Made by a program: the position numbers and the translations under genes. The notes beneath the pieces are model-generated. The model saw nothing but the letters and a program-made list of their open reading frames with translations. It was not told where the DNA came from and did not search any database. A stretch of DNA of 64,000 nt, from positions 62,001 through 126,000 of the forward strand of contig NZ_JAKXMK010000024.1 of assembly GCF_022524485.1 (NCBI RefSeq). The letters run 5' to 3'. The number at the start of each line of letters is the position of its first letter. Positions within the stretch are counted from its first letter, which is position 1. Positions 1 to 64,000 of the stretch are shown here, in pieces. Source of the stretch: Pseudonocardia alaniniphila (GTDB lineage: Bacteria > Actinomycetota > Actinomycetes > Mycobacteriales > Pseudonocardiaceae).

Positions 1-1055
1 TCGGCCGGCCGGTCCGGTCCGACCTCACGGAGCACGTCGCGCAGCACGCACGCCTGTGCCATGCCGATCGACGAGCCACGGCCGAGCGAGGGGTTGGTGC
101 GTACGACGGAGTCACCGACCGCGACCACACCGGTGGCCACCGGCTCGCCGTCGACGACGAAGGACCGGTGCCGGTCCGGACCACCGGACATCACCTGGAC
201 GTCGGTGAGCGGTGTGGACATCGCCAGCAGCGGGACGAGGTCGGGGATCAGGGCGGCGGCGCGGTCCCAGGCCTGCACGTCCCGCAGCGCGCGCAGCTCG
301 CGGTCGTTGGACGCCGCGACGAACGCCAGGCCGAACGTGTTCTCGTCGGCAGGCACCCAGAGCAGCGACATTCCCTCGTAGAAGAGGATCGCGCTCGGCG
401 CCGGCCGCGGGGACTCGTTGCGGAAGTGCCGGCAGTAGTAGACGAAGCCGAGGTCCTCGCTCTGCTCCTCGGGACGCTGGGCGCCGATCCCGGCGAGCAT
501 CCGGTCGATCGTGGTGTTGCGCCCCATCGCGTCGACCACCAGGTCGGCGGGCACCGTCTCACCGCCGTCGATGACGACGCCGTTGACGTGCGGGACGCCG
601 CTCGCGTCCGCGGCGGCCACCAGCGCCTCGGCCTTCGCTCCACGCCGGATCGTGACGCCGGGGGTGCGCGCAGCCACGGTCGCCAACGCTCCTTCCACGA
701 CCGGCCTGCGGGCCAGCATCATCCGCAGATCCTCGTCGCCGGGGCGCGACCCGCCGGTCACCGCGGGCGGCATCATGTCGAGGGGTCCCATGCGGACGCC
801 GCCCAGCCGCACCAGTTCGTCGATGACCTCGGGCAGCTCCCGTTCCATCAGTTGACGCCACAGCGCCTGCATGATGTGGGGCAGCCGGAACTGGCTGACG
901 CCGGGCCGCTCCCAGTTCTGCCACTGCCCGTCCGCGTCGCCTTCCGGCTGTCCGGCGTCGCGCTCCAGCACCGTGACGCTGTGGCCGTCGCGTGCGAGCA
1001 GCAATGCCGTGGCGAGGCCGTTCAGGCCTGCGCCGATGACGGTGATTCGTGCCAT
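1..1055 (-). CDS. FAD-dependent oxidoreductase (3' end outside the window)
   Basis: Partial: the frame is open from the ATG at 1055 to the left edge, so the C-terminus is missing. The N-terminus reads MARITVIGAGLNGLATALLLARD, cut here for length; it is the GxGxxG dinucleotide-binding motif followed by VTVLERD, the usual start of group A flavoprotein monooxygenase-like enzymes. Near the cut edge a GDSVVRTNPSLGRGSS stretch corresponds to the second FAD contact (GD motif) of this fold. A hydroxylase or FAD-dependent oxidoreductase is likely; the substrate is unknown. It starts 157 bp from the end of the clp-like gene on the same strand, so it may be transcribed separately. Confidence 0.75.
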   Translation of the reverse strand, partial: MARITVIGAGLNGLATALLLARDGHSVTVLERDAGQPEGDADGQWQNWERPGVSQFRLPHIMQALWRQLMERELPEVIDELVRLGGVRMGPLDMMPPAVTGGSRPGDEDLRMMLARRPVVEGALATVAARTPGVTIRRGAKAEALVAAADASGVPHVNGVVIDGGETVPADLVVDAMGRNTTIDRMLAGIGAQRPEEQSEDLGFVYYCRHFRNESPRPAPSAILFYEGMSLLWVPADENTFGLAFVAASNDRELRALRDVQAWDRAAALIPDLVPLLAMSTPLTDVQVMSGGPDRHRSFVVDGEPVATGVVAVGDSVVRTNPSLGRGSSIGMAQACVLRDVLREVGPDRPA

Positions 1056-1212
1056 CTCTCGTTCCCCCCACATTCGTTCCCGGCTTCCACCGTGTCCCGA
1101 CTAGGACGGCCGGCGGTACGTGACTCGTGACACGCGAACGGATGGTTCCAGCGCTTTTGTGCGGTCCGCCCAAGATGTGGGGGCTTGCAGGGTCAGGATT
1201 TGTGCGCTCAGC

Positions 1213-3267
1213 TCAGGATGCGCGGGGTTGGAGCACCAGAGCGCCGTCCACCACGTCCACCACGACCCGCTGCCCCGAGGCGAGGTCGCCGGCGATGATC
1301 ATCCGGGAGAGCTTGCGGTCGAGCTCGCGGGCGATCGTGCGGCGCAGCGGGCGGGCCCCGAGCTCCGGCTGGTGACCGCGCTCGGCAAGCCAGTCGACCG
1401 CGTCCTCGGTGACGTCCAGCGTGATGCCCTGGGCGCTCAGGCGCTCCCCGGTCTCGGCGAGCATCAGGTGAGTGATGCGCCGCAGCTCGGCGCGGTTGAG
1501 GGCGTGGAACAGCACGATGTCGTCGATCCGGTTGAGGAACTCCGGACGGAAGTGGGCCCGCATAGCGGCGAGCACGGAGTCGCGGACCTCCTCGGCGGGG
1601 CGCCCGGCCTGCGCCGCGGCGAGGAGCTGGTGCGCCCCGAGGTTGCTGGTCATGATCACGACCGTGCTCGTGAAGTCGACGGTGCGCCCGTGGGCGTCGG
1701 TGAGACGCCCCGCGTCGAGCACCTGCAGCAGCGTGGCAGTGACGTCGGTGTGGGCCTTCTCGATCTCGTCGAGCAGCAGCACTGCGTACCGGGTGCGTCG
1801 CACGGCTTCGGTGAGCTGACCGGCGTCGTCGTACCCGATGTGTCCAGGTGGCGCCCCGACCAGCCGCATCGCGCTGCTGCGGTCGGCGTACTCGCTCATG
1901 TCGAAGCGCAGCAGCGCGTCGGCCGAGCCGAAGAGGGCCTCGGCCAGTGCCCTGGCCAGCTCGGTCTTGCCGACGCCGGTGGGGCCGAGGAACAGGAACG
2001 ACCCGATCGGACGGTCGGGGTGCGCCAGCCCGGCCCGGCCGGCGCGCACCGCGTCGGCCACGGCCTCGACGGCGTCGTCCTGCCCGACGACGCGGCGGTG
2101 CAGCAGTGCCTCCAGGTCGAGCAGCCGCGTGCGTTCGGTGGCGGTGATGCGGGCGACCGGGATGCCGGTGATCTGCGCGAGCACCGCGGCCACGTCATCG
2201 GCGGTGATGTCGACGGTCCCGGCAGGGGTGGCTGCCGCGGCCGCCTCCGCGATGTCGATCTCGCGGGTGAGCATGTGTGCGCGCTCGAACTCCTCGGCGT
2301 CGACGGCGACGTCACGAGCCCGGCGCAGCTGCTCAACGCGCTCGTCGGCCGCAGGGTCGGTGTGGTCGCGACCGGCGTGGATCCGGGCGCGTGCGCTCGC
2401 GCGGTCCACGAGGTCGATCGCCTTGTCCGGCAGGAACCGGTCGGTGAGGTAGCGGTCCGACAGCTCCGCAGCTGCGACCAGCGCCGCGTCGCCGATGCGG
2501 ACGTCGTGGTGCTCCTCGTAGCGCCTGCGCAGCCCGCGCAGGATCGTGACCGTCGCCGCGACCGTGGGCTCGCTGATGCGGACCGGTTCGAAGCGTCGCT
2601 CCAGGGCGGCGTCCTTCTCGATGTGCTTGCGGTAGTCGTGAAGCGTCGTCGCGCCGATGAGCTGCAGCTCGCCGCGCGCGAGAGCCGGCTTGAGCAGGGT
2701 GGCGGCGTCCATCGCCCCGCCCTCGGCCGAACCGGCGCCCACCACGGCGTGCAGCTCGTCGACGAACAGCACGATCGACCGTTCCGCCCCCACGACCTCG
2801 TCGATGACTCCGGTGAGCCGTTGCTCGAAGTCGCCGCGGTACCGGGTGCCCGCGACCATGCCCGCGAGGTCGAGCGAGACCACGCGCACGTCCTTGAGCT
2901 GGTCCGGCACCTCGCCGTCGGCCACGCGCTGGGCGATGCCCTCGACGATCGCCGTCTTGCCGACGCCGGGGTCACCGACCAGCACCGGGTTGTTCTTGGT
3001 GCGGCGGGCGAGCACCTCGAGGACCTGCTCGATCTCCGCGTCCCGGCCGATGACGGGGTCGAGCCTGCCCTGCTGCGCCGCTGCCGTCAGGTCGCGCCCG
3101 AACCGGTCCAGCCGCGGGGTGCGCGCGTGGGTGCCCGGTGTCCTCGGTGTGGTGTCCGGACGGGGCATGGCGCCGCCCAGCGTGGTCTCCAGGTTCCCGA
3201 TCAGACGCTCGAACAGCTCGTCGAAGGGTCCGGGTCCGGGGCGGTCCTGCGGCACGTCCACCTCCAC
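1213..3267 (-). CDS. ClpC-like AAA+ ATPase lacking the N-terminal Clp_N domain
   Basis: Two AAA+ modules. D1 has Walker A GDPGVGKT near residues 98-105 and Walker B VLFVDE near 166-171; D2 has Walker A GPTGVGKT near 428-435 and an MTSNLG sensor region. Between them (about 310-340) the sequence around [10 protein letters not shown] resembles the UVR-like middle region of ClpC. At 684 aa it is about 150 residues shorter than normal ClpC because the double Clp_N repeat is absent; D1 follows a short Pro-rich leader. It probably unfolds or disaggregates proteins, but adaptor and ClpP docking cannot be judged. Start: GTG at 3267 is the only conventional choice near the N-terminus, with a poor RBS; a good AGGGAGG lies further upstream, in front of an in-frame ATC at 3288. 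Confidence 0.85.
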
Positions 3268-3343
3268 GAGGATGTATCCGACCTCGATGGTCCTCCCTCG
3301 GCGGCCGGTCCGCCCAGGTTGGAGGCTGCGAATGCCCGCGCTT

Positions 3344-5461
<2,118 letters not shown>

Positions 5462-5526
5462 CCGATCATCCTGCCCCGGGAGGTGCCTGCCACGCTGCCG
5501 TCAATCCGGTGATCGTCGGCTCTCGA

Positions 5527-5865
5527 TCAGCGCAAGGTGGCTTGTGCCTGTTGTGCGCGGACAGCGATGGGGGCGCCTGCCAGGTCCTCCTCGTTGCACA
5601 GCAGTTTGACGTCGTAGTAGGGCCCGGTGTCGCTGTCGTCGTAGTCCAGGTGAACGGCGATGACGTCGAGCGGCTCGCCCAGCCACTCCTGTGCCTGGCG
5701 CAGCCAGGCCGCCGACCGTTCCAGCGCGGTCGGGAGGTCGTCGTCGCGGAACTGCACGGGCCGGTAAGGCACCTGCTGGACCTCATCGCGCACATGTGAA
5801 GGTCGCGGAAGGTCGGTTGCCACGCCGGTCTCGTCGAGATCGAGTTCGATCGCCTGCTCGGTCAC
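5527..5865 (-). CDS. Small acidic protein of unknown function
   Basis: A 112-aa soluble, acidic protein with a GTG start at 5865 (VTEQAIELDLDETG). The open frame continues upstream, but that part is arginine/threonine-rich shadow sequence and is excluded. The centre contains LDVIAVHLDYDDSDTGPYYDVKLLC, cut here for length; it reads like a compact alpha/beta domain. I do not recognise the family. It ends 65 bp before the glgX start on the same strand and could be co-transcribed with it. Confidence 0.6.
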   Translation of the reverse strand: MTEQAIELDLDETGVATDLPRPSHVRDEVQQVPYRPVQFRDDDLPTALERSAAWLRQAQEWLGEPLDVIAVHLDYDDSDTGPYYDVKLLCNEEDLAGAPIAVRAQQAQATLR

Positions 5866-6118
5866 GCTGACCAGGGTGGCCCGGTGAGTCCGCACGGGCA
5901 AGCGGACGCCCGCGACACGCCCACCACGACCGGACGAAACGCAGGCGGAGACGCCGGCCGGCGATCCGCGGCGCGTGCAGGCCGTGTCCAGTGGCGTCAC
6001 CGGTTGGTGCGGTCCCGCGACCACCTCCGGGTGAAGCCTGCCGCCGTGTGGTGTCCGCGGTGCACGGGGCGTGATCCGATCCCCTCCGCGATCGCTGATC
6101 ACGCCACGGGAGGTCCGG

Positions 6119-7354
6119 ATGCGGGCACGGGGAGCCGGCCGCGGACATGCGCTGTTCGCGTTGCTCGCAACGGCACTGCTGGCGTTCGCTCCGCCTGCCG
6201 TGGCCGAGCCGGCGCCCCCCACACCGACACCCGAAGGTTCGCCCGATCGTGTCCTCGGCGAGGTCGGGCCCGAACAGCCGGTCGCGGTCGGCGTCGTCCA
6301 CCAGGGGTTCACCACGACCGCCGCGGCCGGCCAGGTGATGGGTGACGTCGTGGTCGCCGATCTGACCTCGCCCGGGATCCGCGCCGACCTGCTCACCCCT
6401 GGCACGATCGCCGCGCGCTCGTCGGTCGCCGAGATGGCCGACCGCACCGGCGCGGTCGCGGGCATCAACGGCGACTTCTTCGACATCGGCCGCACGAACG
6501 CCCCCGCCGGACCGGCCGTCGCCGGCGGCCGCCCGTTGAAGGCCGCGGTGCCGGACGGCAGGCGGATGGGGCCTGCCGTGCCCGGTGCCGAGATCGAGCA
6601 CGTCTTCGCGGTGGGGGTCGACCGGGTGGGCCGGATCGACCGCCTACGGCTGGCGGGCACGGCGACCAGTCCGCGGGGGACGTTCCCGATCATGGCGCTC
6701 AACCAGTACGCCGTGCCGGTCGGCGGGATCGGCGTGTTCACCCCGGACTGGGGCGTGGCCGACCGGGCCACGACGCTGTGCGGCTCCGACGTCGACCGTG
6801 ACGCGCCCTGTGCGGCCGACCAGGCCGAGGTGCTGATCCACGAGGGGGTCGTGGTGCTCGCCGGCCCGCCGGTCGGCGGGCAGATCCCGCAAGGCGACGT
6901 CGTGCTCACCGGTCGGGACAAGGGCGCAGCCATGGTGCGCTCGTTGGAGATCGGCGACCGCGTGCAGATCGACTACGCGCTGGTGGCGGCCAGCGGTGTG
7001 CAGCCGCAGTTCGCCATCGGGGGCAGCCCGATCCTGATCGACAGGGTTCCCGTCGCCGGGCTCGATGACCGCGAGCGGGCGCCTCGCAGCGCCGTGGGCA
7101 CGAGCCCGGACGGGCACTACATGTTCCTTCTCACGCTCGACGGCCGGCAGACCGACAGCGTGGGCGCGACGCTCGCGGAGCTGGCCACGGTTCTGCGGGC
7201 GATGGGCGTCGACGACGCGATCAACCTCGACGGCGGCGGCTCGTCGACGCAGGTCTTCCGGGCGCACGGCGCGTCCGAGGTGACGATCGTCAACGATCCG
7301 TCCGGTTCGTCGCCGCGCCTCGTGCCGAACGGCATCGGCATCTACGCCGGCTGA
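6119..7354 (+). CDS. Secreted phosphodiester glycosidase-family protein (NAGPA domain)
   Basis: 411 aa. The start is ATG 6119, preceded by a good GGGAGG; an in-frame GTG 16 codons earlier gives no signal peptide. The N-terminus MRARGAGRGHALFALLATAL runs into a hydrophobic core and an AEPAPP cleavage region, a clear Sec signal. The C-terminal half has the hallmarks of the NAGPA/DUF2233 fold: AGINGDFFDIG, and GVDDAINLDGGGSST near residues 362-376. Members remove or process sugar phosphodiesters on exported glycans. It is divergent from the small gene at 5527-5865. Exact substrate unknown. Confidence 0.85.
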   Translation: MRARGAGRGHALFALLATALLAFAPPAVAEPAPPTPTPEGSPDRVLGEVGPEQPVAVGVVHQGFTTTAAAGQVMGDVVVADLTSPGIRADLLTPGTIAARSSVAEMADRTGAVAGINGDFFDIGRTNAPAGPAVAGGRPLKAAVPDGRRMGPAVPGAEIEHVFAVGVDRVGRIDRLRLAGTATSPRGTFPIMALNQYAVPVGGIGVFTPDWGVADRATTLCGSDVDRDAPCAADQAEVLIHEGVVVLAGPPVGGQIPQGDVVLTGRDKGAAMVRSLEIGDRVQIDYALVAASGVQPQFAIGGSPILIDRVPVAGLDDRERAPRSAVGTSPDGHYMFLLTLDGRQTDSVGATLAELATVLRAMGVDDAINLDGGGSSTQVFRAHGASEVTIVNDPSGSSPRLVPNGIGIYAG

Positions 7355-7394
7355 TCGCGACCCCGGCCGTGCGCCGGTTCGCTCGTGCGGGCAA

Positions 7395-7409
7395 CGTGGG
7401 GGCCCCACG
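7395..7409. promoter_or_regulatory. 15-base perfect palindrome upstream of the DinB-like gene
   Basis: CGTGGGG-G-CCCCACG, within a longer imperfect pairing (GCAACG on the left, CGTTGC on the right). It lies 41 bases after the glycosidase stop and 22 before the next start. It may be a terminator stem, but no T-run follows, so an operator is equally possible. Confidence 0.35.
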
Positions 7410-7431
7410 ACGACGTTGCGAGGAGTGAACC

Positions 7432-7941
7432 GTGACGAGTGCCGAGCTGCTGACCGACGCCTACGGCCGGATCCGTGAGGAGGTCAACGGCGCTGTCGAC
7501 GGCCTGACCCCCGAGCAGTTGGCCTACCGCGTCGATGGCACAGCCAACTCGATCGCCTGGCTGGTCTGGCATCTGACGCGTGTGCAGGACGACCACATCG
7601 CCGCCGTGGCCGGGTTCGAACAGGTCTACACCGCGCAGGGCTGGGCCGAGCGCTTCGGCTTCCCTTTTTCCCCGTCCGCGATCGGATACGGGCACAGCTC
7701 GGCCGACGTCGACGCCGTGCGCGTCGACTCTCCGGACCTGCTGGTCGACTACCACGAGGCGGTGCACGCGCAGACCCTCCGGTTCATCGAGGGCATCAAG
7801 GAAGAGGAGCTCGGGCGGGTGGTCGACGAGAGGTGGGACCCGCCGGTGACGCTCGCCGTGCGGCTGGTCAGCGTGGTGAGCGACGACCTTCAGCACGTCG
7901 GACAGGCCGCCTTCCTGCGCGGGGTGCTGGAGCGGCGGTGA
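7432..7941 (+). CDS. DinB/DUF664 family protein (mycothiol-transferase-like fold)
   Basis: 169 aa with a GTG start behind GAGGAGTG. The four-helix DinB-like fold is suggested by SIAWLVWHLTRVQDDH (about 41-56) and a C-terminal DDLQHVGQAAFLRG; the spaced His residues (WHL, DDH, QHVG) match the metal-binding triad of DinB/YfiT proteins. In actinobacteria such proteins act as thiol S-transferases using mycothiol or have unknown detoxification roles. The substrate cannot be read from sequence. Confidence 0.8.
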   Translation: MTSAELLTDAYGRIREEVNGAVDGLTPEQLAYRVDGTANSIAWLVWHLTRVQDDHIAAVAGFEQVYTAQGWAERFGFPFSPSAIGYGHSSADVDAVRVDSPDLLVDYHEAVHAQTLRFIEGIKEEELGRVVDERWDPPVTLAVRLVSVVSDDLQHVGQAAFLRGVLERR

Positions 7942-7962
7942 CCCGCTGAGGCCGGGTCGGCC

Positions 7963-8184
7963 TCAGGCGGCCCGGCCCGGCGCGAGGCGGGCGAACGGGG
8001 CAGGCACGATCTCCAGACCGCGCCGTTCGGAACCGGCCGGCTCCGGCGCGGCCGCGACGTCGTCGTCCAGTGGGTCCGGACCGCCGGCCGGGCGGACGCC
8101 GTCGATCAGGCGATCCTCCAGGTGCGCGAGCCAGAGGGGCGCGGCCAGCAACACGAGTGGGACAATGATGGCGGCGATCCACAT
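7963..8184 (-). CDS. Small single-span membrane protein
   Basis: 73 aa from ATG 8184: MWIAAIIVPLVLLAAPLWLA forms one N-terminal transmembrane segment, followed by a short charged, Pro/Ala-rich cytoplasmic tail (HLEDRLIDGVRPAGG). No recognised family. It is convergent with the DinB-like gene, 21 bp away. The open frame extends upstream, but the extension has no protein-like features. Confidence 0.5.
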   Translation of the reverse strand: MWIAAIIVPLVLLAAPLWLAHLEDRLIDGVRPAGGPDPLDDDVAAAPEPAGSERRGLEIVPAPFARLAPGRAA

Positions 8185-8365
8185 GCTGCCTGCGTACCCG
8201 CTCTGCCCGGCCGACCCAACCGGTCCCACTCCATCGTGCCGGTCCATGCCGGATGGGATGGCGACATCTTGGCGAGAGTTGCCCATCGTGACGAGTGCGC
8301 CGTGGCGCCCATCACGGACGGGTGAGCCTTCGAGTAGTTGACGTGGCACGAACTTCGTGGATAGT

Positions 8366-8382
8366 TTGTTGATGCGTCATCA
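8366..8382 (+). promoter_or_regulatory. Putative MarR operator upstream of the FMN reductase
   Basis: TTGTTGATGCGTCATCA, containing TGATG-CGT-CATCA. On the opposite strand, 15 of 17 bases recur at 9401-9417 upstream of the marR gene. Two copies before two adjacent genes suggest one regulator; the ATG of the reductase lies 47 bases downstream. Confidence 0.5.
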
Positions 8383-8428
8383 GAGCCCCTCGTGGGGCTG
8401 GAGCTCGCATCAGGAGTACTCACCAGTC

Positions 8429-8989
8429 ATGACCAAGATCGCGATCATCCTCGGCAGCACGCGCCCCGGCCGTAATGGCGAGGCAGTCGCCAAGTGGGTC
8501 CTCGACATCGCGAAGCAGCGCAGCGATGCCGACTACGAGCTCGTGGACCTGCTGGACTACAACCTGCCGCACCTCGACGAGGCGGTGCCCCCGTCGATGG
8601 GTCAGTACAGCCAGCCGCACACGAAGAAGTGGGCGGAGAAGATCGGCTCGTTCGACGGTTTCGTGTTCGTCACCCCGGAGTACAACCACTCCACGTCGGG
8701 TGCGCTGAAGAACGCCATCGACTTCCTCTCCGCCGAGTGGAACAACAAGGCGGCGGGCTTCGTCAGCTACGGCGCGGTCGGTGGAGCCCGTGCGGTGGAG
8801 CACCTGCGCCTGGTGATGGGCGAGCTGCAGGTGGCCGACGTCCGCAACCAGGTCGCGCTGTCGCTGTACACCGACTTCACGAACTTCAGTGAGTTCACCC
8901 CGGGTGCGCACCAGGCCGACACGGTCACCGCCATGCTGGACCAGGTCGTGGCCTGGAGCGCCGCGCTCGCACCGCTGCGGAGCGCCTGA
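8429..8989 (+). CDS. NADPH-dependent FMN reductase family protein
   Basis: 186 aa; ATG 8429 behind an AGGAG. The flavodoxin-like fold is clear: IILGSTRPGRNGEAVAKWV forms the phosphate-binding loop, and FVFVTPEYNHSTSGALKNA is the second flavin loop typical of the NADPH-dependent FMN/quinone/azo reductases. It should be a soluble reductase acting on flavins, quinones or similar acceptors. A shared 17-base motif links it to the downstream MarR regulator, which suggests induction by an electrophile or phenolic ligand (inference). Confidence 0.88.
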   Translation: MTKIAIILGSTRPGRNGEAVAKWVLDIAKQRSDADYELVDLLDYNLPHLDEAVPPSMGQYSQPHTKKWAEKIGSFDGFVFVTPEYNHSTSGALKNAIDFLSAEWNNKAAGFVSYGAVGGARAVEHLRLVMGELQVADVRNQVALSLYTDFTNFSEFTPGAHQADTVTAMLDQVVAWSAALAPLRSA

Positions 8990-9037
8990 CCGCAGCGTTT
9001 CCGGCTCCCCCATCGACCGGGGGGCGGCGAGGGAGCA

Positions 9038-9070
9038 ACGTCCCGCACCCGATGCACGGGTGCGGGACGT
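9038..9070 (+). terminator. Intrinsic terminator after the FMN reductase
   Basis: A perfect 14-base stem (ACGTCCCGCACCCG pairing with CGGGTGCGGGACGT), a 5-base loop ATGCA, then TTTCC. It is 48 bases after the stop codon. Confidence 0.75.
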
Positions 9071-9400
9071 TTCCGTGTCCGGAGAACTTGCGTGGTGCGA
9101 GCTCGGCACCTCGGCAGCCATGATCAGCGGTTGGGGGTCGGTGGCCGTGTTATCAGCGGCTGGGCGGCCCGAACCGGTGATCTTGGGATCGTGGGGCGGG
9201 GGAGTGGGCGGCTGGGCCGCTCGTTCCACCTCGTGACGCGCCGTCGGCGGGCGCCCACCCGGAGTCCGCGCCCGCCCGTCGGAACGGGGCTTCCTTTGTG
9301 GGGATTCCGACGTCGAACGCGGTGTCACGGCGCGCTACCGGGCCTCTGTGAAAAGCTGAGATGTCCGACTTTGCGAAATGGTGCCCGGCGCGCCGCGCTA

Positions 9401-9417
9401 TGATGATGTATCAACAA
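9401..9417 (-). promoter_or_regulatory. Putative MarR operator, autoregulatory copy
   Basis: Read on the minus strand as TTGTTGATACATCATCA, 15 of 17 identical to 8366-8382. It is 17 bases upstream of the marR GTG start, where it would overlap a promoter or initial transcript. Confidence 0.5.
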
Positions 9418-9434
9418 CTGGGTAGGCTGAGGCT

Positions 9435-9899
9435 GTGAGTGAACCGCGGTGGCTCGACGAGCGAGAGGCACGCGTCTGGCGGAGCTACGTCGGCCTGAAG
9501 TTGCATCTCGAGGCCGAGCTGGAACGTCGGCTCGTGCGCGACGGAGGGCTCTCCAGCGCCGAGTTCACTCTGCTGGTGCCGCTGTCCGAGACGCCGGGCG
9601 GACTGCTGCGGGCGCGCGACCTCGGGCGGATGGTCGGCTGGGAACGCAGCCGGATCTCTCATCAGGTCGCTCGCATGGAGAAGCGCGGTCTCGTCGTGCG
9701 TGAGGAGTGTCCCGAGGACGCACGCGGATCGATGGTGCGCCTCACCGAGGCCGGCAGGGCGGCCATCGTGGCGGCGGCGCCCTCGCACGTCGAGGCCGTC
9801 CGGAGCCTCTTCTTCGACGCGATCGCGGACGACGAGCTGGACGTCATGGCCGGGGCGTTCGAGCGCGTGCTCGACCGGCTCCCGTGCGACGTCGGATAG
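9435..9899 (+). CDS. MarR family transcriptional regulator
   Basis: 154 aa, GTG start. A winged helix-turn-helix is visible at about 35-100: SSAEFTLLVPLS, then DLGRMVGWERSRISHQVARM (recognition helix), then the wing region RGLVVREECPEDARGS. The C-terminal helices (about 110-150) would form the dimer interface. Likely a repressor of the upstream FMN reductase and of itself through the two shared 17-base motifs. Confidence 0.88.
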   Translation: MSEPRWLDEREARVWRSYVGLKLHLEAELERRLVRDGGLSSAEFTLLVPLSETPGGLLRARDLGRMVGWERSRISHQVARMEKRGLVVREECPEDARGSMVRLTEAGRAAIVAAAPSHVEAVRSLFFDAIADDELDVMAGAFERVLDRLPCDVG

Positions 9900-9951
9900 C
9901 TGCGGAATACCGTCTAGGGGTATCCGGTTGGGAAAACCGGAGGTGATTCCG

Positions 9952-10314
9952 TTGCACGAGATCGACAGGTACCGGCTGGCCGGGCTCCACCTCGACATGG
10001 GTGACCCGCTCGAGGCGTTGACGCTCCTCGAACCGATGGCCGACGGGCTGCGTGAGCACGCGGCCGGGCAGCTGCTGTTGGGACGGGCGTACTACCACTC
10101 GGCCCAGCTCGGCAAGGCGCAGGAGGCCCTGGAGCGGGCGGTTTCGCTGGCTCCGACCGACGCCTACGTGCGCTTCATCCTCGGGCGCACGCTGCAGCGG
10201 CGCAGCAGGCACGAGGAGGCCGGCGTGCAGTTCCGCATCGCTGCGGCTCTGGACGACCGTCCGGAGTACTGCGAGCACCGCGATGCCCACGCGCGGGACA
10301 CCGCGGCGGCCTGA
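9952..10314 (+). CDS. Tetratricopeptide-repeat protein
   Basis: 120 aa. I favour TTG 9952, seven bases after a strong GGAGGTG; GTG 9943 is in frame but overlaps that ribosome site. Two to three TPR units are visible: LAGLHLDMGDPLEALTLLEP, LLLGRAYYHSAQLGKAQEAL and FILGRTLQRRSRHEEAGVQF, with the usual W/L/G/Y-A/F-A spacing. Probably a protein-protein adaptor; partner unknown. It is convergent with paaK, 4 bp between stops. Confidence 0.75.
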   Translation: MHEIDRYRLAGLHLDMGDPLEALTLLEPMADGLREHAAGQLLLGRAYYHSAQLGKAQEALERAVSLAPTDAYVRFILGRTLQRRSRHEEAGVQFRIAAALDDRPEYCEHRDAHARDTAAA

Positions 10315-10318
10315 GCCG

Positions 10319-11656
10319 TCAGCGGTCCCGTAGGTCCCGAAGACGCTGGAGCTTGCCGACGGAGCGCTCCAGCGTCTCAGGGTCGACGACGTCGCACCCC
10401 ACCGTGACACCGACGGTCTCCTTGACCGCGGTGACGAGCTCGCGTGCGGCGTCGAGCCTGCGCTCGGCCGGCGTCTCCTGGCGCGCCTCGACGCGAACGG
10501 TCAGCGCATCCATCCGGCCCTCTGTGCTCAGCACGAGCTGGAAGTGCGGCGACAGCCCCGCGGTGCGCAGCACGATCTCCTCGACCTGGGTCGGGAAGAG
10601 GTTCACCCCGCGCAGGATGATCATGTCGTCGCTGCGGCCGGTGATCTTCTGCATCCGTCGCATCCTCGGTCGTGCGGTGCCGGGCAGCAGCCGGGTGAGG
10701 TCACGCGTGCGGTAGCGGATGATCGGCAACGCCTGCTTGGTGAGCGAGGTGAAGAGCAGCTCGCCCTCCTCCCCGTCCGGCAGTGGCGCGCCCGGGTCGT
10801 CGCCGAACGGGTCGACGACCTCCGGGTAGAAGTGGTCCTCCCAGATGTGCAGGCCGTCCTTCGTCTCCACGCACTCCTGCGAGACGCCGGGGCCCATCAC
10901 TTCCGAGAGCCCGTAGATGTCCACGGCGTGCATGTCCATGCGCTCCTCGATCTCGAGGCGCATCTGCTCGGTCCACGGCTCGGCCCCGAAGATCCCGACC
11001 TGCAACGAGGAGGAGCGCGGGTCGATCCCCTGCTTCTCGAACTCGTCGACGATCGTGAGCATGTAGCTCGGCGTGAGCATGATGATCTCGGGCCGGAAGT
11101 CCTGGATGAGCTGGACCTGCCGCGGGGTCATCCCGCCCGAGACCGGGATGGCCGTGGCTCCGAGCTTCTCGATCCCGTAGTGCGCGCCGAGACCGCCGGT
11201 GAACAGGCCGTACCCGTAGGCGTTGTGCACCTTGTGCCCCGGCCGTCCGCCCGCCGCCCGGATCGAGCGGGCCATCACGGTGGCCCAGGTGTCGATGTCG
11301 CGTTCGGTGTAGCCGACGACGGTCGGGCGCCCGGTGGTGCCCGACGAGGCGTGCACCCGCCGTACCTGCTCCTGCGGCACCGCGAACATCCCGAACGGGT
11401 AGTTGTCGCGCAGGTCGGCCTTGGATGTGGTGGGGAACTTCGCGAGGTCGGAGAGCTCGCGGCAGTCCTGCGGGTGCACGCCGGCCGCATCGAAACTCGC
11501 GCGGTAGTGCGGGACGTTCTCGTAGGCGTGCCGCAGCGTCCATTGCAGACGCTCCAGCTGCAGGGCGCGTAGCTCGTCGACCGACATGCGCTCCGCAGGG
11601 TCGAGCAGCTCGGCAGGCGGAGCGTCGCCGAGCCTGCGCGTGGCCGGTGCTGCCAT
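10319..11656 (-). CDS. paaK: Phenylacetate-CoA ligase
   Basis: 445 aa ANL-superfamily enzyme activating phenylacetate to phenylacetyl-CoA, the first step of the aerobic hybrid pathway. Seen: the P-loop-like ASSGTTGRPTVVGYT (about 105-119), YGLSEVMGPG (about 250), RYRTRDLTRL, and the hinge-proximal GRSDDMIILRGVNLFPTQVE with the PaaK-type C-terminal domain. Its ATG overlaps the paaZ stop by one base (TGATG on the minus strand), so the two are translationally coupled. Confidence 0.95.
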   Translation of the reverse strand: MAAPATRRLGDAPPAELLDPAERMSVDELRALQLERLQWTLRHAYENVPHYRASFDAAGVHPQDCRELSDLAKFPTTSKADLRDNYPFGMFAVPQEQVRRVHASSGTTGRPTVVGYTERDIDTWATVMARSIRAAGGRPGHKVHNAYGYGLFTGGLGAHYGIEKLGATAIPVSGGMTPRQVQLIQDFRPEIIMLTPSYMLTIVDEFEKQGIDPRSSSLQVGIFGAEPWTEQMRLEIEERMDMHAVDIYGLSEVMGPGVSQECVETKDGLHIWEDHFYPEVVDPFGDDPGAPLPDGEEGELLFTSLTKQALPIIRYRTRDLTRLLPGTARPRMRRMQKITGRSDDMIILRGVNLFPTQVEEIVLRTAGLSPHFQLVLSTEGRMDALTVRVEARQETPAERRLDAARELVTAVKETVGVTVGCDVVDPETLERSVGKLQRLRDLRDR

Positions 11657-13689
11657 CACACCTCCTTCTTGGCCACGAGCGTGAGGACGTCGTAGCGGGC
11701 CACGGACTCGCCGTCCTGACGCGTCACGTCCGCGTCCCAGCGCACCTCGCCGTAGCCGGCGGTGTCGCGCGGGGTCACCTGCTTGCAGGTCAGCGACACC
11801 GTCAGGGCGTCGCCGAACTTGACCGGCGTCAGGAAGCGCAGCCGGTCGACACCGAAGTTGGCGAGCACGGGGCCCGGGTCGGGGTCGACGAACAGGCCTG
11901 CGGCCAGCGAGACGACGAGATACCCGTGCGCCACGCGTTCGCCGAACAGCGGGTTCGCCGCGGCCGCCTCGGCGTCCATGTGGGCATAGAAGGTGTCGCC
12001 GGTGAACTCGGCGAAGTGCTCCACGTCCTCCTGCGTGACGGTGCGCGGGCCGCCGACGATCGTGTCGCCCACCCGCAGCTCCTCGAGGTGCTTGCGGAAC
12101 GGGTGGACGTCGGTCTCCGTGCGCCGCGAGCCCGCCACCCAGCGGCCGGTGATCGCCGTGAGCGTGTCGGGGTCGGCCTGCACGGCGGTGCGCCGCATGT
12201 GGTGCAGCACCCCGCGGATGCCGCCCATCTCCTCCCCGCCGCCTGCCCGGCCCGGGCCGCCGTGGACGAGCTGCGGCATCGGCGAGCCGTGGCCCGTCGA
12301 CTCCTTCGCGTCGGCCTGGGTGAGCACGAGCAACCGGCCGTGCCACGGGGCGACGCCGAGCACGACGTCGCGTGCGAACGCCGCGTCGCCCGTGACGACC
12401 GAGCCCACGAGGCTGCCCTGGCCGCGTGCGGCGTAGTCGATCAGCTGCTCGGTGGAGGAGTAGGGCAGCACGCTCGAGACCGGCCCGAACGCCTCCACCT
12501 CGTGGGGTTCGGCGCGGTCCGGGTCGCCGGTGAGCAGGATCGGGGAGATGAAGGCGCCGCGCTCGGCGTCGGCGTCGACCACGTCGACCTTCTCCGGGTC
12601 GCCGAAGACGATGCGCCCGGCGTCGGCGAGGGCCTTGACGCTGCGGCGCACCTCCTCACGCTGTTCGAGGCTCGCGAGGGCGCCCATCCGCACGCCCTCG
12701 GCGGCCGGGTTGCCGACCACGGTGGACGCCAATCGGGCCGACACCGCCTCGACCACGGCGTCCACATGCTCGGCAGGCACGAACGCGCGGCGGATCGCCG
12801 TGCACTTCTGGCCGGCCTTGACCGTCATCTCCTGCAGCAACTGCTTCACGTAGAGGTCGAACTCGGGCGTGCCCGGCACCGCGTCCGGTCCGAGGACCGA
12901 GAGGTTCAGGGAGTCGGCCTCCGCCGAGAAGCGCACGCTGCGCCCGACGATGCCGGGGTGGGTGCGCAGCTTCGCGGCGGTGGACGCAGAGCCGGTGAAA
13001 GCGACGAGGTCCTGCTCGGTGAGGTGATCGAACATGTCGCCGACCGAACCGGCGACGAACTGCAGCGTGCCCTCGGGCAGGAGTCCGGAGTCGACGATCA
13101 GCTCGACGAGCGCGGCCGTCAGGAACGCCGTGGGGCTCGCCGGCTTGACCACCGACGGGACGCCGGCGAGAAAGGCGGGGGCGAACTTCTCCAGCGGCCC
13201 CCACACCGGGAAGTTGAACGCGTTGACCTGCACCGCGACTCCGCGCAGCGAGGTGGCGATGTGCTGGCCGGCGAACGTGCCGCCACGGGAGAGCGGCTCG
13301 ACGTCGCCCTCGACGTAGATCGTGTCGTTCGGCAGTTCGCGGCGGCCCTTGCTCGCATAGGCCTGCAGCACGCCGATGCCGCCGTCGATGTCGAACTTCG
13401 CGTCGAACGGAGTGCCGCCGGTGCGGGCGGACACCGCGTAGAGCTCCTCGCGATGCTCACGCAGGTGCCCGGCCAAGGCCTTCAGCAGTCCCGCGCGCTG
13501 GTGGAAGGTCAGTTCCCGCAGCGCCGGGCCGCCCACGCGCCTGCCGTGGTGGAGCACCGCGGCCATGTCGATCCCGGCCGAGGAGATCCGGGCGACCTCC
13601 TCGCCGGTGACGGCGTCGAAGAGTGGGCGGCCCTCGTCGGAGGGGGAGTGCCAGCGGCCCTGGACGTAGCTGCGCAGAACAGGTGACAT
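11656..13689 (-). CDS. paaZ: Bifunctional ring-opening enzyme PaaZ (ALDH + MaoC hydratase)
   Basis: 677 aa. Residues 1-520 are an aldehyde dehydrogenase, with VAFTGSASTA, the general-base Glu in FSAEADSLNL (about 256) and nucleophile Cys in KAGQKCTAIRRAF (about 297). Residues from about 535 to the end are an R-specific hydratase (MaoC) domain with FTGDTFYAHMD and ERVAHGYLVVS. The pair hydrolyses oxepin-CoA and oxidises the resulting semialdehyde. ATG at 13689. The divergent promoter region upstream carries two copies of a GTTCGTTCG motif, a probable operator for the linked TetR. Confidence 0.94.
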   Translation of the reverse strand: MSPVLRSYVQGRWHSPSDEGRPLFDAVTGEEVARISSAGIDMAAVLHHGRRVGGPALRELTFHQRAGLLKALAGHLREHREELYAVSARTGGTPFDAKFDIDGGIGVLQAYASKGRRELPNDTIYVEGDVEPLSRGGTFAGQHIATSLRGVAVQVNAFNFPVWGPLEKFAPAFLAGVPSVVKPASPTAFLTAALVELIVDSGLLPEGTLQFVAGSVGDMFDHLTEQDLVAFTGSASTAAKLRTHPGIVGRSVRFSAEADSLNLSVLGPDAVPGTPEFDLYVKQLLQEMTVKAGQKCTAIRRAFVPAEHVDAVVEAVSARLASTVVGNPAAEGVRMGALASLEQREEVRRSVKALADAGRIVFGDPEKVDVVDADAERGAFISPILLTGDPDRAEPHEVEAFGPVSSVLPYSSTEQLIDYAARGQGSLVGSVVTGDAAFARDVVLGVAPWHGRLLVLTQADAKESTGHGSPMPQLVHGGPGRAGGGEEMGGIRGVLHHMRRTAVQADPDTLTAITGRWVAGSRRTETDVHPFRKHLEELRVGDTIVGGPRTVTQEDVEHFAEFTGDTFYAHMDAEAAAANPLFGERVAHGYLVVSLAAGLFVDPDPGPVLANFGVDRLRFLTPVKFGDALTVSLTCKQVTPRDTAGYGEVRWDADVTRQDGESVARYDVLTLVAKKEV

Positions 13690-13715
13690 CAGGGGAGCCC
13701 TCCCGGGATGTTCTA

Positions 13716-13734
13716 CCGACCGTTCGTTCGAACG
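13716..13734. promoter_or_regulatory. Putative PaaR/TetR operator, paaZ side
   Basis: CCGACCGTTCGTTCGAACG; it contains CGTTCG-TT-CGAACG. It lies 27 bases upstream of the paaZ ATG and shares GTTCGTTCG with 13788-13806 and, on the minus strand, with the paaA operator at 22710-22729. Confidence 0.55.
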
Positions 13735-13787
13735 CTAGCACGCAGGGTGCGTGCCGAACAGTGTCGATCCTCGCCCGCGCGTGTCTC

Positions 13788-13806
13788 GACCGGTCGTTCG
13801 TTCGGG
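13788..13806. promoter_or_regulatory. Putative PaaR/TetR operator, paaG side
   Basis: GACCGGTCGTTCGTTCGGG, 15 bases before the GTG start of the enoyl-CoA hydratase gene. Second copy of the GTTCGTTCG motif in this divergent promoter. Confidence 0.5.
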
Positions 13807-13821
13807 CTTTACCATGGCCCC

Positions 13822-14625
13822 GTGACCGATGACCCAGCCGTGCTGATCACGCGCGACGACGCCGACCCGGCCGTCGCCGTGCTCACCCTCAACCGGCCGG
13901 CGCGGTACAACGCGCTCACCACGGAGCTGAAGACCGATCTGCTGGCCGCCGTGGAGGATCTCGGAAAGGCCGAGGACGTCCGCGCGCTCGTGCTCACCGG
14001 CGCGGGCAAGGCGTTCTGCGTGGGGCAGGACCTGGGAGAACACGCCGAGGCGCTGCGCGCCGACCCGTCCACGGCCTTCGACACCGTCACCGAGCACTAC
14101 AACCCCATCGTCGCCGAGCTCGCCGACATGGACTTCCCCGTCGTCGCGGCGATCAACGGCCCGTGCGTCGGTGCAGGCCTCGGGTTCGCCCTCGCGTGCG
14201 ACCTGCGGATCGCGGCCGCGGGCCTGAAGTTCTCCACCGCGTTCACCGGGATCGGGCTCACCGCCGACTCCGGGCTCTCGGCGAGCCTCGCCCACGCCGT
14301 GGGTGTCGCCCGGGCCACCGAGCTGCTGCTGCTCGGCGAGCCGTTCACCGCGGAGGACGCGCAGGCCTGGGGCCTGGTGCGAGCGGTCGTGCCACCCGAG
14401 GACGTGGTCCCTGCCGCGTTGGAGCTGGCCCGCCGCCTGGCGGCCGGCCCCACGAAGGCGTACGCCGAGGTCAAGCGCGGGGTCCGGTTCGGAGCCGTGT
14501 CCGCGCTGCCGGACGTGCTCGCCGCGGAGGGCGCCGCGCAGGCCCGGCTGGCCACAACCTCCGACCACGCCGACGCCGTCGAGGCCTTCCTGGCCAAGCG
14601 CCGCCCGACGTTCCGGGGGCGCTGA
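13822..14625 (+). CDS. paaG: Enoyl-CoA hydratase/isomerase, probable PaaG
   Basis: 267 aa crotonase-fold protein; GTG 13822. Oxyanion-hole segments: LTGAGKAFCVGQDLGE (about 57-72) and NGPCVGAGLGFALACD (about 111-126). Tail AVEAFLAKRRPTFRGR and HYNPIVAEL resemble PaaG, the isomerase that converts the ring 1,2-epoxide of phenylacetyl-CoA to the oxepin; PaaG has Asp where ordinary hydratases have Glu, and GLTADSGLS here fits. PaaF-type function cannot be excluded. It overlaps the tetR start by one base. Confidence 0.82.
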   Translation: MTDDPAVLITRDDADPAVAVLTLNRPARYNALTTELKTDLLAAVEDLGKAEDVRALVLTGAGKAFCVGQDLGEHAEALRADPSTAFDTVTEHYNPIVAELADMDFPVVAAINGPCVGAGLGFALACDLRIAAAGLKFSTAFTGIGLTADSGLSASLAHAVGVARATELLLLGEPFTAEDAQAWGLVRAVVPPEDVVPAALELARRLAAGPTKAYAEVKRGVRFGAVSALPDVLAAEGAAQARLATTSDHADAVEAFLAKRRPTFRGR

Positions 14626-15230
14626 TGACCACCGAGGCGGCGGGACGCCGGGTCCGCAGGCCCAGCGGGGGAGCCGCCTCGTTGCTCGAGGTGGCGGTGG
14701 CGGAGTTCAACACCCGCGGCTACGACGCCACGAGCATGGAAGATCTCTCCCGCGCCGCGGGGATCACGAAGTCGTCCTTCTACCACCACTTCACAGGCAA
14801 GGAGGCCTTGCTCCGCGCAGCGCTGGAGCGCGCGCTGAGCGGGCTCTTCGGGGTGCTCGACGAGCCCGCCGCCACCACCGGCACACCACTGGCGCGCCTG
14901 CGCCACATCGTCCGTGGGCAGGTGGCGGTGCTGCAGCGCGACCTGCCCTACGTCACGCTGCTGCTGCGGGTGCGCGGCAACACCGAGAGCGAGCGGTGGG
15001 CGCTGGCGCGCCGCCGCGCGTTCGACGCGCAGATCGCGGCACTCGTGAAGGAGGCGGTGGCCGCCGGGGAGATCCGGCCCGGAGTCGAACCCGCTCTGGC
15101 TGCGCGGCTGCTGTCGGGCCTGGTCAACTCGGTGGTCGAGTGGTATCGGCCCGGGCGTCCGGGCACGGCCAACCTCCCGGACGACGTGGCCCGCGCGGTG
15201 TTCGAGGGGATCCTGCCGGCAGCCGGCTGA
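14625..15230 (+). CDS. TetR family regulator, probable PaaR
   Basis: 201 aa; ATG 14625 overlaps the preceding stop (TGATG). The N-terminal HTH spans about 20-65 (LEVAVAEFNTRGYDATSMED, then SRAAGITKSSFYHHFTGKEA), the canonical TetR pattern with YHHF. The C-terminal ligand-binding domain has no recognisable signature. Position beside paaG and three similar palindromic motifs in the paa promoters suggest that it represses the paa genes and is released by phenylacetyl-CoA, as known for PaaR regulators (inference). Confidence 0.85.
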   Translation: MTTEAAGRRVRRPSGGAASLLEVAVAEFNTRGYDATSMEDLSRAAGITKSSFYHHFTGKEALLRAALERALSGLFGVLDEPAATTGTPLARLRHIVRGQVAVLQRDLPYVTLLLRVRGNTESERWALARRRAFDAQIAALVKEAVAAGEIRPGVEPALAARLLSGLVNSVVEWYRPGRPGTANLPDDVARAVFEGILPAAG

Positions 15231-15260
15231 TACCCCGCACCCGAACGTCGCGCGGGCCCG

Positions 15261-15291
15261 GAACGACGGTGATCACGAACGACGGTGATCA
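15261..15291. repeat. Short tandem duplication
   Basis: GAACGACGGTGATCA occurs twice, 16 bases apart, between the tetR stop and the end of the convergent phosphoesterase gene. Probably a local duplication; it could help form a convergent terminator, but no stem is obvious. Confidence 0.5.
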
Positions 15292-15297
15292 GGTCAC

Positions 15298-17826
15298 TCA
15301 GTTGTCGTCGTCATCGTCGTCCTTCGCTCCCGGCGGAGGTGCGGGGAACACGTGGTGTTGCGGCGCGGGCATCACGGAGTCGGCGCCCTTCACGCTGTGC
15401 CAGATCGCCTCGTTGAACGTCTGCTCGTCGATCTGGTCCTCCTTCGTGAGGGGCTGGGCGTTGGAGGTCGCCGCGTCGGGCGCGTTCGCCGGGTTCGTCT
15501 CCTTCATGTTCTGTCTCGGTTTCACCGCCGTGTACGGGGTGAGGTTCGGAGTGGACGTGAAGGCGGCCAGCATCGGCGTCGCGTAGGCGTCGAACTGCGT
15601 GAGCGGCTGGAGCCCGAGGATCAGCTCCATCGTCCGCAGCATCGACGCGGTGCTGTAGAAGGTGGAGTCGACCTTGCCCGTCTGGCTGTAGGGGCTGATC
15701 ACCTCGGCCACCGTGCGGTGTGCGTCGACGTGGTCGGGTCCGTCCTGCGCGTCGTCCTCGGTCACGAAGATCGCGGTGGATCCCCAGTACTTGGAGTGCG
15801 AAACCGCGTCGACGACCTGGCCCACCGCCCAGTCGTTGTCCGCGACGTAGACCCTCGGCGTCGGGGAGCCGGTCTTCGTCCCGGCGTTGTGGTCGTTACC
15901 CAGCCGGAGCAGCTCGACGGTCGGCAGGTTGTCGTTCGCGACGTACCTGTCGAACTCCTTCTTCCACTCGGTGTAGCGGGGGCTGAGGCAATGCGCCGAC
16001 GGCACCGGTTTGAAGGTCCCGGGAGAGTCGGGGCAGCTGAGGTCCCAGCCCCGGTAGTTGGCGTCGGTGTGCGCGGCGAGCACGGGGTCGGTCGCCTTCG
16101 ACCGCCCGTCCTTCAGCGTGTCGACGTAGTAGCCGTAGTTGCGGAACGACACGTGATTCTCGGCCAACCGGTCCCAGATGTAGGCCTTCGCCGGGTCACG
16201 GTTCGGTGCGATGGCCGGGTCGGAGCTCTCCGACGGGTAGGGCGCGTTCCGATCGGAGTAGTTGCCGGGCCAGACCTGCTCGGAGTAGGGGTTGGAGTTC
16301 GCCGCCACCGTCCAGTTCCAGCCCTGGGCGCTGACCTCGGCGTCGGCGTAGAAGTTGTCGAAGTCGCCGAACGTCTTCTCCAGGTTGCGGGAGTTGGGGG
16401 CGGACTCGTCGCCGAACAGGTCGAGCGAGGGGTCGCCGTTGCCCTTGCCCAGGTTGCCGAACTCCTGGTCGTAGGTCCGGTTCTCCCGAACGATGAAGAT
16501 CACGTGCTTGATCGGGGTCTGCTCGCCAGGGTGTCGCGGGATGATGCTCATCCCCTGGTCACCACCGCGCACCGCAGCTCCGTCGGCGAATCCGTCATTG
16601 GTCCGCACCTGTTGCGTCCAGGTCTGCAGCTGAGCCGGGTCCGGCGTGGTGATGGCGGAGAGCGTGCCCACCATCATCGAGCCGCTGTACTGGTCCGCCG
16701 CAAGAAAGGTGGAGTAGGGGTTCGGGTGCCCGGGCCCGTTGTTCGGTCCGGCTCCCAGTCCTTTCGCGTTGGTGACGAGCATCTGGTTCCCGTGCATCAC
16801 GATCGACGTGGGGTACCAGCCGGTGGGGATCAGCCCGTTGACAGCGCCGGTACCGGTGTCGACCGCGGCCACGTCGTTGTTGCCCGCGTTGGCGACGTAG
16901 AGCGTGTGGCCGTCCTGCGAGAGCGCGAGCGCGTCGGGGTTGCTGCCGACGGGCGCGTCGGGGTAGGGCGCGAGGCTGATCGTGCGGGTCACCTTGTCCG
17001 AGGCGGTGTCGATGACGCTGACCTCGTCGGAGTCGCCGTTCGCCACGTAGAGGGTGGAACCGTCGGCCGAGGTGATGATCTTGTTGGGGTGGGTGCCGAC
17101 CTTGATGCTCCGCTGCGCCACCGGCATCGCACCCGACACGTCCACCACGGCCACGTCGTTGCCGCCCTGGCTGGTGACGTAAGCGGTGCGGCCGTCCTTG
17201 GAGAGCGCCACGCCGTAGGGCCGGTGCCCGGCCGCGATCGTGTGCACGGCTCCCGTGCCCACATCGATCACGCTGACGGCGTCGGCCTGCTGGTCGGCGA
17301 CGACGAGCCGAGCCCCGTCGGGCGTGACGGCGATGCCGGCCGGGAACGGGTTGACCTTCGCGCCCTTCGGGGTGCTGGTGGGCAGGGCGAACGACCCGTT
17401 GGCGACGAGGCCGTGGTCGCCCACGCCGTAGCTGCGCACGAGGTTGTTGCCACCGCCGCTCGCATAGAGCGTGTGGCCGTCGGGGCTGAAAGCGAGGCCC
17501 GTGTACAGGGCCGCAGGGTCGGGGTAGTCGACGGTCTGTGTGACATCACCGGTGCTCGTGTCGATCAGTTGCAGCGACTGGACACCCTGACCGTCGTTGC
17601 TGATGACGAGATGGCTGCCGTCCGGGGACAGTGCCTCGCCCAGCGGTAGGTCACCGAGGTCCGTCTGCTGCCCCGCCGGCGTGACGGTGAAACCGATGGG
17701 CGTGAGCGTCGGCCCGCCCGGGGCGGGGCCAGGCTGGGGCGGCGTGGCTGCAGCAGCCGTGCCGCCGATGGTCAGCGTGGCCGCCAGGACGGCCGCCGCA
17801 GTGATCGATCGATGTCTGCACCGCAT
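15298..17826 (-). CDS. Secreted YncE-type beta-propeller / phosphoesterase fusion (paralogue 1)
   Basis: 842 aa. The signal peptide ITAAAVLAATLTIGGTAAAA ends at an Ala-rich site. About 40-400 is a seven-bladed YncE/PQQ-like propeller with repeated AVTPDGARLVVAD / ALSQDGHTLYVAN units. From about 440 a phosphoesterase (PF04185-like) domain starts with KHVIFIVRENRTYDQEFG; the Glu-Asn pair and the later VTEDDAQDGPDHVD Asp-Asp pair are the metal ligands in AcpA/phospholipase C relatives, so the enzyme looks intact. Likely extracellular phosphate-ester hydrolase. The C-terminal tail is a run of Asp residues (DDDDDDN). Confidence 0.85.
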   Translation of the reverse strand: MRCRHRSITAAAVLAATLTIGGTAAAATPPQPGPAPGGPTLTPIGFTVTPAGQQTDLGDLPLGEALSPDGSHLVISNDGQGVQSLQLIDTSTGDVTQTVDYPDPAALYTGLAFSPDGHTLYASGGGNNLVRSYGVGDHGLVANGSFALPTSTPKGAKVNPFPAGIAVTPDGARLVVADQQADAVSVIDVGTGAVHTIAAGHRPYGVALSKDGRTAYVTSQGGNDVAVVDVSGAMPVAQRSIKVGTHPNKIITSADGSTLYVANGDSDEVSVIDTASDKVTRTISLAPYPDAPVGSNPDALALSQDGHTLYVANAGNNDVAAVDTGTGAVNGLIPTGWYPTSIVMHGNQMLVTNAKGLGAGPNNGPGHPNPYSTFLAADQYSGSMMVGTLSAITTPDPAQLQTWTQQVRTNDGFADGAAVRGGDQGMSIIPRHPGEQTPIKHVIFIVRENRTYDQEFGNLGKGNGDPSLDLFGDESAPNSRNLEKTFGDFDNFYADAEVSAQGWNWTVAANSNPYSEQVWPGNYSDRNAPYPSESSDPAIAPNRDPAKAYIWDRLAENHVSFRNYGYYVDTLKDGRSKATDPVLAAHTDANYRGWDLSCPDSPGTFKPVPSAHCLSPRYTEWKKEFDRYVANDNLPTVELLRLGNDHNAGTKTGSPTPRVYVADNDWAVGQVVDAVSHSKYWGSTAIFVTEDDAQDGPDHVDAHRTVAEVISPYSQTGKVDSTFYSTASMLRTMELILGLQPLTQFDAYATPMLAAFTSTPNLTPYTAVKPRQNMKETNPANAPDAATSNAQPLTKEDQIDEQTFNEAIWHSVKGADSVMPAPQHHVFPAPPPGAKDDDDDDN

Positions 17827-18017
17827 AACCGTGTGCCTCCTTCTCGGCCGGAGGTCGGCCGTACTCCGAGATGGACGCTAGGAGCGGGCGATGGCCTGCT
17901 CCGCGCGTTGCGGTGAACGAGACGTGGATGGGGCGACACCGCACGATCGGGCTCGGGCATCAGGGACGTGGCGCCCGCTGGTGATCGTGCGTGAGATCTC
18001 CGGACGAGACGGTCCGA

Positions 18018-18059
18018 CACCGACAAACTTTCTTGTCTTGACAGATGAACTTGTCGGTG
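18018..18059 (+). promoter_or_regulatory. Promoter and operator of the ArsR-like gene; probable leaderless start
   Basis: Perfect 9-base arms CACCGACAA (18018-18026) and TTGTCGGTG (18051-18059) bracket an exact TTGACA at 18038-18043. Seventeen bases later GAGAGT (18061-18066) could serve as a weak -10, placing transcription start at or next to the ATG at 18073. CTTGTC recurs inside. Binding by the encoded regulator would cover the -35 box, so autorepression is likely. Confidence 0.55.
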
Positions 18060-18072
18060 CGAGAGTTTCCGC

Positions 18073-18684
18073 ATGTTCGACATCGCAGTGATCGAGGACC
18101 CGGCCGCGGCCGAGGCGTCGCTGGACCCCATGCGGTCCCGGCTCCTCGCCGCGCTCGCCGAGCCGGCCTCGGCGACGATGCTCGCGGCCCGGGTCGGCCT
18201 GGCCCGGCAGAAGGTCAACTACCACCTCCGGGCGCTCGAACAGCACGGCCTGATCGAGCTGGTCGAGGAGCGCCGCAAGGGCAACGCCACCGAGCGGGTC
18301 ATGCGGGCCACCGCGGCGTCGTACGTGATCTCGCCGGTCGCTCTCGCCGCCGTCAGCCCCGATCCGGCCGGGACGCCGGACCGGTTGTCGGCACGGTGGC
18401 TGCTGGCGGTCGCCGCCCGGCTCGTCCAGGACGTCGGCGAGCTGATCACCGGCGCGGAGCGGGCCAGGAGGCGGGTGGCCACGTTCGTCGTCGACGTGAG
18501 CGTCCGCTTCGCCTCGGCGAGCGATCGGGCCGCCTTCGCCGAGGAGCTGGCGGCCACCGTCAACGGCCTGGTCGGCAAATACCACGACGAGCAGGCTCCC
18601 GGCGGTCGTGACCACCGGGTGGTGCTCGCCCTGCACCCCAGCGTCAACCCCCGTACCGGCACCACCGAATCCGAGGAGTCCTGA
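18073..18684 (+). CDS. ArsR-like winged-helix transcriptional regulator
   Basis: 203 aa; ATG 18073. The wHTH occupies about 18-80: SLDPMRSRLLAALAEPASAT, VGLARQKVNYHLRALEQHGL, then VEERRKGNATERV as the wing. The C-terminal 100 residues are helical and unlike small metal-sensing ArsR proteins; no Cys metal site is present. It heads a three-gene unit with a membrane protein and an SRPBCC protein, a common actinobacterial arrangement, and probably autoregulates through the flanking 9-base palindrome. Confidence 0.82.
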   Translation: MFDIAVIEDPAAAEASLDPMRSRLLAALAEPASATMLAARVGLARQKVNYHLRALEQHGLIELVEERRKGNATERVMRATAASYVISPVALAAVSPDPAGTPDRLSARWLLAVAARLVQDVGELITGAERARRRVATFVVDVSVRFASASDRAAFAEELAATVNGLVGKYHDEQAPGGRDHRVVLALHPSVNPRTGTTESEES

Positions 18685-18685
18685 C

Positions 18686-19144
18686 ATGACCACCACGACC
18701 GGCCCCGCCCTCGACCAGGCACTCCCGATCACGGAGACCGGACCCGCCACGGCCGCGCGCGTCCGGCGCAGGCAGCGCGCCAAGGCGGTGGGCGTCGCGG
18801 TGGCGGCGAGCGGCGTGCTCTACCTCGGCGCTCGGGCGGCGGGCACGGATTTCGTGCTCACCGACCCCGGCGCGACCGTGTCACACCCGCTGATCCTGCC
18901 GGAGATCATCGTCTTCGCTCTCGTCTTCGCGCTTCTCGGCTGGGGCACCCTCGCCCTGCTCGAGCGCGTGACCCGCCACGCGAAGATCGTCTGGAGCGTG
19001 CTCGCCGGAACGGTGCTCGCGGCCTCGTTCATCCCGGTCTTTCTCGAACAGGCCACAGTGGACACCCGGGTCATGCTCTGCCTCATCCACGTCGCCGTCG
19101 CGGTCGCGCTGTTGCCGATGCTCCGGCACCGCCGCGCCCGTTGA
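18686..19144 (+). CDS. Four-helix membrane protein (DUF6069-like)
   Basis: 152 aa, ATG 18686 one base after the regulator stop. Four hydrophobic segments are visible: GVAVAASGVLYLGARAA, PEIIVFALVFALLGWGTLA, IVWSVLAGTVLAASFIPVFL and VMLCLIHVAVAVALLPML, with an Arg-rich cytoplasmic N-terminal stretch. The pattern fits the DUF6069 family of actinobacterial membrane proteins; function unknown. Co-transcribed with the ArsR-like gene. Confidence 0.7.
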   Translation: MTTTTGPALDQALPITETGPATAARVRRRQRAKAVGVAVAASGVLYLGARAAGTDFVLTDPGATVSHPLILPEIIVFALVFALLGWGTLALLERVTRHAKIVWSVLAGTVLAASFIPVFLEQATVDTRVMLCLIHVAVAVALLPMLRHRRAR

Positions 19145-19215
19145 CCCCCGCTCGACAACACAGCTCGGCCTGCTCGGCCACTCCATCCGGATCACCACCC
19201 CGAGAGAGGTTCACC

Positions 19216-19974
19216 ATGGGACACAAGTTCGAGCTCACCAAGGAAATCGAGATGGCGGCCGGCCCGGAGCAGATCTGGGACGCCATCGCCACCGGCCCGG
19301 GTATCGACTCCTGGTTCATGGGTCGCAGCGAGGTCGAGCCCGGCGAAGGCGGGCGCACCCGGTTTGCCATGGCCGGCTACGTCGAGGAGTCGACGGTGAC
19401 GGCATGGGAACCCGGGAAGCGGTTCGCGCACCGGAGCGAACCAGGGCCGGACGGCACCTTCATGGCACTGGAGTACCTCATCGAGGGGCGCGACCAGGGC
19501 GCCACCGTGCTGCGGATGGTGCAGAGCGGTGTCCTTGGAGACGACTGGGAGACCGAGTACGAGGCCATGGGCCTCGGATGGGACATGTACCTGGCCACGC
19601 TGGCGGCGTACGTGACGCACTTTCCCGGCCGTACCGGCACTCCCGTCTCGGCGTTCCGGCCGGGTGCCGGCGACCCGGACCAGGTCTGGGCGGCCGTGGC
19701 CGGCGCGTTCGGCCTCACCGGCGCCGTCACCGAGGGCGAGCGGGCCCGGCTCGAGCTACCCGGGCTGCCGCCGATCGACGGCGTGGTGGACCTCGCCGGC
19801 CTGCCGACGTACTTCGGTGTGCGCACTCCGGACGCCCTCTACCGGTTCCTGCACTCCGGTACGGACCGCGGCAACGCGCTGGTGGTCGGGCACCACATCT
19901 TCGCGTCCGACTCGGATCCCGCCCGGACCGACCAGGCCTGGCAGGAGTGGCTCACCCGCCTGCCGATCGCCTGA
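19216..19974 (+). CDS. SRPBCC (START-like, AHSA1-type) domain protein
   Basis: 252 aa; ATG 19216 after GAGAGG. The N-terminal half (about 1-145) is a Bet v1-like fold: FELTKEIEMAAGPEQIWDAI, SWFMGRSEVEPGEGGR and the long C-terminal helix GWDMYLATLAAYVTHF. The remaining 100 residues form a second, smaller domain also seen in other actinobacterial SRPBCC proteins. Such proteins bind hydrophobic ligands; no catalytic assignment is possible. It is the third gene of the ArsR-like unit. Confidence 0.82.
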   Translation: MGHKFELTKEIEMAAGPEQIWDAIATGPGIDSWFMGRSEVEPGEGGRTRFAMAGYVEESTVTAWEPGKRFAHRSEPGPDGTFMALEYLIEGRDQGATVLRMVQSGVLGDDWETEYEAMGLGWDMYLATLAAYVTHFPGRTGTPVSAFRPGAGDPDQVWAAVAGAFGLTGAVTEGERARLELPGLPPIDGVVDLAGLPTYFGVRTPDALYRFLHSGTDRGNALVVGHHIFASDSDPARTDQAWQEWLTRLPIA

Positions 19975-20024
19975 CCAGGCAGCCTCGCGCCGGCGAGCGA
20001 ACGGCCCACCCAGCCCGCGGGTTC

Positions 20025-20071
20025 ACACGGTCCTCGCAACACCTCGACCTGAGGAGTTGCGGGGACCGTGT
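20025..20071. terminator. Bidirectional hairpin between convergent genes
   Basis: A 16-base stem (20025-20040 with 20056-20071, one G-T pair) whose loop contains an inner CCTC/GAGG pairing. It sits between the SRPBCC gene and the end of phosphoesterase paralogue 2, so it can serve both strands. Confidence 0.7.
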
Positions 20072-20113
20072 CGTTCTCAGGTGATGTCGAGCGGGCCGTC
20101 CGCCGTTCCGCTC

Positions 20114-22525
20114 CTAGGGGTGGTTCATCTCCTGCATGTTCTGCGACGGCTTCACCGCGCTGTACGGCGTGAGGTCCGGCTTCGAGGTGAAGGCGTTGAC
20201 CATCGGCGTCGCCGCCGCGTCGTACTGGGTGAGCGGCGGCAGCCCGAGGATGAGCTCGACCGTCCGCAGCATCGAGACGGTGCTGTAGAAGGTGGAGTCG
20301 ACCCTGCCCGTGTGGCTGTACGGGCTGATCACCTGGGCCACCGTGCGATGGCCGTCGACGTGGTCGCCGCCGCTGTTGGAGTCCACCTCGGTCACGAAGA
20401 TCGCGGTGGAGGACCAGAAGTCGGAGTGCGAGACGGCGTCGACGATCTGGCCCAGCGCCCAGTCGTTGTCGGCGACGTAGGCCGCCGGCGTCGGCGAGCC
20501 CGGCTTCGGCCCGGCGTTGCGGTCGTTGGGCAGGCTGATCAGCTCCGCTGCCGGCAGGTTGTTGTCGGCGACGTAGCCGTCGAACTCCTTCTTCCACTCC
20601 GCGAAGCGCGCGTTGCCGCAGTTCACGCCCGCCGCCGGGGCGAAGCTCCTGGGGGAGTCGGGGCAGGTGAGGTCGAACCCGCGGTAGTTGTGGTCGGTGT
20701 TCGCGTCCAGCACCGGGTCGGCGGCCTTCGCCGACCCGTCCGGCTGGATGTTGGTGAACACGCCGTAGTTGCGGAACGGCACGTGGTAGTCGGCCATCTG
20801 GTCCCAGATGTAGGCGTGCGCCGGGTCGCGGTTCGGCGCCGTGGCCGGGTCCGTGCCCTCCGGGGGAAGGGGCCCGGTGCGGCCGGAGCTCACGGCAGGC
20901 CAGGTCTGCTCGGAGTAGTCGTTGGAGTTCCCGGCGACGGCCCAGTTCCACCCCTGGGCGCCGACCTCGGCGGGGGAGTAGAAGTTGTCGAAGTCGCCGA
21001 ACGTCCGGGCCAGCCTGCGTGAGTTCGGTGTGGACTCGTTGCCGAACACGTTGAGCGCCGCGTCGCCGTTGCCCCTGCCCAGGCTGCCGAGCTCCTCGTC
21101 GTAGCTCTGGCCCTCACGCACCACGTAGATCACGTGCTTGATCGGGCTCTGCACGCCCGGCTTCAACGGGACCACACCCGAATCCCGGACCTTCGCGCCC
21201 TTGTTCGTGCCCTCGGACGGAGTGCTCATGCTCTCGGGCCTGGGATTCGGGTCGGGGAACCCGTCGTTGTCCCGCACCTGCTGGGTGAAGTCCTGCAGGT
21301 GCCCGGTCGGCACGGGGACGCGCGTGAGCGTGCCCACCATCATCGAGGTGACGTCCTGGCTGAGCACCTCCATGTCGGGGCGGTTCGGGTTCGGGTGACC
21401 GGTCAGGTCGTTGGGTCCGGCGCCGAGGCCCTTGGCGTTGGTGATGAACAGCTGGGTCCCGGTCCACGCCAGCGAGGTGGGGTGCCACGAGGTGGGGATC
21501 ATGCCGTTGAAGTGACCCGACCTGACGTCGATGAAGGCGACGGCGTTATTGCCCGAGTTGGCGACGTAGAGCGTGCGACCGTCCTCGGAGAGCGCGATGG
21601 CGTCGGGGTTGCTGCCGATCGGGGCGTCCGGGTAGGGGGAGACACTGATCGTGCGGATCGTCTTCTCCGTGGCGGTGTCCACTACGGAGAGCTCGTCGGA
21701 GTCGCCGTCGGCCACGTACAGGATGGAGCCGTCGGCCCGCGCGATGAGCCGGTTCGGGTGGGTGCCTACCGGGATCGACCCGCGTTGCACGGGCTCCGGC
21801 CGGCTCAGGTCCACCACCGAGAGTTCGTTCCCGCCCTGGTCGGTGACGTAGGCGGTGTGGCCGTCGTGCGAGATCACCACGTCGTAGGGCCGGTGGCCGA
21901 TCGGGGCCGAGTGCACGGCGCCGGAGGCGAGTTCGACCACGCTGACGGCGTCGGCCAGCTGGTCGGCGACCACGAGCCGGGAGCCGTCCGGGGTGACGGC
22001 CATGCCTGCCGGGAACGGGTTGATCGGCTGGCCCGTCGGGCCGGTGGTCGGAAGAGGAATCGATCTCCTCTCCGTCAGTCCGGTCGCGCGAACGCTGTAC
22101 GCGCGGATCAGGTTGTTACCGCCGCCGCTCGCGTAGAGCGTGAGGCCGTCCGGGCTGAACGCGAGTCCCGCGTAGAGGGACGCGGGAGCTGGGTATTGCA
22201 GTGTCTGTGTGACGTCCCCCGTGCTCGTGTCGATCAGCTGGAGCGACTGCACACCCGCCCCGGCATTGCTGACGACCAGTCGGCTGCCATCAGGAGCCAT
22301 CGCAGAGTCGATCGGCATGCCGGCCAGGTTCGTCTGCTTGCCCGCAGGGCCGATGCCTTGGCCGATCGGTGAAAATGAGTGTGCGTCGTTGACCTGTCCA
22401 CCTTGGCCGGGCCCGGCCTGTGGTGGAGGAGTCTGTTGTGGCTGCGCCTCGGCCGTGCTAGCGAAGCCCAACATGGCCACAAGGGCCACTCCGGTCACGA
22501 TCCATCGTCTACCCCCCTGGTTCAT
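20114..22525 (-). CDS. Secreted YncE-type beta-propeller / phosphoesterase fusion (paralogue 2, degenerate active site)
   Basis: 803 aa, ATG 22525 behind AGGAGAGG. Signal peptide (TGVALVAMLGFASTAEAQPQ), then a YncE-like propeller (about 45-420) and a phosphoesterase domain from about 465. It is collinear with the 842-aa protein 2.3 kb away, but two metal-ligand sites differ: EGQSYDEE replaces ENRTYDQE (Asn lost, about 472) and TEVDSNSGGDHVD replaces TEDDAQDGPDHVD (one Asp lost, about 712). The fold should persist while catalysis may not. Its upstream region shares sequence blocks with that of paralogue 1. Confidence 0.82.
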   Translation of the reverse strand: MNQGGRRWIVTGVALVAMLGFASTAEAQPQQTPPPQAGPGQGGQVNDAHSFSPIGQGIGPAGKQTNLAGMPIDSAMAPDGSRLVVSNAGAGVQSLQLIDTSTGDVTQTLQYPAPASLYAGLAFSPDGLTLYASGGGNNLIRAYSVRATGLTERRSIPLPTTGPTGQPINPFPAGMAVTPDGSRLVVADQLADAVSVVELASGAVHSAPIGHRPYDVVISHDGHTAYVTDQGGNELSVVDLSRPEPVQRGSIPVGTHPNRLIARADGSILYVADGDSDELSVVDTATEKTIRTISVSPYPDAPIGSNPDAIALSEDGRTLYVANSGNNAVAFIDVRSGHFNGMIPTSWHPTSLAWTGTQLFITNAKGLGAGPNDLTGHPNPNRPDMEVLSQDVTSMMVGTLTRVPVPTGHLQDFTQQVRDNDGFPDPNPRPESMSTPSEGTNKGAKVRDSGVVPLKPGVQSPIKHVIYVVREGQSYDEELGSLGRGNGDAALNVFGNESTPNSRRLARTFGDFDNFYSPAEVGAQGWNWAVAGNSNDYSEQTWPAVSSGRTGPLPPEGTDPATAPNRDPAHAYIWDQMADYHVPFRNYGVFTNIQPDGSAKAADPVLDANTDHNYRGFDLTCPDSPRSFAPAAGVNCGNARFAEWKKEFDGYVADNNLPAAELISLPNDRNAGPKPGSPTPAAYVADNDWALGQIVDAVSHSDFWSSTAIFVTEVDSNSGGDHVDGHRTVAQVISPYSHTGRVDSTFYSTVSMLRTVELILGLPPLTQYDAAATPMVNAFTSKPDLTPYSAVKPSQNMQEMNHP

Positions 22526-22709
22526 ATGCCTCTCCTTCTCGGCCGGATGGGCCGGCCGCGTCCACGTCGGACGCTAAGAGGGGGTGGTGGATCTGCTTGC
22601 TTATTCAGGTGAACAAAAGGTTGACGGCAGGGAACCAGGTGATCGGTCTCGGGCATCGAGGACGTAAACAGCTGGCACCTTGCGTGTCGCGAGCGGCTGG
22701 TGCACCATT

Positions 22710-22729
22710 AACCGAACGAACATTCGGTT
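22710..22729. promoter_or_regulatory. Putative PaaR operator of paaABCDE
   Basis: AACCGAA-CGAACA-TTCGGTT, perfect 7-base arms. It abuts the paaA ribosome-binding site (GGAGGG). Read on the minus strand it contains GTTCGTTCG, the core shared with the paaZ/paaG intergenic region. Confidence 0.65.
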
Positions 22730-22742
22730 GGAGGGAAGTCGG

Positions 22743-23690
22743 ATGGACGCGCTCGAGGCCCGGTTCGAGGAGACGATCGCCGCCGACCAGCGGATCGAGC
22801 CACGTGACTGGATGCCGGTGGCGTACCGCCGCACGCTGATCCGGCAAATCGCGCAGCACGCGCACTCGGAGATCATCGGCATGCAGCCGGAGGGCAACTG
22901 GATCCTGCGTGCCCCTTCTCTCCGCCGTAAGGCGATCCTGCTGGCGAAGGTGCAGGACGAGGCCGGGCACGGCATGTACCTCTACGCGGCGGCGGAAACG
23001 CTCGGCGTGGACCGCGAGGAGCTCACCGAGAAGCTGATCGAGTCGAAGCAGAGGTACTCCTCGATCTTCAACTACCCCGCGCTGAGCTTCGCCGACATCG
23101 GCGTGATCGGCTGGCTGGTCGACGGCGCCGCGATCTGCAACCAGGTGCCGTTGTGCCGCTGCTCCTACGGCCCCTACGCGCGGGCGATGATCCGGATTTG
23201 CAAGGAGGAGTCGTTCCATCAGCGGCAGGGCTACGAGCTGCTGCTCGCGATGGTGCACGGCACCGACACCCAGCGCGAGATGGTGCAGGAATCGACGAAC
23301 CGCTGGTGGTGGCCGTCCCTGATGATGTTCGGGCCCCCCGACGGAGACTCGCCGAACACACAGCAGTCGATGGCGTGGGGCATCAAACGTCACACCAACG
23401 ACGAGCTGCGCCAGCGGTTCGTCGACATGACGGTGCCGCAGGCCACCGCGCTCGGCATCACGCTGCCCGACCCCGATCTCCGGTGGAACGAGGAGCGGCA
23501 GGCGCACGACTACACCCAGCCGGACTGGGACGAGTTCAAGGCCGTTCTGTCCGGCTCCGGGCCGTGCAACGCGCAGCGGCTGGCGCACCGGCGCCGGGCC
23601 CACGAGAACGGTGCCTGGGTGCGCGAGGCCGCCGGGGCCTACGCCGAGAAGCAGGCGGCACGGGCCGCGCGGACGGAGGCTGTGGCATGA
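22743..23690 (+). CDS. paaA: 1,2-phenylacetyl-CoA epoxidase, catalytic subunit
   Basis: 315 aa, ATG 22743 after GGAGGG. Ferritin-like di-iron subunit: [13 protein letters not shown] and [15 protein letters not shown] supply the ExxH ligand pairs, and [17 protein letters not shown] is characteristic of PaaA. With PaaBCE it inserts one oxygen of O2 into the aromatic ring of phenylacetyl-CoA. First gene of a five-gene operon; its stop overlaps the paaB start (ATGA). Confidence 0.95.
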
Positions 23691-23740
23691 GCGAGCGTGC
23701 GAGCGAATCATCAGTGCAGCGCGAGCGTGCGAGCGAATCA
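23687..23740 (+). repeat. Coupling repeat, copy A, fused to paaB
   Basis: Starts exactly at the paaB ATG. The first 34 bases match 57375-57408 at 30 positions, and a 20-base segment is then repeated with a 30-base period. Both copies sit directly after the upstream stop codon, which resembles intra-operon repeats such as mycobacterial MIRUs (analogy, not homology). Confidence 0.6.
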
Positions 23741-24106
23741 GGGGCGCCGCGCGACTTCACGGCGGAGGGCGGCCACGGTGCCGTCCCGACGAGCGGCGTG
23801 GAGACCGGGTCGGGCGAGCGGAAGCGGCGCAGCTGGCCGCTCTACGAGGTGTTCGTCCGCGGCAAGCGCGGGCTCAACCACGTGCACGTCGGCTCCCTGC
23901 ACGCGCCGGACAGCGAGATGGCCCTGCGCAACGCCCGCGACCTCTACACCCGTCGCAACGAGGGCGTGAGCATCTGGGTGGTGCGGGCCGAGGACATCGC
24001 CGCGTCCAGCCCGGATGAGAAGGACCCGTTCTTCGCCCCGGCGGGCGACAAGATCTACCGGCATCCCACCTTCTACGCGATCCCGGAGGAGGTGCCGCAC
24101 CTGTGA
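23687..24106 (+). CDS. paaB: Phenylacetyl-CoA epoxidase subunit PaaB with repeat-derived N-terminal extension
   Basis: 139 aa against about 95 in typical PaaB. The conserved part begins near residue 46 ([20 protein letters not shown]) and includes [19 protein letters not shown]. PaaB bridges the PaaA-PaaC core of the epoxidase. The first 45 residues are low-complexity ([20 protein letters not shown]) and are encoded by a DNA repeat, a 20-base unit present twice (23691-23710 and 23721-23740), related to the mini-ORF at 57375. The start overlaps paaA by ATGA and the stop overlaps paaC by GTGA. Confidence 0.92.
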
Positions 24107-25023
24107 CCGCGCACTCGCACACCGAGGAAGAGGACGCGACCAACGCCTACCAGTCGCTAGCCGAGACCGTGGGCCACGACGACCCGCGCTGGGCGTTCGG
24201 GTCGGGCGTCGAGGACGTGCAAGGCGAGATCGACTCGCCCGTGCCCGACGGCGTCGACGCCGGTGACCTCGCCCAGTACTGCCTCATGCTCGGTGACGAC
24301 GCCCTGATCTGCAGCCACCGCATCTCCGAGTGGGTCAGCAACGCGCCCGAGCTGGAGGAGGAGGTGGCGCTCGCCAACATCGCGCTCGACCTGCTCGGCC
24401 AGGCCCGTGTCCTGCTCGCCAGAGCCGGGCACGTCGAACACGGCGGGCGCGACGAGGATGCACTCGCCTACCTGCGTACCGAGGGGGAGTTCCGCAACGT
24501 CGCTCTGGCGGAACTGGGCGACGAGCTGGACTTCGCCAGGGCGATCGCGCGGCTCCTGCTGTTCTCCACCTGGCGGCTCGCGTTGCTGCAGCGGCTGCTC
24601 GACTCGCGCGACCCCGTGCTCGCGGCCGTGGCGGGCAAGGGCGTCAAGGAGGTGGCCTACCACCGTGACCACGCTGCCCGCTGGACGGTGCGCCTCGGCG
24701 ACGGCACCGCGGAGTCACATCGGCGGATGCAGGACGCCCTGGAGATCGTGTGGCCGCATGTGGAGGAGCTCTTCCGCTCGTCCGACGTCGAAGGGCGGCT
24801 GGTCGAGGCCGGCGTCGCGGTCGACCCGGAGCAGCTGCGGCCCGAGGTCGACGCCGTGCTCGACGAGGTGCTCGCGGCTGCCACGCTGACGCGTCCCCAG
24901 CGCCCCGCGATCGGCACCATCGGTGGCCGTGGCGGGCGCCAGGGCCTGCACACCGAACAGCTCGGGCACGTCCTCGCGCAGATGCAGAGCCTCGCGCGTC
25001 AGCACCCGGGGGCGACATGGTGA
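24103..25023 (+). CDS. paaC: Phenylacetyl-CoA epoxidase structural subunit
   Basis: 306 aa, GTG 24103 overlapping the paaB stop (GTGA). Ferritin-like helical protein with LAQYCLMLGDDALICSHRIS, LANIALDLLGQARVLL and VAYHRDHAARWTVRLGDGT, all typical of PaaC, the non-catalytic partner of PaaA. About 50 residues longer at the N-terminus than many homologues, with an acidic His-Thr-Glu-rich leader. It ends in the same four bases in which paaD begins. Confidence 0.94.
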   Translation: MTAHSHTEEEDATNAYQSLAETVGHDDPRWAFGSGVEDVQGEIDSPVPDGVDAGDLAQYCLMLGDDALICSHRISEWVSNAPELEEEVALANIALDLLGQARVLLARAGHVEHGGRDEDALAYLRTEGEFRNVALAELGDELDFARAIARLLLFSTWRLALLQRLLDSRDPVLAAVAGKGVKEVAYHRDHAARWTVRLGDGTAESHRRMQDALEIVWPHVEELFRSSDVEGRLVEAGVAVDPEQLRPEVDAVLDEVLAAATLTRPQRPAIGTIGGRGGRQGLHTEQLGHVLAQMQSLARQHPGATW

Positions 25024-25544
25024 CGGAGACGGTGCGCGGCAGCGAGGCCGCCGACGTCCGCGCCCGGGCGGCCGCCGCCACCGTGACGGATCCGGAGATG
25101 CCGATGCTCACGCTGGACGACCTCGGCGTGATCCGGCGCATGGACGTCGAGGGCGATGCGGTCACGGTGACGATCACGCCGACCTATTCCGGCTGCCCGG
25201 CGCTGGAGATCATGAGCGACGACCTGCGCACCGCTCTCGCCGGGGCGGGGTTCGCCCGTGTCGAGGTGCGCACCGCGCTCGCCCCGCCGTGGAGCACGGA
25301 CTGGATCTCCGACGAGGGGCGGCGCAAGCTCGCCGAGCACGGCATCGCACCGCCGGGCCGGGTCGGTCCGCGCCGGTCCGGGCCGGTGCCGCTCACGCTC
25401 ACCGCGCCGGCGCAGTCGGTCCGCTGCCCGCGCTGCGGAGCATCGGCCACCGAGGAGATCTCCCGGTTCGGCCCCACGGCGTGCACGTCCCTTCGCCGGT
25501 GCCCCGCCTGCCGGGAGCCGTTCGAGCACATGAAGGAGCTCTGA
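25017..25544 (+). CDS. paaD: PaaD (iron-sulfur assembly factor of the epoxidase)
   Basis: 175 aa. ATG 25017 or the adjacent in-frame GTG 25020 can start it; the GTG would give the same GTGA overlap used by paaC. The N-terminal MIP18/DUF59 domain shows VTDPEMPMLTLDDLGVI and PTYSGCPALEIM. The C-terminus has four Cys in CPRC...C...CPAC spacing, as in PaaD proteins that mature the PaaE cluster. The Cys motifs are intact. Confidence 0.92.
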   Translation: MVTETVRGSEAADVRARAAAATVTDPEMPMLTLDDLGVIRRMDVEGDAVTVTITPTYSGCPALEIMSDDLRTALAGAGFARVEVRTALAPPWSTDWISDEGRRKLAEHGIAPPGRVGPRRSGPVPLTLTAPAQSVRCPRCGASATEEISRFGPTACTSLRRCPACREPFEHMKEL

Positions 25545-25547
25545 GCC

Positions 25548-26672
25548 GTGTCGGCCACCGAGATCGCGATCCCGGATCGCGCCGACGACGTCGTGGCGCC
25601 CACCGCGGGCGGTTTCCGGCGCCTGCGCGTGGCCGCCGTCGAGCGGCTCTGCTCCGACGCCGTGGCCGTGACGTTCGAGGTGCCCGACGATCTGCGCGAC
25701 ACCTACGCGTTCCGCCCGGGCCAGTACCTGACGCTGCGCACCTTCGTCGACCAGGCCGGGGGGCGGCGGGAGGAGCGCCGGTCCTACTCGATCTGCGCCC
25801 CGGCCGGTGGTCCGCCGCGGGTCGGGGTGCGGCGGGTGGCTGGCGGGCTCTTCTCCGAGTGGCTGGTCGACCGGGTGCAACCCGGCGACGAGGTCGAGGT
25901 CGCCCCGCCGGCCGGCTCGTTCACGCCTGACCTGGAGCCGGACACCCACCACGGCCTGATCGCCGCCGGCTCGGGAATCACTCCGGTGTTGTCGATCGCG
26001 GCGTCGGTGCTGGGCGCCCACGCCGACACCCGCGTCACGCTGCTCTACGGCAACCGCCGCACCGACACGGTGATGTTCACCGAGGAGCTCGCCGACCTCA
26101 AGAACGCCTACGGTCCACGGCTGCAACTCGTGCACGTGCTCTCCCGCGAGCCGATGGCGGCCGAGATCTTCTCCGGACGTCTCGACGCAGCGCGGCTGCG
26201 CCTGCTCCTGGGCGCGCTCGTCGACACCGAGGACGTCGACCAGTGGTGGCTCTGCGGCCCGCTCGGGATGACGAGCGACGCGCAGCAGGTGCTTATGGAG
26301 CTGGGCGTGGCGAAGCAGCGGGTGCACCGCGAGCTGTTCTACGTCGACGAGCCGCCACCGGAGCCGGTGCGGGACGAGCCGGTGGAGACCGGGGCAACCA
26401 GCGACGTCACCGTCATCCTCGACGGACGTTCGACCACCCTGACCCTCCCGCGGCGCGAGTCCATCCTGGACGCGGCGCAGAGTGTGCGCGGCGACCTGCC
26501 GTTCGCGTGCAAGGGCGGGGTCTGCGGCACCTGCCGGGCGCGGATCACCGAAGGTGAGGTGACCATGCGGCGCAACTTCGCCCTGGAGGACGACGAGGTG
26601 GCGGCGGGTTTCGTCCTCACCTGCCAGTCCCGCCCGGCCACCCCCACGGTGACGGTCGACTACGACAGCTGA
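25548..26672 (+). CDS. paaE: Phenylacetyl-CoA epoxidase reductase subunit
   Basis: 374 aa; GTG start three bases after the paaD stop. FAD/NAD(P)H reductase module first (YTLR-like QYLTLRTFV, RRSYSICAPA, AAGSGITPVLSI, WWLCGPLGM), then a plant-type 2Fe-2S ferredoxin domain from about 280 with CKGGVCGTCRARI and a distal TCQS Cys. It transfers electrons from NADPH to the PaaA di-iron site. Last gene of paaABCDE; convergent with ku. Confidence 0.95.
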   Translation: MSATEIAIPDRADDVVAPTAGGFRRLRVAAVERLCSDAVAVTFEVPDDLRDTYAFRPGQYLTLRTFVDQAGGRREERRSYSICAPAGGPPRVGVRRVAGGLFSEWLVDRVQPGDEVEVAPPAGSFTPDLEPDTHHGLIAAGSGITPVLSIAASVLGAHADTRVTLLYGNRRTDTVMFTEELADLKNAYGPRLQLVHVLSREPMAAEIFSGRLDAARLRLLLGALVDTEDVDQWWLCGPLGMTSDAQQVLMELGVAKQRVHRELFYVDEPPPEPVRDEPVETGATSDVTVILDGRSTTLTLPRRESILDAAQSVRGDLPFACKGGVCGTCRARITEGEVTMRRNFALEDDEVAAGFVLTCQSRPATPTVTVDYDS

Positions 26673-26713
26673 CTCTCGATGTCGCAGACGGCACTACCTG
26701 CGGCACGGACCGT

Positions 26714-27724
26714 TCACGAGGCCTTCCGTCCCTTCGCGGGGGTCGTTCCCGCCGCCTTCGCCACAACCCGTTCCAGCTCGGCGCGGTTCATCGACGAACG
26801 GCCCCGGACGTCGAGGTCGCGCGCCATCGCCGTCAGATCGGCCTTGCTGAGCTCGGAGAGGTCGCCGTCCGGCGCGGCCTTGCCGGCCTTCTTGCGGGCC
26901 GTGGTCGCCGCCTTCTTCCGGCGTCCGGTGCGCTCGTCCTTCCGGCCACCGCGGGCCTCCGCCACGCTGGCTTCCAGCGCGGCGATCAGGTCGGACATCG
27001 CCGTCGGCTCGGGTGGCTCCGACTCGGTGACGATCTCGCGGCCTCGGCGCTTGTCCTCGATCAGCTTCTCGACGCGCTCGGTGTAGGTGTCGCGGAAGTC
27101 CTCGGGGCGCCACGGCCCGCTCATCGACTCGATCAGCGACGTGGCCATCTCCAGTTCCTTGCCCTTCGCCTGTGACCTTCCCGGCAGGTCGTCCAGGTCT
27201 GCCGGGTCGCGGATCTCGTCGGCGAAGAACAGCGTCTCCAGCGCCAGCACACCCTCGTCGGCACGGACGGCCGTGAGGTACTCCTTGCCGCGCATGACGA
27301 ACGTGGCGATCCCCGCCCGGTTGGTGCGCGCCATCGCGTCGCGCAGCAGGGCGTAGGGGCGGCCGTACTGCTCGTCGGCCGGGGCGAGCCAGTAGGTCTT
27401 CTGGAAGAAGATGGGGTCGATCTCGTCCAGGTCGACGAACGTGACGATATCGAGCGTGCGGGAGCGGCCCGGAGCGATCTCCGCCAGCTCATCGGGCTCG
27501 ACGATCACGTAGTCGCCGCCGCCGACCTCCTTGCCCTTGACGATGTCGGAGTACTCCACCTCCTTGCCGGTCCGCTCGTTGATCCGTTGATTGCGGACGC
27601 GGTCGGCAGTGCCGCGCTGGAACTGGTGGAAGTGGATCGTGTGGTCCTCCGTCGCACTGAACAGACCGACCGGTATCGACACCAGCCCGAAGTTGATGGA
27701 CCCCGTCCAGATCGCTCGTGCCAT
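26714..27724 (-). CDS. ku: Ku protein (non-homologous end joining)
   Basis: 336 aa from ATG 27724 (MARAIWTGSINFGLVSIPVG, the canonical start). The beta-barrel DNA-ring core reaches about residue 250 (LEMATSLIESMSGPWRPEDF). A basic tail follows with Lys/Arg-Ala repeats (RRKKAATTARKKAGKAAP) and a C-terminal SAP-like segment LSELSKADLTAMARDLDV. Homodimeric bacterial Ku binds broken ends and recruits LigD; no ligD is in this window. The gene upstream on the same strand encodes a coiled-coil protein. Confidence 0.95.
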   Translation of the reverse strand: MARAIWTGSINFGLVSIPVGLFSATEDHTIHFHQFQRGTADRVRNQRINERTGKEVEYSDIVKGKEVGGGDYVIVEPDELAEIAPGRSRTLDIVTFVDLDEIDPIFFQKTYWLAPADEQYGRPYALLRDAMARTNRAGIATFVMRGKEYLTAVRADEGVLALETLFFADEIRDPADLDDLPGRSQAKGKELEMATSLIESMSGPWRPEDFRDTYTERVEKLIEDKRRGREIVTESEPPEPTAMSDLIAALEASVAEARGGRKDERTGRRKKAATTARKKAGKAAPDGDLSELSKADLTAMARDLDVRGRSSMNRAELERVVAKAAGTTPAKGRKAS

Positions 27725-27770
27725 CCCTCGCCTCCCGTCGTCCCCGGCCGAGTACCCGATCAGCACCGCC

Positions 27771-28595
27771 TTAGTGCTGGTCGAGCCTGCGTTCCAGGTC
27801 CCGCACGCGCCGCTGCGCCTCGCGCGCCGCGCGGTCGGCCGCACCGACATCCCGCTCGGCCGAGCGGGCTCGCGTGCGCGTGTCGCGCTCGGCCTTCTCC
27901 GCGGCCTCGATGCGGCTGCGCAGCTCGCGCAGCGTCCCGGCCGCGTCGTTCGCGGCGCGTTCGGCGGCGGTGCGCTCGCGCTCCGCCTTCTCACGGGCGG
28001 CGTCGGCGTCCGCGGCCGTGGAACGCGCCTGTTCGAGATCGCGCCGCAGTCGCTCCTCCCGGTCCGGGCCGGTGTCACGGTCCTGCCTCGCCGCCGGGGG
28101 CGTCGTCGATCCCAGGAGACCACCGGCCTCGGCGGGATCGAGCGCGGAGGTGAGCCTGCCGCCCGCGACGGCCTCCGCGGCGGCGCTGCTGTTCACCGCG
28201 GCGGTGAACGTGTCCTCCAGTTCGCGGGTGACCGCGTCACTCGCCGGGTTGCCTGCCGACCGGGCCAGCGCCCTCGCCTGCTCGACGAGGCCGTGCACCA
28301 CCTCGTGGCGTTGCTGCGACAGCCTGCGCAGCGCCTCGCCCTCCAACTGGTCCTGCGCCGCGCGCAGCCCGTCCCCGAGGTCTACCAGCGCCCTGACCTC
28401 GTCGGGATGCTCGCGGGACAGCAGGTTGGTCAACCACGCCGCGGTCGACGGGCGGCGGAGGGCCTGGATCTGCTCGGCGAGCTTCTTGTCGCCGCTCTGC
28501 CGGGCGCGTTTCGCGGCGGTGTTTCGCGCAGCCGTGAACTCGTCGCGGGGCAGTGCGTAGAGCTCGTCGGCCACCGGGTCGAGGTCCGCAACCAT
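27771..28595 (-). CDS. Coiled-coil protein of unknown function next to ku
   Basis: 274 aa, ATG 28595. Residues 1-110 are helical with DEFTAARNTAAKRARQSGD and RRPSTAAWLTNLLSRE; 175-274 form a long Ala/Arg/Glu coiled coil rich in heptads (RRDLEQARSTAADADAAREK, AERAANDAAGTLRELRSRIE). Similar proteins are common in actinobacteria without assigned function. It lies 46 bp upstream of ku on the same strand, so co-expression with the DNA-end-joining protein is plausible but unproven. Confidence 0.72.
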   Translation of the reverse strand: MVADLDPVADELYALPRDEFTAARNTAAKRARQSGDKKLAEQIQALRRPSTAAWLTNLLSREHPDEVRALVDLGDGLRAAQDQLEGEALRRLSQQRHEVVHGLVEQARALARSAGNPASDAVTRELEDTFTAAVNSSAAAEAVAGGRLTSALDPAEAGGLLGSTTPPAARQDRDTGPDREERLRRDLEQARSTAADADAAREKAERERTAAERAANDAAGTLRELRSRIEAAEKAERDTRTRARSAERDVGAADRAAREAQRRVRDLERRLDQH

Positions 28596-28638
28596 GCCCG
28601 GGAATGCCCCGCCTGCCCCCAGGCGAATCCGCGGAACG

Positions 28639-31266
28639 TCAGCTCGGCAGCCGGACCAGGCCTGCGGCGCCGTCCACCGTCACCTGCTGGCCGGTCCGGA
28701 TCCTGGTGGTCGCGTCGGCGACCCCCACGACGGCGGGGATGCCGTACTCGCGTGCGACGACGGCGCCGTGCGAGTTCGGCCCGCCCATCTCCATCACCAG
28801 GCCACCAGCGGTGAGGAAGAGCGGTGTCCAGCCCGGGTCGGTCGACGGCACGACGAGGATCTCGCCCGGCTCCAGGTGGGCGCCGATCGGGTCGAGCACC
28901 ACCCGTGCAGGGGCGGTCACGGTGCCGGCGGACGCAGGGGTGCCGGTCAGGGCACCCTCGGCGTCGACGGGCCGGGAGAGCGTCTCGGGTTCGGTCCCGT
29001 CGGACAGGAGCATCCGCGGTACGTGGCGACGGCGCAGCTCCCGGTCGTAGGTCTCCCGCCGCTCGGCGACGGTCGCGCGGTGGTCGGCCCCCGCGAGCGC
29101 GGAGCGCGCCTCGGCGAGGTCGAGGAAGTACACGTCGGCCGGGTCGCTGAGCAGCCCACGTGCCGCGAGCAGTTCGCCCACGACCTGGAACTCCGCCCGC
29201 GCATACGCCAGCAGCCGGATCACGAAGTCCTTGTGCGTCTCGCGCATGCCGACGAGCTGGCGCACCCGCCGCAGCGCGAGCCGCACCGCGAACGCCCGGA
29301 CACGGGAGCGGCGGCGGACCCGTTCGACTGCCGCGGCGACGGCGGCATCGGCGGCCAGCGCACCGCGGGCGAACACGGCGTCCGGGGCGAGCTCCGGGTC
29401 GTCGAGACGCAGGTAGTTGGCCAGCACACCCAGAACGTGGGACGGATCGTCGGACCAGCGGGGCATGCCGAGGTCGATCTCGGCGACGGCGCGGTGCCAG
29501 TGCCGGGCCAGGAACGCCCTGAGGCCCTGTTGCAGCACGGGTGGCAGCGCGCCGTCGCGGTAGCAGCAGGCAAGCTCGGCAGCCGGTGTGCCGCGCAGCG
29601 CCTCGGCGGCGCCTGCGTCGCCGCGGAGCCGGGTGGCCAGGGCCCAGAGTTCGAGGTCCATCTCCGTGGTGGTGTTATGAGGCAGCGAGCGGAGCACCTC
29701 GTGCGAGGCCGCCCCGTCGAGATCGTCGCCTGCCAGCTTGCGCGCCACCGCGAGCATCGCCAGCCCGGAGACGAACACCGGCGCGACCCTCGGCATGATC
29801 GGGAAGAGCTGGGTCAGCACCCGCTGCACGTGGTCGAGCCGCTGTTCCGGGGCGGCGTCCGCCGGCAGCGCAGAGAGTGTGCGCAGCCGGTGGCCGATCC
29901 GGTCGACCCGCTGCCGCGCCGCGGCCGGGCGCAGCAGCGACAGGGCGAGGAGCGCCGGCACCCGGTGGTGCACCAGCACCTTCGCCACCCGCCGGACGAA
30001 CGGCCACCGCGACGTCGTTTGCACGGCGAGCGCGGGCTCGTCGAACAGCGCCCGGAGCACCACGGCGGAGCGCGCCTCCATGATGTCGAGCATCCGGGGG
30101 AGGATCGCCCGGCCCACCGCGCTGCGGACGCCCGGGGTGATGTCGGCGAACGCCCGCCCACCTGCCGTGACGAACGCGGGGGGCCCCGCGACCGGGTCGG
30201 CGATCGGCACACCGAACGCGGCCGCGGGCACGGACGTGATCACCCGGAACGCCGACAGGCCCATCGGGGTGATCGGCCGCGTCAGCCCCTGAGCGAGGCT
30301 GGCGCAGAGGTACACGCGCAAGCCGTGGCCGGTCGGCTGGGGGAGCGGGTGCAGCGTGGTGATCGGCCGCGACTGGGTGAGCCACAGGGCGCCGTCACCG
30401 TCGATGGCCCACTCGATGTCCTGCGGGGCGCGGTAGTAGGCCTCGACGCGCCGCCCGAGCGTGACGAGAGACGTGATCTGCGCATCCGTCAAGCTCGACC
30501 GGGCCGCTCCGCCTGACCTGATGACCTGCTCGGTGCCACCGCCTGCCACCGGCCGCACCTCGACGGCCTTGTCGCCGAGCCGGTGCTCGACGATCCGGCC
30601 CTCGCCCTCGACGACGATGTGGTCCGGGTTCACGGCACCCGACACCACGGCCTCGCCGAGACCGGGGCTCGCGTCGATCACGGTGCGGGTTCGCGTGCCC
30701 GTCACGGGGTCGGCGGTGAAGAGCACGCCGGCGACTTGCGCGTCGACCATCCGCTGTACGACGACGGCGAGCCGCACCACATGGTGATCGATCCCCGCGT
30801 CGGCGCGGTAGCTCACCGCCCGGTCGGTCCAGAGCGAGGCCCAGCAGCGGTGCACGGCGTCGAGCACGGCGTCGATCCCGACGACGTTGAGGAAGGTGTC
30901 CTGCTGCCCGGCGAAGCTCGCGGAGGGCAGATCCTCCGCGGTGGCCGATGACCGGACCGCGACTGGGACCTTCTCACCGAGGGCCAGGTAGGAGCGGCAC
31001 ACGGCATCGGCGACTCGTGCCGGCACGGGCGTCGCCAGCAGCGCAGTGCGGGCCCGCTCGCCGAGGCGCGCGTCTCCGTCGAGCTCGCTCTGGAGCCCGG
31101 CAGCGGCCGCCACCTGCGAATACGCCTCGGTGGTGACGACGAACCCCGGCGGCACCGGGAAGCCCGTGCCGATCAGCTCGCCCAGGTTCGCGCCCTTGCC
31201 GCCTGCTCTGGAGAGCTCCCGCGAGCCGAGATGGTGCAGGTCGACGACGAGCTCGTTCACGGCCAT
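28639..31266 (-). CDS. PEP/pyruvate-binding enzyme, rifampin-phosphotransferase-like architecture
   Basis: 875 aa, ATG 31266. N-terminal ATP-grasp domain (about 1-320) with GGKGANLGELIGTGFPVPPG and VRSSATAEDLPSASFAGQQD; a 450-residue middle region; and a C-terminal swivelling phosphohistidine domain with MGGPNSHGAVVAREYGIPAV (His about 830). PEP synthase has its His domain in the middle and a barrel at the end, whereas this order matches rifampin phosphotransferase. I see no rifamycin-associated palindrome upstream, so the substrate is open. Confidence 0.75.
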   Translation of the reverse strand: MAVNELVVDLHHLGSRELSRAGGKGANLGELIGTGFPVPPGFVVTTEAYSQVAAAAGLQSELDGDARLGERARTALLATPVPARVADAVCRSYLALGEKVPVAVRSSATAEDLPSASFAGQQDTFLNVVGIDAVLDAVHRCWASLWTDRAVSYRADAGIDHHVVRLAVVVQRMVDAQVAGVLFTADPVTGTRTRTVIDASPGLGEAVVSGAVNPDHIVVEGEGRIVEHRLGDKAVEVRPVAGGGTEQVIRSGGAARSSLTDAQITSLVTLGRRVEAYYRAPQDIEWAIDGDGALWLTQSRPITTLHPLPQPTGHGLRVYLCASLAQGLTRPITPMGLSAFRVITSVPAAAFGVPIADPVAGPPAFVTAGGRAFADITPGVRSAVGRAILPRMLDIMEARSAVVLRALFDEPALAVQTTSRWPFVRRVAKVLVHHRVPALLALSLLRPAAARQRVDRIGHRLRTLSALPADAAPEQRLDHVQRVLTQLFPIMPRVAPVFVSGLAMLAVARKLAGDDLDGAASHEVLRSLPHNTTTEMDLELWALATRLRGDAGAAEALRGTPAAELACCYRDGALPPVLQQGLRAFLARHWHRAVAEIDLGMPRWSDDPSHVLGVLANYLRLDDPELAPDAVFARGALAADAAVAAAVERVRRRSRVRAFAVRLALRRVRQLVGMRETHKDFVIRLLAYARAEFQVVGELLAARGLLSDPADVYFLDLAEARSALAGADHRATVAERRETYDRELRRRHVPRMLLSDGTEPETLSRPVDAEGALTGTPASAGTVTAPARVVLDPIGAHLEPGEILVVPSTDPGWTPLFLTAGGLVMEMGGPNSHGAVVAREYGIPAVVGVADATTRIRTGQQVTVDGAAGLVRLPS

Positions 31267-31423
31267 ACCGGACGATAACGCCGAATTTCCTCGAACTCAA
31301 CAGTCGTTGAATAATGTGCTACTGATCGTGATCATTGATCGATTCGCCATGAGCGGAGCGTGATCGGATCTGATGCACGAGTGGCCCCTGGCGCGCGCTG
31401 TGAGGTGGGTGTCAGATTGCGCG

Positions 31424-33031
31424 ATGCCCGAACGAGTGCGTCACGAGCGCAGCCGATCCGAACGCGTCAACCACGACTCGTCCTCCACCGATCCCGCCCC
31501 TGTCGTCGTCGGGACCGGCCCGGTCAGCCCGGACGAGATCCTCGCCGTGGCCCGGGAGGGGGCCGGCGTCGTTCTCTCCGCGGATGCGGAACGCACGATC
31601 GCCGAGAGCCGCGAGGTCATCGAGGCACTCGCAAGCGATGTGCGGCCGCACTACGGGGTGTCCACGGGGTTCGGTGCCTTGGCCACCCGGCACATCCCGC
31701 CGGAGCTCCGGGGTCAGTTGCAGCGCAGTCTCGTGCGGTCGCACGCGGCGGGGTCGGGGCCGGAGGTCGAGCGGGAGGTGGTGCGCGCGTTGATGTTGCT
31801 GCGCCTGTCCACGCTCGCGACCGGCCGGACCGGGGTGCGTCTCGAGACCGCGCGCGTGTACGCGGCGATGTTGTCGGCGGGGATCACGCCGGTGGTGCGG
31901 GAGTTCGGGTCGTTGGGGTGTTCGGGCGACCTCGCGCCGCTGGCGCACTGCGCGTTGGCGGCGATGGGCGAGGGCGAGGTCCGAGACGCGGCGGGGGAGT
32001 TGCAGCCGGCCGAGCGGGCGTTGGCGGCGGCCGGGATCGCGCCGGTGGTGCTGCAGGAGAAGGAAGGGCTGGCGCTGATCAACGGCACCGACGGGATGCT
32101 GGGGATGCTGGTGCTGGCGTGCGCGGACCTGCGGCGGCTGTTGCGCACCGCGGACGTCGTGGCGGGGATGAGCGTCGAGGCGCTGCTGGGCACGGATGCG
32201 GTGTTCGCGCCGGACCTGCAGGCGTTGCGCCCCCATCCGGGGCAGGCGGAGTCGGCAGCGAACATGCGGGTGCTGCTCGCCGGGTCGGAGGTGATGGCGA
32301 GTCATCGGACGCCCGAGTGCACCCGGGTGCAGGATGCGTACTCGTTGCGCTGCGCCCCTCAGGTGCACGGCGCCGCCCGCGACACCCTGAGCCACGCCGA
32401 GGCGGTGGCCGGCCGCGAGCTCTCGGCGGCCATCGACAACCCGGTGGTCACGCAGGACAAGCGCGTGGAGAGCAACGGCAACTTCCACGGCGCCCCGCTG
32501 GGCTATGTGCTGGACTTCCTGGCGATCGCGGTGGCGGACGTGGCGTCGATGAGTGAGCGGCGCACGGACCGGTTCCTGGACGTCGCCCGCAACCAGGGTC
32601 TGCCCGCGTTCCTGGCGGACGACCCGGGCGTCGACTCGGGGCACATGATCGCCCAGTACGCCCAGGCGTCGATCGTGGCGGAGCTGAAGCGGCTCGCCGT
32701 ACCTGCCTCTGTGGACTCGATCCCGACCAGTGCGATGCAGGAGGACCACGTCTCGATGGGGTGGGCGGCCGCCCGCAAGCTGCGCTGGGCGTTGGAGGGG
32801 CTGACGCGGGTGCTCGGGGTCGAGCTGCTCACCGCCGCTCGTGCGCTGGACCTGCGGGCGCCGTTGGATCCTGCTCCGGCCACGGCCGCCGTGCGCGACC
32901 GCCTGCGGGCCGAGGTGTCGGGTCCCGGACCGGACCGGTGGCTGGCACCCGAGATGGACGCGGCTGCAGATCTCGTGAGTACGGGAAGCGCCCTCGGCGC
33001 CGCGGAAGCGGTGACCGGCCCGCTGCGCTGA
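31424..33031 (+). CDS. hutH: Histidine ammonia-lyase
   Basis: 535 aa from ATG 31424; an earlier in-frame ATG at 31373 is less likely. It removes ammonia from histidine to give urocanate. Family features: HYGVSTGFGALAT, SLVRSHAAGSG (active-site His), LINGTDGMLGML, RVQDAYSLRCAPQVHG, and SAMQEDHVSMG, whose Glu is specific for histidine rather than Phe/Tyr lyases. The MIO cofactor tripeptide reads Cys-Ser-Gly in GSLGCSGDLAPLAH (about 166) instead of the usual Ala-Ser-Gly. No other hut gene is nearby. Confidence 0.9.
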   Translation: MPERVRHERSRSERVNHDSSSTDPAPVVVGTGPVSPDEILAVAREGAGVVLSADAERTIAESREVIEALASDVRPHYGVSTGFGALATRHIPPELRGQLQRSLVRSHAAGSGPEVEREVVRALMLLRLSTLATGRTGVRLETARVYAAMLSAGITPVVREFGSLGCSGDLAPLAHCALAAMGEGEVRDAAGELQPAERALAAAGIAPVVLQEKEGLALINGTDGMLGMLVLACADLRRLLRTADVVAGMSVEALLGTDAVFAPDLQALRPHPGQAESAANMRVLLAGSEVMASHRTPECTRVQDAYSLRCAPQVHGAARDTLSHAEAVAGRELSAAIDNPVVTQDKRVESNGNFHGAPLGYVLDFLAIAVADVASMSERRTDRFLDVARNQGLPAFLADDPGVDSGHMIAQYAQASIVAELKRLAVPASVDSIPTSAMQEDHVSMGWAAARKLRWALEGLTRVLGVELLTAARALDLRAPLDPAPATAAVRDRLRAEVSGPGPDRWLAPEMDAAADLVSTGSALGAAEAVTGPLR

Positions 33032-33072
33032 CGCGCGGCGGAAAGCGCCACAGGCAGGGCAGACTCTCTGCG

Positions 33073-33770
33073 ATGGCGGACGAGGTGGACGGCGAGGGCG
33101 GGAACCCTCCGCATGTGACGCAACCGGCGTGGAAGCGACAGACGCGCGGGGAGCACCGGTGGCCGGCAGCGGCGGCGGTTGTTGTCGCGATCGTGCTGCA
33201 GCTGATGCTGCCCAATCCGGTGGTGCCGCAGGCCCGCTACGTCCTCCCGGTGCTCGAGGTCGTGCTGCTCATCGGGCTGGGGTCAACCCCTTCCGCGTCG
33301 ACGGTGAGTCGGCCGCGCTGCGAATCGGTGGCCTCGTCCTGACCGGGCTCGTCGTGCTTGCGAATGCGTGGTCGGTGGTGCTGCTGGTCGGGGAACTGGT
33401 GGCCGGCCGGCCCGAGACGCCTGCGCAGCTGCTCATCGGGGGCGGCGGGATCTGGGTGATCAACGTGCTGGCGTTCGCGCTCGTCTACTGGGAATTGGAT
33501 CGTGGTGGTCCGGCGGCGCGGGCGAACGCCGTACGCGATCTCCCCGACTTCCTGTTCGTGCAGATGCAGAACCCCGACTTCGCGCCGCGCGACTGGGAGC
33601 CGGCGTTCGTCGACTACCTGTACCTGTCCTTCACCAACGCGACGGCCTTCAGCCCCACCGACGTGATGCCGCTCTCGCGGTGGGCGAAGATGACGATGAC
33701 GGTGCAGGCGGCCGTCGCTCTGCTCGTGGTGGTGCTCGTCGTCGCTCGGGCGATCAACGCTCTGTCCTGA
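33073..33770 (+). pseudogene. Membrane protein gene with a -1 frameshift
   Basis: Reading starts at ATG 33073 (MADEVDGEGGNPPHVTQPAW) and gives a first span WPAAAAVVVAIVLQLMLP and part of a second (YVLPVLEVVLLIGL). At a GGGG run (33279-33282) the frame must change by -1 to continue as VNPFRVDGESAALRIGGLVL and three further spans, with the tail SFTNATAFSPTDVMPLSRWA typical of a family of uncharacterised actinobacterial membrane proteins. Adding one G restores a single 232-codon reading frame. Either a real lesion, programmed slippage or a base-call error. The tail overlaps the convergent DUF2127 gene by 17 bp. Confidence 0.7.
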
Positions 33771-34245
33771 CCTCGCGGCGTAGCAGCAGGTACTCGCGTA
33801 CCACCATGATGATGATCAGGATGTCCACGACGGCCAGCAGCGGCAGCACCACGGAGCCCGTGCGCACCGCGCGGTACAGCTCATAGGCCACGAACACGCT
33901 GAGCACCACCGCCGCCACCGGGTAGGCGGGCATCCAGCGTCGTAGCAGCGCCACCACCAGCCCGAGCTTCACCACGCCGTGCAGCCCGAGGTAGAGGATC
34001 ACGAACGTGCGGTTGCCGGAGGCGAACTCCGCCGTGCCCGCCACGAGGTGTCGCGCGAGGAAGCCGTCGGCAGAGCCCACCAGATCGCGGCTGATCACGT
34101 CGGCCACGAGGTGGTTCACCAGCGTGGCGGGCACAAGTAGCAGCACGATCGCGCCGATCAGCTCGATTGCGCCGTCCAGGCCCTTGACGAACATCGCGAG
34201 GCGGAAAAGCCGCTCGGTGCGGCGCGCCGCCGGGACGTCAGCCAC
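33754..34245 (-). CDS. DUF2127-like membrane protein
   Basis: 163 aa, GTG 34245. Four hydrophobic segments: LDGAIELIGAIVLLLVPATL, RTFVILYLGLHGVVKLGLVV, AYPVAAVVLSVFVAYELY and VVLPLLAVVDILIIIMVV. The KGLDGAIELIG opening and HGVVKLGLV pattern match DUF2127. Function unknown. It overlaps the tail of the convergent frameshifted gene. Confidence 0.75.
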   Translation of the reverse strand: MADVPAARRTERLFRLAMFVKGLDGAIELIGAIVLLLVPATLVNHLVADVISRDLVGSADGFLARHLVAGTAEFASGNRTFVILYLGLHGVVKLGLVVALLRRWMPAYPVAAVVLSVFVAYELYRAVRTGSVVLPLLAVVDILIIIMVVREYLLLRREVRTER

Positions 34246-34399
34246 GGCGGCGCACCGGCGTGCCCGTGATCACCTGCTCGAAGATCTGCATGGTTCGCCT
34301 CGCTCGATCGCCGTCGGCGCGGAGTAGCGCCGGTTCCAGCGTAGGTCGCGCCCATGCGCGCGCTCGGTACCCGCTGGTCAGCCCCCGGCCGGCCGTCGG

Positions 34400-34882
34400 T
34401 CAGAGCGACTTCGCGACCTCGACCAGCTGGTCCAGCGCCATTCCCCAGCCATCGATGAACCCCATGTCCTCGTGGGACTTCTTCGCCGAGGCGTCGGCGT
34501 GGATCGCCGTGGCGGTGTACTTCGTGCCGCTGCCGTCGGGCTCCATGCTGATCACCGCGGTGAACGGGAAGCCGCCCTCGACGATCACCGGACGGAACCC
34601 GGGGCCCAGGCCCGAGGTGAAGACCAGCCTGGAACCCTCCTCGACCACGAGGATGCAGCCGCTGCTGGGGTACTCGTCGCCCTCCGGCGAGCGCATGGTG
34701 GTGTCGAACCTGCCGCCCGGCTGTAGGTCGATCTCGCAGGCGGTGGTCGTCCAGGGCTTGGGGGCGAACCACTGCTTGAGCAGCTCGGGAGTGGTCCAGG
34801 CCTTCCAGACCAGCTGGGGCGCGACGTCAACGGTGCGCTCCAGCACGAGGTCGAGCTCGGGGTTCGGGGTGTAGGTCGTCAT
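34400..34882 (-). CDS. SRPBCC/AHSA1 domain protein
   Basis: 160 aa, ATG 34882. AHSA1-like fold: LVLERTVDVAPQLVWKAWTT, LLKQWFAPKPWTT, CEIDLQPGGRFDTTMRSPEG and the C-terminal helix GWGMALDQLVEVAKSL. Its ATG overlaps the arsR stop (ATGA). ArsR-SRPBCC pairs are common; the regulator usually controls the pair, and the SRPBCC partner may bind a hydrophobic ligand. Confidence 0.87.
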   Translation of the reverse strand: MTTYTPNPELDLVLERTVDVAPQLVWKAWTTPELLKQWFAPKPWTTTACEIDLQPGGRFDTTMRSPEGDEYPSSGCILVVEEGSRLVFTSGLGPGFRPVIVEGGFPFTAVISMEPDGSGTKYTATAIHADASAKKSHEDMGFIDGWGMALDQLVEVAKSL

Positions 34883-35241
34883 TTCTGCTGCTCCTTGAGG
34901 TCGTGGAGAAACGAGTCGAGCTGGTCGAGGCGCTGGGTCCACAGGGCTCGCTGCGCAGCGAGCCAGGTGCCGATGTCCTCGAGTGGCTGTGGCGCGAGCC
35001 GATAGGTCCGCACGCGTCCCTTCTTGTCCGACGTCACCAGGCCGGAGCGCTCGAGGACGTTCAGGTGCTGGGTGAACGACGGCAGTGCCATGTCGAAGGG
35101 ACGAGCCAGATCGCTGGTCGTCGCGGGCCCCTGGCTGAGGCGCTCGACGACCCGGCGGCGGGTGGGGTCGGACAACGCGTGGAAGACGCCGTTCAGATCT
35201 GTCTCGGCCACGCCCTCCCCACCATCTCGTCGCTTAGGCAT
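34879..35241 (-). CDS. ArsR family repressor paired with SRPBCC protein
   Basis: 120 aa from ATG 35241. Compact wHTH: VFHALSDPTRRRVVERLSQG, TTSDLARPFDMALPSFTQHL (recognition helix), LERSGLVTSDKKGRVRTYRL (wing). No metal-binding Cys pair. The start codon lies inside a CTTAGG-N6-CCTAAG palindrome, and an identical arrangement occurs 35 bases upstream, a strong sign of autoregulation. Confidence 0.88.
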   Translation of the reverse strand: MPKRRDGGEGVAETDLNGVFHALSDPTRRRVVERLSQGPATTSDLARPFDMALPSFTQHLNVLERSGLVTSDKKGRVRTYRLAPQPLEDIGTWLAAQRALWTQRLDQLDSFLHDLKEQQK

Positions 35242-35250
35242 GTGCCTAAG
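35233..35250. promoter_or_regulatory. Operator 1 of the ArsR-SRPBCC operon
   Basis: CTTAGG-CATGTG-CCTAAG; extending inward gives 8-base arms CTTAGGCA/TGCCTAAG. It contains the arsR ATG (35241-35239), so bound repressor would also block translation initiation or an almost leaderless start. Confidence 0.65.
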
Positions 35251-35260
35251 TATCCAGAGC

Positions 35261-35292
35261 CACGTCACTTAGGTCAACCCCTAAGTAACGTG
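35261..35292. promoter_or_regulatory. Operator 2 of the ArsR-SRPBCC operon
   Basis: CTTAGG-TCAACC-CCTAAG inside 13-base arms with one mismatch (CACGTCACTTAGG / CCTAAGTAACGTG). Same core and same 6-base gap as operator 1, centres 35 bases apart. It could double as a terminator for the gene ending at 35302. Confidence 0.65.
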
Positions 35293-35301
35293 ACGGTCCG
35301 A

Positions 35302-36051
35302 CTACCGGCGGCCGGCGATTTCGCGCAGCGGTTCCTGCAAGGTCTCGAAGACGCTGGGGTCAGTGACCCGCAGTTCCGTGAGCAGGGCCTCCGTCGCTGC
35401 TCGCAGGGCCCGGGCGAGTTCAGCTGTGTCGAGACTTCGCACGAACGCCTCGCCGATCGGACCGGTGACCTCCGGTGGCAACGCGTCCGCACCCTTGGCG
35501 TACGAGGTGGGAAGCCCGCGACGGTGACAGGCAAGCGTGATGGTGTGGTCGCGGACGGCATTGATCCAGTGCTCGGCCTGCCAGGGGGCGCCACGTTCGA
35601 TGGCGATCCGGGCGTGAAGGACGTGATGCCAGCTCAGCCCGATGAGATGACCTGGATCGACGGGTGGCAGTGCTCGCCGCTCTACCGGAGTGCCGAAGAC
35701 GACCTGGAAGCCGCCGCCGCCGACCGGACCGAAATCACGGCCGGGGGTGAACCCCAGGTCGATCTCCAGCGGCCCGTCGAGGAGGAATGCGCGGTAGATC
35801 TGCGTGCCCGGCCGGAGATCGAAGTGGTGAAGAGCGCCGAGTTCGCGGTAGACGAACGAGCTCCAGTCGCCGAGCACCGCCTCCACCTCGATGCCGTACG
35901 CAACCCCGAGGAACAGGTCGATGTCCGACCAGCGGTCTTCACGGCCGCTCGCCGCCGACCCGGTGATCGCGGCCCCGACGATCCGCTCGTCGTCGCGGGC
36001 TCGATCGAGTAGCTGCGTCCGTACCCGCTCGCGCCGATCCACCTCGACCAT
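35302..36051 (-). CDS. Nucleotidyltransferase-fold protein
   Basis: 249 aa. GSAASGREDRWSDIDL (about 31-46) is the GS...SDxD signature of the pol beta/aminoglycoside nucleotidyltransferase superfamily, with a third carboxylate in LEIDLGF. The C-terminal half is helical (HHVLHARIAIERGAPWQAEH). It may adenylate an aminoglycoside-like or other hydroxyl substrate, but resistance cannot be inferred. It precedes the ArsR-SRPBCC pair on the same strand. Confidence 0.8.
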   Translation of the reverse strand: MVEVDRRERVRTQLLDRARDDERIVGAAITGSAASGREDRWSDIDLFLGVAYGIEVEAVLGDWSSFVYRELGALHHFDLRPGTQIYRAFLLDGPLEIDLGFTPGRDFGPVGGGGFQVVFGTPVERRALPPVDPGHLIGLSWHHVLHARIAIERGAPWQAEHWINAVRDHTITLACHRRGLPTSYAKGADALPPEVTGPIGEAFVRSLDTAELARALRAATEALLTELRVTDPSVFETLQEPLREIAGRR

Positions 36052-36077
36052 GGGCGACGATCGTAGGGCGATCTCAC

Positions 36078-36203
36078 TTACTCCTGAGAGGGCCGTGCGC
36101 TTCGACCACGGCCGGCCGTCGCGTCGGCGGCATAGCCGGCGAGGTCGTCGGCCATCCGCTGCATCACCCCGGGAAGGACGAAGGGCATGGCCCAGCCGAT
36201 CCC
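36078..36203 (-). pseudogene. Possible 3' remnant of a degraded gene
   Basis: The last 41 codons before a TGA read like a protein C-terminus (WAMPFVLPGVMQRMADDLAG, then YAADATAGRGRSARPSQE). Further upstream the same frame is low-complexity repeat sequence with no plausible start. It may be the tail of a lost gene; a chance reading is possible. Confidence 0.25.
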
Positions 36204-36408
36204 GGGGCCCTCGTATGTTCTGGCACGTCCGATGACGGGCTTCGGGACCCTGCCGTTTGCTCCGGCATGTGAAATCCAGTCCCCTGGCCCCGGCTTCGGT
36301 GGTCCACCGTCCGGAATCTGCGGCGCTCCGTTGTCCAGGGTGCTGCCGAGGCGACGATTGCCCCGGATCTGGCTTCTCGCCGGCATGCCGGGGCGTTGAT
36401 CAACGTTC

Positions 36409-36464
36409 CGGGCCCTGGGGCAGGGCATGACCCGGTTCCCGACCCCCAACTGATGATCATGCGG
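36409..36464 (+). repeat. 56-bp intergenic repeat, copy 1
   Basis: Identical to copy 2 at 51 of 56 positions. Starts CGGGCCCTG, includes GGCAGGGCATGACCCGGTTC and ends TGATCATGCGG. Only found between genes here. Confidence 0.7.
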
Positions 36465-36579
36465 AACCCGCTGCGCCCGACCTGTCGGAAATCGGCGGCG
36501 ACCCGTCGTCCGCAGGGGATACCGAGCCGGCAGTCGCCGTCCAGCCTGAGACGTGGTCGGGAACTCATGATCATCACTT

Positions 36580-36635
36580 CGGGCCCTGCGGCAGGGCATG
36601 ACCCGGTTCCCGACCCCGAACCGGTGATCATGAGG
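36580..36635 (+). repeat. 56-bp intergenic repeat, copy 2
   Basis: Same orientation as copy 1, 115 bases downstream of it. It ends GAACCGGTGATCATGAGG; its CCCGAACCGGTGATC segment also appears at about 9171-9185, which suggests a dispersed family. Confidence 0.7.
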
Positions 36636-36776
36636 AAAAGGGTCGGTCCCGGCGGCACGGCTCGCGGTCGCCGATGGACAGTTACCGACCCGTGGGCGCC
36701 GAGCGCGGGCGCGGATCGACCGCGGCACTGGGAAGATGAGGGGACGCTGCAGAGAGGCCCGCACGAGGAGGTCGTG

Positions 36777-37127
36777 ATGTCGGACGTTCCCAACGTGGCA
36801 GGCCGTGCGCCGCTCGTACTGGACGAGGACGAGGCCCTCGAACTGCTGGCCTACCTCGTGACAGCCGCGCGGACACAGGTCGACGAGGCCGCCGAGTACG
36901 GCCCGCTGCGCCTGCTGACGGCCGCCCGGCGCCTGGGGGCGGCGATTGCTCCGCGCGCGTCGGCGTCGACCGCGCAGTTCGTCACGGGACCACTGGTCGC
37001 AGCACCCGATCTGGCCGTGCCGCGTGACGGACGGGACGAGTACGCCGCCCGGCTGGACGAGCTGTGCCGCGCCCTCGGGACGCACCTCACCGGCCACTTC
37101 GCCGGGCAGCCGGGAGCCGCGCCGTGA
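36777..37127 (+). CDS. DUF6092-like small protein
   Basis: 116 aa from ATG 36777 after GAGGAGG. Helical, with LDEDEALELLAYLVTAARTQ and EYGPLRLLTAARRLGAAI, then RDEYAARLDELCRALGTHL. It resembles the actinobacterial DUF6092 family; no function known. Its stop overlaps the start of the nitroreductase gene (GTGA), so the two are coupled and may act together. Confidence 0.72.
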   Translation: MSDVPNVAGRAPLVLDEDEALELLAYLVTAARTQVDEAAEYGPLRLLTAARRLGAAIAPRASASTAQFVTGPLVAAPDLAVPRDGRDEYAARLDELCRALGTHLTGHFAGQPGAAP

Positions 37128-37675
37128 CCGGGCAGGAGGACGCCGTGCTGGCCGCCATCCGCAGCCGCCGGGTGGTACGGGCGATGAGCGGCGAACCGGT
37201 CGCCCGCAAGGACCTCGAGACGGTCCTGGACGCCGGCCGCTGGGCGCCGACCGCGGGCAACCGGCACCTGCAGCGCTTCGTGGCTACGGACGACCCCGCG
37301 ACCCTGCGCGTGCTGCGCATGGTGTCGCCGGGCATGATCCAACGGCCCGCGGCCGCGATCACGATCTGCACCGACCGCCGGCTGGCCGCGGAGTACGGCT
37401 TCCCGCCGGGCGCGGCGGGCCTGCACGTCGACGTCGGGACCGCCATGGCGACGCTCCTGCTCGCCGCGCATGCGATCGGCCTCGGCGCAGGTCCGGTGAG
37501 CTCCTTCAGCCGAGCGGCGGTGGGCGAGGTGCTGCGGCTACCGCAGGGCTGGGTGCCCGAGGTCGTCGTCTGCCTCGGCCATCCCACCTCCGGGGCACCG
37601 CAGCCGATGCACCCGCAACCCCGCCTGACCTGGCGCGACCTGACCACCTGGGTGCCACACGACGACGGAGCGTGA
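37124..37675 (+). CDS. Nitroreductase family protein
   Basis: 183 aa, GTG 37124. FMN-binding nitroreductase fold: IRSRRVVRAMSGEPVARKDL, AGRWAPTAGNRHLQRFV (phosphate contact), DVGTAMATLLLAAHAIGLGA and VVVCLGHPTSGAP. Short member of the family; would reduce nitro, quinone or similar compounds with NAD(P)H as a dimer. Translationally coupled to the upstream small protein. Confidence 0.86.
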   Translation: MTGQEDAVLAAIRSRRVVRAMSGEPVARKDLETVLDAGRWAPTAGNRHLQRFVATDDPATLRVLRMVSPGMIQRPAAAITICTDRRLAAEYGFPPGAAGLHVDVGTAMATLLLAAHAIGLGAGPVSSFSRAAVGEVLRLPQGWVPEVVVCLGHPTSGAPQPMHPQPRLTWRDLTTWVPHDDGA

Positions 37676-37724
37676 CCGGCTTCGACCGGCCCGATCATGC
37701 GGGCGTCGATGATCTTGCGGCGGG

Positions 37725-37931
37725 TCACATCACATGCATGTTGTCGATCTCGAATATGAAGTCGGATCCCCGCTCGGTCACAGACATCTCCAACGACAAG
37801 TCGCTCAGCGACTCGGCGGTGGTCCATAGCGGAAGGACGACCGCCCACCCGCTCCCGTCGCTGAACCGGAAACTGTCGGTCCCGGGATGGGCCCGCTTTC
37901 TGGCCAGGGTGGCACATTCTCGCAGCAGCAG
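37725..37931 (-). pseudogene. 5'-truncated small gene (unknown family)
   Basis: An open frame ending in TGA at 37727-37725 encodes a protein-like tail: FRFSDGSGWAVVLPLWTTAE, SLSDLSLEMSVTERGSDFIF, then EIDNMHVM. There is no ATG, GTG or TTG before the conserved part, and the frame runs back into the acyl-CoA dehydrogenase remnant. It resembles small uncharacterised proteins with a PLWT...DLTLE...DDLHV pattern (DUF7668-like, from memory). Most likely the 3' part of a gene truncated at the junction. Confidence 0.4.
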
Positions 37932-37941
37932 GATCGAAGAC

Positions 37942-38019
37942 TCAGTGCTTGGCCAGGGATCGGGCGATCACCAGGCATTGGATCTCGTTGGTGCCCTCGA
38001 AGATCTGCATTATCTTGAG
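37942..38019 (-). pseudogene. Acyl-CoA dehydrogenase C-terminal remnant
   Basis: Encodes LKIMQIFEGTNEIQCLVIAR followed by SLAKH and TGA: the last 25 residues of an acyl-CoA dehydrogenase. 64 of 69 bases (37948-38016) match the 3' end of the intact gene at 39951-40019, in the same orientation. Everything upstream of this tail is missing and is replaced by unrelated sequence leading to the MFS gene. Confidence 0.8.
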
Positions 38020-38152
38020 CGCGGGTTGGGCCGACCAGCGCCGATCAAGGCTGGAAGGGCTCCGCTGCGGCGATCACACCGTTGGTGCACGTCGAGCGCC
38101 CGTTCACGTCCGGCAGCGTCCGCCTGCCCCGCAGACGTTGTCACTCAGTTGG

Positions 38153-39553
38153 TCACTCAGACGGGGCCTGGCTGGTTCTGCCGGGGAGGCAGAGCGTAGC
38201 TATCAGTCCGATGAGGCCGATGCCTGCCAGGACGATCATGGCTGCCGAGTACGCGTGGCCCGGCGTGGTGAGGCCGACGACAAGGATCGTGCCGGCAATG
38301 GCGGTGCCCAGGGACGAGCCCAGGTTCGACACGCTGCGCGACAGACCGGAGATCTCCCCCTGTTGTTCCTCGGGGAACGCGGACTGCACGACGTTGACCG
38401 AGGGGGTCAGCATCGTTCCGAGGCCCAGGCCGATGAGCAGAAGTCCTGGGGCGAAGGCCCAGACGTTCGACGAGAACCTGACCATGACGAGCAGGACGCC
38501 GATCCCGCCGAGTGTGACGACGAAGCCCGCCATGATCAGGCTGCGCTGTGGATGTCTCTTGGCGAGCCTTTCGGCGGCGAGGGACGACACGAGGATGCCG
38601 GCAGTGGCGGCGGTGAAGATCACGCCTGTCTGGATTGCGTTGTAGCCGCGGACGACCTGGAGATAGGCCGAGACGACGAACGCGACTCCCATGAGCAGCA
38701 GCCACTGGACGTTCTGCGTGACGAGCGCGAGATTCGAGGTGCGGTTCCGGAACAGGGCGGTGGACAACAGCGGCTCTTCACCGGCTCGCTCCTTGGCGCG
38801 GACGTGGAGGAAGAACCAGACAAGGACGAGGACTCCGACGACCAGCAGGATCGCCATCAGTGTCAGGTTGTTGTCCGCCTGCAAGATTCCCATCACGAGG
38901 CACGCCAGGCCGGCGGCCGACAGGATCGTTCCGACCACGTCGAAGGGCCGAGTGGGATCCGGCAGTACCGGATCAGCGATCCGGCGACTGAGCAGCACGA
39001 TGATCACGATGATCACGGCCTGAAATATGAACGCCGCACGCCAGCTGATGCCGGTGGTGATGATGCCGCCGATCAACGGTCCTGCAGCCGCGCCGATGCC
39101 GCCCATCCCGGTGATCACCCCGAAGGCCCGTGCGCGGGACGTGAAGTCGCTGAAGAGCATTGTCGTGAGGATGTAGACGGGTGGGATTAAGAGAGCGGTT
39201 CCCACGCCTTCGAGGATGGAGTTGCCAAGTATCAGGATGCCGAGGCCGGGAGAAAACGCGCTGACAAGGGCGCCGACCCCGTAGATGGCGAGGCCGAGCA
39301 GGAAGCACCGTTTCCGGCCCCAGCGGTCGGTCAGCTTGCCGCCCGGGATCATGAAGGCCGCCATGACGAGCAGGAAGACCGTGATCGCGATCTGGACACC
39401 TTGCACGGTCGTGCCCAGATCCCGGCTGATGTCGTTGATCATCACGTTCATGTTCGAGCCGGCGAAGCTGCAGATGAACTGAGCAAGGGCAAGCGGGATC
39501 AGCATGCGCCGCAGCGGAGCAGTCGGCCGTGGAGGGCTGACGTTCTCTGCCAT
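38153..39553 (-). CDS. MFS drug-type exporter (DHA2-like, 14 spans)
   Basis: 466 aa, ATG 39553. Many hydrophobic segments; motif A region GGKLTDRWGRKRCFLLGLAI follows the second span, and the motif C-like GMGGIGAAAGPLIGGIITTG lies in span five. Layout fits the DHA2 proton-drug antiporters. Substrate unknown. Codon use is visibly less GC3-rich than its neighbours, and the gene lies between two copies of the same 69-base acyl-CoA dehydrogenase tail, consistent with acquisition or rearrangement. Confidence 0.87.
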   Translation of the reverse strand: MAENVSPPRPTAPLRRMLIPLALAQFICSFAGSNMNVMINDISRDLGTTVQGVQIAITVFLLVMAAFMIPGGKLTDRWGRKRCFLLGLAIYGVGALVSAFSPGLGILILGNSILEGVGTALLIPPVYILTTMLFSDFTSRARAFGVITGMGGIGAAAGPLIGGIITTGISWRAAFIFQAVIIVIIVLLSRRIADPVLPDPTRPFDVVGTILSAAGLACLVMGILQADNNLTLMAILLVVGVLVLVWFFLHVRAKERAGEEPLLSTALFRNRTSNLALVTQNVQWLLLMGVAFVVSAYLQVVRGYNAIQTGVIFTAATAGILVSSLAAERLAKRHPQRSLIMAGFVVTLGGIGVLLVMVRFSSNVWAFAPGLLLIGLGLGTMLTPSVNVVQSAFPEEQQGEISGLSRSVSNLGSSLGTAIAGTILVVGLTTPGHAYSAAMIVLAGIGLIGLIATLCLPGRTSQAPSE

Positions 39554-39944
39554 GATGCCCGCCGATCCAAACCTTGCGTAGCCAGCAAGATGCGCGTCAC
39601 CAGGCGATCGGCGTTCGGGCTGCGCTGAGACGACCGCGCGACCGCCTGACGTGCCCGAGCGTTGGCGGAAACTCCGCGCTCACACCGACCGCCTGGCCGA
39701 CCGTTCGTTCGTACCCTCTCCACGCGACAGCTCGCGCACCTCGCTCCTGTGCCGGGTGACGCTCGGACAGGGTCCGCCGAGTCCGGCTCGGACGCCTCGC
39801 CCATGCGGGGTGAGCGCCAACAGGCCGACGAAGGCGTGGTCGTTCAACTGAGTGCTACACACCGTCATCGCGTCGTCGTCGACGCCCCTCCGCCCCCCTC
39901 CAACGCATGTCTCCTCGTTGCCCAAGGGCGGAAGAATCAACGAT
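39554..39944. other. Intergenic region upstream of the MFS gene
   Basis: No gene is supported on either strand. One feature stands out: CCGACCGTTCGTTCG at 39697-39711, identical over 15 bases to the putative operator at 13716-13730. It lies about 145 bases upstream of the MFS start and could bind a TetR protein. Confidence 0.5.
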
Positions 39945-41087
39945 CTAGCCCCTGGCCAGGGATCGGGCGATCACCAGGCGTTGGATCTGATTGGTGCCCT
40001 CGAAGATCTGCATGATCTTCGCCTCGCGCATGTAGCGCTCCACGGGGAAGTCGCGGGTGTAGCCGTAGCCGCCCAGGACCTGTACCGCGTCGGTGGTGAC
40101 CTTCATGGCGGCGTCGGTGGCGACGAGCTTGGCGACGCTCGCCTGACGGCTGTAGTCGCGGCCGGCGTCGCGACGGCGGGCGGCGTCGAGGTAGGTGGCG
40201 CGGGCGGAGTCGACGGCGGCCGCCATGTCGGCGAGCACGAAGCCGAGGCCCTGGTGGTCGATGATCTTCTTGCCGAACGTGGTGCGCTCGTTGGCGTAGG
40301 CCGAGGCGGTGTCGAGGGCGGCGCGGGCGAGTCCGGTGGCGACGGCGGCGATGCCGAGCCGTCCCGAGTCGAGGGCTGCGAAAGCGATCTGCAGGCCCTG
40401 GCCCTCCTTCCCGATGAGCCGCTCGGGTTCGAGCACCGCGCCGTCCCAGTGCGCGGTCGTGGTGGGGATGGCGTGCAGGCCCATCTTCTCCTCGGGCTTG
40501 CCGAAGGAGAGCCCGTCGGCCGTGCCGGGTGCGAGGAAGCACGACACGCCGCGTGAGCCCTCCGACGTGCGGGCGAAGAGCGCGTAGAAATCGGCCTTGC
40601 CGCCGTGGGTGATCCACGCCTTGGTGCCGGTGATCCGGTAGCCGTTCTCCACCTTCTGGGCGCGGCAGGTGAGAGCGGCAGCGTCGGAACCCGCCTGCGG
40701 CTCCGACAGGCTGTAGCCGCCGATCAGTTCACCGGCGAGCATCCTCGGCAACCAGCGTTCCTGCTGCTCGGGCGAGCCGAAGGTGGCCAGCGGGAAGCAC
40801 GAGAGCCCGTGCACGCTCACCGCGACGGCGACCGCTGCCCACCGCGCGCCGAGCTCCTCGAGGACCTGGAGGTAGACCTCGTAGGGCTGGTCGCCGCCGC
40901 CCATCTCCTCGGGGTAGGGCAGCCCCAGGAGCCCGGCCTGGCCCAGCGTCGCGAACAGGCCGTCCGGATAGGTCTCGGCACGCTCGTGCTGTTCGACGCG
41001 GGTGGCGAGCTCCTTGTCGGCGAGTTCGCAGGTCAGTGCGAGCAGGTCCTCGGCCTCCTGGGTGGGAAGCAGCCGGTCGACGGCCAT
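39945..41087 (-). CDS. Acyl-CoA dehydrogenase
   Basis: 380 aa, ATG 41087 behind GGAG. Three-domain flavoenzyme: YSLSEPQAGSDAAALTCRAQ and AWITHGGKADFYALFART (FAD/substrate loops), FGKKIIDHQGLGFVLADMAA, and the C-terminal QVLGGYGYTRDFPVERYMRE then IMQIFEGTNQIQ. The catalytic Glu is expected in the last motif (FEGTNQ), as in short-chain enzymes. It oxidises an acyl-CoA and passes electrons to ETF. Shares a palindromic promoter with the divergent TetR gene. Confidence 0.92.
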   Translation of the reverse strand: MAVDRLLPTQEAEDLLALTCELADKELATRVEQHERAETYPDGLFATLGQAGLLGLPYPEEMGGGDQPYEVYLQVLEELGARWAAVAVAVSVHGLSCFPLATFGSPEQQERWLPRMLAGELIGGYSLSEPQAGSDAAALTCRAQKVENGYRITGTKAWITHGGKADFYALFARTSEGSRGVSCFLAPGTADGLSFGKPEEKMGLHAIPTTTAHWDGAVLEPERLIGKEGQGLQIAFAALDSGRLGIAAVATGLARAALDTASAYANERTTFGKKIIDHQGLGFVLADMAAAVDSARATYLDAARRRDAGRDYSRQASVAKLVATDAAMKVTTDAVQVLGGYGYTRDFPVERYMREAKIMQIFEGTNQIQRLVIARSLARG

Positions 41088-41098
41088 CGGGACTCCTA

Positions 41099-41128
41099 AC
41101 GGTACTGAGATAGATACTTCAGTACCGT
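41099..41128. promoter_or_regulatory. TetR operator between acyl-CoA dehydrogenase and tetR
   Basis: Perfect 10-base arms ACGGTACTGA and TCAGTACCGT separated by 10 bases (GATAGATACT). It is the only strong palindrome in the 55-base divergent region, 11 bases from the dehydrogenase ATG and 14 from the tetR ATG. Confidence 0.75.
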
Positions 41129-41142
41129 CTAGGATAGCCGCC

Positions 41143-41724
41143 ATGTCGACCCCCGTCAGGCGTGGTGCGGCCCGCCGTGAGCAGCTTTTCGACACGCTCG
41201 AAGAGCTGTTGCTGGCCGAGGGTTTCGCGCACTTCACCCTCGACGACCTCGCCGCGCGGCTGCACTGCTCGAAGCGCACCCTGTACGCGCTCGCGGGCAG
41301 TAAGGAGCAGTTGGTGCGTGCCGCGGTCGTGCACTTCTTCCGGGGTGCCACGGAGCGCGTCGAGGCCGCTCTGGCCGCGCAGAGCGACCCGCGCCGGCGA
41401 GTGGGTACCTACCTCGGCGCAGTCGCCACGGAACTGGCGCCGGCATCGCCCCGGTTCGTCGAGGACGTCGCCGCGTTCCCGCCCGCCGCGGAGGTGTACG
41501 CGCGCAACACCCGTGCCGCCGCCCGGCGCGTGCAGCAACTGGTCGACGAGGGCGTGGAGGCGGGGGTCTTCCGTGACGTGCACACCGGGTTCGTCGCGGA
41601 CGTCGTGACGTCGGTGATGGTGCGCATCCAGCAGCGGCAGGTGGCCGCGGCTACCGGGCTGGACGACGCGGAGGCCTACGCGCGCCTCGCCGAACTCCTG
41701 CTGCACGGGCTCGGCGTCCCCTGA
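41143..41724 (+). CDS. TetR family regulator of the acyl-CoA dehydrogenase
   Basis: 193 aa from ATG 41143. N-terminal HTH (about 10-55): LFDTLEELLLAEGFAHFTLD, DLAARLHCSKRTLYALAGSK. The C-terminal domain carries RFVEDVAAFPPAAEVYARNT, often seen in TetR regulators of fatty-acid-type genes. Divergent from the dehydrogenase with a shared 10-base-arm palindrome; likely represses both. Confidence 0.87.
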   Translation: MSTPVRRGAARREQLFDTLEELLLAEGFAHFTLDDLAARLHCSKRTLYALAGSKEQLVRAAVVHFFRGATERVEAALAAQSDPRRRVGTYLGAVATELAPASPRFVEDVAAFPPAAEVYARNTRAAARRVQQLVDEGVEAGVFRDVHTGFVADVVTSVMVRIQQRQVAAATGLDDAEAYARLAELLLHGLGVP

Positions 41725-41778
41725 CGAGCGGCACATCCGCCCTGGCCTACCGAGCGACCGTGCCGCTCGTCAGGGGAC

Positions 41779-42060
41779 TCAGGAGCGGACGAGCCGGGCG
41801 ATCGCGTCGGACGCCTCGCGCACCTTCTGGTCGGCCTCCTCGCCGCCCGTGGCCGCGGCCTGGACGACGCAGGTGGCGAGGTGCTCATCGAGCAACTCGA
41901 GCGAGAACGCCTGAAGGGCCTTCGTGGCGGCGGCGACCTGGGTGAGGACGTCGATGCAGTACTTGTCCTCCTCGACCATCCTCTGCAGGCCGCGGATCTG
42001 CCCCTCGATGCGGCGGAGCCGCTTGAGGTAGGCGTCCTTGTCGCTGCTGTAGCTGGCCAT
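41779..42060 (-). CDS. csoR: CsoR family metal-sensing repressor
   Basis: 93 aa, all helical (DUF156). The Cu(I) ligand triad is present: Cys35 (KYCIDVL), His60 (LDEHLATC) and Cys64. Starts MASYSSDKDAYLKRLRRIEG. A TACCCCC/GGGGGTGTA palindrome just upstream is the expected operator, so it autoregulates. No copper ATPase or chaperone gene adjoins it in this window, which is unusual. Confidence 0.9.
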   Translation of the reverse strand: MASYSSDKDAYLKRLRRIEGQIRGLQRMVEEDKYCIDVLTQVAAATKALQAFSLELLDEHLATCVVQAAATGGEEADQKVREASDAIARLVRS

Positions 42061-42071
42061 GCCGCCGAGGC

Positions 42072-42088
42072 TACACCCCCAGGGGGTA
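42072..42088. promoter_or_regulatory. CsoR box
   Basis: TACACCCCCAGGGGGTA, 12 bases before the csoR start on the minus strand. It fits the G/C-tract pseudo-palindrome TACCCCC-T-GGGGGTA recognised by CsoR proteins. Confidence 0.7.
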
Positions 42089-42119
42089 CTTGAACCAGGA
42101 GCCGCGGTGGCGAGCCCGA

Positions 42120-42149
42120 GGCCGCGGAGCCCCCCTCGGTCCCGCGGCC
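42120..42149 (-). terminator. Possible terminator downstream of ilvA
   Basis: GGCCGCGG (42120-42127) pairs with CCGCGGCC (42142-42149), 14-base loop. It lies 110 bases beyond the ilvA stop; no T-run is evident. Confidence 0.3.
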
Positions 42150-42258
42150 GTCGAGCCTGCCCGATACAGTTCGTACCGCAATTGACCCCGCCTCGTCACG
42201 GTTGTCCGGGGTCGCAAGATGAGACAGTCCCTCGGCTGGGGGAGTCGCCGGCCAGGGG

Positions 42259-43497
42259 TCAGACGAGGAACCTGTAGGCCGTGGTGCCCGGCGCCACCAG
42301 CTGAATCTTCAGCGGGCTCGCCTCCATCCGCTTCCACAGCGGCTCGTACCCGTCGCGATCGGACAGCTCGATCCCGCAGAGCGCCGCGCCGGTCTCCCGG
42401 TTGTCGCGCTTGACGTACTCGAACAGCACGATGTCGTCGTCGGGACCGAGTACCTCGTCGAGGAAGCGGCGCAGCGCGCCCGGCTCCTGCGGGAACTCGA
42501 CGAGGAAGTAGTGCTTGAGCCCGCGGTGCACCAGCGAGCGTTCCACCACCTCGGCGTAGCGGCTGACGTCGTTGTTCCCACCCGACAGCAGGCAGACGAC
42601 CGTGTCGTCGTGGCGGATGTCGAGCCCGTCGAGGGCGGCTGTGGCCAGCGCGCCTGCGGGTTCGGCGATGATGCCGTCGACCTGGTAGAGGTCGAGCATC
42701 TCGGTGCAGACGCGTCCCTCGGGAACGCTCCTGAGCTCGGCTCCGCAGTCGCGCACCAGCGGGAAGCTCACGTCGCCGACCCGGCGCACCGCGGCGCCGT
42801 CGACGAACGAGTCCAACTCGGGCAGCACGGTGGGGGCGCCGGCAGCCAGCGCGGCGGCCATGCTCGCGGCGCCCGCCGGCTCCACGCCCACGATCCGGAC
42901 CTCCGGGTGGTGCGCCGCGAACCAGCCGCCCACTCCGGCGAGCAGCCCGCCGCCGCCGACCGGCACCACGATGACGTCGGGTGCGCGACCCAGCTGAGCC
43001 ACGATCTCGATGCCCACCGTGCCCTGACCGGCGATGGTGCGTGGGTCGTCGAACGCGGGCACGACGGTGGCGCCGGTACGGACGGCGTAGTCGGAGGCCG
43101 CCGCGGCCGCCTCGTCGTACGTGTCGCCGCCGACGACGAGCTCGACGGCGTCGCCGCCGAGCGCCGCGATCCGCTCGCGCTTCTGCCGCGGCGTGGTGCT
43201 CGGGACGTGCACCCGGCCGTGGATCCCGAGCTGCCGGCACGCGTACGCCACGCCCTGGCCGTGGTTGCCCGCGCTGGCACAGACGGCGCCGGCGGCGCGC
43301 TCGTCGGCATCGAGCTGAGCCAGGAGGTTGTACGCACCGCGCAGCTTGTACGAGCGTCCGACCTGGAGGTCTTCGCGCTTCAACCACACCTGGGCGCCGA
43401 TGGCGGTGGTCAGGCGTTCGTTGTGCAGCAGCGGGGTCTGGCGGGCGACGCCGGTGAGCCTGGTGGCCGCGGCGTCGACGTCGGCGGCGGAGAACAC
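42259..43497 (-). CDS. ilvA: Threonine ammonia-lyase (biosynthetic type)
   Basis: 412 aa PLP enzyme converting threonine to 2-oxobutanoate for isoleucine synthesis. Lys51 in RSYKLRGAYNL is the PLP Schiff-base residue; SAGNHGQGVAYA binds the phosphate side and PVGGGGLLAGVGGW is the glycine loop. A C-terminal ACT-like regulatory domain (about 315-412; KHYFLVEFPQEPGALRRFLD) indicates feedback control. I chose GTG 43497 because GGGGGAGG sits nine bases upstream; GTG 43527 would add ten residues but has no ribosome site. Confidence 0.92.
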   Translation of the reverse strand: MFSAADVDAAATRLTGVARQTPLLHNERLTTAIGAQVWLKREDLQVGRSYKLRGAYNLLAQLDADERAAGAVCASAGNHGQGVAYACRQLGIHGRVHVPSTTPRQKRERIAALGGDAVELVVGGDTYDEAAAAASDYAVRTGATVVPAFDDPRTIAGQGTVGIEIVAQLGRAPDVIVVPVGGGGLLAGVGGWFAAHHPEVRIVGVEPAGAASMAAALAAGAPTVLPELDSFVDGAAVRRVGDVSFPLVRDCGAELRSVPEGRVCTEMLDLYQVDGIIAEPAGALATAALDGLDIRHDDTVVCLLSGGNNDVSRYAEVVERSLVHRGLKHYFLVEFPQEPGALRRFLDEVLGPDDDIVLFEYVKRDNRETGAALCGIELSDRDGYEPLWKRMEASPLKIQLVAPGTTAYRFLV

Positions 43498-43555
43498 CTG
43501 GTCAATCCTCCCCCTGTGGCGCGTCACACGTGTCAGGAGGGTCGGCTCGCCGTTC

Positions 43556-44557
43556 TCAGAGGCGAGTGCGGGGCCGTAACGGGAGTCCCGCCGCGCCGTA
43601 GCAGGCGTCGATGAGCTCGGCCGTGGCCACGGCGTCGTCGGCGTCGGTGGAGACCGGCTCGCCCCCGCGCAGGTGACCGGCGAAGGCCTCTAGCTGGTAG
43701 GCGTAGGACGGGCGGCGGCCCAGCTCCTCGACGCGTTCAGCTCTGCCGGCCGTCACCGTCACGCGGTCGTCGCGGTGGGGCAGCACGAAGTTGGCGGCGC
43801 TCACCTCGCCGCGGCTGCCGACGATCCGGGCGGTCATGCGGTCGGCGTCGGCCGTCATCGCGCAGCGGACGATCCCCGTGGCTCCGCCGGGGAATTCCAG
43901 ATCCGCATCGAGCCACTCGTCCACGCCGGGATTGCCGGCGCGCTCACCGGCCCGGGCGGCCACCACCCGGGGTTCGCCGCCCGCCAACGGCGCCAGCGCG
44001 CGGTGCATGTGCAGCCCGTAGCAGCCGACGTCCATCGTCGCGCCGCCTGCCAGCGGGAACGACCACCGCAGGTTGTCGGCAGGGGGCGGCGGGATCATCA
44101 TGTCGATCTCGACACGGCGCAGCTCGCCGATCTCCCCGGACGCGAGCACGTCGAGCAGTCGTCGTGCCACCGGGTGGTACAGGTAGTGGAAGCCCTCCAT
44201 GACGACCACTCCCGCGCGGGCGGCGGCGTCGCGGACCTCGCGGGCCTCCGCGGCGTCACTGGCCGAGGGCTTCTCGGTGAGCACGGGCTTACCCGCCGCG
44301 ATCGCCGCGAGGTTCCACGGCCCGTGCAGTCCGTTGGCCAGCGGGTTGTAGATCGCCTCCACATCGGGGTCGGCGACCACGTCGGCATACGAGTCGAGCA
44401 CCCGCTCGATGTCGTGCTCGGTCGCGAAGGCCTTCGCCCTCGCCTGGTCGCGCGCGGCGATCGCCACCAGCCGGGCGCCGGTGAGACGGGCGGGTTCGAC
44501 GATCGCGGCGGCGGCGATGCGTGCGGCGCCGAGGACGCCGATCCGGAGAGGTTCCAC
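43556..44557 (-). CDS. Gfo/Idh/MocA family oxidoreductase
   Basis: 333 aa from GTG 44557 (VEPLRIGVLGAARIAAAAIV). Rossmann domain 1-120 with AIYNPLANGLHGPWNLAAIA and the conserved VLTEKPSA whose Lys is catalytic; the C-terminal alpha/beta domain has MDVGCYGLHMHRAL with the active-site His pair. NAD(P)-dependent oxidation of a sugar, inositol or similar alcohol is likely; substrate unknown. An upstream in-frame start 13 codons earlier has no better support. Confidence 0.86.
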   Translation of the reverse strand: MEPLRIGVLGAARIAAAAIVEPARLTGARLVAIAARDQARAKAFATEHDIERVLDSYADVVADPDVEAIYNPLANGLHGPWNLAAIAAGKPVLTEKPSASDAAEAREVRDAAARAGVVVMEGFHYLYHPVARRLLDVLASGEIGELRRVEIDMMIPPPPADNLRWSFPLAGGATMDVGCYGLHMHRALAPLAGGEPRVVAARAGERAGNPGVDEWLDADLEFPGGATGIVRCAMTADADRMTARIVGSRGEVSAANFVLPHRDDRVTVTAGRAERVEELGRRPSYAYQLEAFAGHLRGGEPVSTDADDAVATAELIDACYGAAGLPLRPRTRL

Positions 44558-44747
44558 GTCCTTGATCCTGCCTCGACGTCGGGATCTCCTCGCCACAGAC
44601 CCGTGGACGACGTCATCGTCCCGATAGCGCGTATTTATTCTTCTTGGCCACGACGGTCCTCGGCGTCGTTATTCAGAATATTGAGAACTGTTTTTCGGTG
44701 GTTCGTCGCGTTATGGTTTCCGCGGCAATCGCCGGCGGGGGGAAGAA

Positions 44748-45920
44748 ATGCGGGTTCTGCTGACGAGTCTTCCGGTCTACTCCCATCTGGTGCCGATGGT
44801 GGTTCCGGTCGCACAGGCTCTCCGGGCTGCGGGTCATGAGGTGGCGGTCGCCACCGGTGCCGCAATGGCCCCGCACCTCGAGCGGGCCGGGCTGCCGCAC
44901 CTGGTGCTGCCGCGGATGCGCACGATGGAGGAGCTGCGTCGCATCTCGTTGCGGCCCGATGGCACGCCGGCGCCCGAGGCCGCCACGCTGGGACCTGGCG
45001 AGGCGGTCGGTCGGATATTCGCCGGCGCCACCGCGGTACGTGCAGCGAGCGACATGCTGGAGATGGCGCCGGCATTCGGGCCGGATCTTGTGGTGCGGGA
45101 GTGCGGGGAGTTCGGAGGTCACCTGCTCGCCGAGACGCTCGGGCTGCCCTGCGCCACCCTGGACATCGGGCCGCTGGGGCCGGTCGCCGACCCGGGCCTG
45201 CTCCCCTCGCTGAACGAGGCGCGGGACGTCGTCGGCCTGCCTCCGCTCGACGACGTGTCCGTCCTGACCCGCGAGCCCTGGTTCAGCTGGATGCCCGAGT
45301 CGTGGTACCCGGACGCGTCGCACGGCGCTCCCCGCTGCTATCGCGCTCCCGCCTCGCAAACGGATGAGGCGCTCGATCCGGCGATCGTGAGCCTTTCGTC
45401 GGACCGCCCGTTCGTGCTGGCCGGCCTGGGTTCCGTGAGCTCCGCGACGCTGGCTCCCGAGGCGTCGCCACTGCCCCGCATCGTCGATGCCCTCGCGACG
45501 TTGCCCTGCACGGCGGTGGTCGCTCTGGGATCGGGCGTGGATCCGTCCGAGTGGTCGGGGTCACGGCCCCCCAACGTGCACCTGACGTCGTTCGTGCAGC
45601 AGTCGCTGCTCCTGCCCGCCTGTGATCTCTTCCTGAGCCATGTCGGCGCCAACAGCGTCCGCGAGGCGCTGGCCTCCGGGGTTCCGATCGTGGCGATGCC
45701 GCTGTTCGCGGAGCAGCCGCTCAACGCGCAGCGGTTGACCGACCTGGGCCTCGGTGTAATCGCCGACAAGAACTCCGATGCGACGACGGTCGCGGCGGCC
45801 TGCCGGAAGGTTCTGGAGGATCCCGCGTTCCGGCGGAGCGCCCGTGGCTTTCAGCGGACGATTCTCGGGCTCCCCGGCATCGGCCGGATGGTGGCGGATC
45901 TGGCCGCCATGGTCGCCTGA
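44748..45920 (+). CDS. GT1-type glycosyltransferase (MGT/UGT-like)
   Basis: 390 aa, ATG 44748 after GGGGGGAAGAA. GT-B fold: N-terminal acceptor domain MRVLLTSLPVYSHLVPMVVP with the usual His, and a donor-binding C-terminal domain with CDLFLSHVGANSVREALASG and VAMPLFAEQPLNAQRLTDLG, the natural-product glycosyltransferase signature (HGG here is HVG). It may glycosylate a hydrophobic acceptor or an antibiotic. No biosynthetic cluster accompanies it. The 190-base leader is AT-rich for this genome, with GTTATTCAGAATATTGAG near 44670. Confidence 0.87.
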   Translation: MRVLLTSLPVYSHLVPMVVPVAQALRAAGHEVAVATGAAMAPHLERAGLPHLVLPRMRTMEELRRISLRPDGTPAPEAATLGPGEAVGRIFAGATAVRAASDMLEMAPAFGPDLVVRECGEFGGHLLAETLGLPCATLDIGPLGPVADPGLLPSLNEARDVVGLPPLDDVSVLTREPWFSWMPESWYPDASHGAPRCYRAPASQTDEALDPAIVSLSSDRPFVLAGLGSVSSATLAPEASPLPRIVDALATLPCTAVVALGSGVDPSEWSGSRPPNVHLTSFVQQSLLLPACDLFLSHVGANSVREALASGVPIVAMPLFAEQPLNAQRLTDLGLGVIADKNSDATTVAAACRKVLEDPAFRRSARGFQRTILGLPGIGRMVADLAAMVA

Positions 45921-45993
45921 GGGCCCTGTGCGCAACCGGAACCGGGTGCCGCCCCGGGCAGTGAGACGGCGGCTCCCCGGGCCTGCCGGTGGT

Positions 45994-46341
45994 TCAGTGG
46001 ATGTGCTTGCGCCAGTCGGCGGGCACACGATCGGCCGGGCCGGGCACGCTCTGGTCGAGCGGACGGTGCTCGGGGTCGGCGAGTTCGGGGCCGTCGAGCA
46101 TCTCTTTGCTGCGGTAGTCCCAGTACCAGGACTCGCCGGGCTCGAAGGTGCGGACGTACGGGTGTCCGGTGGCGCGGAAGTGCGCGGTGGCGTGCTGGGC
46201 AGGCGAGGTGTCGCAGCATCCGACGTGGCCGCACTGGGCGCATCGCCGCAGGTGCACCCACCAGCCCCCGGCCTCGTTGCATTCGGCGCAGCCCGTGCCG
46301 CTCGGTGCGACGGCGGGATCGATTCCGTTCTGTGCTGACAT
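45994..46341 (-). CDS. UBP-type zinc-finger protein
   Basis: 115 aa. AAGGAG is followed by ATGCGCATG; the second ATG (46341) has the better spacing. The zinc ligands read CAEC, CAQC, then CC and two His in SPAQHATAHFRATGHPYVR, the ZnF-UBP pattern (Cys/His-rich ring of ubiquitin-hydrolase type). Bacteria lack ubiquitin, so such stand-alone domains probably bind some other C-terminal peptide or act as scaffolds. The C-terminal region is short and Pro/Asp-rich. Confidence 0.85.
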   Translation of the reverse strand: MSAQNGIDPAVAPSGTGCAECNEAGGWWVHLRRCAQCGHVGCCDTSPAQHATAHFRATGHPYVRTFEPGESWYWDYRSKEMLDGPELADPEHRPLDQSVPGPADRVPADWRKHIH

Positions 46342-46426
46342 GCGCATCTCCTTCTTATGGCTGACATGCTCATCATGGCCGGGTGGAGGGTTCCGGTGAG
46401 GACCCGACCCGGGTACCGTCCCAATT

Positions 46427-46442
46427 GATCAAAGCTTTGATC
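46427..46442. promoter_or_regulatory. Operator of the homogentisate operon
   Basis: GATCAAAGCTTTGATC, a 16-base perfect palindrome ending 15 bases before the ATG at 46458 and touching the AGGGAGG ribosome site. Its regulator is not obvious; the TetR gene at the other end of the operon is one candidate, and an unlinked MarR-type protein is another. Confidence 0.65.
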
Positions 46443-46457
46443 GAAAGGGAGGCGTCA

Positions 46458-47420
46458 ATGGCGACGAAACCATTCGCATCGTCCGCGGACCTGTCGGCGA
46501 AGGAGCAGACCCTCGAGGTGCTCGCCGACGGCGTCTACGCGCTGACCGCCCAGGGCGACCCCAATATCGGCGCCATCGAGGGGGAGGACTTCCTCGTCTG
46601 CTTCGAGGCGCTCGCCACCCCGGTCGCGGCGCGGAAATGGCTGGCCCGGCTACGCGAGCACACCGACAAGCCGGTGCGCTACCTCGTGTTGAGCCACTAC
46701 CACGCCGTGCGCGTGCTCGGCGCGTCCGCGTTCGACGCCGAGATCATCGTGGCTCACGAGAAGACCAGGGCGCTGGTGGCGGAGCGGGGCAAGGAGGACT
46801 GGGAGAGCGAGTTCGCGCGGATGCCACGCCTCGCCGACGGCGCCGACTCCGTGCCCGGCCTGACCTGGCCCACCCTCACGTTCTCCGACCGGATGACGAT
46901 CGACCTCGGCGGCGAGCGGGGCGACCTGGTGCTGCAGTACTGCGGTCGCGGGCACACCGAGGGCGACATCGTGGCCTGGCTGCCGCGGCACCGGATCCTG
47001 TTCGCCGGCGACCTCGTGGAGGCCGAGGCGGCCCTCTACACCGGCGACGCGTTCCACCGCGAGTGGTCGACCACCACGCTCGACCGGGTCGCGGCCCTCG
47101 GGGCGGAGATGCTGGTCGGCGGGCGCGGAGGCGTGAGCCGCGGGACGTCCGCCGTCGGATCGGCCATCGACCAGACGCGGTACTTCCTGCAGGTGCTGAT
47201 CCGCGAGGTCACCGGCGTGCAGCGGCGCGGCGGCACTCTCAAGGACGCGTTCGAACGCAGCCACAACGCGCTCGTCGACCAGTACGGGCACTGGCCGATC
47301 TTCGAGCACTGCCTCCCGTTCGACGTCTCCCGTCTGTGGGACGAGCTGTCCGGCGTGGAGCGCCCGATCATCTGGACGGCCGAGCGGGACCGAGAGGTCT
47401 GGGACCAGCTCCAGTCATGA
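46458..47420 (+). CDS. Metallo-beta-lactamase-fold protein with degenerate metal motif
   Basis: 320 aa, ATG 46458. MBL fold seen in LADGVYALTAQGDPNIGAIE, QYCGRGHTEGDIVAWLP (third His) and ILFAGDLVEAE (Asp). The first metal motif, normally HxHxDH, reads SHYHAVRVLG: both first His remain but the Asp and third His are replaced. One metal site may be lost. It opens the homogentisate operon and overlaps the next start by ATGA, so it should have a pathway-related role, perhaps thioester or lactone hydrolysis (inference). Confidence 0.85.
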   Translation: MATKPFASSADLSAKEQTLEVLADGVYALTAQGDPNIGAIEGEDFLVCFEALATPVAARKWLARLREHTDKPVRYLVLSHYHAVRVLGASAFDAEIIVAHEKTRALVAERGKEDWESEFARMPRLADGADSVPGLTWPTLTFSDRMTIDLGGERGDLVLQYCGRGHTEGDIVAWLPRHRILFAGDLVEAEAALYTGDAFHREWSTTTLDRVAALGAEMLVGGRGGVSRGTSAVGSAIDQTRYFLQVLIREVTGVQRRGGTLKDAFERSHNALVDQYGHWPIFEHCLPFDVSRLWDELSGVERPIIWTAERDREVWDQLQS

Positions 47421-49036
47421 ACGGGCCGGCGGGCGGTGACGTGGTGGTCGTCGGGAACGGGCCGGTCGGCCAGACCGCCGCGTTGCTGCTCGCCCGCTGG
47501 GGCGTGCGAACGGTGGTGCTGGACCAGCGGCCCGGCCGCGACCACGTCGGCTCGAAGTCGATCTGCCAGCAGCGCGACGTCCTCGACATCTGGGACGCCG
47601 TCGGCGCCGGGGCGCGGATTGCGGCCGAGGGCGTCACGTGGACCACCGCGCGGACGTTCCACCGCGGCGCGGAGCTGTTCAGCCACACCTTCGTCGACGC
47701 GGGCCGCTCGCCGTTCCCGCCGTTCGTGAACATCTCGCAGTCGCGCACCGAGGAGATCCTCGACGAGTGCATCGCCGCACAGCCGCTGATCGAGGTGCGG
47801 TGGGGGCAGCGGGTGGTCGCGCTCCGGCAGGATGCCGACGGGGTCGAGCTGACCTGCGACGACGGCACGAGCATGGACGCGTCGTTCGTCGTGCTGGCGG
47901 CGGGGGCGCGCTGCGACGAGTTGCGTGCTCTGCTCGGCGTCACGTTCGACGGGCATTCCTTCGATGACCGCTTCCTCATCTGCGACATCCGCACCGACCT
48001 GCCCGAGCGGGCGAGCGAGCGGCACTTCCACTTCGACCCGGAGTGGAATCCCGGCCGTCAGGTGCTCGTGCATCCCTGCCCGGACTCGACGTTCCGCATC
48101 GACTGGCAGGTGTCCGCGGAGTTCGACCTCGACGCCGAGGTGAGCTCGGGCGCCATGGACCGGCGGATCCGCGCGGTGATCGGGGACCGTCCCTACGAGG
48201 TGGTGTGGCAGTCGGTGTACCGCTTCCACTCCCGCTGTGCCGATCGGATGCGCGTCGGGCGAGTGCTGCTCGCCGGCGACGCCGCGCACCTGGTGTCCCC
48301 GTTCGGGGCCCGGGGGCTCAACTCCGGGGTGCCCGACGCCGAGAACGCGGCCTGGAAGATCGCGTTCGTCCTGCGGGGCTGGGCGCCGGAGCAGCTGCTG
48401 GAGAGCTACCACCACGAGCGCCACGCCGCCGCACGGGAGAACCTCGCCGTCACCACCGCGACAATGGACTTCCTCGTGCCGCGCACGCCCGAACAGGCCG
48501 AGCACCGCCGCGACGTGCTCTCCCGCTCCCCCTCGGATCCGGCCGCTCGCGCGCTCGTCGACTCCGGACGGCTCGCGGAGGCGTTCTGGTACGCCGACTC
48601 ACCGCTGACGACACCCAGTTCCGCCCGTCCGTTCGCCGGGCGTCCGGCGCGCGGGACCGCACCGGCTCCCGGACCCGGGATCCTGGTCCCCGACGGCGTC
48701 TGGGACGGCGCGCACCGCTTCCGGACGCTCGCCCGCGACGGGTTCCTGCTGCTCACGATGCCCGGCGCCGACGTGGCGGCGGTGCGTGAGGCCACGCAGA
48801 GTGTGTCGGCGCCGGTGCGTGTGCTGGAGCTCGCGGCCGGGGACCCGACGGGTGTACTGACCGGGGCACTGGACGCGCGGCCAGGAGAGGTCTGGGTGGT
48901 GCGGCCCGACGCGCACGTCGCCGCTGTGCTGGAACGACCGTCGTCGGCCACCATCGTGGATGCACTGCACCGCGCGCTGGCGATTGTCATGGACCGGGAG
49001 GAGAACGAACATGGCGTACTACCGACGGTCCGGTGA
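47417..49036 (+). CDS. FAD-dependent aromatic hydroxylase (MhpA-like)
   Basis: 539 aa, ATG 47417. Group A flavin monooxygenase: VVVGNGPVGQTAALLLARWG (GxGxxG variant), LLAGDAAHLVSPFGARGLNS (GD motif) and DAENAAWKIAFVLRGW, with a thioredoxin-like C-terminal domain from about 400. It resembles 3-(3-hydroxyphenyl)propionate hydroxylases. Placed between an MBL-fold gene and hmgA, it could hydroxylate 3-hydroxyphenylacetate to homogentisate (inference). Its end overlaps the hmgA start by 26 bp. Confidence 0.87.
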   Translation: MNGPAGGDVVVVGNGPVGQTAALLLARWGVRTVVLDQRPGRDHVGSKSICQQRDVLDIWDAVGAGARIAAEGVTWTTARTFHRGAELFSHTFVDAGRSPFPPFVNISQSRTEEILDECIAAQPLIEVRWGQRVVALRQDADGVELTCDDGTSMDASFVVLAAGARCDELRALLGVTFDGHSFDDRFLICDIRTDLPERASERHFHFDPEWNPGRQVLVHPCPDSTFRIDWQVSAEFDLDAEVSSGAMDRRIRAVIGDRPYEVVWQSVYRFHSRCADRMRVGRVLLAGDAAHLVSPFGARGLNSGVPDAENAAWKIAFVLRGWAPEQLLESYHHERHAAARENLAVTTATMDFLVPRTPEQAEHRRDVLSRSPSDPAARALVDSGRLAEAFWYADSPLTTPSSARPFAGRPARGTAPAPGPGILVPDGVWDGAHRFRTLARDGFLLLTMPGADVAAVREATQSVSAPVRVLELAAGDPTGVLTGALDARPGEVWVVRPDAHVAAVLERPSSATIVDALHRALAIVMDREENEHGVLPTVR

Positions 49037-50210
49037 GGTGCCGCCCAAGCGGCACACGCAGTTCCGGACGCCCGACGGCGGGCTCTACTACGAGGAGCTG
49101 ATGGGGGAGGAGGGCTTCTCGTCGGACTCCTCGCTGCTCTACCACCGCAGCATTCCCTCGGCGATCGTCGACGCGAGCCCGTGGGAGCTCGCGGGCGTCG
49201 ACACCACGCCGAACCACCCGCTGATTCCACGGCACCTGAAGCTGCACGACCTGTTCCCGGGCGAGGACTGGAAGGCCGTGGACGCCGTGATCGGGCGGCG
49301 TCTCGTGCTCGGCAACGCCGACGTGCGGATCTCCTACGTCGTCGCGGGGGAGTCGTCGCCGCTGTACCGCAACGCGCTCGGCGACGAGTGCGTGTACGTC
49401 GAGTCAGGGTCGGCCACCGTCGAGACGGTGTTCGGGGTCCTGGACGTGCGGCAGGGCGACTACGTGATCCTTCCGCGGTCCACCACGCACCGCTGGGTGC
49501 CCGTCGGTTCCGGGCCGCTGCGGCTCTACGTCATCGAGGCGAACTCGCACATCGCCCCGCCCAAGCGTTACCTGACGCGCTTCGGTCAGCTGCTGGAGAC
49601 CGCGCCGTACTGCGAGCGCGACCTGCACGGCCCGGGCGAGCCGCTGATCGTCGAGGGCACGGACGTCGAGGTGCTGGTGAAGCACCGGGGCAGCCGGGGG
49701 GTCACGGGCACGCGGTACGTCTACCCGACCCACCCCTTCGACGTGGTCGGCTGGGACGGCTGCCTGTACCCGTACACGTTCAACGTCTCCGACTTCGAGC
49801 CGATCACGGGCCGGGTGCACCAGCCGCCGCCCGTGCACCAGGTGTTCGAGGGCGACGGGTTCGTGATCTGCAACTTCGTGCCGCGAAAGGTGGACTACCA
49901 CCCGTTGTCGATACCCGTGCCGTACTACCACTCCAATGTGGACTCCGACGAGGTCATGTTCTACTGCGGCGGGAGCTACGAGGCCCGCAAGGGTTCGGGC
50001 ATCGGGCAGGGCTCGATCTCGCTGCACCCCGGCGGCCACAGCCACGGCCCGCAGCCCGGGGCGTACGAGCGCAGCATCGGCGTGCAGGAGGTCGACGAGC
50101 TCGCCGTCATGGTCGACACGTTCCGGCCGTTCGAGCTCGGTGAAGGCGGATGGGCCTCCGAGGACCCGGGTTATCCCTGGACGTGGTCGGGACGGGGACC
50201 CGGCGCGTGA
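49011..50210 (+). CDS. hmgA: Homogentisate 1,2-dioxygenase
   Basis: 399 aa, ATG 49011 after GGGAGGAG. Cupin-fold dioxygenase opening homogentisate to maleylacetoacetate. Family features: MAYYRRSGEVPPKRHTQFR start, YPYTFNVSDFEPITGRVHQP, VHQVFEGDGFVICNFVPRKV, PYYHSNVDSDEVMFYCGGSY (Fe-site Glu) and GSISLHPGGHSHGPQPGAYE (His ligands). Shorter than the eukaryotic enzyme, normal for the actinobacterial branch. GTGA overlap with fahA. Confidence 0.93.
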   Translation: MAYYRRSGEVPPKRHTQFRTPDGGLYYEELMGEEGFSSDSSLLYHRSIPSAIVDASPWELAGVDTTPNHPLIPRHLKLHDLFPGEDWKAVDAVIGRRLVLGNADVRISYVVAGESSPLYRNALGDECVYVESGSATVETVFGVLDVRQGDYVILPRSTTHRWVPVGSGPLRLYVIEANSHIAPPKRYLTRFGQLLETAPYCERDLHGPGEPLIVEGTDVEVLVKHRGSRGVTGTRYVYPTHPFDVVGWDGCLYPYTFNVSDFEPITGRVHQPPPVHQVFEGDGFVICNFVPRKVDYHPLSIPVPYYHSNVDSDEVMFYCGGSYEARKGSGIGQGSISLHPGGHSHGPQPGAYERSIGVQEVDELAVMVDTFRPFELGEGGWASEDPGYPWTWSGRGPGA

Positions 50211-51400
50211 TCGAACTTCCCGGGAGCACGCTGTTCGGCGCGGCGAACCTCCCCTACGGCGTGTTCTCCGTGCCCAGAGACCCCCGCAGGCGCGTCGGCG
50301 TCGCGATCGGCGACCACGTGCTCGACGTCGTCCCCTTGGCGGAGTCGGGCGGGGCCACCGAGCTGGTGTCGTTGCTGGCCGCCCCCACGCTCAACCCGCT
50401 GCTGGCCGCTGGGCGTCGCACGTGGACGGAGCTGCGCGAGCGTCTCGTGGAGTGGGTCCACGGGCCCGCGGACGCGCTGCGGCCCCATCTGCTGGCGGCC
50501 GACGACGTGCAGCTGCACCTGCCCGTCGAGGTCGGGGACTACGTCGACTTCTACTCCAGCGAGCACCACGCCAGGAACGTCGGACGGATCTTCCGGCCCG
50601 GTTCCGAACCGCTCTCGCCGAACTGGAAGCACCTCCCCATCGGCTACCACGGGCGCACCGGGACGATCGTGGTGTCCGGCACCGACATCGTCAGGCCCAA
50701 GGGGCAGCGCCGGGGCGACGACGGACCGGAGTTCGGGCCCTCGACGCGGCTGGACATCGAGGCCGAGGTCGGGTTCGTCGTGGGCACGGGCACGCGGGTC
50801 GGCGAGTCGGTCGGGGTGGGCGACTTCGCCGAGCACGTGTTCGGGATGTTCCTGCTCAACGACTGGTCAGCGCGCGACATCCAGTCATGGGAGTCCACGC
50901 CGCTCGGGCCGTTCCTCGGCAAGTCGTTCGCCACGTCCGTCTCGCCGTGGGTGGTGCCGCTGGACGCACTGGAGGCCGCCCGCGTCGCGCCGCCGCCGCG
51001 TGACCCACCGTTGCTGCCCTACCTGCGCGACGTCGACGAGCGGGGGCTGGACCTGGAGCTGGAGGTGGCGCTCAACGACCACGTGGTCTCCCGCCCGCCG
51101 TTCGCCACCATGTACTGGACTGCCGCGCAACAGCTCGCGCACCTGACCGTCAACGGGGCTTCGCTGCGTCCCGGGGACGTCTTCGCGAGCGGCACCGTGT
51201 CCGGGCCGGAGAAGGAACAGCGGGGCTCGCTGCTGGAGCTGAGCTGGGGAGGGGCCGAGCCGATCACGCTGGCCGACGAGAGCACCCGCACGTTCCTCGA
51301 GGACGGGGACGAGGTCGCGATCACCGGCACCGCCCCCGGCACGGCAGGCACCCGCATCGGCCTGGGCGAGGTCCGCGGCCGCATCCTCCCCTCCCGCTGA
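50207..51400 (+). CDS. fahA: Fumarylacetoacetase
   Basis: 397 aa, GTG 50207 overlapping the hmgA stop. Hydrolyses fumarylacetoacetate to fumarate and acetoacetate. Motifs: VDFYSSEHHARNVGRIFRP, HLPIGYHGRTGTIVVSG, EAEVGFVVGTGTRV (metal Glu), FLLNDWSARDIQSWE and PLGPFLGKSF. With hmgA it covers the last steps of homogentisate catabolism; the intermediate isomerase is not in the window. It ends 12 bp from the convergent tetR. Confidence 0.94.
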   Translation: MIELPGSTLFGAANLPYGVFSVPRDPRRRVGVAIGDHVLDVVPLAESGGATELVSLLAAPTLNPLLAAGRRTWTELRERLVEWVHGPADALRPHLLAADDVQLHLPVEVGDYVDFYSSEHHARNVGRIFRPGSEPLSPNWKHLPIGYHGRTGTIVVSGTDIVRPKGQRRGDDGPEFGPSTRLDIEAEVGFVVGTGTRVGESVGVGDFAEHVFGMFLLNDWSARDIQSWESTPLGPFLGKSFATSVSPWVVPLDALEAARVAPPPRDPPLLPYLRDVDERGLDLELEVALNDHVVSRPPFATMYWTAAQQLAHLTVNGASLRPGDVFASGTVSGPEKEQRGSLLELSWGGAEPITLADESTRTFLEDGDEVAITGTAPGTAGTRIGLGEVRGRILPSR

Positions 51401-51412
51401 CGCGGCGAGCCG

Positions 51413-52045
51413 TCAGGTCAGGAGGGTTCGGGCCGTCTGTTTCCAGAGGGGGAGATGGGGGTCGGTGCTCGGGTCGCGGTGATCCAGTGCGTAGGCGAGC
51501 CCGACCCCGCGCATGCTCGTGAACAACAGGTCGCGAACCTCCGGATAGCGTGGGTGGGCGACGAGCTCGGGTCCGTAGAACCGGTCGAGCCCGCCCTTGA
51601 TCGCCGCGCCGATCTCCCGCTCGTGGACGAGGAGCGCGGCGCGCAGCTCCTTGTTGGTGCGCGCCGCCGTCCACAACTCCACGGCCGCCCAGAAATGCGG
51701 TTCGGAGAAGGCCTCCCACATCAGTTCGATAGCGCGGTCCAGCCGTTCGGCGCCGGTCAGTCCGCCCGCGAGGCTCTTGATCCGTTCACCGTTGCGCCGC
51801 AGCCGCTGGGTGGACAGGTGCTGGGACGCGGCGACGAGCAACTGCTCGCGTGACGGGAAGTGGTGCAGCAGCCGGCCGCGGGACACGCCGGCCCGGGCCT
51901 GGATCTGCAGGGTTGTCGCACCGGCATACCCGGATTCGACGAGGCAGGCGACCGCCGCGTCGAGGATCTGGGCGCGGCTGGCCGCCGTGCGCTCGTCGCG
52001 ACGCCCGCGCGGCGCGGGTGACGAAGCATCGGCGGAGGCGTTCAT
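51413..52045 (-). CDS. TetR family regulator
   Basis: 210 aa, ATG 52045. HTH about 20-70: ASRAQILDAAVACLVESGYA, QIQARAGVSRGRLLHHFPSR. C-terminal ligand domain with MWEAFSEPHFWAAVELWTAA. Convergent with fahA and downstream of lacI, so it could control the homogentisate operon or itself. A short CGCGAG-N7-CTCGCG palindrome (52050-52068) precedes its start. Confidence 0.86.
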   Translation of the reverse strand: MNASADASSPAPRGRRDERTAASRAQILDAAVACLVESGYAGATTLQIQARAGVSRGRLLHHFPSREQLLVAASQHLSTQRLRRNGERIKSLAGGLTGAERLDRAIELMWEAFSEPHFWAAVELWTAARTNKELRAALLVHEREIGAAIKGGLDRFYGPELVAHPRYPEVRDLLFTSMRGVGLAYALDHRDPSTDPHLPLWKQTARTLLT

Positions 52046-52049
52046 GGTC

Positions 52050-52068
52050 CGCGAGGATATGTCTCGCG
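52050..52068. promoter_or_regulatory. Possible TetR autoregulatory palindrome
   Basis: CGCGAG-GATATGT-CTCGCG, five bases upstream of the tetR ATG. Six-base arms only, so modest support. Confidence 0.35.
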
Positions 52069-52128
52069 CCGGATGACGTGTGCGCGAGCACCGTATTCGG
52101 TATACGTCGGACGGTTTGGCGCGCGGCG

Positions 52129-53190
52129 TCAGCGGGTGTCAGGCCGGGGTGGGCCGCTCGTCGTGCCGATTCGCAGCGACACCGGCAGCGTGACGTCCGG
52201 CGGCCGCCGCCCCTCGACGAGCTCCATCGCGGCCTCAGCAGCGGCGCGGCCCTTCTCGTCGGTCGGCTGCACCACCGTGGTGAGGCGGGTGACACCCAGC
52301 CAGGGCAGGTCGGCACCGTCGAACCCCACGACGCTGACGTCCTCCGGCACCCGCAGTCCCAGCTCCTTCGCGGCCTGCAGCACGCCTGCGGCGAGCACGT
52401 CGCTCTGCGCGATCACGGCGGTGGGGCGCCGGTGCGCCGGAACGTCCAGCAGCACGCGCCCCGCCGCTGCACCCTCGTCGACGGCGTTGCTGGCCGTCTC
52501 GAACGCGGGCACCGGTCCGAAGACGTCCTCCACGCCCTCCAGCCGGTGCCGCACGTCGCGGTAGTGGGCCCGGGCCCGGCGGGCGGCGTCGACGGGGCCA
52601 CACCGGCCGTCGAGGCGCAGGGGCATCGCGAGGATCTCGACCCGGCGGTGGCCGAGCTCGTGCAGGTGCCGGGCGAGGTCACGGGTGCCGCGCCGGTCGT
52701 CGATGTCGATGAGCACGACGCCCTCCAGCTCCGGGCCCTCGACGACGACGAGGGGTACGCCGCGGGCCCGCAGCCGGTCGAGCGCGGGGTCGTCCTCGAG
52801 CCCGCAGGTGGCGAAGATCGCGGCGTCGAGCGGGATGCGCCCGATCTGCTCGGTGGAGGGGCGCCCTGAGTCGCCGGCGAGCAGCAGCAGCCCGACTCCG
52901 TGCGAGCCGAGCACGCCGGTGATCCCGTCCAGCAGTTGGACGGCCACGGGGTCGCGGAAGGCGTACAGCAGTCGCTCGCCGACGAACGCGCCGATGACCC
53001 CGCTGCGACCGCGGCGCAGCGAGGCGGCCAGCGGGTCGGGCCCGGCGTAGCCGAGTTCGGCCGCGGCGGTCAGCACCCGCTCGCGGGTGCCGGGCGTGAC
53101 CCGTGGGCTGCCGGAGAACGCCAGCGACGCGGTGGAGGGCGAGACGCCCGCGCGCGCCGCGACGGATGCGAGCGTCGGGCGGGTGGACAC
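52129..53190 (-). CDS. LacI family regulator
   Basis: 353 aa, GTG 53190 (VSTRPTLASVAARAGVSPST). Helix-turn-helix with the hinge SGSPRVTPGTRERVLTAAAE, then a periplasmic-binding-protein-like core: GVIGAFVGERLLYAF, GVPLVVVEGPELEGVVLIDI, DVSVVGFDGADLPWLGVTRL. Inducer unknown. It faces the MFS gene across a 94-base region holding a perfect 14-base palindrome, its probable operator. Confidence 0.88.
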   Translation of the reverse strand: MSTRPTLASVAARAGVSPSTASLAFSGSPRVTPGTRERVLTAAAELGYAGPDPLAASLRRGRSGVIGAFVGERLLYAFRDPVAVQLLDGITGVLGSHGVGLLLLAGDSGRPSTEQIGRIPLDAAIFATCGLEDDPALDRLRARGVPLVVVEGPELEGVVLIDIDDRRGTRDLARHLHELGHRRVEILAMPLRLDGRCGPVDAARRARAHYRDVRHRLEGVEDVFGPVPAFETASNAVDEGAAAGRVLLDVPAHRRPTAVIAQSDVLAAGVLQAAKELGLRVPEDVSVVGFDGADLPWLGVTRLTTVVQPTDEKGRAAAEAAMELVEGRRPPDVTLPVSLRIGTTSGPPRPDTR

Positions 53191-53260
53191 CCCCGAACGG
53201 TAACGGGGCCACTCGATTACAGGTTGAACCCGGCCGGGTGACCGCGTACGGTGTCGTCGA

Positions 53261-53274
53261 TCGAATCGATTCGA
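53261..53274. promoter_or_regulatory. LacI operator upstream of the MFS gene
   Basis: TCGAATCGATTCGA, a perfect 14-base palindrome with a central CG-type step, 10 bases before the MFS ATG and 70 bases from the lacI start. Position favours repression of the MFS gene. Confidence 0.65.
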
Positions 53275-53284
53275 CAAGGAGCGC

Positions 53285-54496
53285 ATGTTGACGACGACCG
53301 GGGCCCCGCCCGCCGCCGCCGAGGTCCTTCGTGCCCGTACCGCCGTCGTCGTCGCGTTCGCCGCGAACGGGCTCGCGTTCGCGTCGTTCATCTCCCGCAC
53401 GCCCGCGATCCGGGACGTGCTGGGGCTGACACCGGGGCAGCTGGGCCTGCTCCTGCTGTGCCTGTCCGCCGGCGCCGTCGCGGGGTTGCCGCTGTCGGGG
53501 CCGATCGTCCATCGGCTCGGTCCGGGTCGCGCGGTGCTCTCGGGAGCCCTGTCGGAATGTCTCGGATTGGCCCTGCTGGTCGTCGGGCTGTTCACCGGGG
53601 CGGTCGCTCCGGCGGCGATCGGGCTCGTGCTCGCCGGGTTGGGCACGGGGGTCTGGGACGTCGCGATGAACGTCGAGGGTGCCGACGTCGAGCGCAGGCT
53701 CGGTCGTTCGCTCATGCCCCGGCTGCACGCAGCGTTCAGCCTCGGCACCGTCGCCGGTGCAGGCCTGGGAGCCGCATCGGCCGCGCTGGGTGTGCCCGTC
53801 GCGGTGCAGATCATGGTCGTCGCCGCGCTGCTGCCGGCGGTGGTCATCGTCGCCACCCGGCGGTTCCTGCCCGTCCACGTGGCCACCGCGGAGGAGAAGG
53901 CCGCGGGTGCGGGGGTCCTCGCCGCGTGGCGCGAGCCGCGCACGCTCCTGGTCGGACTGCTGGTGCTCGGGTTCGCCTTCACGGAAGGCTCTGCCAACGA
54001 CTGGATCGCCATCGCGTTCGTCGACGGCTACGGCTCCGGCGAAGCGGTCGGGGCCGTCGCCTTCGGGTTCTTCGTCAGCGCGATGACGATCGGGCGGCTG
54101 GTCGGCGGATCCGCGCTCGAACGGTTCGGCCGCGTCGCCGTGCTTCGCGCGACCGCCGCGATCGCACTCGCCGGCCTTCTCCTCGTGGCGCTCGGCGGCT
54201 CCACGCCCGTCGCCCTCTGCGGAGCACTGCTCTGGGGGATCGGCGCCTCGCTCGGCTTCCCCGTCGGGATGAGCGCGGCCGCGGACGACCCGGCCCGCGC
54301 GGCCGCGCGCGTCTCCGTGGTGAGCTCGATCGGCTACACGGCGTTCCTGGCGGGGCCTCCGTTGATCGGCCTGCTGGCCGAGCACGCCGGCATCCTGCGC
54401 GCCCTGTTCGTGGTGCTGGGCGCTCTGGTTCTGGGATTGCTGGCCTCGGGTGCCAGTCGCCCGCTCCCCCTAACAGGGTCGAGCAGCGCCCGCTGA
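53285..54496 (+). CDS. MFS transporter (12 spans, YbjJ-like)
   Basis: 403 aa, ATG 53285 after AAGGAG. Hydrophobic throughout, with two six-span halves; FISRTPAIRDVLGLTPGQLG and the WDVAMNVEGADVERRLGR loop resemble YbjJ-type major facilitator proteins. The C half contains FAFTEGSANDWIAIAF. Cargo unknown; pairing with a LacI regulator suggests sugar-like or small organic substrates (inference). Confidence 0.85.
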   Translation: MLTTTGAPPAAAEVLRARTAVVVAFAANGLAFASFISRTPAIRDVLGLTPGQLGLLLLCLSAGAVAGLPLSGPIVHRLGPGRAVLSGALSECLGLALLVVGLFTGAVAPAAIGLVLAGLGTGVWDVAMNVEGADVERRLGRSLMPRLHAAFSLGTVAGAGLGAASAALGVPVAVQIMVVAALLPAVVIVATRRFLPVHVATAEEKAAGAGVLAAWREPRTLLVGLLVLGFAFTEGSANDWIAIAFVDGYGSGEAVGAVAFGFFVSAMTIGRLVGGSALERFGRVAVLRATAAIALAGLLLVALGGSTPVALCGALLWGIGASLGFPVGMSAAADDPARAAARVSVVSSIGYTAFLAGPPLIGLLAEHAGILRALFVVLGALVLGLLASGASRPLPLTGSSSAR

Positions 54497-54501
54497 CCGA
54501 G

Positions 54502-54535
54502 AACCTGGCCGAATCGCCAGGTTACGGTCATTTTT
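54502..54535 (+). terminator. Terminator after the MFS gene
   Basis: AACCTGG pairs with CCAGGTT around an 8-base loop, followed eight bases later by TTTTT. It separates the MFS gene from the betaine operon. Confidence 0.55.
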
Positions 54536-54628
54536 CACAGCCTTCCGGGCCTTGACGTTGCCGGTTTGGCAGCGAACTCTGTTGCGCGTCGTGCACCACG
54601 TTTCGCACAGCGCTTCGGGAGACTCCCC

Positions 54629-57448
<2,820 letters not shown>

Positions 57449-57452
<4 letters not shown>

Positions 57453-58579
57453 CCAGCTACGACGTGATCGTGGTCGGGCTCGGCGGGATGGGCTCGGCCG
57501 CGGTCCGGCACCTCGCCGCCCGGGGCAAGCGCGTGCTCGGGCTGGAGCGGTTCACCCCCGCTCACGACCGGGGCTCGAGCCACGGGGGCTCGCGGATCAT
57601 CCGGCAGTCCTACTTCGAGGACCCCGCGTACGTCCCGCTGCTGCTGCGGGCCTACGAGCTGTGGGCCGAGGCGGAGAAAGAGGCCGGCGCCGACCTGCTC
57701 ACCCTCACCGGCGGCCTCTACCTGGGGCCGCCCGACAGCACGACGTTCGCCGGGAGCCTGCGGGCGGCGCGGGAGTGGGACCTGCCGCACGAGGTGCTGG
57801 AGCCCGACGCCGTGCGGGCCCGCTTCCCGACGTTCGCCCCGGCCGCCGACGAGCTGGCCGTGTTCGAGGAGCGTGCGGGCTTCGTCCGTCCCGAGGCGGC
57901 CGTGGCCGCACACCTGGAGCTCGCCGCCCGCGACGGCGCCGACCTGCGGTTCGGCCAGCAGGTGCTCTCCTGGGACGCGACGGGCGACGGCGTGTGCGTC
58001 CGCACCGCCGAGGGCGAGCACCGCGCGGAACGGCTCGTGATCTCACCGGGGGCGTGGGCGCCCTCGGTGCTTGCCGACCTCGGCCTGCCGCTGCGCGTCG
58101 AACGTCAGGTGCAGTACTGGTTCGCCCCGCCCGGCGGCGTCGAGCCGTTCGCCGGCAACCCCGTCTACGTGGCAGAACAAGCCGAGGGAGCGCAGATCTA
58201 CGGCTTCCCCGCGATGGACGGCCCGGACGGCGGTGTGAAGGTCGCGTTCTTCCGCCGCGGCCGCGACACCGACCCGGACGCACTCGACCGCGTGGTCACC
58301 GACGCCGAGGTACAGGAGATGCGCGCCCGCGTCGGCCACACCCTGCCCGGCCTCGTCGGACCGGTGCTGCGGACCGTGCCGTGCATGTACACCACCACGC
58401 CCGACGAGCACTTCGTGATCGCCACCCACCCCGAGCACGCCAACGTCACCGTGGCCTGCGGGTTCTCGGGGCACGGGTTCAAGTTCGTGCCGGTCGTCGG
58501 GGAGATCCTCGCCGACCTCGCCACCACCGGGGCCACGGCCCACCCGATCGCCCTCTTCGATCCGCGGAGGTTCCCATGA
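57449..58579 (+). CDS. Monomeric sarcosine oxidase (or N-methyl amino acid oxidase)
   Basis: 376 aa, ATG 57449. MSOX/MTOX family: [20 protein letters not shown] (FAD), [20 protein letters not shown], and [17 protein letters not shown] with the Cys (about 312) that covalently binds FAD in monomeric sarcosine oxidase. Next to dimethylglycine oxidase, oxidation of sarcosine to glycine is the best guess; N-methyl tryptophan oxidase would look similar. Ends with an ATGA overlap into the GbcA-like gene. Confidence 0.87.
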
Positions 58580-59715
58580 CCGTCTCCACGACTCACGGTC
58601 CGCCGCCCACCACACAGCCGTCGCTCATCCCCACGCTTCCCGGCTCGGCCTACACCGACCCGTCGGTCTTCGCCGCCGAGCAGGAGCGGATCTTCGAACG
58701 CCGCTGGACGTGCGTGGCGTACGCGGCCGACCTCGCCACGCCCGGCGCGTTCCGCACCGTGACGGTGGGCCGGGAGAGCGTCGTGCTCGTCCGGGGCCGC
58801 GACGGTGCGGTGCGCGCGTTCCTCAACGTCTGCCGCCACCGCGGTGCCCGGCTCTGTACGGAGGAGGCCGGGGAGCTGCGCCGCAACCTGCAGTGCATGT
58901 ATCACGCGTGGACCTACGACCTCGCCGGCAAGCTCGTCGCGGCGCCGAACCTGACGTCCATGCCCGACGTCGACCGCGACGAGTACGGGCTGCTGGCCGT
59001 GCACATGCGGGAGTGGCTGGGCTACGTGTGGATCTGTCTCGACCCCGATCCGCCCTCCTTCGAGACCGACGTGCTGGGCGAGGTCGTCACCCGGCTCGGC
59101 GACCTCACGGCGATCGACAGCTACGGCGTCGAGCACCTGGCGCTGGGCAGGCGGATCACCTATGACGTCGCGGCCAACTGGAAGCTGATCGTCGAGAACT
59201 TCATGGAGTGCTACCACTGCGCGACGATCCATCCGGAGCTCACGACAGTCCTTCCGGAGTTCGCCGACGGGTACGCGGCGCAGTACTACGTGGGCCACGG
59301 CGCCGAGTTCGGCTCGGAGATCACCGGGTTCACGGTCGACGGGAGCGCGGGAGCCGAGCGGCTCCCCGGCGTCACTCCCGACCAGGATCGCCGCTACTAC
59401 GCGATCACGATCAAGCCGCAGGTCTTCGTCAACCTGGTGCCCGACCATGTGATCGTCCACCGCATGACTCCACTGGCCGCCAACCGCACGGTGGTGGAGT
59501 GCGACTGGCTGTTCGCCCCCGACGTGGTGGCGAGCGGGTGTGACCTCGGCCCGTCGGTGGAGCTGTTCCACCGCGTCAACGTCCAGGACTTCGACGCCTG
59601 CGAGCGCACGCAGCCGGGGATGAGCAGCCGTGCCTACCGGGAGGGCGGCGTGCTCGTGCCCAGCGAGCACCACATCGGACAGTTCCATGCCTGGGTGGCC
59701 GATCAGCTGGCGTGA
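58576..59715 (+). CDS. Rieske oxygenase, glycine betaine demethylase (GbcA-like)
   Basis: 379 aa, ATG 58576. N-terminal Rieske domain with Cys86/His88 and Cys107/His110 ([25 protein letters not shown]) and a catalytic mononuclear iron domain with [16 protein letters not shown] (His214, His219). Length and motifs fit GbcA, which removes one methyl from glycine betaine. It completes a betaine to dimethylglycine to sarcosine to glycine series with the two preceding oxidases. No dedicated FAD reductase gene is present here. Confidence 0.86.
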
Positions 59716-59757
59716 GCCCGGCTGATCGAGGTGCTCGCGGCGCAGAAGGGTAACCGC

Positions 59758-60543
59758 GTGCGACACGAGGAACGGCAACGTCACAGGTCGTCGTTCGGTG
59801 CGGCGGCCGTCGCATACGCCGAGCATCGCCCGGACTACGCGCAGGACGCGGTGCGGTGGGCGCTCGCGCCCGCGCCCGGTCCGCGCGTGCTCGACCTCGG
59901 CGCCGGCACCGGCAAGCTCACCGCCACGCTGGTGGCGCTGGGCGCCCAGGTCATCGCGGTCGAGCCCGACCCCGCGATGCTGACCGAGCTGCGCCACGCA
60001 TTGCCGGCTGTCCGCGCCCTGCCGGGGAGTGCGGAGGCGATACCGCTGCCGGACGCGTCCGTCGATGCCGTGCTGGCCGGGCATGCCCTGCACTGGTTCG
60101 ACATGGCCGTCGCTGGGCCTGAGATCGCCAGGGTCCTCAGACCCGGCGGCATCCTGGCGGGCCTGTGGAACGTCGTCGACAACCGGGTCGACTGGGTCTC
60201 CGCACTCGAGCGGGTCAGCGGGAGCGCGGCCATCGGCCCGCGTGACACGCTCAGCAGCTGGCGCGCCGAGACGGCGGCCGCGCATCTACCCGGCCCTGGC
60301 GTGATCGCCCGGTTCGGCTCGCCGGAGCAGGCCGAGTTCCCGCACGGGCAGCGCCGCACAGTCGACTCCCTCGTCGCGGCCCTCGCGACGAGGGCGGGCG
60401 TGCTGGTCATGCCGGAGCAGGAACGAGAGGCCACGCTCGGGCGGATCCGCGCTTTCCTCGCGAGCCGACCGGAGACCGCCGGCGGCGAGTTCACCCTCCC
60501 GATGCTGACCGGCGTGCTGCGCGTCCGGCCGCTGTCCCGCTAG
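59758..60543 (+). CDS. Class I SAM-dependent methyltransferase
   Basis: 261 aa, GTG 59758 after AGAAGGG. Motif I VLDLGAGTGKLTATLVALGA, motif II VIAVEPDPAMLTEL, post-motif GSAEAIPLPDASVDAVLAGH. The C-terminal part is the methyltransf_11-type region. Substrate unknown. It starts 42 bp after the betaine operon and overlaps the convergent esterase-like gene by four bases. Confidence 0.87.
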   Translation: MRHEERQRHRSSFGAAAVAYAEHRPDYAQDAVRWALAPAPGPRVLDLGAGTGKLTATLVALGAQVIAVEPDPAMLTELRHALPAVRALPGSAEAIPLPDASVDAVLAGHALHWFDMAVAGPEIARVLRPGGILAGLWNVVDNRVDWVSALERVSGSAAIGPRDTLSSWRAETAAAHLPGPGVIARFGSPEQAEFPHGQRRTVDSLVAALATRAGVLVMPEQEREATLGRIRAFLASRPETAGGEFTLPMLTGVLRVRPLSR

Positions 60544-61598
60544 CGCTTCGGGAGGGTCGCCGTCAGCGAGTACAGGCGGGTGATCTGGACGGGGTTCTCG
60601 TTGTCGTCGCTGACCAGCAGCAACCGCAGGCGTCCGCCGCCCTCGTGCCGCGTGACGGCGATCCCCTCGATGTTGTCCAGCAGCGGGTTGGGCTGCGGCT
60701 GCTTGGCGGTGGCGCCGAGGGTCGGGCACTTCCCGATGTCCGCCAGCAGTGTCTTGCCGATCAGGTGGGTGTCCGTCTGCGGGGTGAGGTTCTCGACCTT
60801 GCTGACGTCCGTGGCTCCGCGCGGGTCGGCGAGGTAGAGGCGGACCGTGTTGCCGACGCCCTCGGTGAAGCCTCGTTCGAGCACGAGCAGGCGGCCGTCG
60901 CCGGTCGCGGCGATGTCGGAGATGCCGAGGCCGGGATCGCCGCGGTAGGCGTACTGGGCGCCGAGCGTCAAGTCCGCCTTCGGGTTCGGGCGGGTCCAGG
61001 TCTGGAAGCGGTGGAGGTCGGGCTCGTCGCCGCTGAGCGGGCCCTCCATCGACGCGATCAGGGTGCGGTCGCCGGGCTGCATCGTCAGGCCCTCGAACGT
61101 CAGGTTCGTGGTGGCGCGGCCGGCGGGCGCCACGCGGAGGGCGTCCGGGACGGGAAGGCTGCCGGCGATGAGATGCCCGTCGCGGTCGTAGCGGCGAATG
61201 GACGGCTCGACCTCGGACGTGATGAGCCGGGTGCCGTCGGCATCCACGACGATGGCCTCGGAGTCGAGCGGCTTGCCGTTCTCGTCCGCGAGGGGCACCA
61301 CCTTGGTGGGCTTCTTCGTGCGCCCGTCGAGGTTGAACAGCGAAGACCGGTCGGCGAGCGCGAGGATGCTGCCGTCCGTGTCGACCGCGAGCGCGGAGAG
61401 GTTGCCGACGAAGGTGTTGTCGAACGTGGTCTTGTTCAGCGCGTCGGAGAACGAGTTGATGGTCACCGATGGCGAGCACGCGTGGCTGCCGCCCGCGGCT
61501 TCGACATCGGCCTGCGCCGGTGCGACCGGTCCGGCGACGGTGACGAGGGCGACCACGGCGGGCACAGCGGCGAGGACGAATGCTGATCGCAAGCGCAC
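60540..61598 (-). CDS. Secreted phytase-like esterase-domain protein
   Basis: 352 aa, ATG 61598. The signal peptide FVLAAVPAVVALVTVAGPVA is followed by AQADVEAAGG. The rest is a beta-propeller-like domain of the esterase-like phytase family: VGNLSALAVDTDGSILALAD, DSEAIVVDADGTRLITSEVE, RTLIASMEGPL and LLDNIEGIAVTRHEGG. Extracellular; whether it has phytase or esterase activity is not shown by sequence. Confidence 0.83.
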   Translation of the reverse strand: MRLRSAFVLAAVPAVVALVTVAGPVAPAQADVEAAGGSHACSPSVTINSFSDALNKTTFDNTFVGNLSALAVDTDGSILALADRSSLFNLDGRTKKPTKVVPLADENGKPLDSEAIVVDADGTRLITSEVEPSIRRYDRDGHLIAGSLPVPDALRVAPAGRATTNLTFEGLTMQPGDRTLIASMEGPLSGDEPDLHRFQTWTRPNPKADLTLGAQYAYRGDPGLGISDIAATGDGRLLVLERGFTEGVGNTVRLYLADPRGATDVSKVENLTPQTDTHLIGKTLLADIGKCPTLGATAKQPQPNPLLDNIEGIAVTRHEGGGRLRLLLVSDDNENPVQITRLYSLTATLPKR

Positions 61599-61668
61599 GA
61601 CGACACGCTAGGGGACGATCACCCCCCGTGACGTCCGGCTGTGATCCATGCCGCGTAGAGGCGAGTGC

Positions 61669-61726
61669 GTGAGATCGACTTCAGCGCTGGGCTCTCGCCC
61701 GGGAACAGCACTGATGTCCAGTTCAC
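61669..61726. repeat. 58-bp palindromic flanking element, left copy
   Basis: Begins GTGAGATCGA and ends CAGTTCAC; the two halves pair imperfectly to a long hairpin. It is the same length as the right copy (62672-62729), matches it at 45 of 58 positions and has the same orientation. It lies 55 bases upstream of the chosen GTG of the endonuclease-fold gene. Confidence 0.8.
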
Positions 61727-61781
61727 GGCCGTTTTTCTGATACGAGCCACGGGCCCGCGCGTTCTCCGCGATGCTCTCGCC

Positions 61782-62675
61782 GTGTCGAGCGTTCCGTCGC
61801 CCGGTTCCCACACACCGTGGTGGCCCACCGTCTTTCGCTGGTCGGTCGCCGTGCGGGCCGGGCTCGTGACGAAGGCCGAGCTACGCGGCCGCAGGTATGT
61901 CCGCGTTTTCCCCGACGTCTATGCGGCCGCCTCCACGCACCCGTCGGACCCATTGCTGCGCGCCCGCGCCGCTTTCCTGCTCACCGGGGGCCGTGGAGTG
62001 GTGTCCGGCTACTCGGCGGCCGAGATGCTCGGTGCCTCGTGCGGCCCGCAAGGTGCACCGGTGGAGCTGACGGTGCCCGGAAGTGGCGCGCGCTCGCACC
62101 CCGGTCTGCTGCTGCATCGTGACCAGCTGGCCCGTGACGAGGTGCAGCGGTGCGCGGGGGTGCTCGTCACGACGCCGCTGCGGACCGCGTACGACCTGGC
62201 CCGGTGGCAGGACCCCGTGGAGGCGGTGGTCGCCGTCGACACATTGGCGAACCGCGGCCGGTTCGCGCCCGAGGAGGTCCTGCGGCTCGCCGCCCGCTAT
62301 CCGCGGGCCCGTGGCCGCACCGGCCTGCCACGCGCCGTCGGGCTGTCGGACGCGCGAGCCGGCTCGCCCATGGAGTCGCGACTGCGTCTCGTGCTGGTGT
62401 TGCGCGGACTGCCCGCACCCGAGGTGCAGTACCCGGTGCTCGACGATCGCCGCCGCAGGGCGGTGTGGCTCGACATGGCGTACCCGGAGCACCGAATCGG
62501 CATCGAGTACGAGGGCGCGGACCATGGCAGCCGGGACGGAGTTCTGCGCGACGTGAGCCGGTACACGGCGCTGGTGGACCGGGGTTGGCGGATGTACCGC
62601 TTCAGCAAGTACGAGGTGTACGGCGAACCCGACGAGATCGCCGCGAAGATCCGGCGGGCGCTCGACCGGGCGTGA
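61782..62675 (+). CDS. AbiEi/DUF559-type protein with PD-(D/E)XK-like nuclease domain
   Basis: 297 aa from GTG 61782; an in-frame GTG at 61665 starts inside the left repeat and is less likely. N-terminal part (about 15-140) resembles the AbiEi/type IV antitoxin fold: RWSVAVRAGLVTKAELRGRR, VVSGYSAAEMLGASCG, LVTTPLRTAYDLAR. The C-terminal part has VWLDMAYPEHRIGIEYEGAD (Asp230, Glu242, Glu244), followed by YTALVDRGWRMYRFSKYEVY, the Vsr/DUF559 nuclease-like pattern. Its TGA lies inside the right palindrome. Stand-alone; no toxin gene nearby. May be mobile or defence-related (inference). Confidence 0.8.
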   Translation: MSSVPSPGSHTPWWPTVFRWSVAVRAGLVTKAELRGRRYVRVFPDVYAAASTHPSDPLLRARAAFLLTGGRGVVSGYSAAEMLGASCGPQGAPVELTVPGSGARSHPGLLLHRDQLARDEVQRCAGVLVTTPLRTAYDLARWQDPVEAVVAVDTLANRGRFAPEEVLRLAARYPRARGRTGLPRAVGLSDARAGSPMESRLRLVLVLRGLPAPEVQYPVLDDRRRRAVWLDMAYPEHRIGIEYEGADHGSRDGVLRDVSRYTALVDRGWRMYRFSKYEVYGEPDEIAAKIRRALDRA

Positions 62676-62729
62676 GATCGACATCAGTGCTGGTCTCGCG
62701 CCGAGAGACAGCGCTGGTGTTCATCTCAC
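62672..62729. repeat. 58-bp palindromic flanking element, right copy
   Basis: Arms GTGAGATCGACATCAGTGCT and AGCGCTGGTGTTCATCTCAC pair with a few mismatches. It contains the TGA of the upstream gene (62673-62675) and, on the other strand, the stop of iclR (62728-62726), so it ends both convergent genes and can act as a bidirectional terminator. Confidence 0.85.
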
Positions 62730-63505
62730 GGTTGGAACCAGCCCATCCTCCTGCTCATCTCCGATGCTGCTGCACGGAGGGGCGTGGCCAGTTCTTTCAG
62801 GCGGGTGGTGTCCATGCGGTAGGCGGGGCCGCTCACGGTCAGCGCCGCGATCACCTGGCCCGCGCGGTCGCACACCGGTGCGGCCGCGGCGTTGAGCCCG
62901 ATCTCGTACTCCTCGATGGCCACCGCGAGTCCGGTTTCGCGCACCTGCGCGAGCTCGGCGTCGAGCATGCTGAGGGAGGTGATCGTGTTCGGGGTGACCG
63001 CCTCCATCCCCGCCTCGGCGAGCAGTTCGGCTCTGCGCTCGGGGTCGAGGTGGGCCAGAAGCACCTTCCCGCTCGACGTGCAGTGCAGCGGCGTGAGCCG
63101 GCCGATCCAGTTGTGGGTGGCCACAGTGGACGGTCCCATCGCCTGGTCGATGTTGACGACCCAGTGTGACTGGAGCACCGCGATGTTGATCGTCTCGCCG
63201 AGGTCGGCGGCCAGTTGCTCGTACACCGGGCGCCCCTGGCGGGTGACCTCGAGGCGGTCGGATACGGCTCCTGCCAGCGGGATCAGTCCGAACCCGAGCC
63301 GGTACTTGCCGCGGTCGGTGGCCTGCTCCACGAGGCCATGGCCTTCGAGGGCGCCGAGTAGCCGGAACGCCGTGGACTTGTGGACCTCGATCTCCGCTGC
63401 CACCTCGCTGACGCCCGCCTCGCCCAGCCGAGCCAGTATTTCCAGGACGCTTATCGCGCGGTCCACGGACTGGATCCCGCCGTCTCGACCCCCTGTGTTG
63501 CTCAT
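62726..63505 (-). CDS. IclR family regulator
   Basis: 259 aa, ATG 63505. wHTH at about 12-70: IQSVDRAISVLEILARLGEA, VAAEIEVHKSTAFRLLGALE. C-terminal effector domain with THNWIGRLTPLHCTSSGKVL and EEYEIGLNAAAAPV, typical of IclR. Divergent from the aldehyde dehydrogenase gene, with 68 bases between; likely its regulator and possibly of the betaine genes. The stop codon lies in the right palindrome. Confidence 0.9.
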   Translation of the reverse strand: MSNTGGRDGGIQSVDRAISVLEILARLGEAGVSEVAAEIEVHKSTAFRLLGALEGHGLVEQATDRGKYRLGFGLIPLAGAVSDRLEVTRQGRPVYEQLAADLGETINIAVLQSHWVVNIDQAMGPSTVATHNWIGRLTPLHCTSSGKVLLAHLDPERRAELLAEAGMEAVTPNTITSLSMLDAELAQVRETGLAVAIEEYEIGLNAAAAPVCDRAGQVIAALTVSGPAYRMDTTRLKELATPLRAAASEMSRRMGWFQP

Positions 63506-63573
63506 AGCGAAACTATATGCACCAAAACGGGCACACCGCTTGACGTGAGGGCACTTCTGAGGACGATCTACGC

Positions 63574-64000
63574 GTGCTCAGCCATTTCGTTAACGGATCA
63601 TGGATCCCCGGCTCCGGTGGGACCGCCGAGGTGATCAACCCGTTCGACGCAAGCGTGCTCGAGAACCTCGTCCAGGCCGGGCCTGACGAGGTCGACCGGG
63701 CGGTGCTTGCGGCGCGGGCCGCGTTCGACACCGGGCCCTGGCGACGCACCCCGGCGACGGAGCGCGCGGCGTTGCTGCGCCGGGTCGCCGACCTGCTCGT
63801 GCGGGACAAGGAGAAGATCGCCCGCACCGAGACGCTCGACACCGGTAAGACGCTGGTGGAGAGCCGGATCGACGTCGACGACGTGACCGCGGTGTTCCGC
63901 TACTACGCCGATCTCGCCGACAAGGACGTGGGGCGGATCGTCGACTCCGGGCAGGCCCACGTCGTCAGCCGGGTGGTCCACGAGCCGATCGGTGTGTGCG
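63574..64000 (+). CDS. Aldehyde dehydrogenase, betaine-aldehyde-type (3' end outside the window)
   Basis: The first 142 residues only. GTG 63574 gives VLSHFVNGSWIPGSGGTAEV, followed by INPFDASVLE and EKIARTETLDTGKTLVESRI, the N-terminal NAD-binding region of ALDH enzymes. The FVNGSW...NPxD pattern fits betaine aldehyde dehydrogenase, and the betaine operon 4 kb upstream supports that, but other ALDH substrates are possible. The catalytic Cys lies beyond the edge. Divergent from iclR. Confidence 0.8.
   Translation, partial: MLSHFVNGSWIPGSGGTAEVINPFDASVLENLVQAGPDEVDRAVLAARAAFDTGPWRRTPATERAALLRRVADLLVRDKEKIARTETLDTGKTLVESRIDVDDVTAVFRYYADLADKDVGRIVDSGQAHVVSRVVHEPIGVC

Follow-up and report, generated by a model that had tools for sequence, protein, structure and literature searches.

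RAYT genes are, according to the excerpted source, always flanked by two inverted REPs (PMC2817692), and the size of the REP palindromes is given as 20-40 in the excerpted part of another paper (PMC3733652). Repeats are also found next to the genes of AbiEi-type proteins: for AbiEi of S. agalactiae and Rv2827c of M. tuberculosis, the pertinent excerpt describes paired 23-bp repeats upstream, with a gap of 13 bp in the case of Rv2827c (PMC7319586).

A nuclease gene between two palindromes

The window analysed here, a stretch of 64,000 nucleotides from Pseudonocardia alaniniphila, contains a gene that is bracketed by two palindromes and lies between two other genes:

61669..61726, no strand: left 58-bp palindrome (covariance model E 1.8e-12, its own sequence being among the rows of the model)
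62672..62729, no strand: right 58-bp palindrome (covariance model E 1.2e-13, its own sequence likewise being among the rows)
61782..62675, + strand: AbiEi-DUF559/MTES_1575 nuclease gene, from a likely GTG start to a TGA stop that lies within the right palindrome
61791..62351, + strand: N-terminal half of the protein, residues 4-190, AbiEi antitoxin-like fold, presumed palindrome-binding module
62361..62672, + strand: C-terminal nuclease domain, residues 194-297, I-Bth0305I/Vsr-like fold
62726..63505, - strand: iclR regulator gene, the convergent neighbour and the anchor for the site comparison
60540..61598, - strand: phytase-like (esterase-like) gene, the other neighbour

The first-pass annotation of this DNA had described two elements of 58 bases in the same orientation, and their coordinates and identity (45 of 58 positions) were reproduced; extended in register, both palindromes reach 62 bp at 79% identity. 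The outer end of the left palindrome faces the phytase-like gene, and its inner end lies 55 bp before the likely start codon. As 66-nt strands both palindromes fold computationally into hairpins on either strand, the right one with -40.6 kcal/mol (z -6.6) and the left one with -29.1 kcal/mol (z -2.6) on the + strand, in agreement with the earlier view of them as imperfect hairpins. The right palindrome indeed ends both genes, as it contains the TGA of the nuclease gene (62673-62675) and the TGA of the convergent iclR (62726-62728). The nuclease frame is open from 61665, and its start is likely the GTG at 61782, judging from homolog alignments. No transposase had been noted nearby, and this holds, as no other gene was called in the space from the phytase-like gene to iclR and the product of the nuclease gene matches no transposase family in a Pfam scan. 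Rfam at gathering scores gave no match in the window.

Taken singly, the palindromes score 13.2 (right) and 11.0 (left) against a window best of 16.6, and each alone is thus unremarkable for the window; what exceeds chance is that two matching palindromes enclose one gene. Other pairs of 58-mers with at least 45 of 58 identical positions at spacings of 200-2499 number 56 in window positions 1-60000, and all 56 fall in two repeat clusters that look coding. Two sets of repeats in the window may be mentioned on their own account. Positions 37925-38016 and 39928-40019 hold a 92-bp stretch (84% identical) that copies the 3' end of an acyl-CoA dehydrogenase-looking gene past a transporter-like gene (38153-39553), perhaps as the scar of a truncated duplication, and positions 16858-17496 hold seemingly coding repeats, 60-81 bp long and spaced by 132-285 bp, which we take to resemble beta-propeller-type repeat units.

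The enclosed gene had been called AbiEi/DUF559-like, and the profile matches agree with this: the protein matches AbiEi profiles, DUF559 above the cut-off of that family, and MTES_1575, at an E of 7.5e-7, too weakly to reach the cut-off of that family. Among 45 homologs scanned at E up to 0.01, MTES_1575 was found in 42 and DUF559 in 41; apart from these, the Pfam scan of the window protein and the 45 homologs yielded AbiEi_1 and three stray families, and no transposase family. In the predicted fold, one half is like an AbiEi antitoxin and the other is a nuclease domain like those of Vsr and I-Bth0305I, closest to a homing endonuclease; in this domain D231 and D257 are invariant and E242 and H248 near-invariant. 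PDB matches to the mitoribosome and other proteins were taken as shared fold only. Relatives of the nuclease gene occur in all 62 of the 62 genomes of the genus, with 1 to 17 per genome among the matches listed, and the window's own assembly has eight protein matches, the window protein included. A scan of genome contigs added one relative from Pseudonocardia pini, at the place that also appears as locus L112, and a plasmid collection and a phage collection contained six relatives and one, respectively, all of them weak.

Recurrence of the cassette and its private palindromes

For a comparison of flanks, the 500 bp before each gene were matched with the 500 bp after it on either strand, a match on both strands indicating a palindromic pair. 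The set comprised 117 loci, oriented with the gene on the + strand, 115 of them with usable flanks; it was drawn from the loci of the genome, contig and genus searches and from 80 regions hand-chosen among the matches listed. L030 (no tblastn hit) and L057 and L134 (flanks too short) were left out, and L036 and L112 are one locus that is counted twice in the 115 and was dropped once for the co-divergence test. At E<1e-6, matching flanks were found at 67 of the 115 genus loci and palindromic, both-strand matches at 43 of 115. The corresponding controls at the same threshold gave 7/400 and 2/400 with mismatched flanks from different loci, 0/300 and 0/300 with random window intervals, and 1/34 and 0/34 with the other called genes of the window. 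At E<1e-4 it was 84/115 loci versus 25/400 mismatched flanks and 16/300 random intervals. The strict threshold of E<1e-6 was failed by 48 of the 115 genus loci, and 21 miss even 1e-3. The positions recur as well among loci paired at 1e-4, as the right palindrome starts between -38 and +18 from the stop codon in 47 of 59, and in 54 of 63 the left one lies 52-151 bp ahead of where the gene is estimated to start. In the cassettes that were read, both flanking palindromes are complete. A search of the phylum produced 29 loci, 27 of them usable (L190 and L205 being too short); 15 pass E<1e-6, one of which belongs to the window's own genome, leaving 14 of 26 elsewhere. Outside the genus, the proteins of these loci are about 28-42% identical to that of the window and the flanking repeats are unrelated. 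The order palindrome-gene-palindrome is thus a recurrent class and not a one-off. With regard to orientation, left and right palindromes of 67 cassettes are direct in 37 cases, inverted in 21 and tied in 9, and there is therefore no fixed orientation of the ends as in a transposon.

Left and right copies are alike, up to 63 of 63 bp at the locus L026, and mostly different between loci. Cassettes within one genome share a palindrome (at least 40 bits) in only 2 of 77 pairs. Palindrome similarity follows protein similarity over 83 cassettes with a Spearman coefficient of 0.29, a value that none of 1000 permutations reached. In an alignment of 41 palindromes, pair changes affecting both sides amount to 153 cells versus 59 in shuffles, which is illustrative, as most rows had been selected for being symmetric, with pairing at 15 or more of the 22 outer positions, and for a length of 54-63 (35 of 52 picked were exactly 58). 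The mismatches of 122 palindromes, 449 altogether, include 97 G.T and 101 A.C, and these similar counts indicate that symmetry is kept at the DNA level rather than for an RNA hairpin; a function as RNA hairpin is hence unsupported.

The outer ends vary (GTGAGAT, CCGAGAT, GCGACAT, CTGACAT and others). In the central 18 nt, GATC is present in 20 of the 40 distinct rows of the alignment and in 12 of 40 palindromes that stand away from cassettes (shuffled means 2.2 and 1.9), central TCGA in 18 rows and 10 such solo palindromes, and CCGG in 13 and 15, the rows being related. GATC is not claimed as a cut site, since TCGA and CCGG are about as frequent. A half-site comparison for an excision model, in which inner arms would be alike and outer arms would be alike, gave no support: in 11 strict cassettes the direct arm pairing is slightly higher on average (7 higher, 2 lower).

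Solo palindromes and exchange at shared sites

With the covariance model, many palindromes beyond the cassette copies were detected among the matches listed for ten genomes. The 40 solos that were read come from G155 (15), G122 (5), G000, the genome of the window (9), and G250 (11). Only one weak DUF559 match was seen in a 1.5-kb stretch around a solo, and the others had none at E<1e-3. When 118 cassettes were compared, the closest one was in the same genome for 27 of the 40 solos, 4 of them tied with a cassette of another genome; the match to the same genome failed for the other 13, some through ties or near ties. Using a simple ORF caller, 24 solos lie between two called genes, which are convergent in 18 cases, tandem in 5 and divergent in 1, as compared to 9 convergent, 9 divergent and 17 tandem among 35 neighbouring gene pairs of the window; of the remaining solos, 8 overlap a called ORF and 8 are at an edge. 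At L253, L118 and L127, palindromes stand in close doublets or short arrays, for example in G155, where about 94 bp separate two copies; this recalls REP doublets.

The arm patterns of two palindrome types were counted throughout 62 genomes, the counts being lower bounds. The L026 type was found in 3 of the 62 genomes, with 21 hits in G000, 18 in G250 and 4 in G235, and with 0 hits for a reversed-pattern control; a cassette of this type was found in G000 and G250. The second type has 30 hits in G155, 37 in G208, 31 in G050, 30 in G139, 23 in G233, 23 in G219 and 14 in G203, and all seven of these genomes with 14-37 hits own a cassette with such a palindrome. Elsewhere there are 9 hits in G082, 5 in G230 and a control-like 0-3 in the other 53 genomes. 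Cassettes of G223 and G228 have a related but different arm (CGAGATGCAC...), and hits of the second type number 0 in these genomes. In terms of places, the arm patterns amount to at least 16 in G000 (L026 type) and at least 16 in G155. The first-pass annotation had named hairpins that are widespread with no link to the gene family as an observation that would speak against it; what is seen is that the two counted types are concentrated where the cognate cassette is.

These distributions bear on two other explanations. The palindromes could be non-autonomous elements whose movement depends on an unrelated enzyme from another locus, such as a true RAYT, with the nuclease gene as a passenger or exploiter; solos that are dispersed like REPs and lone palindromes without a gene would fit, but the palindrome type tends to follow the cassette of the genome, palindromes co-diverge with the nuclease protein, and matched flanks recur phylum-wide with unrelated sequences, which makes this explanation unlikely. 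A role of the palindromes as terminators of transcription or as insulators at the ends of genes, with the fast-turnover gene between them by chance, is very unlikely: their location at stop codons and between convergent genes and their strong hairpins agree with such a role, whereas the equal G.T and A.C mismatches do not point to selection acting on one strand of RNA, the sequences are mostly private to a cassette with a left-right identity of up to 100%, and the two counted arm patterns are absent or near control in most cassette-free genomes.

In the window's own genome, plain BLASTN with the window palindrome returned the two flanking copies only, the next match having an E of 0.08, and the covariance model found more. 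Nine of its hits were read, seven being L026-like and two (L271 and L275) window-like; the latter two are divergent, and neither is closest to the window cassette. One solo site is common to L271 in G000 and L283 in G250, with a flank that is 87% identical, and the arms there differ in concert, with GAGATCGAC in the window's species and GAGATGGACA in G250, partly also at the iclR site, which may hint at a concerted change of palindromes within a genome. The solos L272 and L277 were considered as clean cases of an empty site and dismissed, as the palindrome is absent in nine and eight relatives read, respectively, but the far flanks are rearranged. At about position 660-720 of L272, the nine relatives read (orthologs L292-L300) share a conserved hairpin of the GGCGCTGACC type with a T-containing stretch behind it; this may be the upstream gene's own terminator, and a solo palindrome comes next only in the window's species.

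At the iclR site, where the absence of palindromes was judged by eye on the 330 bp behind iclR, the relatives differ markedly. A cassette with palindromes is present in the window, G206 and G249, and with a weaker match (E 3e-5) in G200 and G220. G250, G240 and G205 have a lone palindrome, G235 has two palindromes around a decayed gene, G218 a gene in reverse orientation and G224 a decayed one. It had been proposed to look for an empty site in syntenic strains, and sites with neither gene nor palindrome were seen in six genomes (G226, G238, G239, G245, G192 and G221, the last having a cassette about 2 kb from the iclR site), while one clade of three species (G236, G246 and G237; support 100/99) has the gene without visible palindromes. 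The latter had been foreseen as the state of all close relatives in case the idea was wrong, but cassettes, lone palindromes, a decayed gene, swaps and empty sites are all represented. The window species groups with G250 and G235 in the iclR tree (support 100/99), and this group thus contains a cassette, a lone palindrome and a decayed cassette, which suggests a loss of the gene that left one palindrome behind, with the reverse order as a possible reading of the same sequences.

An exchange is seen most clearly when the sister species G206 and G218 are compared. Their flanks agree at 95.0% over 1777 bp on one side and at 96.0% over 1869 bp on the other, and the agreement includes the GTGAG and CTCAC on the outer sides of the palindromes; between these junctions the palindromes are different and the genes are oppositely oriented, with 60% protein identity. 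The nearest of 15 genes compared to that of G218 is one in G215 (79%). No target-site duplication is definable, despite the exchange at exact junctions in this pair.

At the L026 site, 20 regions were collected, 18 of them with both flanks, and 15 of these were read, L216, L218 and L219 being left out. Of the 18 relatives with both flanks, 17 have no cassette match there and G240 has a decayed cassette. G250 has a complete cassette that is inverted relative to the one flank on its contig. Unrelated palindromes were flagged at this site in L211, L222 and L225. G234 has another palindrome type, with arms containing CCCCACCGTTTTG, at the iclR site (L097, as a pair) and at the L026 site (L225); no DUF559 gene was found at these G234 sites, and this is possibly another dispersed palindrome family that favours the same gene ends.

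Two further explanations can be weighed at this point. If the protein were only a DNA-binding regulator, the palindromes would be operators of an AbiEi-like autoregulator, the nuclease would act elsewhere, for example on invading DNA, and the copies would have arisen by ordinary duplication. The AbiEi-like half of the protein agrees with this, and known AbiEi proteins autoregulate, as far as described in the excerpt (PMC7319586), from paired 23-bp repeats upstream; the left palindromes are mostly at the matching place. We nevertheless find it rather unlikely, as the right palindrome at the stop codon, the solos between convergent genes and the replacement of cassettes between the same junctions are left unexplained. 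A strict homing element, the target of which would be the cassette-free junction and the palindromes of which would be by-products of repair, could draw on the nuclease domain being closest to a homing endonuclease and on the existence of cassette-free sites; palindromes that stand on both sides, co-diverge with the protein and are dispersed without the gene make it hardly credible.

A possible mechanism and the comparison with known systems

The cassette of the window is, as we see it, probably a member of a large class of small elements that are mobile, or were formerly so, and that carry a palindrome-recognising nuclease. This view builds on observations of the architecture and of how often it recurs, on palindromes that are mostly private and co-diverge with the protein, on the dispersal of solos, on the polymorphism of sites and on the predicted folds. 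The most economical interpretation is an arrangement like REP/RAYT, with a palindrome-specific nuclease of the homing type standing in for the HUH transposase. The idea of a REP/RAYT-like, palindrome-bracketed cassette with a different protein has gained support from recurrence, solos and site polymorphism, and it is mobility and recognition, that is, palindrome binding, cutting and the route of movement, that we infer.

The protein may recognise its own palindrome by means of the AbiEi half. It would probably do so as a dimer, each arm of about 22 bp being occupied by one AbiEi module and the two nuclease domains lying over the centre. The centre of the palindrome would then be cut and repaired from another copy. 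Central cutting with copy repair would result in an exchange of cassettes at palindrome-bounded sites and in lone leftovers, and it would also result in solos in genomes with the cognate gene and in left and right copies that resemble each other and diverge together with the protein. In addition, the left palindrome is probably an autoregulatory operator, as in AbiE systems. As an enzyme that cuts such palindromes would also attack the cassette that encodes it, and the solos as well, it would have to be repressed or to act on a special substrate. A more specific version, which we offer as a tentative and rather doubtful one, is a mobile element made of orthogonal pairs, in which an AbiEi dimer reads the arms of a private palindrome, homing-type domains cut the centre, excision leaves one palindrome and insertion into a lone palindrome rebuilds two. 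Cuts at the centres of both flanking palindromes would free the cassette and leave one rebuilt palindrome, and entry at the centre of a lone cognate palindrome would restore the two. A lone palindrome would in that case be a footprint as well as a landing pad, and a genome could harbour several mutually orthogonal nuclease-palindrome pairs.

In the open-access papers searched, there was no description of palindrome bracketing with dispersed cognate palindromes for DUF559/MTES_1575 genes, nor was a role found for these nuclease relatives, and we hold with moderate confidence that the class is categorically new with respect to that literature. If these are palindrome-specific mobile elements, a nuclease that has no relationship to HUH transposases has arrived at a REP-like lifestyle. 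Numerous intergenic palindromes of actinobacteria would then gain an owner, and there would be a large natural set of distinct pairs of protein and DNA site for testing how specificity evolves.

Among the known systems, insertion sequences and MITEs may be considered first: no transposase family is present in the 45 homologs, and exchange takes place at exact junctions without a definable target-site duplication. The sequence family of the nuclease domain is that of DUF559 (PF04480) / MTES_1575 (PF18741) and Vsr. The catalytic fold is shared with I-Bth0305I, an EDxHD homing endonuclease (PDB 3r3p; PMC3943268), but, as compared to the excerpted description of that enzyme, there is here no intron as far as seen, and there are two flanking palindromes, dispersed copies and an AbiEi-like DNA-binding half. 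As to homing, in which a cassette-free allele would be cut and receive a copy, presence, absence and exchange at one site are visible in the sequences, and as to an immunity of the carrier through disruption of the target, both palindromes, which are a putative target, are complete in the cassettes read. With the AbiE type IV toxin-antitoxin systems, the cassette has in common the AbiEi antitoxin fold at residues 4-190 and a palindrome geometry that resembles the AbiEi-type operator published in the excerpted source (PMC7319586). It differs from them by the added C-terminal nuclease domain and by repeats that occur downstream of the gene and at loci far from it as well, and in the window no AbiEii nucleotidyltransferase toxin gene is adjacent.

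The arrangement resembles that of REP/RAYT systems, which in the excerpted source also have a single gene between two palindromes and cognate palindromes that are dispersed intergenically in the same genome (PMC2817692). The window protein and the 45 homologs have a Vsr-like nuclease with an AbiEi-like module in place of a Y1/HUH (Transposase_17) domain, and a conserved head of the GT(A/G)G type is lacking in these palindromes. The palindromes have about 58 bp and more as compared to 20-40 in the excerpt on REPs (PMC3733652). They occupy about 16 places in each of the two genomes counted in this way, G000 and G155, which is a lower bound, as compared to usually >100 copies, and the flanking pairs are of mixed orientation rather than inverted (both according to excerpts of PMC2817692). 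Although protein family, head tetranucleotide and copy number thus set them apart from the members of that group, the cassettes are filed here as elements that work like REP/RAYT systems.
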